32,447 nt of DNA. Origin: Kordiimonadaceae bacterium. GTDB taxonomy: Bacteria; Pseudomonadota; Alphaproteobacteria; Sphingomonadales; Emcibacteraceae. The notes under the pieces were generated by a model that worked only from the letters and a program-made list of their open reading frames with translations, searched no databases and was not told where the DNA came from. The DNA lies in assembly GCA_018675425.1 (NCBI GenBank), contig JABGYD010000061.1, forward strand, positions 1-32,447, written 5' to 3'. Positions 1-32,447 of this stretch are shown here, in pieces (position 1 is the first letter of the stretch; the number at the start of each line of letters is the position of its first letter). The position numbers and the translations under genes are program-made.

Positions 1-660
1 AGTAGTGTTGCATTTGGAACCAAAACTGACTTTGATAATGTTTACGTTGAAGGTATACGAAAAATAGAAACTATTGATATTGAATGTGCCCAGGAACTTG
101 GGTATCGCGTTAAACTTCTTGGTATTACTAGATATGATAAAGGTTTTTTATCTCAAAGGGTTCATCCAGCGATGATTGATCGGGATTTGCCTATAGCGGG
201 CGTTATGGATGGTTTTAATGCGCTGGTGGTTGATGGTGATTTTATTGATAGGACCTTTTATCAGGGACGTGGTGCTGGGGAGGGGCCAACAGCCTCGGCC
301 GTTGTTGCTGATCTCATCGATATAGCTCGTGGTTATTCCCGCCCAGCTTTTTTTATGCCTGCATCAAAACTTACACAAGCAAAAGCAGTTTCTATTAGTG
401 AACGTAAGGGAGCTTATTATGTTAGGTTTCATGTTGAGGATGATGCCGCTGTTATTGCGGACATAACATTGCACTTGGAGAGTGTCAGTATCAGCGTGGA
501 AACTATGTTACAAAAGACCACTGATCGGGACGGTACTATTTATGTAATTTTAGTGACAAACATAATAACAGAAACAACATTGAAAGATGTACTTAATCGT
601 ATCAATAAGCTTTCATCTGTGCTAGAAGAACCGCTATCTATCAGAATTGAAAAATTATAA
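1..660 (+). CDS. hom: Homoserine dehydrogenase, 3' part (5' end outside window)
   Basis: The frame is open from base 1, so the first ATG inside the window (172) is internal, not the start; 219 codons are visible. Homoserine dehydrogenase reduces aspartate semialdehyde to homoserine in threonine/methionine synthesis. Visible family landmarks are the VYVEGI segment, ELGYRVKLLGI, RVHPAMI and the glycine-rich GRGAGEGPTASAVVADL stretch of the catalytic domain. A C-terminal ACT regulatory domain follows from about visible residue 137 (KGAYYVRFHVED onward), which suggests feedback control by threonine as in the family. The NAD(P)-binding N-terminus lies outside the window. It is followed 50 bases later by glpX in the same direction, an order common in alphaproteobacteria. 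Confidence 0.95.
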   Translation, partial: SSVAFGTKTDFDNVYVEGIRKIETIDIECAQELGYRVKLLGITRYDKGFLSQRVHPAMIDRDLPIAGVMDGFNALVVDGDFIDRTFYQGRGAGEGPTASAVVADLIDIARGYSRPAFFMPASKLTQAKAVSISERKGAYYVRFHVEDDAAVIADITLHLESVSISVETMLQKTTDRDGTIYVILVTNIITETTLKDVLNRINKLSSVLEEPLSIRIEKL

Positions 661-710
661 TATTCAGATAATTTTAGTAAATTTTTTATATAATAAAGTA
701 GGAATAAATT

Positions 711-1688
711 ATGGCTGTTAAATCGACTTTAGATCGTATTTTTGTACTAGAGCTCGTACGTGTCACTGAGGCTGCTGCTATTGCTGCGGCAAAACTTGTT
801 GGTAAGGGTGATGAAAAGGCGGCTGACGCCGCTGCAGTTGATTCTATGCGTAACGAATTGAATAACCTAGCTATTAAAGGCCGAATTGTGATTGGTGAAG
901 GTGAGCGCGATGAAGCACCGATGCTTTACATAGGAGAAGAGGTAGGAACAGGTGAGGGACCTGAAATAGATATTGCCTTGGACCCACTTGAAGGAACAAC
1001 TATAGCCGCAAAGGCGATGCAAAACGCTTTAGCAGTTGTTGCTCTTGCTGAAAAGGGCAATCTTCTTAACGCCCCTGATGTTTATATGGATAAAATTGCT
1101 GTTGGGCCAGGGTTTGCCGATGGTATTGTTGATCTTGATAAAAGTGTTGATGAAAATATAATAGCCGTTGCAAGTGCCAAAGGCCGTCAGGTTAGTGATA
1201 TGCTGGTTTGTGTTCTTGATCGTCCGCGTCATGCGGATATGATTAAGAAAATCCGTGCTACAGGTGCTCGCGTCAAACTAATCGGTGATGGCGATGTTGC
1301 TGGGATTATTGATACGACTGATCCTGACACCTCTGTTGACCTCTATATGGGCTCTGGTGGGGCACCTGAGGGTGTTCTCGCAGCTGCCGCACTTAGATGT
1401 ACTGGCGGTCAAATTCAAGGGCGTTTGACGTTTCGTAATGATACTGAGCGTTCCCGTGCACGGAAATGGGGTATTAAGGATCTTGATCGTAAGTACTCAA
1501 CTGAGGAAATGGCTTCAGGTGATGTTATTTTTGCAGCTACCGGTGTTACAGATGGTACATTTCTTCGTGGTGTTCACAGTACTTTGGACGGTAAAGGGTA
1601 CACAACGGATACAGTAGTAATGCGTTCGGCATCAAAAACAGTTCGCAGTATTAAGACGGTTCATAATCGCGAAATTAAAACAGACTAG
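711..1688 (+). CDS. glpX: Fructose-1,6-bisphosphatase class II (GlpX)
   Basis: A 325-aa class II FBPase, normal length for the family. It hydrolyses fructose-1,6-bisphosphate to fructose-6-phosphate in gluconeogenesis; many GlpX enzymes also act on sedoheptulose-1,7-bisphosphate. Seen in the sequence: GKGDEKAAD (31-39), IGEGERDEAPML (61-72) and DPLEGT (91-96), the acidic clusters that bind metals and phosphate in this lithium-sensitive phosphatase fold. The ATG is preceded by AAGTAGGA (696-703) at a good distance. It lies between hom and recJ, with recJ only 5 bases downstream, so the three genes are probably co-transcribed. Confidence 0.96.
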   Translation: MAVKSTLDRIFVLELVRVTEAAAIAAAKLVGKGDEKAADAAAVDSMRNELNNLAIKGRIVIGEGERDEAPMLYIGEEVGTGEGPEIDIALDPLEGTTIAAKAMQNALAVVALAEKGNLLNAPDVYMDKIAVGPGFADGIVDLDKSVDENIIAVASAKGRQVSDMLVCVLDRPRHADMIKKIRATGARVKLIGDGDVAGIIDTTDPDTSVDLYMGSGGAPEGVLAAAALRCTGGQIQGRLTFRNDTERSRARKWGIKDLDRKYSTEEMASGDVIFAATGVTDGTFLRGVHSTLDGKGYTTDTVVMRSASKTVRSIKTVHNREIKTD

Positions 1689-1693
1689 GTCTA

Positions 1694-3502
1694 ATGACTA
1701 ACAATAATACTTCTATAGCTAAGGTTGACCTCATATTGGCTGTGGAAAAATCGGTTACTGAACGCGCATGGGTGGCGAGACCCGCTGAACACCGTATTAT
1801 TCAGGCTATTGTACAAAATCATGATTTACCTGAAATTGTTGCTCGAGTTATTGCTGGCCGGGGTATTAATATTGCTGATGCAGAATTTTTTTTAAAACCA
1901 ACTCTTAAAAAAATGCTTCCAGATCCTTCACAATTTAAGGATATGGATAAAGCATGTATCCGTGTTGCTGACGCCATCATTAGTGAGGAAAAGGTTGCTG
2001 TTTTTGGTGATTATGATGTAGACGGTGCAACTTCTTCAGCTATTTTTAAACGCTTTTTTAAATCTCTTAATCAGAATATTACGGCTTATATTCCAGATCG
2101 TATGACAGAAGGCTATGGGCCTAATACTAACGCACTTCTTGAACTTAAATCTACAGGTCATAAGTTAGTGATTACTGTTGATTGCGGAATTGTTTCTTTT
2201 GAACCACTTAAAGTGGCAACAGATGCAGGGTTAGATATTATAGTGATTGACCATCATCAGGCTGAAGCAAAGCTTCCGGATGCAGTCGCAGTGGTTAACC
2301 CTAATCGGCTTGATGAGGAGCCAGGTTACGGCCAACTTGCAGCCGTTGGTGTTAGTTTTATCACTATCATTGGTATTAACCGTGAGCTTAGAAACCGTGG
2401 ATGGTATGAAGAGCAAGGAATTAATGAGCCTAAAATAATTGAATGGCTTGATCTTGTTGCACTTGGTACGATTTGTGATGTAGTGCCACTAGTTGGAATT
2501 AATCGGGCATTTGTTTCACAAGGACTTAAAGTCATGGCGGAGCGACGGAATGAGGGCCTCAAGGCCCTTAGTGACGTGGCTGGCATAAATGAGCCACTCG
2601 GAACATATCATGCTGGTTTTTTACTTGGTCCTCGGGTTAATGCTGGTGGCCGTGTGGGGCGCTCAGAATCGGGAACTATTCTTTTAAGCACCGATGATGC
2701 TCTAGAGGCTCAGAACATATCAAATGAACTTAATACCTATAATGCAGAACGGCAGGCAATTGAAGCTATGGTATTGGACGATGCTATGTCTCAGGTTCAG
2801 AGAAAAATAGGTGTTGGCGGAGTGGTTCCGCCTATTATTGTTGCTTCAAATGTTGGTTGGCACCCTGGCGTGATTGGTATTGTAGCAGGACGGCTTAAAG
2901 AACACTTTGGGAGACCAACCATTATCATAGCTGTTGATGATAGTGGAAATGCCAAAGGTTCTGGTCGTTCTATCATGGGGGTTGACCTTGGATCAGCTAT
3001 AACGGCTGCAAGGCAATCAGATATATTAACAGCTGGCGGCGGTCATGCCATGGCTGCTGGGCTTAGCATGCAAAGTAAAAACATCGACGCACTTGATAAA
3101 TTTTTATGTGAAAGATTGGTCATAAATGTGGATGCAGCTCTAACACTACTCTCGCTTAAACTCGACGGCGTACTCAGCATCGGCGCTATAAATTCTAATT
3201 TGGTTGAAATTCTTGACCAAGTGGGTCCCTATGGGCAGGGAAATGCGGCACCGCGCTTTGCTTTTTCTGATGTTTACCTTTCCTATGTTGATATTGTTGG
3301 AAAAGATCATGTTAAATGCACTTTAAAAGGATTAGATGGCAGCTCTGTTAAAGCAATGGCATTTAGATGTGCTGATAAACCACTAGGGCGCTTACTTATG
3401 GCTTCCCGTTCAAAGACTATTAAAGTTGCAGGAACTATTAGAAATAACCATTGGAATGGCCGTACTTCTGCGGAGATATTTATCGATGATGCGGCGGAAT
3501 AA
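1694..3502 (+). CDS. recJ: Single-stranded-DNA-specific exonuclease RecJ
   Basis: A 602-aa RecJ, the 5'-3' single-strand exonuclease of recombinational and mismatch repair. The DHH phosphoesterase core is clear: GDYDVDGATS (105-114, metal-binding Asp106/108/110), VDCG (162-165) and DHH (186-188), then GPRVNAGGRVGRSE in the middle, and the DHHA1 motif GGGHAMAAG around residues 446-454. A C-terminal OB-type region follows (SIGAINSNLVEI to the end). Length fits bacterial RecJ (about 570-600 aa). The ATG lies 5 bases after the glpX stop, so translation is probably coupled. I see no frameshift or missing catalytic residue. Confidence 0.95.
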   Translation: MTNNNTSIAKVDLILAVEKSVTERAWVARPAEHRIIQAIVQNHDLPEIVARVIAGRGINIADAEFFLKPTLKKMLPDPSQFKDMDKACIRVADAIISEEKVAVFGDYDVDGATSSAIFKRFFKSLNQNITAYIPDRMTEGYGPNTNALLELKSTGHKLVITVDCGIVSFEPLKVATDAGLDIIVIDHHQAEAKLPDAVAVVNPNRLDEEPGYGQLAAVGVSFITIIGINRELRNRGWYEEQGINEPKIIEWLDLVALGTICDVVPLVGINRAFVSQGLKVMAERRNEGLKALSDVAGINEPLGTYHAGFLLGPRVNAGGRVGRSESGTILLSTDDALEAQNISNELNTYNAERQAIEAMVLDDAMSQVQRKIGVGGVVPPIIVASNVGWHPGVIGIVAGRLKEHFGRPTIIIAVDDSGNAKGSGRSIMGVDLGSAITAARQSDILTAGGGHAMAAGLSMQSKNIDALDKFLCERLVINVDAALTLLSLKLDGVLSIGAINSNLVEILDQVGPYGQGNAAPRFAFSDVYLSYVDIVGKDHVKCTLKGLDGSSVKAMAFRCADKPLGRLLMASRSKTIKVAGTIRNNHWNGRTSAEIFIDDAAE

Positions 3503-3553
3503 ATATAATTTTTATCTTTTGAAAAAAAAGATAGTCTAATTATAAAAAATATA

Positions 3554-3581
3554 TTGACCCATCACTCCTGAAGGGTTAGAA
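3554..3581 (+). promoter_or_regulatory. Candidate promoter of tRNA-Glu
   Basis: TTGACC (3554-3559) is a five-of-six match to the -35 consensus. A 16-17 base spacer leads to TTAGAA (3576-3581), a weak -10. Initiation would fall about 10 bases before the tRNA. The position fits a short leader, but the -10 match is poor. Confidence 0.35.
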
Positions 3582-3600
3582 ACCACCCACTGCCTTGGAC

Positions 3601-3675
3601 GGCCCCTTCGTCTAGCGGTTAGGACGCGGCCCTTTCACGGCTGAAACACGGGTTCGATTCCCGTAGGGGTCACCA
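3601..3675 (+). tRNA. tRNA-Glu (anticodon TTC)
   Basis: A complete cloverleaf can be folded by eye. Acceptor GGCCCCT (3601-3607) pairs with AGGGGTC (3665-3671), with one G:T pair. Anticodon stem CGGCC (3627-3631) pairs with GGCTG (3639-3643) around a 7-base loop with TTC at 3634-3636. The T arm contains GGTTCGATTCC. The discriminator base is A3672 and CCA is genome-encoded (3673-3675). The D-loop TCTAGCGGTTAGGAC is the usual alphaproteobacterial tRNA-Glu form. Confidence 0.97.
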
Positions 3676-3982
3676 CTTCTTGCGAAGTTGGGAAAATCAT
3701 TAATATATTATACCTTACTTTTTTTAAGTTCCTAAAATTTGAACTATTTCAAGTAAAAAAGAATACTTCCTTATCTATATTTTGTGCCTTAGTCAAATTA
3801 TTATTAAAAAAAGGATTAATGATTTTTTATAAAAAGAAAAATTATGACTTGTGGATTAGAAATATTATTGTTTTAGGTTGATTTTTCTAAATTTTTAGCT
3901 GCTAAATACATTGATTTACTTAAATATATTAGGCATAAGATTTTATTTAAATTAGATAGTTCATGATTAGGAAAATAAGCTA
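3676..3982. other. Non-coding A+T-rich gap after tRNA-Glu
   Basis: This 307-base stretch is very A+T-rich and holds no convincing ORF. A 5-bp hairpin (ACTTC 3675-3679 with GAAGT 3684-3688) follows the tRNA but has no T-tract directly after it, so it is at most a processing signal. A T7 run lies at 3719-3725. The last 80 bases carry a candidate promoter and the ribosome binding site of the next gene. Confidence 0.6.
3911..3939 (+). promoter_or_regulatory. Candidate promoter for the dehydrogenase-aldolase-AKR operon
   Basis: TTGATT (3911-3916), a 17-base spacer and CATAAG (3934-3939) match four of six consensus bases in each box. It is followed by a leader of about 35 bases and AGGA (3969-3972) before the ATG at 3983. 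In such A+T-rich DNA, chance matches are common. Confidence 0.3.
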
Positions 3983-4993
3983 ATGACTATAAAAGTTTGT
4001 GCTTTGGGTGACTTCTTCCTTGCTCCTGAACTATTCCAAAAAAGGGTAATTAATTTTTGTGGAAATGGTATTGATCTTACCGTTCATAAGATGTCGCCGG
4101 GGCCAATGATATCGGGTGAATATGGTGATACTATAAGGGAATATTCAGGAAAAGAAGAAGAAGTTATTGAGTTGGCAAGGGAGGCAAATGCAATATTAAT
4201 ACATATTGCGCCTATCAGCCGTCGTGTTATTAATGCGCTTCCAAATTTAAAATTCATCGGTGTGGGACGCGGCGGACCTGTTAACGTAGATCAGGCTGCT
4301 GCTATTGAGCGGAATATTTTTTTAGCGAATGCACCAGGACGAAATGCAGGTGCGGTTGCAGAGTTCACCGTTGGGGCAATTATTAGCACAAGTCGTAAAA
4401 TTGCGATGGGAACTCAGGAGATGAGAGCTAACGAATGGTCAAGGAGCCACTATCATTATGAAAATACGGGTTTAGAGCTTTCAGAAATGATCATAGGGCT
4501 TATTGGGTATGCCAATATTGGAAAAATTGTTGGTCGTCTTTTAAGTGCTTTTGGTGCAAAAGTAATATTTTTTGATCCTTACCAGGAGTTAACGCAAGAA
4601 GATAAAAAATTAGGAATAATGAAAGTCGACCTTGATGAATTATGTCGATCAAGCGATACTATTTCTTTTCACACGCGGCTGACCAATGATACAGAAAATA
4701 TGTGTGACGATAGTTTCTTGTCGAAATTGAAGCCAAATTGTTTATTGATAAATACCGCTCGTGGCGAACTTATTAATCAAAGGTCTCTATTGAAGTATTT
4801 AAAATTGGGTTCAGTGGGTGGAGTATTTCTCGATACCTTTAATCCGGAGCCGCCAATGATTAATGACCCGTTAATTCATCACCCAAAAGTTTTTTCCACT
4901 CCACATATTGCGGGTGCGTCAAAAACATCAGCACATGTCGCAGTTGATGCAATCTCCAAAGCATTAGCAGGTTGGATACATGATAATAAATAA
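3983..4993 (+). CDS. D-isomer-specific 2-hydroxyacid dehydrogenase family protein
   Basis: A 336-aa NAD(P)-dependent dehydrogenase of the PGDH/FDH/glycerate dehydrogenase type, converting a 2-hydroxy acid and the matching 2-keto acid. The catalytic triad is visible: Arg260 in NTARGEL, Glu289 in NPEPP and His308 in TPHIAG. The Rossmann loop is GLIGYANIG (172-180), where the second glycine of the usual GxGxxG is alanine (Ala177), followed by Asp198 in FFDPY. First gene of a three-gene plus-strand operon with a class II aldolase (16 bases downstream) and an aldo/keto reductase, so the substrate is probably a sugar acid or a keto acid made from one. The exact substrate cannot be read from sequence. 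Confidence 0.88.
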   Translation: MTIKVCALGDFFLAPELFQKRVINFCGNGIDLTVHKMSPGPMISGEYGDTIREYSGKEEEVIELAREANAILIHIAPISRRVINALPNLKFIGVGRGGPVNVDQAAAIERNIFLANAPGRNAGAVAEFTVGAIISTSRKIAMGTQEMRANEWSRSHYHYENTGLELSEMIIGLIGYANIGKIVGRLLSAFGAKVIFFDPYQELTQEDKKLGIMKVDLDELCRSSDTISFHTRLTNDTENMCDDSFLSKLKPNCLLINTARGELINQRSLLKYLKLGSVGGVFLDTFNPEPPMINDPLIHHPKVFSTPHIAGASKTSAHVAVDAISKALAGWIHDNK

Positions 4994-5009
4994 ATTTTAG
5001 GAATAAATA

Positions 5010-5678
5010 ATGATACAAAAAAACACAAGGGAAACAAGGCAGTCAATCATTGATGCCTGTCTGTGGATGAATAGCTCAGGCCTGAACCAGGGAACATCTG
5101 GGAATATTAGTGTTTTTACAGATGAAGGGATTTTAATCACACCCAGCAGCTTACCTTATGAAGAAACACAACCAGAGGATATTGTATTGTTACCTGGCGA
5201 TGGATTATTAGGCGAAGCAGTTGGACGTCACCGACCCTCATCGGAATGGAAATTTCATGCTGATATTTATAACAAAAGAGATGATATTCATTCAGTTGTT
5301 CACACCCACTCTATCTATGCGACTGCACTCTCAATGTTACGAAAGGATATTCCAAGTGTTCATTATATGATTGGAGTTTTTGGTGGTGATAGTATTCGTT
5401 GTGCTGATTACGCCCACTATGGTAGTAAAGAATTATCTGAAAATGCACTTATCGCTCTGCAAGACAGAACGGGATGTTTGCTGGGAACTCACGGGATGAT
5501 CGCCTGCGGTGGCGATCTAAAGCAAGCTTTATGGAGAGCGGGAGAACTTGAAGCGCTTTGTCAGCAATATCACCTTGCCTGTCAAATAGGAAAACCTTCT
5601 ATTTTGACAGCTCAAGAAATGATTGAGGTGCGGGAACGTATGAAATCAGGCTATGGTGTTTGGCCAAAGAAAGACTGA
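5010..5678 (+). CDS. Class II aldolase/adducin family protein (FucA/OtnC-like)
   Basis: A 222-aa zinc-dependent aldolase of the L-fuculose-phosphate aldolase family. Metal ligands match E. coli FucA in spacing: Glu79 (PSSEW), His98 and His100 (VHTHS), His161 (GTHG). The phosphate-binding GNISV (31-35) and TPSSLPY (44-50) segments are present. Family members cleave or decarboxylate phosphorylated ketoses: L-fuculose-1-P, L-ribulose-5-P (epimerase), 3-oxo-tetronate-4-P (OtnC). It has a good AGGA (4999-5002) ribosome site. Together with the facing FGGY kinase it suggests a phosphorylate-then-cleave pathway. Which sugar is used is inference, and the four-carbon acid route (OtnC) is a real alternative because a 2-hydroxyacid dehydrogenase lies upstream. 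Confidence 0.9.
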   Translation: MIQKNTRETRQSIIDACLWMNSSGLNQGTSGNISVFTDEGILITPSSLPYEETQPEDIVLLPGDGLLGEAVGRHRPSSEWKFHADIYNKRDDIHSVVHTHSIYATALSMLRKDIPSVHYMIGVFGGDSIRCADYAHYGSKELSENALIALQDRTGCLLGTHGMIACGGDLKQALWRAGELEALCQQYHLACQIGKPSILTAQEMIEVRERMKSGYGVWPKKD

Positions 5679-5696
5679 CACTAAAGGAGCTAGGGA

Positions 5697-6680
5697 GTGG
5701 TTGTTAAAGAAATAATAAGTATTGGAAATAGCCAAATGCCTACGGTTGGTATGGGGCTCTGGAAACTCGAAAAAGGTTTGGCGTCTAAAGGGGTGCGAGA
5801 TGCCATCTCGATGGGGTACCGCCACTTAGATAGTGCAACTGATTATGCCAACGAAACTGAAGTTGGGATTGGTATAAAGCAAGCTTTAGATGAGGGTCTG
5901 TGTACCCGCGAAGAGTTATGGATTACCTCAAAGCTGTGGAATACAGATCATCGTGCAGAACATGTACGGCCATCATTATTAAAAACAATGAATGATCTTC
6001 AAGTAGATTACTTAGATCTTTACCTTATCCATTTTCCAATTGCTTTAAAGCACGTTCCTCATGATCAACTTTATCCTGCTGACTGGATTTATGATTTAAA
6101 TGCAGAATGTCCAAAGATGGAATTAGATAACGTGCCTATTTCTGAGACTTGGAAAGCTATGGAGGAGCTTGTGGAAGAAGGCCTTGTTCGAAACATTGGC
6201 GTTTGTAATTTCTCTACTGGTTTAATACATGATTTATTATCCTACGCAAAGATAAAGCCGGCCGTTGTTCAGGTAGAAGTTCATCCCTATTTTACGCAAG
6301 AAAAATTAATACGCCTTTGTCGCGAACGTGATATCGCAGTTACTGCTTTCTCACCCCTTGGAGCTCTTTCATATGTGTCACTTAATATGGCTCAAAATTC
6401 CGACAACGTTCTTGGTGAACAGGTCGTTTTAACTGCTGCAAAAAGGCTAAGTAAATCACCCGCACAAGTGGTACTAAGGTGGGGTATTCAGAGGCATGTT
6501 TCCATAATTCCTAAATCTTCAAACCCAAAACGACAACTAGAAAATTTACAACTATTTGATTTTTCGCTTACTGATCAAGAAATGTCTGAGATAAGTGCAT
6601 TAAATCGCAATCAACGTTTTAATGATCCCGGCGAATTTTGTGAGCGAGCTTTTGGCGCTTTTCATCCAATTTATGATTAG
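5697..6680 (+). CDS. Aldo/keto reductase, xylose reductase-like
   Basis: A 327-aa NAD(P)H-dependent reductase of the AKR superfamily, a TIM barrel. The catalytic tetrad is complete: Asp45, Tyr50, Lys79, His112. These lie two residues further on than in yeast xylose reductase (Asp43, Tyr48, Lys77, His110). Further likeness to that group comes from LYLIHFPIALK near 108-118, VPISETWKAMEELV, the cofactor motif IPKSSNPKRQLEN and the RFNDP segment near the C-terminus. The start is GTG 5697, chosen because AAGGAG (5684-5689) sits 7 bases upstream. It probably interconverts an aldose or ketose with its polyol in this cluster. Its 3' end faces the kinase gene 21 bases away, with no clear terminator between. 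Confidence 0.9.
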   Translation: MVVKEIISIGNSQMPTVGMGLWKLEKGLASKGVRDAISMGYRHLDSATDYANETEVGIGIKQALDEGLCTREELWITSKLWNTDHRAEHVRPSLLKTMNDLQVDYLDLYLIHFPIALKHVPHDQLYPADWIYDLNAECPKMELDNVPISETWKAMEELVEEGLVRNIGVCNFSTGLIHDLLSYAKIKPAVVQVEVHPYFTQEKLIRLCRERDIAVTAFSPLGALSYVSLNMAQNSDNVLGEQVVLTAAKRLSKSPAQVVLRWGIQRHVSIIPKSSNPKRQLENLQLFDFSLTDQEMSEISALNRNQRFNDPGEFCERAFGAFHPIYD

Positions 6681-6701
6681 TAATTATAAAAAACTTTAGA
6701 T

Positions 6702-8177
6702 CTATGAATTCCAGACCGACATCATTTTTTTTTGTATCTGAACATATTTATTAAATAATTCATCATAAATTGCTACTTGATCGGGCTCGGGGTCAATACG
6801 TCTAGGTTTATTGATATGATTAATAGCATGATCAATATCCACATATATTTCTCCTGCAATTCCAGCCATTAATGCTGAGCCACGAGCACAGAGCTCGGTT
6901 TCGGTAGAGATGAAAACGGGAAGGTTAGTGCAGTTTGAAATAATTTTTGCCCAAAATAAACTGCGTGCCCCACCTCCTGCAAGAAAAATTCGTTCTGGAT
7001 CTTGATTTTTTAAACAGTCTTTTATTGATAATGCTACACCTTCATAAACCGCCCTTGTCATAGTGAGGGGGGTAGTTTTTTCATTTATTCCACTAAATTG
7101 AGCGCTGGCACCTGGTGAATAAAAAGGCGCTCTTTCTCCAGATAAAGATATATATGGATGATAAATTAATCCGTAGCTTCCAGCAGGGATTTTGCCTAGC
7201 TCTGCCTCTATATTGTTAAAATTTTTATCGTAGTTAAAAAGATCATATACCCAGTCAATATTTGGAGTGGCGGCCATTGTCGCTGACACCTTAATAAACA
7301 GTTCAGGTACTGCGTGCATTTCCATTCCGGATCGATCATTAGGTCCTTTTTTAAGAATATCAGATACTACAACGCTACATCCAGATGTTCCTAAGATCAC
7401 GCAAGCGTCTCCGTCTTTAATAGCTCCGCACCCAAGAGCTGTTGCTGCTACATCAAAGGCTCCACAGGCAATAGGGGTACCGATGGGCAAACCAGTAATA
7501 TTGGTTGAAAACTTTGTAACCGTTCCCGAATATTCTGAGGGTGTAAATAATTTAGGAATTAATGGAAATAAATTTTTAATCTTCAGGTGATCAAATAATT
7601 CAACCGAGGTTGTTCCTGTTTCTAAATTAAGTAATGAAGTAGATGCATCAGTGGTGTCCGTACTGATTAGATTGGTAAGTTTGTACCTTATCCAATCTTT
7701 ACAAAACATTAGATTATGAGCCTTAGCAATCTGTTCTGGTTTATTATCTTTCAACCATCGTAACAAAACACTTGTTGCGCCAGGAAAAAGTGGTGAACCA
7801 GTTATTTTAAAAATACTTTCACTTATAGGAGAATTATTCTCTAATTCTGTCACTAAACTTTCTGCTCTACTGTCATTCCAAAGAATAGCGCGTCCAATTG
7901 GTTTTCCGTCCTTGTCGATAAGCCAAAGGCCTTCTCCTTGGCCTGAAACCGCAGCAGCTAAAATTTTTGACCCGGGTCCCATTTTAAGTATTACACTTTT
8001 GATCGTTTCTGCAACATCTTCCCATAGTTCATCCATATCAACCTCAGAGCAAGAACCACGTTTAATCAATCTGGTATCTCGTGATGATGAAAAGACCTGA
8101 CGCCCATGAATATTGAATAGAACAGCCTTTATTCGAGTAGTTCCCACATCAATACCTAGAAGATATTTGTTCGCCAT
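6702..8177 (-). CDS. FGGY-family carbohydrate kinase (xylulose/erythritol kinase-like)
   Basis: A 491-aa two-domain ATP-dependent sugar kinase. Visible: the N-terminal phosphate loop GIDVGTTRIKAV (8-19), SGQGEGLWLIDKDGKP (78-93), the catalytic base Asp242 in GAFDVAATALG, and the C-terminal LAGGGARSLFW nucleotide-binding segment. SVLLRWLKDNKPE and the CKDWIRYKLT segment resemble L-xylulose kinase (LyxK) and erythritol kinase (EryA) more than glycerol kinase. This is family resemblance from memory, so the substrate is not settled. Its ATG (complement of 8175-8177) directly follows the TAA of the upstream transporter gene. The ribosome site GAGGT lies inside that gene, so translation is coupled. 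Confidence 0.9.
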   Translation of the reverse strand: MANKYLLGIDVGTTRIKAVLFNIHGRQVFSSSRDTRLIKRGSCSEVDMDELWEDVAETIKSVILKMGPGSKILAAAVSGQGEGLWLIDKDGKPIGRAILWNDSRAESLVTELENNSPISESIFKITGSPLFPGATSVLLRWLKDNKPEQIAKAHNLMFCKDWIRYKLTNLISTDTTDASTSLLNLETGTTSVELFDHLKIKNLFPLIPKLFTPSEYSGTVTKFSTNITGLPIGTPIACGAFDVAATALGCGAIKDGDACVILGTSGCSVVVSDILKKGPNDRSGMEMHAVPELFIKVSATMAATPNIDWVYDLFNYDKNFNNIEAELGKIPAGSYGLIYHPYISLSGERAPFYSPGASAQFSGINEKTTPLTMTRAVYEGVALSIKDCLKNQDPERIFLAGGGARSLFWAKIISNCTNLPVFISTETELCARGSALMAGIAGEIYVDIDHAINHINKPRRIDPEPDQVAIYDELFNKYVQIQKKMMSVWNS

Positions 8178-9527
8178 TTATACCTCAGACTTTGGAACTA
8201 ATAGTATAGCGTTACCATATTCATCAAGAGCGGTGTCCTGGAATTTTGGTAGGCCCATTAAAATTGCCAATACTCCAAAAACAATGATTAACATGGGGTA
8301 CCAGCAATACGGAGATATTTCCAGTGGTGAAAGCCCAGCAAGCGCTGCTGCTGTTAATATTTGGCCGCCATATGGCACAATACCTTGAAATCCGCAGGAA
8401 AATATATCTAACAGGCTTGCAGTACGTCTAGGGTCAATTTTAAATTGTTGATTAAGGTCTTTGGCAATAGGGCCGGCAGAAACGATGGCGATGGTATTAT
8501 TAGCAATTGCTATATCGAGAAAGCTAACAAGAGCTGCTATACTGAATTCTGCTCCTCTGCGCGACTTAATATTTTTGGTAATATTGACCATAAGCCAATC
8601 AACGCCACCGTAGGATTTCATTAATGCAACTATACCCCCTATAATTAAGGCAATAATTGCTAGGTCTTCCATCCATCCCATCCCAGTTTGTATACTTTTT
8701 AACATCCCTAGGATATTAAACGAACCAAATGATAGACCAATTACACAGGCGGAACCTATGCCTATCCCTAAGACCGTGATAACATTTAATCCTAATAATG
8801 CAGAAATAATAATCAAAAAATAGGGAAGTATTAACCAAAAGTTATAGGAACCAAGCTCAATATTGGCCTGGATATCAAATTCAACAAACATAAGTACTAC
8901 CACTGTAATGAGAGCCGCAGGTAAAGCAATAATTAGGTTAGCTTTAAACTTATCTTTTAACCTTACACCTTGGGTACGTGTAGCCGCAATTGTTGTGTCA
9001 GATATAAAAGATAAATTGTCTCCAAACATTGCTCCTCCAATGACAATACCTACGGCAAGGGGGGTTGGTATACCAATTTTATTAGCTAAGCCTATTCCAA
9101 TAGGAACAATGGCAGTGATTGTTCCCATAGAGGTTCCCATAGAAAAAGATATAAAGCAGGAAATAATAAACAGTCCTGGCAATAAAAAGGCAGTTGGAAC
9201 AAAACGTAACGCCCAATTTACAGTGGCATCACGTGCACCAATATCGATCGTGAGAGAGTAAAATGCCCCTGCTAAGAGAAATATGACAACCAAGAGAATA
9301 ATGGTTTTTTCGCCGCCGCCGGTACAAAATATATCAACCTTTTTACCGAAGGGTATTACGATGCCTTTCGGATTAAGTAGTAGGGCATAGCCTGCAGTAA
9401 TCATAAATGCTACGAGTATTGGCATTGCTTCAAAATTTTCAGCAAAAATTCCTGCAAAAACAACAAGAAAGACAAACAATAATATGGGCGTAAGTCCTAA
9501 AAAATTACTATTTTTGTAATCACACAT
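8178..9527 (-). CDS. NhaC-family Na+/H+ antiporter-type transporter
   Basis: A 449-aa polytopic inner-membrane protein with about 10-12 hydrophobic segments. Family features include SFSMGTSMGTITAIVPIG, GGAMFGDNLSFISDTTIAATRTQG and, near the C-terminus, SCGFQGIVPYGGQILTAAALAG, all typical of the NhaC/MleN family. That family includes Na+/H+ antiporters and also organic-anion exchangers such as malate/lactate antiporters. Because the gene forms a two-gene unit with an FGGY kinase, I infer that it imports the kinase substrate or exports an organic acid product instead of only handling sodium. The ATG is preceded by AGGGGA at 7 bases and a promoter with a perfect -35 box. Confidence 0.88.
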   Translation of the reverse strand: MCDYKNSNFLGLTPILLFVFLVVFAGIFAENFEAMPILVAFMITAGYALLLNPKGIVIPFGKKVDIFCTGGGEKTIILLVVIFLLAGAFYSLTIDIGARDATVNWALRFVPTAFLLPGLFIISCFISFSMGTSMGTITAIVPIGIGLANKIGIPTPLAVGIVIGGAMFGDNLSFISDTTIAATRTQGVRLKDKFKANLIIALPAALITVVVLMFVEFDIQANIELGSYNFWLILPYFLIIISALLGLNVITVLGIGIGSACVIGLSFGSFNILGMLKSIQTGMGWMEDLAIIALIIGGIVALMKSYGGVDWLMVNITKNIKSRRGAEFSIAALVSFLDIAIANNTIAIVSAGPIAKDLNQQFKIDPRRTASLLDIFSCGFQGIVPYGGQILTAAALAGLSPLEISPYCWYPMLIIVFGVLAILMGLPKFQDTALDEYGNAILLVPKSEV

Positions 9528-9548
9528 TTTGATTTCCCCTTTTTACTA

Positions 9549-9577
9549 AACATGAGTGTATCGTCTTTTAATGTCAA
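9549..9577 (-). promoter_or_regulatory. Candidate promoter of the transporter-kinase operon
   Basis: On the minus strand, a perfect TTGACA (complement of 9572-9577) is followed after 17 bases by CATGTT (complement of 9549-9554), a weak -10. The inferred start of transcription near 9541 leaves a leader just long enough for the AGGGGA ribosome site. Confidence 0.4.
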
Positions 9578-9684
9578 AGAAAAATACTGTAATACTAGAA
9601 GATTATAACTTTCAGACTTAGGCTGAGTATTTATTAAAATTTAATTATCCGTTGTTTTTCAATTTGAAATGAGTTAACTACCCT

Positions 9685-9862
9685 TCTGATGGTTCTTTGT
9701 TATAAAAAGCAAAGTGAAAAGGGAAAATGGTGAGGTTATACCTAAGACTAATTCCATTACTATGCCCGTAACTGTAAACGATGAAGTAGCTCAATATACC
9801 ACTGGGAAAACCGGGAAGGTGAGCGAAGTAATTTACTCGTAAGTCAGGATACCTGCCGTCAA
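9685..9862 (+). promoter_or_regulatory. Cobalamin (AdoCbl-type) riboswitch
   Basis: The conserved core runs in order: GGTTCTTT (9691-9698), AAGGGAA-like box (9719-9725), ATGGTGAGG (9728-9735), CCCGTAACTGTAA (9765-9777), CCACTGGGAAAACCGGGAAGG (in 9799-9819), and the B12 box AAGTCAGGATACCTGCC (9841-9857). The closing helix P1 is GATGG (9688-9692) with CCGTC (9856-9860). The riboswitch lies about 145 bases upstream of a BtuFCD-type importer and is expected to shut it off when cobalamin is plentiful. Outer boundaries are approximate. An antisense 94-codon ORF across the same bases is a shadow. Confidence 0.95.
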
Positions 9863-9902
9863 ATTGCCCTATCTGCTGGTCGGTGCAACCAAACAGAGCG
9901 GT

Positions 9903-9938
9903 CTTCCGTGTAGGTGATAATTTTTTTACACACGGAGG
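9903..9938 (+). promoter_or_regulatory. Expression-platform hairpin of the cobalamin riboswitch
   Basis: CTTCCGTGT (9903-9911) pairs with ACACGGAGG (9930-9938): nine consecutive pairs including one G:T, with an 18-base loop containing a T7 run. The 3' arm holds GGAGG, a strong Shine-Dalgarno sequence. It is followed 12 bases later by ATG at 9951, which is immediately closed by TAA. The hairpin is seen in the sequence; its role in switching is inferred from its place between aptamer and first gene. Confidence 0.55.
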
Positions 9939-9986
9939 TTGTCTAAATTTATGTAAGGACAAAATCCATAAAATTTAATTTTAAAT

Positions 9987-9998
9987 CCTCACCTGAGG
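9987..9998 (+). promoter_or_regulatory. Small hairpin covering the btuF-like Shine-Dalgarno
   Basis: CCTC (9987-9990), loop ACCT, GAGG (9995-9998). The GAGG is the ribosome binding site of the ATG at 10006 (7 bases away). The stem is only 4 bp, so on its own it is weak, but CCTC is a ready anti-Shine-Dalgarno for a translational switch. Confidence 0.4.
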
Positions 9999-10005
9999 TA
10001 AATCA

Positions 10006-10908
10006 ATGGAACTTGTTTTGAACTTATTTAAAATATACATAAAAGTAATACTCTTGTTCTTCTGCTTTCCTTATTCCGTATCAAGTTTTTCACTTGCTCA
10101 GGAAAATAAATGGGATATTTTGCCAAGAATAGTTTCGCTGGACCTTTGTTCGGACCAAATTGTTTTAATTCTTGCTGACCAAAATCAGGTTGCTGCAATT
10201 TCAACGGCTGCGGATGATGTTTATTCTTTTTACCGTGAAAAAGCATTTCTTTTTCCAAAGACACGAGGAAAAATCGAAGAAATAATTATGCTTGAACCTG
10301 ATGTAGTTATGCAAACTTACTCTGCAACTATGAATATGGGGAAAATGACCAAAAGAATAGGAGCCTCATTAATAGAATTTAACTATAGTAACGAGCCAGA
10401 AATTTTATATAAAAACATTAAAATGGCGGGTAAGGTTCTTGGACAGAAAGATCGTGCGTCTCAATTTAATAAACGTTATACTAACCGTATAAATAAAATT
10501 AAAAATCAACCACGCAGTAAATTAAAAATCGCTTATGTTACACCAAGCGGCGTAACAGCGGGAATAGGCACTTCTGTAGATGATATTATTAAGTTATCAG
10601 GATTTGAAAGCTACGCAGCCACCCATAATTTTAAGGGCTGGTTAAATCTACCTATTGAAAATCTCATCATGGACCCGCCAGACATTTTTATAACTGGCTA
10701 TTTTGAAGATAAGGCAGTCACGCAATCCAACTGGAGCCTCGCTCGGCATAACAGTTTAATCAAAATGATGAAAAATATACCAACAGTTAATATACCAAGT
10801 AGTTACTTGAGTTGTAATGGTCTTTTTATTGTAGATGCTGCAGAGTACATCCGGACCAGTATATTTGAAAAAATTAACTTATTTAGCGATATAGAGGTGA
10901 GTAAGTGA
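10006..10908 (+). CDS. Periplasmic cobalamin-binding protein, BtuF-type
   Basis: A 300-aa substrate-binding protein of the FecB/BtuF/FhuD class. It starts with a signal peptide (hydrophobic about residues 8-28, ending near SFSLAQ). Then come PRIVSLDLCSDQIVLILAD, LEPDVVMQTY and a C-terminal lobe with PPDIFITGYFED. In the family these proteins bind a corrinoid, haem or siderophore in the periplasm and hand it to the FecCD-type permease. The cobalamin riboswitch upstream makes B12 or a precursor the expected cargo. It overlaps the permease gene by 4 bases (GTGA). No outer-membrane BtuB receptor is in the window. Confidence 0.87.
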   Translation: MELVLNLFKIYIKVILLFFCFPYSVSSFSLAQENKWDILPRIVSLDLCSDQIVLILADQNQVAAISTAADDVYSFYREKAFLFPKTRGKIEEIIMLEPDVVMQTYSATMNMGKMTKRIGASLIEFNYSNEPEILYKNIKMAGKVLGQKDRASQFNKRYTNRINKIKNQPRSKLKIAYVTPSGVTAGIGTSVDDIIKLSGFESYAATHNFKGWLNLPIENLIMDPPDIFITGYFEDKAVTQSNWSLARHNSLIKMMKNIPTVNIPSSYLSCNGLFIVDAAEYIRTSIFEKINLFSDIEVSK

Positions 10909-11897
10909 GTAAAAATGTGAGTTGCAATATTATATTACTTACTGCCCTTATCCTAGCAGCCCTTCTTTCTTTAACAATTGGGCCTGTAGATCTCACAATT
11001 ATGGACGTAATGAATGGGGTATTTGGCCCTAGTAATGACCCTGTTTCAATTATAGTAAGTGAGTTGAGACTTCCCCGTGTTTTGCTTGGTATTTTAATTG
11101 GTTCTGCACTTGGTGTTTCGGGGGCGGCATTGCAGGGTGTGCTTCGTAATCCGCTTGCAGATCCTGGTGTTATAGGTGTTTCTGCAAGTGCTGCTCTTGG
11201 TGCAGTTATAGCTATTCATTTAGGGGTTCATCTGGTCTGGCCGTTATTTATACCAATTTTTGCTATGGGTGGGGCATTACTTGCAACATTAATATTGTTA
11301 GCTGTTTCTGTTCGCGAAAGTAGCGTACTGATGCTTATCCTTGTTGGAATTGGTATTAGTTCATTGGCTATGGCAGGGGTTTCTCTAGTGATGAACCTAG
11401 CTGAATCACCTATGAGTGTTCGTGATATGATAATGTGGATGCTTGGTTCCCTAGAAAATAGAACAACGACTGATTTGTTTTTAGCACTTCCATTCATTTT
11501 GCTTGGCTGGATTATGATGATTAATGTTGGTCAGGGACTAAATGCTTTAAGCGTTGGTGAAGACACTGCTCGAAGCATGGGGATTAATCTTTCTATGCTT
11601 AAATTTCGAGTAGTTATTGGTTCGGCTATTAGTATTGGTGCTGCAGTATCGGTATGTGGCAGTATTGGTTTTGTTGGCCTTGTTGTCCCTCACATGGTCC
11701 GTAGAATAGTTACGAAGGAGCCAGGTGATATTTTAATTCCCAGTGCGCTGATGGGCGGTTTATTACTCACGCTAGCTGATATGTTAACACGACTTCCCAC
11801 GCCGGGTGCAACTTTGCAATTAGGTGTAGTTACTTCGTTAATTGGCGCTCCAACCTTTTTATATATTATTTATAAAACACGGAAGGGCATGAGGTGA
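10905..11897 (+). CDS. Cobalamin ABC transporter permease, BtuC/FecCD family
   Basis: A 330-aa inner-membrane permease of the FecCD family, close to the 326 aa of E. coli BtuC, with about ten membrane spans. Family landmarks: LRLPRVLLGILIGSALGVSGA near the N-terminus, the coupling helix region RNPLADPGVIGVSASAALGA, and GSIGFVGLVVPHMVRR in the C-terminal half. The start is GTG 10905, supported by GAGG (10894-10897) seven bases before it and the GTGA overlap with the upstream stop. It forms the channel for the binding protein before it and the ATPase after it. Confidence 0.92.
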   Translation: MSKNVSCNIILLTALILAALLSLTIGPVDLTIMDVMNGVFGPSNDPVSIIVSELRLPRVLLGILIGSALGVSGAALQGVLRNPLADPGVIGVSASAALGAVIAIHLGVHLVWPLFIPIFAMGGALLATLILLAVSVRESSVLMLILVGIGISSLAMAGVSLVMNLAESPMSVRDMIMWMLGSLENRTTTDLFLALPFILLGWIMMINVGQGLNALSVGEDTARSMGINLSMLKFRVVIGSAISIGAAVSVCGSIGFVGLVVPHMVRRIVTKEPGDILIPSALMGGLLLTLADMLTRLPTPGATLQLGVVTSLIGAPTFLYIIYKTRKGMR

Positions 11898-12676
11898 TGT
11901 GCTTAAAAACAGAAAACATTAACCTTGATATAAATAATAACTCAATTCTTGAGGATGTTACTATAACGCTTAATCGAGGTGAAATGGTTGGGTTGATCGG
12001 TCCGAATGGTGCAGGAAAAACAAGTTTATTAAAATGTATATTAGGTTTGTTAGAAGTTAAGAGTGGATCAATATCGGTTGATAATAAAAATATTGATGAT
12101 CTTATTTTAAAAGAACGCGCAAAAAAAATGGCTTATTTTGCTCAAGGTGCTCCAATTTATTGGCCGTTGACAGTAGAAAATATTGTGGGGTTAGGGCGTG
12201 TCCCTCATTTAAACCAGTGGCAAAAAATATCTGAAGATGATGAAAAAATTATTGAAAGTGCAATGGAAAAAACGAATTGCATTTCTTTAAAAGGAAGGCT
12301 TGTTACATCCCTCTCGGGAGGTGAGCGCGCTAGGGTGTTGCTAGCACGTGCACTTGCAACACGTGCACCCTATATAATGGCTGATGAGCCTATAGCTTCT
12401 CTTGACCCTGCACATCAATTGCAGGTTATGGAAATACTTAAAAAGTTAAGTAAAAATAATAATGGTGTGATGGTAGTAATGCATGATTTGAGTTTGGCGC
12501 TTCGTTATTGCGATCGTCTAATATTGCTAGACAGTGGAAAATTAATTGGTCAAGACACTCCTGATATTATTTTAAGTGATGATAAGCTTGCTAGTGTTTT
12601 TGGTATTCGTGCGTCAAGGTGGACAGATAGTGGGGAAGATTTTTTGATTACTCACCAAGTAAACGAAGAAACATAA
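11894..12676 (+). CDS. Cobalamin ABC transporter ATP-binding protein, BtuD-type
   Basis: A 260-aa ABC ATPase of the iron/B12 importer subfamily. Walker A GPNGAGKT (36-43), Q-loop Gln84, signature LSGGE (140-144), Walker B YIMADEP (160-166) and switch His197 are all intact. The reading frame opens with GTG 11894, overlapping the permease stop by 4 bases. The next codon is ATG (11897), which would give a TGATG junction and is an equally good start. It energises uptake through the adjacent permease. Third and last gene of the riboswitch-controlled operon. Confidence 0.92.
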   Translation: MMCLKTENINLDINNNSILEDVTITLNRGEMVGLIGPNGAGKTSLLKCILGLLEVKSGSISVDNKNIDDLILKERAKKMAYFAQGAPIYWPLTVENIVGLGRVPHLNQWQKISEDDEKIIESAMEKTNCISLKGRLVTSLSGGERARVLLARALATRAPYIMADEPIASLDPAHQLQVMEILKKLSKNNNGVMVVMHDLSLALRYCDRLILLDSGKLIGQDTPDIILSDDKLASVFGIRASRWTDSGEDFLITHQVNEET

Positions 12677-12705
12677 AATTAATTTTATAAGAAATTATTA
12701 ATTTT
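12675..12705. terminator. A+T-rich hairpin between convergent genes
   Basis: AAAATTAAT (12675-12683) and ATTAATTTT (12697-12705) form a 9-bp inverted repeat with a 13-base loop between the btuD-type stop and the end of the minus-strand aminotransferase. It has T-rich ends in both directions. Entirely A:T stems terminate poorly, so the call is weak. Confidence 0.35.
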
Positions 12706-13881
12706 TTATATCAGTGAACTTAAGACCTTAATAAAATTATCAATTTCGTCTTTATCATTGTAATAATGAACGGACGCACGGATAAGGCTAGGAAGTTTAT
12801 TTTTATTTGCATCTAGCAATGTACTACTGGGATCGGAAACGCTTGTGTTGATATTGTTTTTCCTTAATTCATTTACAATATTTGAAGCCGTTTGGTCTTG
12901 CACATAAAAACTTGTGATAGCGCATTGGCGATCACTGATAGCATGTATATGAACCGTATCTATTTTTTTCAGGCATGTTCGAAGATAGGAGGCCAGTTCT
13001 GTATTTCGCAGTTGGATATTATTAAGGCCTAAATTAAGGGCATAATCAACTGCAGAACCAAGACCAAGGACAGCGGCATAATTACTTTCCCAACTTTCAA
13101 AACGTTGGGCATCTTCTTTTAACTTATATTCATTGGAATTTAGCCAGTCCGCACTTCTTAGATCAATAATAGGGGGGTGAAGTTTCCGGATAATTGATTT
13201 TCGTACATATAAAAATCCAACTCCACGAGGACCACGCAAGTACTTTCTCCCTGTTGCTGAGAGCATATCACAGCCAATTTCATCAACGTCAATAGGCATT
13301 TGCCCTACAGATTGGCAGGCATCAACCAGAAAATAAATATTATACTTTTTAGCTACCTTTCCTATATCTGATACTGCATTAATAAGGCCGCTGTTCGTTG
13401 GAATGTGAGTGGCGGAAATAAGTTTTACATTTTCATCTATCATATTTTCAAGAGTATCAATACACAGATTACCGTCCCGGCCGCTTGGAATAACTTCAAT
13501 AGACACACCTTTATCACGTGCCATATGAAGATAAGCCATATAGTTGGAAATATATTCTGCTTCTACAGTTAAAATTCGATCTCCAGGCTTAAAATCAATG
13601 GCGTAAAATGCCATCGCCCAGCCGACGGTGGCATTTTCAACAATAGCTATTTCATTGGCATTAGCGCCGATAAGCTCTGCAATTGAAACATAAACATCTG
13701 CAATTTCTTTTTTGCGTTCAGCCATTGCTTCATAGCCTCCAATTGCGGCTTCAAGTTCGAGGTGTGAAATCTGTGTATCTAGGACCTGCTGTGACATCAA
13801 CGAAGCGCCTGCATTGTTTAGGTGGATAGAATTTTTTTTACCAGGAGTGTCGTGATATAATTTTTGCAAATTGAGTGTCAT
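12706..13881 (-). CDS. PLP-dependent class V aminotransferase family protein
   Basis: A 391-aa fold-type I PLP enzyme. The cofactor site is clear: Asp187 and Gln190 in VDACQSVGQ and Schiff-base Lys213 in SATGRKYLRGPRG. HLNNAGASL at the N-terminus and RASVHYYN at the C-terminus are typical of a subgroup often labelled isopenicillin-N-epimerase-like or cysteine-desulfurase-like. The true reaction of that subgroup is not known to me; a transaminase, lyase or epimerase would all fit the fold. AGGA lies 7 bases before the ATG. It is divergent from a secreted amidase, with two copies of a 22-bp repeat in the shared 150-base gap. It is probably not part of the B12 operon, which converges on it. Confidence 0.85.
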   Translation of the reverse strand: MTLNLQKLYHDTPGKKNSIHLNNAGASLMSQQVLDTQISHLELEAAIGGYEAMAERKKEIADVYVSIAELIGANANEIAIVENATVGWAMAFYAIDFKPGDRILTVEAEYISNYMAYLHMARDKGVSIEVIPSGRDGNLCIDTLENMIDENVKLISATHIPTNSGLINAVSDIGKVAKKYNIYFLVDACQSVGQMPIDVDEIGCDMLSATGRKYLRGPRGVGFLYVRKSIIRKLHPPIIDLRSADWLNSNEYKLKEDAQRFESWESNYAAVLGLGSAVDYALNLGLNNIQLRNTELASYLRTCLKKIDTVHIHAISDRQCAITSFYVQDQTASNIVNELRKNNINTSVSDPSSTLLDANKNKLPSLIRASVHYYNDKDEIDNFIKVLSSLI

Positions 13882-13926
13882 ATGTTTTTCCTATGAATTA
13901 TGGATGGCACTAAATCACAAAAATAC

Positions 13927-13948
13927 TACTTCCTCAATTGAAAATATT
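13927..13948 (+). repeat. Direct repeat, copy 1 (22 bp)
   Basis: First of two identical 22-base copies; it begins TACTTCCTC and ends AAAATATT around the palindromic core TCAATTGA. It lies in the divergent gap between the aminotransferase and amidase genes. Its spacing of 44 bases from copy 2 is about four helical turns, which suits binding of a regulator on one face of the DNA. Confidence 0.85.
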
Positions 13949-13970
13949 AGAACGTATGATTAATTAATAA

Positions 13971-13992
13971 TACTTCCTCAATTGAAAATATT
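13971..13992 (+). repeat. Direct repeat, copy 2 (22 bp)
   Basis: Second identical copy, 40 bases before the TTG start of the amidase. It contains TTGAAA (13982-13987), a -35-like hexamer on the plus strand, and TTGAGG on the minus strand, so a bound protein could compete with RNA polymerase. No clear -10 partner was found. Confidence 0.85.
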
Positions 13993-14031
13993 TTGTTAGC
14001 ATAACGCATTAATAATAGTGGGATCATTATA

Positions 14032-15612
14032 TTGTATAAGTCATTTATAGCTTTCGTCTTTTTTGCTATCAATACAAATATTTTATACGCTGAAAACTTC
14101 AAGTTTGTTGAGGCAACTATTGATGATATTCACGCCGCTTTAGGTTCTGGAAAAATGACCTGTAGACAAGTTGTTTCTGGTTATCTTGATCGAATATTAA
14201 CCTACGATCAGGATAAAAAATTAAATGCGATAAGCTTTATTAATCAAAAAGCGCTTGCGAAAGCTGATGACATCGATGAAAAAATAAAATCGGGAAAGAA
14301 ACTTGGTTCGCTTTATTGTGCTCCGATTTTAGTAAAAGATAATTATGATACGCATGATCTACCAACTACTGGGGGCTCAATTGCACTCAAGGACAACTAT
14401 CCGCCCGATGATGCGTTTATGGTCGAAAAGTTACGAGCTGCAGACGCAATTATTATAGCTAAGACAAATATGGCTGAGTGGGCTTTTAGCCCGCGACAAA
14501 CAATAAGCTCCTCGTTTGGAACGACTGCTAATGCGTATGATTTGGACCGTGTACCTGCAGGGTCGAGCGGCGGCACAGCCTCTGGGACTGCTGCAAGTTT
14601 TGGCGTGGCGGGTATGGGATCTGATACTGGAAATAGTATTCGTGGTCCATCATCACACCTTTCTTTATTCGGAATTCGGTCCACTATTGGTTTGACTAGC
14701 CGCGATGGAGTTATTCCTTTGGCTTGGGACAGGGATGTTGCTGGCCCTATGACAAGGACCGTAAGAGATGGTGCTAAAATATTTAATGTAGTCGCGGGCT
14801 ATGACCCTAAGGATCCCATGACTGAATTAGGTAAAGGTAAACGCAAAGATGATTATACCGAATATCTTAATAAAAATGCGCTCAAAGGGATGCGTATAGG
14901 TTTACTCAGGGCTCTAGTTTTTACGGATGATGCTGATCCTGAAGTTACACAACTATTTGTCAAAGCAGTGGAGGATTTAAAAGAGGCTGGAGCTGTAATT
15001 GTTGAATCTTTTGAAATTAATGATTTAGACGCTCATAGAGGTGCTCTAAATTTTTGTAACCGATTTCGATATGATATGCGTCAATACTTAAAAACACTTG
15101 GGGACAATGCGTCTATTCAAGATGTTATGGAAGTATATTCTAGTGGGCAATATTCGATGTCTGCCAAAGGTGGACTTGAAAGATTTGGAGCGGGCCCGCT
15201 TGATATCCATCCACGCGATGATATACCCCCATGTCTGGAGTTTCCGAACCATTTGGGAAGAAATGCTTTTAAAGAGGATGTGGAACGTGCAATGGATAAA
15301 TATAATGTTGATGTTATTATCTATCCTAGCTGGACTAATCCGCCGGCGCTTTTATCTCGTGCATATACTGATTATAAAGGAGATAATAGTCAGGTCATTG
15401 CTCCTGCAACAGGTCTGCCAGCGGCGACAGTGCCGATGGGCTTTAGCCATGGAAATTTGCCTGCAGGACTTCAATTTCTTGCTCGGGCTTTTCAAGAAGA
15501 ATTATTATTTTCTGCCGCCTATGCTTATGAGCAAAAAACAAAACATCGAAAAGCACCAAAAATATTTTCTGAAATTCAGAGAGAAAACATAATTATGAAA
15601 GTATCAAAGTAA
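14032..15612 (+). CDS. Secreted amidase (amidase-signature family)
   Basis: A 526-aa amidase-signature hydrolase with a signal peptide (hydrophobic residues 4-20, likely cut near LYAEN), so it acts in the periplasm or outside. The Ser-cisSer-Lys triad is visible: Lys102 in LVKDNYD, the GSSGG loop (177-181) and nucleophile Ser202 in SDTGNSIRG. The usual second Gly of DTGGSIR is Asn201 here. The start is TTG 14032: no ATG or GTG precedes the signal peptide, and GTGGGA (14018-14023) is 8 bases upstream. Substrates of the family range from simple amides to peptide amides and acyl-amides. The stop overlaps the ATG of fhs by one base, so the two are translated together. Confidence 0.88.
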
Positions 15613-17294
15613 TGACAAAAGACTACAAAAGCGACATTGAAATTGCACGCGAAGCTAAGGCAAAGCCGATAGGGCAAATAGCTGAAAAAATAGGGATACC
15701 AGACAGTGCCCTTATTCGTTATGGCGATGATAAAGCAAAGGTAAGTCTAGAGTACATTGAAAGTCTTGAGGGTAACAAAGATGGTAAACTCATATTAGTA
15801 ACCGCTATTACTCCTACGCCAGCTGGTGAGGGTAAAACCACAACTACAGTTGGCCTTGGTGATGGACTTAATAAAATCGGAAAAAAAGCAATGATTTGTA
15901 TTCGCGAACCTTCACTTGGTCCATGCTTTGGAATGAAGGGTGGTGCTGCGGGCGGTGGGTACGCGCAGGTGATCCCAATGGAAGATATTAATCTCCATTT
16001 TACTGGTGACTTTCACGCTATTACGTCTGCAAATAATCTACTGGCTGCAATGATAGATAATCATAATTATTGGGGTAATTCTAAGGACCTTGACAGCCGT
16101 CGTATCACGTGGAGGCGGGTGATGGATATGAATGACCGCTCACTTCGACAAATTACAACCTCCTTGGGAGGTGTTGCAAATGGTTTTCCAAGAGAAGGTG
16201 GGTTTGATATCACACCGGCATCTGAGGTGATGGCAATTTTCTGCCTTGCAAGTAGTCTTGCTGATCTTCGCCGGCGCCTTGGCAGTATTACTATAGGCCA
16301 AACCCGAAACCGCAAAAATGTCTATGCTAGTGAGATCAAAGCCGATGGCCCAATGACTGTGCTTTTAAAAGATGCACTTCAGCCTAACTTAGTACAGACG
16401 TTGGAACATAATCCGGCTTTTATTCATGGTGGTCCCTTTGCTAATATTGCACATGGATGTAACACTGTTATGGCAACAAAAGCAGCCCTTAAAATGACAG
16501 ACTATGTGGTTACGGAAGCAGGCTTTGGTGCTGACCTTGGTGCTGAAAAATTCTTTGATATTAAATGCAGAAAGGCAGGCCTGAAGCCTGACTGTGTAGT
16601 TCTCGTTGCAACCGTTCGTGCTTTGAAGATGCATGGTGGTATTGGTAAAGACGACCTTGCTTCTGAAAATTTGGGCGCAGTTGAAAAAGGGCTTGAAAAT
16701 CTTGAACGTCATGCTGAAAATATTAGAAAATTTGGTGTTGAGGCGGTGGTTGGTATTAATCGTTTTCCAACAGATACTGACGATGAAATTGCTGTGATTG
16801 TTAATGCCTGTTCAAAAGTTGGAATTAAAGCAGTGGAGAGTTACCATTGGGCTCATGGGAGCGATGGAAGTGTGGATTTGGCGCGGGCCGTTGTGAAAAC
16901 AATTGATGAAGGAAAGGCAGATTTTAGAGTTCTTTACCCTGATAATTTAAACCTTCTTAAAAAAATTGAGGTTGTAGCGAAGGAAATTTATCGTGCTAAT
17001 GAAGTAATTGTCGACCAAAAAATTAAAAATCAACTCATTGATTTTGAAAAGGATGGGTTTGGACATTTACCTGTTTGCATGGCTAAAACTCAATATAGTT
17101 TTTCAACTGATCCCGCTTTGAAAGGTTCACCTACAGGGTATAATGTTCCGATCCGTGAAGTGCGTATTTCTAGCGGTGCTGAATTTATTCTTGTTGTCTG
17201 CGGTGCTATTATGACTATGCCAGGGCTACCCCGAGTTCCTGCTGCAGAAGCTATTGAGCTTGATAAGAATGGTTTAGTTCAAGGGCTTTTTTAG
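15612..17294 (+). CDS. fhs: Formate--tetrahydrofolate ligase
   Basis: A 560-aa enzyme of usual family length that joins formate to tetrahydrofolate using ATP, giving 10-formyl-THF for purine synthesis and one-carbon metabolism. The P-loop [10 protein letters not shown] (69-78, Lys75) is clear. It is followed by [19 protein letters not shown] and, further on, the family segments [13 protein letters not shown] and [13 protein letters not shown]. It begins at the ATG overlapping the TAA of the secreted amidase. No other folate genes are adjacent. Confidence 0.97.
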
Positions 17295-17345
17295 TTGTGA
17301 TACATAAGGCAAATATTATTAAATTACTAAGTTTTGATAAATTTT

Positions 17346-17375
17346 TTCGAATAATTAAAATGAAATTAATATAAT
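17346..17375 (+). promoter_or_regulatory. Candidate promoter of the TAXI transporter genes
   Basis: A perfect TATAAT -10 (17370-17375) has only a weak -35 (TTCGAA or TCGAAT near 17346-17352). Transcription would start near 17382, just before AAGGGGA (17389-17395). This argues for the ATG at 17407 and against the in-frame TTG at 17377. Confidence 0.4.
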
Positions 17376-17406
17376 ATTGAAAATATTTAAGGGGAAATAC
17401 CTCAGG

Positions 17407-18429
17407 ATGAAATTTTTTTTAAAAAAGATTGTCATATTTATACTAAGCACGATATTTTTGGTGTCATCTTTAACACCTAGCCTTGCTGCGAGAAAACAGT
17501 TTAATATTGGCACTGGTTTTATTGGTAGCTCTATGCATGCGCTTGGTACTGTAATGGCAAAATATATGCAAAATAATTTGAGTATGCGGGTGACGGCCCG
17601 TCCTTATGTTGGTCCTAGCGCATTTTTACCACTTGTAAATACCGGTGAGCTTACAATGGGCTTGTCTTCTATGGGGGAGGCTAATGCAGCTTATAGAGGG
17701 CTTAATACCCAACCTAAAAAGGATTTGCGCACGGTAGCTCGTTTGTTTGCAATGCCATTTGCGTTTGTTGCTCGTAAAGATTCCGGGATTAAAACCGTTG
17801 CAGACCTTCGTGGTAAAAAAGTTGTGCTTGATTTCGTCGCAGCAGGTGCTGTGACGGATATGTCACAAACGATGCTTGATGGAGCTGGAATATCACGTGA
17901 TGATATTGAAGTGATTACAGTTTCAGGCGTTGGGCAAGGGATTGAGGCTGTGGTTGAAGGGAATGCAGATGCCGCGCCAGGTAGTGTTAGTATGGCCGCT
18001 GTGCGTAAAGCTAATGCAACGGCTGGGATAACTATATTAACGCTTGTCGCAGATGGATTTCAAGAAAGACTTTCTCAATCTCAATCTCAATCATCAGATA
18101 TTAGAGCAATTGTTGTGGATCCAGGAACTTATCCAGGTGTTGAAATTGAGACTAGAATTTTTGCTCTCGATATCTTTCTTGTGGTGCCAAAATCACTTGA
18201 GGACGAAGATGTGATAAAAATTCTTGAAGTACTTCATTCGAATTGGTCTGATATGCAAAAGGAACATAATGTTTTGAGTAATTATAATATGGCTGAATTT
18301 GTTCATTCTTCTCAAACAGTTCCATATCACAAAGCTGCGATTGATTTTTATAAACAAGGAAAAGGCATTGCAGTGTGGGATGAGGATGCAAACCTTCGTA
18401 ATCAAAAGTTACTTAATATATGGAACTAG
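17407..18429 (+). CDS. TAXI-family TRAP transporter solute receptor
   Basis: A 340-aa periplasmic receptor of the TRAP-associated extracytoplasmic immunogenic (TAXI) family. It has a signal peptide (residues 1 to about 27, hydrophobic 8-22, likely cut near PSLAA). The family pattern follows: GTGFIGSSMHALGTVMAKYM, GELTMGLSSMGEANAAYRG, and DLRGKKVVLDF. An in-frame TTG at 17377 would add ten residues before the signal peptide; I prefer ATG 17407 because of AAGGGGA (17389-17395) and the promoter position. Residues near 223-229 are SQSQSQS, encoded by three perfect copies of TCTCAA. It is paired with the fused permease downstream. The substrate is unknown. Confidence 0.9.
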   Translation: MKFFLKKIVIFILSTIFLVSSLTPSLAARKQFNIGTGFIGSSMHALGTVMAKYMQNNLSMRVTARPYVGPSAFLPLVNTGELTMGLSSMGEANAAYRGLNTQPKKDLRTVARLFAMPFAFVARKDSGIKTVADLRGKKVVLDFVAAGAVTDMSQTMLDGAGISRDDIEVITVSGVGQGIEAVVEGNADAAPGSVSMAAVRKANATAGITILTLVADGFQERLSQSQSQSSDIRAIVVDPGTYPGVEIETRIFALDIFLVVPKSLEDEDVIKILEVLHSNWSDMQKEHNVLSNYNMAEFVHSSQTVPYHKAAIDFYKQGKGIAVWDEDANLRNQKLLNIWN

Positions 18430-18435
18430 ATTGGC

Positions 18436-20364
18436 GTGAGTGATTTGGAACAGAAAACTTCTAAAAAGGAAACACTTCCAAAGAAGATATTCAATATTTT
18501 TATCTTTGGCTTTCCTATAGTATTTGGCATTTTTTGGATTATGGGGGTCCCCTTGCAGTTTGGTCTTGCTATTCTTAGTGGAAATTACCTTGCTTTTTTA
18601 ATTGCCTTTGCGCTGATAGCTTCCTTTATATATTGGCCTTATGGTAAAACTGCCAAAATACCTGATTATATATTAGCTATTATCGCGGCCGGTGTTTGGT
18701 TGCTATGTGCATACAATTATGAGGAGTGGTTACTTAATCAGCACGAAAGAACATTTTTTAAAATTTCTATGTCTATGCTAGCTATAGGTTTCCTTACTGA
18801 GGGTGTTAGAAAGACAGCTGGCAACGGTATGGCAGTGGTAATTATTGCATCTCTTCTTTATGGGGTCTTTGGTCACAATGCTCCAGGAATTTTTGAAGGT
18901 GCCCAAAATAATTATGATGCTTTATTTATGTACCTTTATGTCGACAGTAGCGCAGTACTTGGATTTATTATAATGGTAGCAGGTACGCTGATCCTTGGTT
19001 TCTTGGTTATGGGGCAAGTCATGCAGGCCAGCGGTGCCACAAGATTTTTTTCAGATATTGCTATGGCCTCTATTGGTCATAGGCGAGGGGGTCCGGCTAA
19101 GGTTTCTGTGGTGGGAAGCTCACTTATGGGAATGGTTAGTGGGGCTACAGTGGCTAACATTATGTCGACTGGCATTGTGTCAATTCCGTTGATGAAGCGA
19201 AATGGTTTTAAAGGTTCTATGGCTGCCGGAATTGAAGCAGTTGCGTCAAATGGCAGTCAATTAGCTCCACCTGTTATGGGAGCAACTGCTTTCATCATAG
19301 CTGAGTTTCTAGAACTACCGTATGCTAATATTATTATGGCAGCTATTATTCCTGCTATTATTTATTATCTATTTTTGTTTTGTCAGATTGATTTCTATGC
19401 GCGTGATAAAGGATTAGAAGGATTAAAAAAATCAGAATTACCAAATATCATTAAAGTTTTAAAATCTGGATGGTTTTTTATATTACCTTTAATGGTATTA
19501 ATTTTCTTTCTTTTTATTATGTCATATAATCCAGCAAAATCAGCGCTATATTCTACATTATCGCTTCTAGTACTTGCGGGGTTAAAATTTAAAAAAATAC
19601 CATCAATGGATACTATTTATAGATTTATTGTTCAGCTTGGGAAACCTTTTGCTCTCTTAGTTATGATTTGTGGGGGGGCTGGTATCATTATTGGAGTTAT
19701 TAATATGAGTGGGCTTGGTTTTAGCCTCGCTCTAGCCTTGAGTGATGTGGGTGCGGTGTATGGCTTATTTGTTATGTTAATACTTACCGCCGTTATTGCT
19801 ATTATTCTGGGAATGGGAATGCCAACTTCAGCAGTTTATATTGTTGTGGCTATGTTACTCGCACCATCAATTGCCGATATGGGGGTTCCTCTTATCGCAG
19901 CTCATTTCTTTGTGTTTTATTTTGGTCTTGCTTCCTTTTTAACGCCACCAGTTGCCATTGCATCCTACGCAGCAGCAAGCCTTGCTAAGGCGGATCTTAA
20001 GGAAACAAGTATCGCCGGCCTCAAGCTCGGCCTTTCTACCTTTATTATTCCGTTTTATTTTATATATAATCCAGAAATACTGCTGATCGGCGAGTGGAAA
20101 GAGATATTTATAGCTGGTACCATTTTAGCTATTGCTGGTGTACTTTTAGCTCGTTCTATAACATCTTATTCAAGTGATAAAATAAATTCAAATTTACAGG
20201 GAACTACTGATCTTCTTGTTAGTGTTTTTATTGGCACTTCAACTATTTTTTTTAGCAAAGAAGGTTTAATAATTTATTTTGTAATGATAATTGGAATAGG
20301 GGTAGTTTTATACGGTAATCAAATCCAAAAAAAATTGAGTAAATTGCATTTTTCTAATCGTTGA
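18436..20364 (+). CDS. TAXI TRAP transporter fused permease (DctQ-DctM type)
   Basis: A 642-aa inner-membrane protein joining a small-subunit-like N-terminal part (about residues 20-150) to a DctM-like large subunit, the arrangement usual for TAXI systems. Recognisable are GSQLAPPVMGATAF (273-286) and GMGMPTSAVYIV (459-470). About 16-18 hydrophobic segments can be counted by eye. It uses a cation gradient to move the solute bound by the receptor 6 bases upstream. The start is GTG 18436; no good ribosome site is visible, so it probably relies on coupling to the receptor gene. Its stop lies in a 9-bp hairpin. Confidence 0.92.
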   Translation: MSDLEQKTSKKETLPKKIFNIFIFGFPIVFGIFWIMGVPLQFGLAILSGNYLAFLIAFALIASFIYWPYGKTAKIPDYILAIIAAGVWLLCAYNYEEWLLNQHERTFFKISMSMLAIGFLTEGVRKTAGNGMAVVIIASLLYGVFGHNAPGIFEGAQNNYDALFMYLYVDSSAVLGFIIMVAGTLILGFLVMGQVMQASGATRFFSDIAMASIGHRRGGPAKVSVVGSSLMGMVSGATVANIMSTGIVSIPLMKRNGFKGSMAAGIEAVASNGSQLAPPVMGATAFIIAEFLELPYANIIMAAIIPAIIYYLFLFCQIDFYARDKGLEGLKKSELPNIIKVLKSGWFFILPLMVLIFFLFIMSYNPAKSALYSTLSLLVLAGLKFKKIPSMDTIYRFIVQLGKPFALLVMICGGAGIIIGVINMSGLGFSLALALSDVGAVYGLFVMLILTAVIAIILGMGMPTSAVYIVVAMLLAPSIADMGVPLIAAHFFVFYFGLASFLTPPVAIASYAAASLAKADLKETSIAGLKLGLSTFIIPFYFIYNPEILLIGEWKEIFIAGTILAIAGVLLARSITSYSSDKINSNLQGTTDLLVSVFIGTSTIFFSKEGLIIYFVMIIGIGVVLYGNQIQKKLSKLHFSNR

Positions 20365-20382
20365 TAAAAATAATTTTTATCA
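20362..20382. terminator. Hairpin between TAXI permease and hisI
   Basis: TGATAAAAA (20362-20370), loop TAA, TTTTTATCA (20374-20382): a perfect 9-bp stem that includes the permease stop codon. It lies between convergent genes and is followed by TTATTATT. It is largely A:T, so efficiency is uncertain. Confidence 0.45.
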
Positions 20383-20452
20383 TTATTATTTGTATGCTTT
20401 AAAAGCTTTGTCCCGATTAAAATTATGTCATTTTGCATGCTTGGCCTGATGA

Positions 20453-20866
20453 TTACTTATCATAAAGGTCATTTGGATGTATTAATACATCACCCATTAT
20501 ATTAATTTTTCCATCTGCTGATAGTTCTTTAAAAAAACAACTGTGCCTCCCGGTATGGCAAGCAACCCCTTTTTGATTAACGAGTAATAAAACTGTATCT
20601 GCGTCACAATCTATTCGAAATTTTTGTACTGATTGTGTTTGACCTGAGGTTTCACCTTTGCGCCATAATTTTTGTCTCGATCTCGAGAAATAGCAAGCGT
20701 AACCTGTGCGTATTGTTTCTATTGCAGCTTCTTTATTCATCCACGCCATCATCAAAATTTCATGGGATATATAATCTTGGATAATAGCAGGAATTAGCCC
20801 GTCTTTATTAAATTGTAATTGATTAATCTCTTGCTCCAGAGATTTATTATTTTCTATATTTGTCAA
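20453..20866 (-). CDS. hisI: Phosphoribosyl-AMP cyclohydrolase
   Basis: A 137-aa monofunctional HisI, third step of histidine synthesis (opens the purine ring of PR-AMP). The metal/substrate motif is intact: DCDAD (86-90), then QKGVACHTGRHSCF (98-111), with Cys103 and Cys110 as the expected zinc ligands with Cys87. No HisE domain is fused. The start is TTG at 20866, decided by AGGA (complement of 20874-20877) seven bases upstream. The next in-frame Met (39-40) would delete part of the fold. It stands alone here, away from other his genes, and is divergent from zur. Confidence 0.93.
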   Translation of the reverse strand: MTNIENNKSLEQEINQLQFNKDGLIPAIIQDYISHEILMMAWMNKEAAIETIRTGYACYFSRSRQKLWRKGETSGQTQSVQKFRIDCDADTVLLLVNQKGVACHTGRHSCFFKELSADGKINIMGDVLIHPNDLYDK

Positions 20867-20883
20867 AATACTTTCCTGATGGC

Positions 20884-20912
20884 TTGATATTTTATTTCAA
20901 TAAGGGCAATAT
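20884..20912 (+). promoter_or_regulatory. Candidate promoter of zur-znuCB
   Basis: TTGATA (20884-20889), 17-base spacer, CAATAT (20907-20912). The promoter is framed by GATATT (20886-20891) and AATATC (20908-20913) in inverted orientation. No sequence close to the usual Zur box was recognised. Confidence 0.3.
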
Positions 20913-20955
20913 CATAGTTAACGGCTCTATGAAATAGTTATTGGAAGAGAAAATT

Positions 20956-21417
20956 GTGTTAAACCATAAACATGATCACGATGCATGTATAGAAACTGCA
21001 CTTGAGTCTGCCCAAAAAATATGTGAAGAACGGGAAACTAGGTTCACGCCTCTTAGGCAAAGGGTACTTGAGCTCGTATGGTCTAAACATGAGCCAATTA
21101 CTGCTTATGAAGTTCTTGAACTATTAAGTAAGGGACAAAAAAAGGTTGCGCCACCTACGGTTTATCGGGCACTTGATTTTCTTATCGCAGAGGGGTTTGT
21201 TCATAGAATTGAATCTTTAAATTCCTTTGTGGGGTGTAGTGATCCAGCTCATAAGCATCAGGGCCATTTTATGATTTGCACAAAATGTAGAAATGTAACA
21301 GAAATGAATGAAAGTTCGCTTCATAATGTGATCGAGAACGCCGCAAAAGAGAATGGCTATTCATACGAAAATTCAATTCTTGAGATCGCAGGTGTTTGCG
21401 AAAATTGCAGGAATTAG
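20956..21417 (+). CDS. zur: Fur-family transcriptional regulator, probable Zur
   Basis: A 153-aa Fur-family metalloregulator: winged helix (TRFTPLRQRVLELVW to PPTVYRALDFLIAEGFVHRIE), then a dimerisation domain with HKHQGHFMICTKC and a closing CENC, the two CxxC pairs that hold structural zinc. It represses zinc uptake genes when zinc is sufficient; its place 5 bases before znuC supports Zur and not Fur. The frame is open to TTG 20941, but GTG 20956 is preferred because GGAAGAG (20943-20949) lies 6 bases before it. The N-terminus is His-rich (HKHDHD). Probably autoregulated with the transporter. Confidence 0.88.
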   Translation: MLNHKHDHDACIETALESAQKICEERETRFTPLRQRVLELVWSKHEPITAYEVLELLSKGQKKVAPPTVYRALDFLIAEGFVHRIESLNSFVGCSDPAHKHQGHFMICTKCRNVTEMNESSLHNVIENAAKENGYSYENSILEIAGVCENCRN

Positions 21418-21422
21418 AAAAG

Positions 21423-22193
21423 ATGAGTAATACTTCTGGTCAACTTCTCAGGCTAGAGAACGTGTTTAAAAAATATAAAAAAAATATTGTGTTAGATAAT
21501 ATTTCTTTCTCTGTAAATAGGGGTGAAACTGTGACCCTTATTGGTCCTAATGGAGCTGGTAAAAGCACATTGATGGAAATTGCACTTGGTATTTTAGATG
21601 TAAGTTCTGGCGTGGTCCATCGGGCAAAAAAAATTTCAATAGGATACATGCCACAAAAAGTGATGATTGATGAGGTGTTGCCACTTAGTGTGAGTGATTT
21701 TCTATATCTTCGTCCAAACACTAATTATGATGATGTTGCTGCAGCTCTTAAGGTTGTCAATTTATCTCATCTAGCTGGCCAGCCGGTGCAAAGCGCGTCA
21801 GGAGGGGAAATGCAGCGTATCTTGCTGGCAAGGGCACTCATTGGACAGCCTGACCTTCTTGTTCTCGATGAGCCGGTTCAAGGTATCGATATCATGGGCC
21901 AGCAGGAAATTTATGGCTTAATTGCTAAAACGCGTGATGAAACGGGATGCGGTGTGTTAATGATTTCACACGATCTTCATCTTGTAATGGCATCAACTAG
22001 CAAGGTCCTCTGCCTAAACCGTCATATTTGTTGCAGTGGTTCACCAGAGTTTGTGAAAAACGATCCCGAGTATCAGGCAATGATGGGAAGGCCTATGGAG
22101 GGTATTGCGATTTATAATCATCAACACGATGAGGGGCATGACCACAAACACCACAGCCATAGTGCAAGTGAGAGTGATAATAGGCATGATTGA
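21423..22193 (+). CDS. znuC: Zinc ABC transporter ATP-binding protein ZnuC
   Basis: A 256-aa ABC ATPase for zinc import. Walker A GPNGAGKS (41-48), Gln78 (Q-loop), signature ASGGEMQR (125-132), Walker B LLVLDEP (145-151) and His183 are intact. The C-terminus (231-256) carries eight histidines among acidic residues, a likely metal-binding tail. A longer frame from TTG 21396 exists, but ATG 21423 has AGGA (21409-21412) and avoids overlap with zur. The last 8 bases overlap znuB. Genomic neighbours make zinc the expected metal. Confidence 0.93.
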   Translation: MSNTSGQLLRLENVFKKYKKNIVLDNISFSVNRGETVTLIGPNGAGKSTLMEIALGILDVSSGVVHRAKKISIGYMPQKVMIDEVLPLSVSDFLYLRPNTNYDDVAAALKVVNLSHLAGQPVQSASGGEMQRILLARALIGQPDLLVLDEPVQGIDIMGQQEIYGLIAKTRDETGCGVLMISHDLHLVMASTSKVLCLNRHICCSGSPEFVKNDPEYQAMMGRPMEGIAIYNHQHDEGHDHKHHSHSASESDNRHD

Positions 22194-22977
22194 TACTTTT
22201 ATCATAAATGCGCTAATTGGTGGAGCTTTAGTTGCGGCAATTGCAGGACCACTTGGCTGTTTTATGGTATGGCGCAAAATGGCTTATTTTGGCGATACCA
22301 TTGCTCATTCTGCTTTAATGGGCGTTGCACTTGGCATTGCATTTGATAGTGAAAACCTAATTATCATGATAGCAACTTGTTCCAGTGTGGCATTGATGTT
22401 GCTTTTCCTGCAGCGTGATAAACGCTTTTCTTCTGATACCCTTCTCGGTATTTTAGCACACAGTTCTCTCTCAATTGGAATGATTGTTATTTCAATGATG
22501 GATCATTTTCGTACAGACATGATGTACTATCTAGTGGGTGATATTCTTGCAATTAGTACCGCTGATATATACACCATTACCGTGGTGGTCGTATTATCTG
22601 CAATTAGCTTATTTTTTATTTGGCGACCCCTTTTATCTTTAACTGTACATGAGGGTTTAGCCCAAATTGAAGGAGTTAGAGTGAACCTTATTAAAATAGT
22701 TTACATGCTTCTAATTGCTTCTCTTGTAGCTGTGGCGTTAAAAGTTATAGGGGTTCTTCTTATTACAGCACTGATGATTATTCCAGCAGCTGCAGCACGT
22801 ACAGTTTCAAATACACCGCTTCAAATGATTATTTTTGCTTCAATTTGTGGTATTCTATCTGTTGTGGGCGGTATTTTTAGTTCTAGTCAATGGGACGTGC
22901 CAACTGGCCCGGCTATCGTACTTAGTGCAACAGTATTGTTTTTGTGCGGGCGTTTCTTATTACGTGCTAAATCATAG
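22186..22977 (+). CDS. znuB: Zinc ABC transporter permease ZnuB
   Basis: A 263-aa membrane permease of the ABC-3 (ZnuB/MntB) family, near the 261 aa of E. coli ZnuB. Family features: GCFMVWRKMAYFGDTIAHSALMGVALG near residues 24-50 and KVIGVLLITALMIIPAAAART in the second half. The chosen ATG 22186 overlaps znuC by 8 bases (ATGATTGA). The frame extends upstream through the znuC histidine-tail codons, but that extension has no membrane-protein character. The stop is one base from the stop of the convergent metC gene. No ZnuA binding protein is in the window. Confidence 0.93.
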   Translation: MIDTFIINALIGGALVAAIAGPLGCFMVWRKMAYFGDTIAHSALMGVALGIAFDSENLIIMIATCSSVALMLLFLQRDKRFSSDTLLGILAHSSLSIGMIVISMMDHFRTDMMYYLVGDILAISTADIYTITVVVVLSAISLFFIWRPLLSLTVHEGLAQIEGVRVNLIKIVYMLLIASLVAVALKVIGVLLITALMIIPAAAARTVSNTPLQMIIFASICGILSVVGGIFSSSQWDVPTGPAIVLSATVLFLCGRFLLRAKS

Positions 22978-22978
22978 T

Positions 22979-24151
22979 TTATTTCATTTTAGAAAAACAC
23001 TTGAAGCCATACTCAAGATCTGAAATAAGATCGTCTGGATCTTCTAGTCCAATATGAAGACGTATTAGAGGGCCATAATTATCCCAGAGTGCAAGTTTAC
23101 GTTCTTTCTTTAGGTTGTAAAAACTCATCACAAGACTTTCAAATCCACCCCAACTATACCCCATTTTAAAAAGTTTCAGATTATCAAGAAACGCTGATAC
23201 TGCTTCATCATTCCCTGTTTTTAAAGTAAAGGAGAAAAGACCATTTGAGCCGTTGAAGTCGCGTTTCCAGATTTTATGTCCAGGGCAATCTGTAAAGGCA
23301 GGGTGAAGAACTAAATCAACTTCGGGGCGTGACTTTAGCCAATTGGCCACCTTTAAAGCACTTTCCTGATGTTGTTTTATCCGAGTGTTAATTGTTCGTA
23401 TACCTCGCATTGCAAGATTAATATCATCCGGTGCTGCCGTCTGGCCCATATAAGAACTATTATCCTGAAGGCGTTGCCAATATTTTTCTGTTGAACTAAC
23501 TGTTCCGAGCATGGCATCAGAATGACCAACAATATATTTTGTAGCTGCTTGGATTGAGATATCAACGCCGTGATCGTAAGGATTAAAATTAATTAAGTTT
23601 CCATAGGTATTATCAAGCATATGAATAACACCTTGCTCACGTGCTACTTTTGATATGGCTGGTATATCCTGAACTTCCATGGTTACTGAACCAGGAGATT
23701 CGGTAAAAATAACTTTGGTATTTTTCTTAATTAGACTTTTTATGTCTTTGCCTACCATTGGATCATAATAACTAGTTTCAATGCCCATACGTTTCAGAAC
23801 AGTATTACAGAGTGCCCGCGTAGGGCCATAGACAGTGTCTACCATTAAAAGGTGATCACCGCTGCCTAGAAAGGATAATAAGGCTGTGTTTATAGCCGCT
23901 AGGCCGCTTGGGTAAACAAGACAGTCGTGACCCCCTTCAAGTTCAACCATGGCATCCCGGAATGCAAAATGTGTAGGAGTACCACGGCGTCCATAAAATG
24001 GTATTTTTTTTTGAAAGTTTTTTATTCCATTCTGAAGTTCAGCTACTGTATCAAAAATGATGGTTGAGGCGTGGTAAACAGGAACATTTACAGCTTGCCC
24101 AGTCCATTTTTTATTGCGTCCACTATGAACTATTTGTGTATCTTTTTTCAT
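22979..24151 (-). CDS. metC: Cystathionine beta-lyase-type PLP enzyme
   Basis: A 390-aa Cys/Met-metabolism PLP enzyme. PLP Lys205 sits in QAATKYIVGHSD, Asp180 in MLDNTYGN, and YGRRGTPTHFAFRDAMVELEGG (53-74) is typical of proteobacterial MetC. The expected reaction is cystathionine to homocysteine, pyruvate and ammonia. Related lyases degrade cysteine or methionine, so specificity is a family-based inference. It starts 5 bases after the sulfurtransferase stop, in one operon. The ribosome site is weak (GAAAAG), suggesting coupling. It abuts znuB tail to tail with one base between. Confidence 0.9.
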   Translation of the reverse strand: MKKDTQIVHSGRNKKWTGQAVNVPVYHASTIIFDTVAELQNGIKNFQKKIPFYGRRGTPTHFAFRDAMVELEGGHDCLVYPSGLAAINTALLSFLGSGDHLLMVDTVYGPTRALCNTVLKRMGIETSYYDPMVGKDIKSLIKKNTKVIFTESPGSVTMEVQDIPAISKVAREQGVIHMLDNTYGNLINFNPYDHGVDISIQAATKYIVGHSDAMLGTVSSTEKYWQRLQDNSSYMGQTAAPDDINLAMRGIRTINTRIKQHQESALKVANWLKSRPEVDLVLHPAFTDCPGHKIWKRDFNGSNGLFSFTLKTGNDEAVSAFLDNLKLFKMGYSWGGFESLVMSFYNLKKERKLALWDNYGPLIRLHIGLEDPDDLISDLEYGFKCFSKMK

Positions 24152-24156
24152 ATTTT

Positions 24157-24999
24157 TTACTTTTCAATCGGCACGTCGGTTAAGGAGCCCCATTCCGACC
24201 AGGACCCATCATAGAGGGCTAAATCATTGTGACCTATCAGATTAAGCGCAAAAAGAAGCACACAAGCCGTAATTCCGCTGCCACAACTTGTGATAATTGG
24301 TTTATCTAAACTTACATTATTTTTTTTAAATATTTTTTTAATTATACTTGGTTCTTTGTAGGTGCCATCCTTGTTAAGAAGTTCACTGAAAGGGACATTT
24401 ATACTTCCTGGTATATGTCCCGATCTTGAACCTAACCTTGGTTCAGGTGTTAGTCCAAGGAACCTACCTCGGGCCCTAGCATCCACAATTAGTTCTTTAT
24501 TACTTATAATATTTTCTTTTATTTGATTGATATCGCGTATTTGATCACAATCTTTTTTTACTGCGTAGCTAGTGCTTTGGAGGTGAGGAATTATATCGTT
24601 AACAGGACCATTATCGGAACACCATTTTTTAAACCCACCATTCAGTATTGATACTCGTTCATGACCAAAGTTCCTAAACATAAACCAAACCCTTGCCGCT
24701 GAACTAAAATTGCTATTATCGTATACTATAATGTGATCCTGATTTGATATGCCCATTAACCCAAGTATGTGGGACATTTTTTCATTGCTTGGTAGCATAT
24801 GAGATAGTGGGTTATTAAGATCTGCAATCTCATCGATATCAAAATATTGTGCACCCGGGATATGACTGTTTTTATATTCAACCCTAGCATTGTTTTTTTG
24901 GTTAGGCAGGTACCAAGTGGCATCAAGGACACTGATAGATGGATCATTGATGTGCTTTAGGAGCCATTCAGTACTTACAAGAGATGAAGGACCTGACAT
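24157..24999 (-). CDS. sseA: 3-mercaptopyruvate/thiosulfate sulfurtransferase (SseA type)
   Basis: A 280-aa tandem-rhodanese protein. The N-terminal inactive domain (about 5-130) is followed by a catalytic domain with active-site Cys239 in CGSGITA, the SseA-type loop that favours 3-mercaptopyruvate. GSRSGHIPGSINVPF (190-204) and YDGSWSEWG (263-271) are family landmarks. The frame stays open to 25080, but the ATG at 24999 is correct: GGAAA lies just upstream, and a good promoter lies between 24999 and 25080. It moves sulfur to cyanide, thiols or protein acceptors. Co-operonic with a metC-type lyase, which suggests a role in cysteine sulfur handling. Confidence 0.92.
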   Translation of the reverse strand: MSGPSSLVSTEWLLKHINDPSISVLDATWYLPNQKNNARVEYKNSHIPGAQYFDIDEIADLNNPLSHMLPSNEKMSHILGLMGISNQDHIIVYDNSNFSSAARVWFMFRNFGHERVSILNGGFKKWCSDNGPVNDIIPHLQSTSYAVKKDCDQIRDINQIKENIISNKELIVDARARGRFLGLTPEPRLGSRSGHIPGSINVPFSELLNKDGTYKEPSIIKKIFKKNNVSLDKPIITSCGSGITACVLLFALNLIGHNDLALYDGSWSEWGSLTDVPIEK

Positions 25000-25030
25000 T
25001 ATTATTTCCAATAAATTTTTATATACTCTA

Positions 25031-25059
25031 AACATAAGTTTATTCCCGTCCGGGGTCAA
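25031..25059 (-). promoter_or_regulatory. Promoter of sseA-metC
   Basis: On the minus strand TTGACC (complement of 25054-25059), exactly 17 bases, TATGTT (complement of 25031-25036). The inferred start near 25024 gives a leader of about 25 bases to the ATG at 24999. Confidence 0.5.
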
Positions 25060-25156
25060 CACGAGGATGAAAGTATGCAAGATCTTTTACTCTATGCTAA
25101 TGACAGGAGCTACTAATTAGATTATATGGTTATCTTCTATTTATGAGGAGTATGTT

Positions 25157-25621
25157 ATGACAAATAAATTATATAGTGACTTATCGCAGCTTGGGGGTTC
25201 AACAAAACTTCCCGAAAATCCAGATGATGCAGTGCTTGAAAGGGTAACAAACCCGCGTCCAAATTCAGATTACTTTGTTCGCTTTACTTGTCCTGAATTT
25301 ACATCACTTTGCCCGGTTACTGGGCAGCCAGACTTTGCACACGTAGTGATCGATTATGTACCAAATAACTTTCTAGTTGAGAGTAAATCACTGAAACTCT
25401 ATATGCATTCCTTTAGAAATCATGCGGGTTTTCACGAAGATTGTACCGTAGGAATAGCTGAGAGGTTAGTCAAAGAACTCGATCCTAAATGGCTTCGTAT
25501 CGGCGGCTATTGGTATCCACGTGGTGGAATTCCCATTGATGTGTTTTATCAAACTGGGGAACCACCAAAGGGCATATGGATCCCGGACCAAGGTGTTCCT
25601 ACATACAGAGGTAGAGGATAA
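25157..25621 (+). CDS. queF: NADPH-dependent preQ0 reductase QueF (type I)
   Basis: A 154-aa unimodular QueF that reduces 7-cyano-7-deazaguanine to preQ1 in queuosine synthesis. Catalytic Cys52 ([11 protein letters not shown]) and Asp59 are present. The QueF signature ESKSLKLY (75-82) is intact and is followed by His93-Glu94 (FHEDC). Length matches type I enzymes (B. subtilis 165 aa). GAGGAG (25145-25150) is 6 bases before the ATG. It stands alone, divergent from sseA. No preQ1 riboswitch was recognised upstream. Confidence 0.96.
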
Positions 25622-25843
25622 AAAAGGAGATTTTTCAACTCCGAAAATGAATATGCCAATAATAAGCGCATATAACGAGTTTTTTATTATATCTAGAATT
25701 GCGGAGAAACTTATTGTTTATTTCAAAACGCTTTTTTCAAGTTTTATGCACCCCTTTAATTATATTATTCATGCATAGCTTTAATGCATATGTTCAGAAA
25801 TGCCCAGTCTAAGCCTGAGCTAAAAGTAGGATAATGGTCCGTT

Positions 25844-26476
25844 TTAACCTTTGGCAATCATACGGGAGGTAAAGCCATTGGTGCCTTTGTGGGACCAATT
25901 GTGTTCCGGGCCGTCGTGAGTATGGACCACCGCCTGATATTGGACATAATTATAAAAAGCGTTGTAAGGAAGACCGTCAACCGTAATCAATCCGCCGTCT
26001 CTGCCTTGCACGGGGGACATTTCTACAGTTGAAACAGGGGTAGAAAATTTGATAATTAAATCATCTTGACGGTCAACGGAGATGGCGACGGTATCAATTG
26101 ACCTGGCCTGACTTGCAAAGCCAGCAAAACCGATCGGAAAAATCGCGTCAAATGCATCCTTTTGGCTTTCAGACATGTTTTCATCCACATAGATACGCGA
26201 CCAGACACCCATTTCAAAGGTGACTACGAAGCGAATACCCGCAAGGTCATGCTCACCAATACTGCCTTGATATATTTCGATTAGACGATTGCCATCACAC
26301 TGCATATTTGTTCCCAGACCAAAATTACACGGACAGGGGATTTCGCAGCTGCAGCATTCGGCCACGTTTGCTTGCAGGGACCAAGTTTCCTGCGCCTGTG
26401 TTTTGGTTGATAAAAACGCCGGCGCAAGCGCTGCCGCGCCAAGAAGTTTATTGAAATCACGTCTTTTGAAGGTCAT
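25844..26476 (-). CDS. Tat-exported DUF1326 domain protein
   Basis: A 210-aa protein with a twin-arginine leader (KRRDFNKLLG, residues 4-13, then a hydrophobic stretch to about 22 and a TQAQ cut site). The mature part is a DUF1326 domain: the cysteine cluster ECCSCEIPCPCNFG (40-53; Cys41, 42, 44, 48, 50) with Cys60 further on. DUF1326 has no established function. The Cys pattern suggests binding of a metal or cofactor, and Tat export suggests that the protein folds, perhaps with its ligand, before secretion. GC content is visibly higher than in neighbouring genes. AGAGAG precedes the ATG. No DUF2182 partner gene is adjacent. Confidence 0.85.
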   Translation of the reverse strand: MTFKRRDFNKLLGAAALAPAFLSTKTQAQETWSLQANVAECCSCEIPCPCNFGLGTNMQCDGNRLIEIYQGSIGEHDLAGIRFVVTFEMGVWSRIYVDENMSESQKDAFDAIFPIGFAGFASQARSIDTVAISVDRQDDLIIKFSTPVSTVEMSPVQGRDGGLITVDGLPYNAFYNYVQYQAVVHTHDGPEHNWSHKGTNGFTSRMIAKG

Positions 26477-26519
26477 AAATCTCTCTGCTTTTAGTTGTAA
26501 GAAGATAGCGTGATCGATA

Positions 26520-26548
26520 ATTACACAGGATTAAAAAAAATTAGTCAA
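26520..26548 (-). promoter_or_regulatory. Promoter of the DUF1326 gene
   Basis: On the minus strand TTGACT (complement of 26543-26548), exactly 17 bases, TGTAAT (complement of 26520-26525): five of six matches in each box. The leader to the ATG at 26476 is about 35 bases. Confidence 0.55.
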
Positions 26549-26564
26549 AACCACTAAATACTAG

Positions 26565-26590
26565 TGTCTGCTTTAGGTCTTAAGCAGACA
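26565..26590. repeat. Inverted repeat, 9-bp arms
   Basis: TGTCTGCTT (26565-26573) and AAGCAGACA (26582-26590), perfect, with an 8-base loop. It lies after the end of the TRAP permease gene and 17 bases upstream of the DUF1326 -35 box. No T-tract follows it directly on either strand, so it may be a weak TRAP operon terminator or an operator for DUF1326. Confidence 0.6.
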
Positions 26591-26663
26591 TACAAAATGA
26601 CTTGGCGCGGTTAATGTTATTTGCACTCCATTTTTTTTAGTCAAATTTAATATTTTTTCACTG

Positions 26664-28307
26664 TTATCCGAATATAACACTCGGCAGCCATGTAACTAGG
26701 CCTTCAAAGTTATAAAGAATGACTAATGCAAACAACTGAATAACAATATATGGCAGAACGCCTTTATATATATCAGTAGTTTTTACGGTCTCTTGAGGTG
26801 CTACTCCACGAAGATAAAATAGAGCATAGCCAAATGGCGGAGTTAAGAATGAAGTTTGAAGGTTCATTGCCATCATTACACCAAGCCATATAGGGTTAAT
26901 ATCCATCAAAAAGAGCACGGGTGCTACGATAGGTACGACAACAAATACAATTTGGATAAAATCAAGAAAAAAGCCAAGAAGGAACATCACTACCATGACT
27001 AATAAGAAAGCCCCAAGCCTTCCACCAGGTAAATTTGTTAGAAATTCTGTAATATAAAAATCACCATTAAATCCAAGAAAGATCAAAGTAAAAAGCGCTG
27101 CACCAACCATAATAATAAAGATCATAGAACTTATTTTCGCGGTCATCTGCATCACTTCATGAATAATTTTCTTGCGGTAAACACGCATGAAGCTATCCGC
27201 TATACCCCAAATTGTTGCTATTAGAAGTGGAATAGATAATCCAAATGCTAAGTAATCTATCGTTGGTATTACCTGACGGCCCATACGCAGATCAAACAGT
27301 CCACCCAGGAAAAGAAGGATAACAATTGATGAGCCTGCGACAATTACGGGCATAGGTTTGGATTTATTATTTTTATAACCAGCCATTAAGATTGCGCCAA
27401 CTGCACCAAGGGCTGCTGCCTCAGTAGGTGTTGCTATGCCCCCAAGAATTGACCCAAGAACGGCTACTACCAAAATAATGGGAGGAAGGAATGCTGCAAG
27501 AACAGGATTTAGGTCTATTTTCTCTTCATTCTCAATAACTGGAGGACATGAGTCTGGAAAAAATATTGCCACTAGAATTTGATAAAAAATATAAAGTAAA
27601 ACTAACCCAAGACCCGGAATAAGTGCGCCTGCAAATAAATCACCAACAGATAATGGGGTAGGGGAAAAGTTTCCAAGGGCCAGCTGGGAGGACTGCCAGG
27701 CCGAAGATAACTGGTCACCGAGAAGGACAAGTACGATGGAGGGTGGAATAATTTGACCGAGCGTTCCTGCCGCGGCAATTCCGCCCGTCGCGACTGCAGG
27801 ACTATAGCCTTTTTTAAGCATTGTAGGTAATGCCATTAAACCCATAATTACAACCGTTGCACCAACGATCCCAGTAGATGCAGCTAAAAGTGCACCCACA
27901 ATAGTTACGGAAATACCAAGACCACCTTTCATGCGCCCCATCAGTTTACCCATACTATCAAGCAGATCTTCAGCAATTTGTGATCGTTCGAGCATTACGC
28001 CCATAAATACAAAAAGAGGGACCGCCATCATCACCACATTTGTCATGGTGCCATATATTCGTTGTGGAACGCCGCCAATAATCGAAAAGTCAAAGATTCC
28101 CATGGCAAAGCCAAGGCCAGCAAACATGAGAGAGATACCTGGAAGCGTAAATGCTACAGGATAACCGAGCAATAGAGAACCACATGCCATAATAAACATG
28201 ACAGTACATAGAAGCGCATCTAATGGCATTCCAAAAAGTTCGCTTAACATTATACCTAAAATAACGAAATCAATCTGAATACCGATTAATGATAAGTCTA
28301 ATATCAT
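26664..28307 (-). CDS. TRAP transporter large permease (DctM)
   Basis: A 547-aa polytopic permease of the DctM family. Typical segments: the GYPVAFTLPGISLMFAG stretch near residue 48, LLAASTGIVGATVVIMGLMALP (140-161) and GTLGQIIPPSIVLVLLGD (181-198). It exceeds the usual 430 aa because of about 100 extra residues in the middle (around 255-375, including GLFDLRMGRQVIP), as in the larger DctM proteins that go with TakP-type receptors. The ATG overlaps the TAA of dctQ by one base and is preceded by a G6 run (complement of 28316-28321). It provides the sodium-driven translocation path. Confidence 0.93.
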   Translation of the reverse strand: MILDLSLIGIQIDFVILGIMLSELFGMPLDALLCTVMFIMACGSLLLGYPVAFTLPGISLMFAGLGFAMGIFDFSIIGGVPQRIYGTMTNVVMMAVPLFVFMGVMLERSQIAEDLLDSMGKLMGRMKGGLGISVTIVGALLAASTGIVGATVVIMGLMALPTMLKKGYSPAVATGGIAAAGTLGQIIPPSIVLVLLGDQLSSAWQSSQLALGNFSPTPLSVGDLFAGALIPGLGLVLLYIFYQILVAIFFPDSCPPVIENEEKIDLNPVLAAFLPPIILVVAVLGSILGGIATPTEAAALGAVGAILMAGYKNNKSKPMPVIVAGSSIVILLFLGGLFDLRMGRQVIPTIDYLAFGLSIPLLIATIWGIADSFMRVYRKKIIHEVMQMTAKISSMIFIIMVGAALFTLIFLGFNGDFYITEFLTNLPGGRLGAFLLVMVVMFLLGFFLDFIQIVFVVVPIVAPVLFLMDINPIWLGVMMAMNLQTSFLTPPFGYALFYLRGVAPQETVKTTDIYKGVLPYIVIQLFALVILYNFEGLVTWLPSVIFG

Positions 28308-28849
28308 TATATGTTCCCCCCAAGTTGCTTTTCCTTGAGGTCTTTATGGTCCATTATAACTAATAAGGAATGGAGTGAAATAGAAAGGCCTTGAAATAAT
28401 GTACTACCTACAAATAATAATATCATTGATTTAAGAATATATACAATATGAAGTCCACTAGTCTCTATGGAACCCTCTAATATCATCCATGATTGGGCAG
28501 CGAAGGGCCATGCGAATATTCCAATACATAACAGTACTGGGAATAAAATAAGGATGGAGCCCAATAAATTAACATAGGCCTTTTTCTTTTCACCCATCTT
28601 ACTATAGAAGATGTCAACACGTACATGGCCATTATGTAAAAGAGTATAACCTGCAGCACCAAGAAAAACGAGAGAGTGCATGTACATCAAGCTTTCTTGC
28701 ACTGCAATAACGCCTTCATTATATAAATAGTTTATCATCACGATGGCAAACTGTGTAAGTACCAGCGTTAATGTTGCCCAAGAAGTTATCTTTCCGATGA
28801 CTTCGTTAATGGCATTAATGCCGCAGGCTAGTTTTGCAATTCCATCCAT
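28307..28849 (-). CDS. TRAP transporter small permease (DctQ)
   Basis: A 180-aa membrane protein with four hydrophobic segments and the DctQ-type central segment (YMHSLVFLGAAGYTLLHNGHVRVDIFY, within 70-100). It partners the DctM subunit encoded one base further on. The gene follows dctP on the same strand after about 55 bases. GGGAG lies about 11 bases before the ATG. Confidence 0.9.
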   Translation of the reverse strand: MDGIAKLACGINAINEVIGKITSWATLTLVLTQFAIVMINYLYNEGVIAVQESLMYMHSLVFLGAAGYTLLHNGHVRVDIFYSKMGEKKKAYVNLLGSILILFPVLLCIGIFAWPFAAQSWMILEGSIETSGLHIVYILKSMILLFVGSTLFQGLSISLHSLLVIMDHKDLKEKQLGGNI

Positions 28850-28904
28850 AAGGTTGATTGCTCCCGTTTGTTAGTCCCTAATTTTTACTTATATGATCAA
28901 CTTT

Positions 28905-30065
28905 TTAGATGGCCTGACCAAACCTATCTGATAATCGTCGCGCAGCCATATAAGGCTCATCAGCAATGGCACCCCATTCTTTCACATCATCAAGTGTTGC
29001 CATATAACTTTTGTATATACGACGAGATATTTCATCAGTTCTACCGACATCTGCGGCAACATCCGCGGCAACATCGGCAAGTGCCTTCATGACATCTTGA
29101 GGGAACTGCCTTGTTTTAACGCCGTGTTCGCTGATCAAGGTGCGAAGTGCGTTTGCGTTGCGAGCGTTAAACTCTGCGAGGGATCGTGCGTAATGTTTTT
29201 CAGCCAATGCTTCAATAATAACACGCTCTGCATCACTTAATGAATTCCATACATCGAGGTTCCAGCCTGCACAAACAGAGGCGCTTGGCTCATGGTAAGC
29301 GGAGGTGTAATAATACTCAGCTACTTGGTGAAAGCCAAATGCTAGATCATTCCATGGGCCGATCCATTCCGTCGCATCAATATTACCTTGTGATAATGAT
29401 AGAAATATTTCACCGCCAGAAAGTGTTACAGGCGTTCCGCCCATACGTTTAATTACTTCACCGCCGAGGCCGGGAATACGCATTTTTAGGCCCTGGAAGT
29501 CTTCAACACTATTAATTTCTTTATTAAACCAGCCGCCCATTTGCATTCCTGTTGCAGTACAGAGCATTGGTTTAACATTAAAACGTCCTGAAAGCTCGTC
29601 CCAAAGTTCTTGACCACCTCCATATTGAAGCCATTGCGTCATTTCACTAGCTGATAGACCTAACGGCACTGCGCCGAAAAAATTAAACATTGGGTGTTTA
29701 CCTTGCCAGTAATAATCTGGCCCATGGTAAATATCAGCATTACCTTGTGATACTGCATCAAATGCCTGAAGGGCTGGAACCATTTCTTCAGCTGCATAAA
29801 CACGAATTTTGATACGCCCATTAGTAGCTTTACCTACATCGTCTGCAAATTCAACGGCCCTTGTCCCTAAGCCAGGAAAGTTTTTAGGCCACGTTGTCAC
29901 CATTTTAAGCTCAATGGAACGCTGGTTTTCAGGGATAGATGCGGCACTTTTTATAGACCCTGAGTTTGGATCTACTGGACTTGGACTACACGCGGCAACT
30001 GCCCCGGCAGCAAGTGTTCCAGCACTAACTGCAGCAGATTTTTTTAAAAAAGAACGACGTTTCAT
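28905..30065 (-). CDS. TRAP transporter substrate-binding protein, TakP-like (DctP)
   Basis: A 386-aa DctP-family receptor. The leader has a twin-arginine motif (RRSFLKK, 3-9) and a lipobox-like VAAC with Cys26, so it may be a Tat-exported lipoprotein. The mature part shows the 2-oxo-acid/lactate receptor pattern: TTWPKNFPG near 58, GLKMRIPGLGGEVIKRMGG, GGEIFLSLSQGNIDATEWIGPWND and FGFHQVAEYYY. Known relatives (Rhodobacter TakP, Thermus TTHA0766) bind 2-oxo acids or lactate with a metal. The exact ligand here is open. Codons 29047-29082 are a 12-base tandem repeat encoding ADVA units. AAGG is 7 bases before the ATG, and it has its own promoter. Confidence 0.92.
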   Translation of the reverse strand: MKRRSFLKKSAAVSAGTLAAGAVAACSPSPVDPNSGSIKSAASIPENQRSIELKMVTTWPKNFPGLGTRAVEFADDVGKATNGRIKIRVYAAEEMVPALQAFDAVSQGNADIYHGPDYYWQGKHPMFNFFGAVPLGLSASEMTQWLQYGGGQELWDELSGRFNVKPMLCTATGMQMGGWFNKEINSVEDFQGLKMRIPGLGGEVIKRMGGTPVTLSGGEIFLSLSQGNIDATEWIGPWNDLAFGFHQVAEYYYTSAYHEPSASVCAGWNLDVWNSLSDAERVIIEALAEKHYARSLAEFNARNANALRTLISEHGVKTRQFPQDVMKALADVAADVAADVGRTDEISRRIYKSYMATLDDVKEWGAIADEPYMAARRLSDRFGQAI

Positions 30066-30118
30066 TTGAATGCCTTAATTTTGATATAAACATTTGATTA
30101 TTAAAAAAATTTCTTACA

Positions 30119-30147
30119 CTTATAAACAGGCTATGCGAAATTTTCAA
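30119..30147 (-). promoter_or_regulatory. Promoter of the dctPQM operon
   Basis: On the minus strand TTGAAA (complement of 30142-30147), exactly 17 bases, TATAAG (complement of 30119-30124): five of six matches in each box. Transcription would begin near 30112, about 47 bases before the dctP ATG, so the transporter can be expressed without the upstream aldolase gene. Confidence 0.5.
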
Positions 30148-30173
30148 TAATAACTTCTATATGAAATTAATAG

Positions 30174-31310
30174 TTATAAAAGCTTCCCACGTGCGGTTAT
30201 TGGCCAAACTGTTTCAACAATTCCGTTACGTATCCCTATAAGATAATCATGTAGGTTACAGGTTGGGTCACAGTGTCCTGGAATAAGACGTATTTTGTCT
30301 TTCAGACCAAGAATACCATTAGTATCATTAATTATTCCGTGCTCGTCATTACAGCATACGTAATCTGCGCCCGCAATACCGTAAAGTTTTGGCAACCCTG
30401 AATCTATGGCGGAACTTTTATGTCCAGCATCACATATCACTGTTCCTTGTCGGGCGGCAGACATGATCGTACTTAATACGAAAAGTGCATTATAAAAAGG
30501 AACAGCAGGTTTGCCATCGTGTGTTTTTAATGCCATGTACGCGGCGTCCATAAAGCAATATGTACCTGCCTGAATTTCAGTAAATATTCCGGAGGCGGCT
30601 TCTAATTGGAATGTGCCAGTACCTGCACCGCTTACGATAGTACACATTAAGCCAACATTTTTAATTTCAATTAAAGTGTTTTGAACTTTATGGATGACCT
30701 CTGCGAAAGCTGCTTCGCGATCTGCTGCCTCTACATAGTGCTGTGCTGGTCCGTGATAGGCTTGTAATCCGTCGAACTGCAGGTGGCTCTCTTGAGCGAT
30801 AGCGCGCGCCAGTAATGCCGCATCTACTGTAGGGTTTATGCCGCATCTGCCGGCACCAACATCAATTTCAACTAAACACCCTAAAATTACATTTTGAGCC
30901 TTAGCGGCTCTGGCAAGGTCAGGGACATTCCTCAGGTCATCTACACACACACGAATAGCAGCGCGTTTACTTAGACGAACCAATCTATTAATTTTTGACA
31001 ATTCGACTATCTGATTAGAAATCAGAATATCGGTTAACCCTTTGTTGACGAGAGCTTCTGCTTCTGAGACTTTTTGACAGCAAAAGCCGTATGCACCACC
31101 TATATTCATCTGTTGAAAAGCAACATCTACGGACTTATGTGCTTTTGCATGTGCGCGGAGTTTAATACCGTTTTTTTCGATAATATTTCGCATTTTTATT
31201 AAATTATTTTCAAATTTATCAAGGTCAACTATTAATGCGGGAGTTTCAATCTCAGCTTCAGACATACCAATCTGTGCCGGAACATCAAATCCAACTTCTG
31301 TTATGACCAT
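30174..31310 (-). CDS. D-threonine aldolase/3-hydroxyaspartate aldolase family PLP enzyme
   Basis: A 378-aa fold-type III (alanine-racemase-like barrel) enzyme. It has ETPALIVDLDKFENN near the N-terminus, PLP lysine Lys56 in RAHAKAHKS, the phosphate-binding SGAGTGTF segment, and the C-terminal metal site PGHCDPTCNLHD. The family includes D-threonine aldolase, D-serine dehydratase (DSD1) and beta-hydroxyaspartate aldolase (BhcC), and general likeness to the last is strong. No bhcA, bhcB or bhcD is in the window. A near-perfect Shine-Dalgarno AAGGAGG (31319-31325) lies 8 bases before the ATG. The TakP-like TRAP genes follow 108 bases later on the same strand. Confidence 0.85.
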   Translation of the reverse strand: MVITEVGFDVPAQIGMSEAEIETPALIVDLDKFENNLIKMRNIIEKNGIKLRAHAKAHKSVDVAFQQMNIGGAYGFCCQKVSEAEALVNKGLTDILISNQIVELSKINRLVRLSKRAAIRVCVDDLRNVPDLARAAKAQNVILGCLVEIDVGAGRCGINPTVDAALLARAIAQESHLQFDGLQAYHGPAQHYVEAADREAAFAEVIHKVQNTLIEIKNVGLMCTIVSGAGTGTFQLEAASGIFTEIQAGTYCFMDAAYMALKTHDGKPAVPFYNALFVLSTIMSAARQGTVICDAGHKSSAIDSGLPKLYGIAGADYVCCNDEHGIINDTNGILGLKDKIRLIPGHCDPTCNLHDYLIGIRNGIVETVWPITARGKLL

Positions 31311-31356
31311 TCATTCGCCTCCTTAATAATCGTAGTATTAGCATGCACCATTTTAG

Positions 31357-31381
31357 ATATAGATTATTTTATAATCTATAT
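31357..31381. promoter_or_regulatory. Perfect 25-base palindrome, candidate operator
   Basis: ATATAGATTAT (31357-31367), spacer TTT, ATAATCTATAT (31371-31381): 11-bp perfect arms. It lies 46 bases upstream of the aldolase ATG and 26 bases after the bpt stop. The minus strand, which carries both genes, has no T-tract after it, so an operator is more likely than a bpt terminator. Confidence 0.6.
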
Positions 31382-31407
31382 TTTGTTTATCGTATTTTAG
31401 AGTAATT

Positions 31408-32184
31408 CTATTTCAATAAATTCCAACCGTCCGTGGTTAGTATTTCGATAGGTTTAAAATTCATTTTATAATTCATTTTAGAACTACCTTTTACAAAATA
31501 TCCTAAATAAACGAAATCTAAAGCAGTGGATGTAGATATATTGATATGATTGAGAATCATATATATACCAAGACTTCGTGTTTTTGTTTCCGCTGAAATA
31601 TCATAAAAACTATAAACCATAGATAAAGCATTTTTCATCTTATCAGTGAGGGCGACACCTATTAAATTTTCGTCTCTGTCGCGGTATTCTATGATTATAG
31701 TGCTAATTGGGCTATTTTCTACCATATCTTTATATTCAGAAAATGAAATACCCATCATGCCACCTTCAAAGTGACGACTATTTATATATTTTTCGAGAAG
31801 TTTGAATTGTTCCTGGGTAGCTGTGTTTGGTTTTATTTCAGAACTTATATCGTTATTTTTTTTTGAGATACGTTTTTGACTATTTGACATTTTAAACAGT
31901 TTGGATGGAATCCTAACTGATTTGCATTCCTGGCAGTGATCACATGCAGGCCTGTATACTATTTCCTGACTTCTTCTAAACCCAACCAAAGCTAGAGAAA
32001 GATGAAGTTCCTCTTCTCTGCTTCGGTTCTGATTGGGGTGTTCTAATATTGCTGCCTTATCATAAGCAAGGGGCTGAGGGCTTAACTCCGTAAAAATTTT
32101 TTGCTCTGTATTTCCTTCAATGTATGGACATGGTGATGTCCCTGTTACATAAAATTTTGGAAAATGAGTTGATTGGTCAGTCAT
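31408..32184 (-). CDS. bpt: Aspartate/glutamate leucyltransferase (Bpt/Ate family)
   Basis: A 258-aa aminoacyl-tRNA-protein transferase. The N-terminal domain has CPY (19-21) and the cysteine cluster CDHCQEC (81-87) followed by VRIP. The C-terminal acyltransferase fold includes the LDFVYLGYFVKGSSKMNYK segment. Bacterial members add leucine (Bpt) or arginine to N-terminal Asp/Glu for the N-end rule; the residue used cannot be settled by eye. A TTG at 32202 would add six residues, but the ATG at 32184 starts the conserved part. Neither start has a strong ribosome site. It lies 37 bases after the permease gene. Confidence 0.9.
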   Translation of the reverse strand: MTDQSTHFPKFYVTGTSPCPYIEGNTEQKIFTELSPQPLAYDKAAILEHPNQNRSREEELHLSLALVGFRRSQEIVYRPACDHCQECKSVRIPSKLFKMSNSQKRISKKNNDISSEIKPNTATQEQFKLLEKYINSRHFEGGMMGISFSEYKDMVENSPISTIIIEYRDRDENLIGVALTDKMKNALSMVYSFYDISAETKTRSLGIYMILNHINISTSTALDFVYLGYFVKGSSKMNYKMNFKPIEILTTDGWNLLK

Positions 32185-32221
32185 AAAATTTTGATAACAC
32201 AAAAACTATTTTAGACCTAGC

Positions 32222-32447
32222 TTATATTCCATAGTACCATGGCGCAAAAATTGAATAACTAATCCATAATAAAATAATCAGGGGAATCCCTACTTTCATA
32301 AAATCCCCAAATTTATAATTGCCGGGTGCTAAAACAAGCAGATTTGTTTGATATCCCATGGGGGTTGCAAAGGAACAGTTTGCGGCGAATATAACTGCTG
32401 TAACAAAAATAAACGGCTCAACCTCAAGTTGGTTAGCTATGCTAATG
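32222..32447 (-). CDS. SLC13-type anion permease, C-terminal end (partial)
   Basis: Seventy-five codons are open to the window edge on the minus strand. The reading contains CSFATPMGYQTNLLVLAPGNY followed by KFGDFMKVGIPL and a final hydrophobic helix ending APWYYGI. This is the C-terminal signature of SLC13/DASS sodium-coupled anion symporters, often with TrkA-C domains in the middle in bacteria. The N-terminal part is outside the window, and the substrate (dicarboxylate, sulfate or similar) cannot be judged. The stop is the complement of 32222-32224. Confidence 0.9.
   Translation of the reverse strand, partial: ISIANQLEVEPFIFVTAVIFAANCSFATPMGYQTNLLVLAPGNYKFGDFMKVGIPLIILLWISYSIFAPWYYGI

Follow-up and report, generated by a model that had tools for sequence, protein, structure and literature searches.

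The five genes at positions 3983 to 9527 of the stretch of DNA analysed here (the window, 32,447 nucleotides from a marine Kordiimonadaceae bacterium) are best explained, with modestly favourable confidence, as an island of the DHAP-shunt type, and by sequence comparison the island as a whole would plausibly belong to 5-deoxypentose-type metabolism. The initial annotation had an unusual pentose, a tetritol or a sugar acid in view; the comparisons favour 5-deoxypentose/methylthioribose metabolism over tetritols, sugar acids and common pentoses. 5'-Deoxyadenosine and methylthioadenosine are products of every cell that uses S-adenosylmethionine; the fate of their sugar parts, how these cross membranes and who consumes them are questions on which the block bears. 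Pathways of this general kind are already known, and the entry route via the block appears to be new; if correct, it would provide a named candidate carrier family and a second enzymatic entry to the DHAP shunt.

Layout and conservation of the block

The plus strand encodes a 2-hydroxyacid dehydrogenase (2HADH)-family protein (3983..4993, 336 aa), a FucA-like class II aldolase (5010..5678, 222 aa) and an aldo-keto reductase (AKR; 5697..6680, 327 aa, GTG start); the minus strand encodes an FGGY kinase with a GQGEG motif (6702..8177, 491 aa) and, upstream of it, an NhaC-family transporter (8178..9527, 449 aa), the candidate importer. All five open reading frames are confirmed as real. A tRNA-Glu (3601-3675) and a cobalamin riboswitch (9673-9874) are the neighbours of the block, and no regulator reading frame occurs within 3983-9527, as first noted. 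Pfam domains were found for all five proteins and bear out the families first assigned to them, at the generic level only; none of the five reached an NCBIfam cut-off, so that the generic family names are apt and those models give no ground for narrower ones.

Regarding conservation, three of the 13 genus genomes carry the block, with gene order and orientation unchanged but at sites that differ; the idea of a conserved, catabolic-type unit including NhaC therefore holds, and neither the block nor its NhaC-kinase pair is unique to this genome. The TAA|ATG junction first noted for this pair was confirmed, the TAA of NhaC abutting the ATG of the kinase; across the three genomes the two genes are 0, 0 and 1 nt apart, and the remaining intergenic gaps are 10-30 nt. 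In the two other loci (L010 and L011) protein identity is 58-86% and the flanking genes differ, and conservation of the block across them is well beyond chance. As for composition, a foreign island was considered and no sign of one was seen: the GC content of the block (0.37-0.42) falls inside the range of the window (0.32-0.45).

Genes of the mtn type and aldolase distribution

The genome also carries MtnP-like and rhodanese-MtnA-like genes; they lie on contig C39 and the island on C55, so there is no single cluster. The Pfam domains of both proteins are clear. The rhodanese-IF-2B fusion passed TIGR00524 (188.8 against a cut-off of 185.85) and missed the cut-offs of TIGR00512 and NF004326, and the MTAP-like (MtnP-like) protein, with 213 against 275 bits, stayed below its equivalog cut-off. 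A complete mtn operon (rhodanese-MtnA, MtnP and PLP lyase) is found in 10 of the 13 genomes; a second class II aldolase sits between MtnP and the lyase in four of them (G021, G051, G060, G081), and this slot is empty in five (G000, G032, G045, G048, G084). The window-type aldolase occurs in 5/5 genomes without an in-operon aldolase and in 0/4 with one (Fisher two-sided, 0.008 for the nine judgeable genomes, which hold few independent switches; 0.048 when G113, which carries an Aldolase_II match, is counted as having neither). On the genus tree the in-operon state requires at least two changes. G000 has an additional Aldolase_II reading frame of 736 aa, and in G048 and G084 the kinase, dehydrogenase, AKR and NhaC are all absent beside the window-type aldolase. 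ARD, a classical methionine-salvage enzyme, was over its cut-off in 0/13 genomes, in a search whose control was over it in only 2/14.

If the reading is right, the genus would offer a clean case of one aldolase type taking over from another. The island aldolase seems also to serve MtnP/MtnA-type genes encoded elsewhere, and the five-gene set, first read as a full route, is thus probably not a closed one; a self-contained route for an ordinary pentose was likewise set aside, as it leaves the 2HADH without a role.

The NhaC-family transporter

The transporter matches PF03553 (Na_H_antiporter) with 67.8 bits over a cut-off of 23, and falls far under that of the NhaC equivalog TIGR00931 (61 against 370 bits). 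Carriers of this family are usually regarded as moving sodium ions or small acids. Its AlphaFold model (pLDDT 84.6), used for the fold only and not for a pocket, belongs to the ion transporter superfamily, with MleN as best match (TM 0.71), followed by TRAP SiaQM, ArsB and INDY.

The scan with an NhaC alignment kept 80 of 556 confirmed loci, and only similarity to proteins of the window or of Enterococcus raffinosus counted as a link to enzymes; MtnK and MtnA of E. raffinosus are over their NCBIfam cut-offs. In the tree, 18 of 96 rows were linked to such enzymes, all within one clade of 41 rows (SH-aLRT 100), against 0 of the 55 rows outside it; for 11 of the 96 (L092-L102) the loci span about 3-4 kb, where a link is hardly detectable, some others are cut by contig ends, and one linked locus (L082) is left out of the count, its NhaC having been missed by the ORF caller. 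MtnK and/or MtnA adjoin 14 of the 18 linked genes, a count in which loci bearing them are over-sampled because the E. raffinosus cluster was a search seed. NhaC genes of the same clade adjoin sugar-type kinases in other phyla. Two loci with MtnK, MtnA and an aldolase have no nearby NhaC, and a blastn search of the Thaumasiovibrio mtnA-mtnK genes against the E. coli genome set gave no match.

An unlikely reading of these data is that NhaC is an ion or product antiporter travelling with the block, the substrate entering by another carrier. Na+/H+ antiport is the named function of the family, for all that the TIGR00931 match is so low, and the sister group of the clade, 18 Alteromonadaceae NhaC genes that are the nearest relatives outside the family, is solitary: none has such neighbours, and most of those genomes are without the mtn-type gene tested (an IF-2B/MtnA-family gene, present in 1/18), a kinase match being present in 6/18, at 28-32% identity. 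Against this stand the tight NhaC-kinase junction kept in 3/3 genomes, the recurrence of the clade beside kinases in several phyla, and the ABC or MFS transporters that hold the seat of NhaC in related loci elsewhere. MetT, a methionine carrier of the NhaC family, was considered as well; Alteromonas is reported to be without methionine-specific transporters that have metboxes (PMC3228920).

The preferred reading is that NhaC imports the substrate of the island; the substrate, its transport and the dehydrogenase reaction are what we infer from the comparisons, with a 5-deoxypentose or 5-deoxypentitol as the imported compound. We know of no deoxysugar or polyol carrier in the NhaC family so far, and this one would be the first.

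The kinase, the 2HADH and their recurrent trio

The kinase has FGGY_N (184 bits) and FGGY_C (86 bits) domains and is below the cut-off of the XylB model TIGR01312 (317.8 against 380.25). The phylogeny first suggested against LyxK, EryA and XylB was run with E. coli XylB, LyxK, AraB, FucK, RhaB, GlpK and LsrK and the EryA-position protein of S. meliloti as references; it placed the protein on the XylB/LyxK side, as a member of none of these but of a separate clade shared with kinases from Klebsiella and Tissierellia and apart from E. coli XylB. The kinase alone had no relative in the genome contigs, and at 1e-80 a search of its class returned its own genome only (1/385).

Those Klebsiella and Tissierellia kinases are part of a trio of FGGY kinase, 2HADH and class II aldolase-fold protein, to which the window genes also conform. 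The trio occurs without NhaC in Shinella, S. meliloti, Paracoccus, Klebsiella and Streptomyces, and with NhaC in nine other loci, eight of them with MtnK and/or MtnA; its transporters elsewhere are of the ABC, MFS or NhaC type. The third protein of the Klebsiella trio is MtnB, over both MtnB cut-offs, and the FGGYs of the Firmicutes trios belong to a different subfamily on the LsrK side of the tree. The window 2HADH (2-Hacid_dh_C, 165 bits; orthologues of 76% and 73% identity in G032 and G045) is assigned to the trio subfamily by its arginines: R96 and R120 were present in 17/17 trio 2HADHs and 0/4 controls, and the R-x-x-P-x-N and R-N signatures mark the 2HADHs found beside FGGY and class II aldolase genes, including that of the window; in the L084 protein Ala replaces the Pro of the second motif. 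The catalytic residues Arg-Glu-His (R260, E289, H308) are invariant in 21/21 rows, window included. If the reading is right, these motifs would offer a sequence signature for annotating the trio across several phyla; it occurs among rhizobia and spirochaetes as well as in Streptomyces, Klebsiella and Firmicutes.

A route through keto acids is improbable. NhaC would import an anionic sugar acid, the FGGY kinase would phosphorylate a ketoaldonate or ketouronate, the aldolase would release DHAP together with either glyoxylate or tartronate semialdehyde, and a reductase of the glyoxylate/hydroxypyruvate type would be the role of the 2HADH. The fold relatives of NhaC carry organic anions, the 2HADH retains its three catalytic residues and scores well with glyoxylate reductase and PGDH models, and the kinase lies near LyxK, whose operon in E. 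coli has annotations for the uptake of 2,3-diketo-L-gulonate and for 3-keto-L-gulonate. However, a Glu of the kinase takes the position of a Lys in LyxK, the block encodes neither an isomerase or dehydratase for sugar acids nor a second enzyme acting on acids, and the recurrent links to MtnK, MtnA and MtnB, as well as the aldolase profile of the genus, are left unexplained.

The aldolase and the aldo-keto reductase

The aldolase (Aldolase_II, 178 bits) is identical to FucA at E73, H92, H94, Y113 and H155, which we take to be the FucA-type catalytic residues. Among solved structures it matched FucA (189 bits) better than DrdA (6BTD, 154 bits), and in the tree it groups with FucA and the alphaproteobacterial trio aldolases, apart from the NhaC-linked Firmicutes aldolases. 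Its top NCBIfam models are fuculose-phosphate aldolases, both below cut-off (TIGR01086, 204.5 against 400.25; NF005984, 211.7 against 264), and a haloarchaeal ribulose-1-phosphate aldolase ranks fourth. FucA-type aldolases take many aldehydes, according to PMC6079011, so that this likeness tells little about the aldehyde released.

An ordinary ketose-1-phosphate route, in which a pentulose or 6-deoxyhexulose (ribulose-1-P/fuculose-1-P type) gives DHAP and glycolaldehyde or lactaldehyde for reduction by the AKR, would accord with the place of the protein in the FucA clade and with its best models, but it is quite unlikely, since the block has no isomerase, the 2HADH would be roleless, the mtn links would stay unexplained and FucA likeness is a weak guide. 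From the genus profile, cleavage of 5-deoxyribulose-1-P/MTRu-1-P in a DHAP-shunt role is the reasonably likely function of the window aldolase. The AKR (Aldo_ket_red, 172 bits), closest among solved structures to xylose/aldose reductases, is proposed to reduce the released aldehyde or an aldose.

Proposed route and comparison with known systems

The DHAP-shunt reading would work as follows. The MtnP-like phosphorylase and rhodanese-MtnA-like isomerase would convert methylthioadenosine into 5-methylthioribulose-1-phosphate and, likewise, 5'-deoxyadenosine into 5-deoxyribulose-1-phosphate; the island aldolase, standing in for the RhaD-like aldolase kept in the mtn operon of other members, would split these into DHAP and (methylthio)acetaldehyde. 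NhaC, the kinase and the 2HADH would be a second entry to the ketose-1-phosphate from an imported compound, for which a polyol is the simplest substrate needing one kinase and one redox step. In this rather doubtful oxidoreductive branch, NhaC would import 5-deoxypentitols (e.g. 5-deoxyribitol) or 5-deoxypentoses, the FGGY kinase would form 5-deoxypentitol-1-phosphate, the 2HADH would oxidise C2, its two arginines gripping the phosphate, and the resulting 5-deoxypentulose-1-phosphate would be cleaved to DHAP and an aldehyde. The AKR would reduce this aldehyde, in place of the Fe-ADH of Firmicutes clusters, or alternatively turn an imported 5-deoxyaldose into the pentitol. The substrates of known 2HADH-family enzymes are 2-hydroxyacids, or else formate or phosphite; polyol-phosphate oxidation would therefore, to our knowledge, be a new reaction, and this protein the first polyol-phosphate dehydrogenase of the family. 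In rats the sugar is reduced to 5-deoxyribitol and then excreted, and drd clusters include transporters in some cases (PMC6079011); for the E. coli DHAP-shunt operon, PMC12632272 describes the putative transporter as of unknown function.

Among the systems compared, MleN and other NhaC-family carriers share PF03553 and the fold with the window NhaC, which differs in its kinase/aldolase gene context and in missing TIGR00931. LyxK, in a neighbouring clade, shares the AQGxG-type motif region with the window kinase at 26% identity; unlike LyxK, the latter has no TRAP carrier or decarboxylase nearby. The uncharacterised trios of S. meliloti pSymB, Shinella, Paracoccus and Streptomyces have the same three families, the double-arginine 2HADH signature and the [GA]QG[ED]G kinase motif; in the stretch shown their carriers are of the ABC or MFS type, neither NhaC nor AKR is present, and all but that of Paracoccus include a sugar-binding-type regulator, which the block lacks. 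Finally, the DHAP shunt or 5-deoxyribose salvage (DrdK-DrdI-DrdA; MtnK or MtnP, MtnA, Ald2) resembles the island and its genome in having a class II aldolase of the FucA-like kind, genes that are MtnP- and MtnA-like, and NhaC genes of the same clade in such clusters of other phyla; the kinase of the island is an FGGY protein and not MtnK, and the island is without an isomerase, adds a 2HADH and an AKR, and has its mtn genes elsewhere in the genome.

Conservation of the five-gene island

An ORF and Pfam check of the window reproduced the five ORFs, their strands and the TAA|ATG junction between NhaC and kinase of the initial annotation: a 2-hydroxyacid dehydrogenase (2HADH, 3983-4993, plus strand), a class II aldolase (5010-5678, plus), an AKR (5697-6680, plus), an FGGY kinase (6702-8177, minus) and an NhaC protein (8178-9527, minus). 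None of the five proteins reached an NCBIfam cut-off. A tRNA-Glu flanks the island on one side and a cobalamin riboswitch on the other; the riboswitch is followed, within 9673-12676, by genes for a substrate-binding protein, a permease and an ATPase, together an ABC transporter of the B12/iron type.

Of the 246 genomes compared from the order, three had an NhaC match (E ≤ 1e-30), every one within the genus of the window, sampled here by 13 members, own genome counted. The NhaC-kinase pairing and the five-gene co-occurrence were looked for in these relatives, as the initial annotation had proposed, and the whole set was present in two of them (G032 and G045), in the same order and orientation; intergenic gaps in the block are 0-30 nt, and the flanking genes are different, judged by eye. 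Identities to the window in G032 and G045, respectively, were 76% and 73% for 2HADH, 86% and 85% for the aldolase, 81% and 79% for the AKR, 61% and 58% for the kinase, and 83% and 79% for NhaC. A close kinase occurred in 3 of 13 genus genomes, namely those that carry NhaC; seven more had kinases at 26-30% identity only. The island is a genuine conserved catabolic unit, best read as a module of the DHAP-shunt type (5-deoxyribose/methylthioribose salvage via MtnK or MtnP, MtnA and a class II aldolase to DHAP) whose carrier is unusual and which would add a second branch of entry.

The aldolase and the mtn operon

Another contig of the same genome (G000:C39, L138) encodes, on the minus strand, a rhodanese-MtnA-like fusion (6491-7918), an MTA-phosphorylase-like (MtnP-like) protein (5730-6497) and a methionine-gamma-lyase-like protein (4418-5686), all clear at family level and below equivalog cut-offs; fusion to a rhodanese domain hints that sulfur transfer is coupled to the reaction. 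Of the 13 genus genomes, 10 show this mtn operon complete; contig ends truncate it in G086 and G098, and it did not turn up in G089. ARD exceeded its cut-off in none of the 13, with matches below it in nine and a weak control.

In G021, G051, G060 and G081 the operon includes a class II aldolase (L168 5402-6223; also L169, L170 and L171); that of G021 passes a rhamnulose-1-phosphate aldolase model, and the RhaD-like proteins of all four genomes are candidate DHAP-shunt aldolases of another subfamily. The slot is empty in G000, G032, G045, G048 and G084, which are the five genomes, of 13, with the window-type aldolase; the window-type gene of G048 and G084 lacks an adjoining kinase, 2HADH, AKR or NhaC gene. 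This distribution of the two aldolase types gives a two-sided Fisher p = 0.008 (nine genomes), or 0.048 when G113 is counted as having neither; G113, 53% complete, has an empty slot, no window-type match and an Aldolase_II match on contig C3. A further Aldolase_II match in G000 is a 736-aa ORF (49 bits). On the operon-protein tree, the in-operon state must have changed two times or more, which means that one aldolase replaced the other in more than one event. Among the lines of evidence for a role of the island aldolase in the DHAP shunt, this profile is the strongest. Against such a role, FucA and the alphaproteobacterial aldolases of the kinase-2HADH-aldolase trio are nearer to the window aldolase than are the Firmicutes aldolases linked to NhaC.

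NhaC: neighbours, phylogeny and fold

Genome contigs were scanned with an NhaC alignment, 80 of 556 confirmed loci were retained, and neighbours were called by similarity to proteins of the window and of E. raffinosus. NhaC adjoins genes for MtnK, MtnA, class II aldolase, Fe-ADH and DeoR in Firmicutes, spirochaetes, Fusobacterium and Thaumasiovibrio; FGGY and 2HADH genes also adjoin it in nine loci (L006, L032, L034, L048, L065, L082, L083, L084 and L088). Counting against the DHAP-shunt reading, two loci with the MtnK-MtnA-aldolase set had no NhaC nearby.

When 96 NhaC proteins were placed in a tree, all 18 linked to at least two such genes fell inside one 41-row clade (SH-aLRT 100); the 55 rows outside had no links, 11 with flanks too short to tell. 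One half of the clade has links in 15 of 20 rows; the other holds three Kordiimonadaceae and 18 Alteromonadaceae, the latter without links. Matches to the kinase occurred in 6 of these 18 genomes, at 28-32% identity, and an IF-2B-family gene in one. Their NhaC proteins probably have a different job or other partner enzymes, which weakens the inference from the tree. The Alteromonadaceae proteins (L014-L031) are 60-71% identical to that of the window, with varied neighbours, some of them C-S lyase-like or cysteine desulfhydrase-like by eye (L014, L016-L018).

Solved structures gave no match to NhaC by sequence. The closest fold to its predicted structure (pLDDT 84.6, pTM 0.80) was MleN (integrative model, TM 0.71), then TRAP SiaQM, ArsB and INDY; NapA/NhaP-fold Na+/H+ exchangers did not match (TM about 0.16). 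With these relatives, transport of an organic substrate would be unsurprising for the modelled fold of this candidate carrier.

Kinase, dehydrogenase and aldolase in other organisms

The trio of FGGY kinase, 2HADH and class II aldolase-fold genes is adjacent in Paracoccus and, together with transporter genes, in Shinella and S. meliloti (an ABC carrier), Klebsiella (ABC genes) and Streptomyces (an MFS carrier); several trio organisms are gut- or host-associated. The third Klebsiella protein passes both MtnB cut-offs and should therefore act on methylthioribulose-1-phosphate. In S. meliloti (L104 10715-14602) the trio continues into a glycerol-3-phosphate dehydrogenase, a second class II aldolase and a second FGGY kinase. 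On a haloarchaeal plasmid (L109 1303-6729), GlpABC stands in line with a class II aldolase and a kinase of the window type; glycerol-3-phosphate dehydrogenase may take the place of 2HADH there, which would agree with a polyol phosphate as the 2HADH substrate.

All 17 aligned trio 2HADHs carry R96-x-x-P-x-N and Arg-Asn at 120-121 (window numbering), a double-arginine signature found in none of GhrB, SerA, PdxB and the L009 2HADH; R260, E289 and H308 are invariant in 21 of 21 rows. The carboxylate-binding loop of the family lies beside the position of the two arginines, and the pair could hold a phosphate.

In the kinase phylogeny proposed in the initial annotation, against LyxK, XylB and others, the window clade lies on the LyxK side, joined to Klebsiella and Tissierellia trio kinases (95/98), and the trio kinases of spirochaetes and of the remaining Firmicutes group with LsrK (97/89), so this seat was filled at least twice. 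Window-type trio kinases have [GA]QG[ED]G, as do two haloarchaeal kinases without the full trio, where XylB has QMHG, LyxK QGKG and GlpK QRET.

Proposed route and comparison with known pathways

Gene content, conservation, clade membership, signatures and the aldolase profile were computed directly for the island. In the proposed route, NhaC would import the substrate, the FGGY kinase would phosphorylate it and the aldolase would split 5-deoxypentulose-1-phosphates; the AKR, closest to xylose and aldose reductases, may serve to reduce either the aldehyde that the aldolase releases or the aldose as it enters.

The literature searched, made up mostly of sources other than subscription journals and preprints, had no mention of NhaC with FGGY, nor of 2HADH with FGGY and class II aldolase, and only one chemistry review for NhaC with 5-deoxyribose. 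A review of the FGGY family lists nine functions, with no 5-deoxy sugar among them. Rats are known to excrete 5-deoxyribitol as a metabolite of 5-deoxyribose (PMC6079011). Entry from a polyol via kinase and 2HADH is the boldest reading of this report, and a doubtful one. In the known shunt, MtnK and MtnA take an aldose to the ketose-1-phosphate by phosphorylation and isomerisation; for a kinase and an oxidoreductase that lead to the same aldolase, the starting compound would thus be a polyol.
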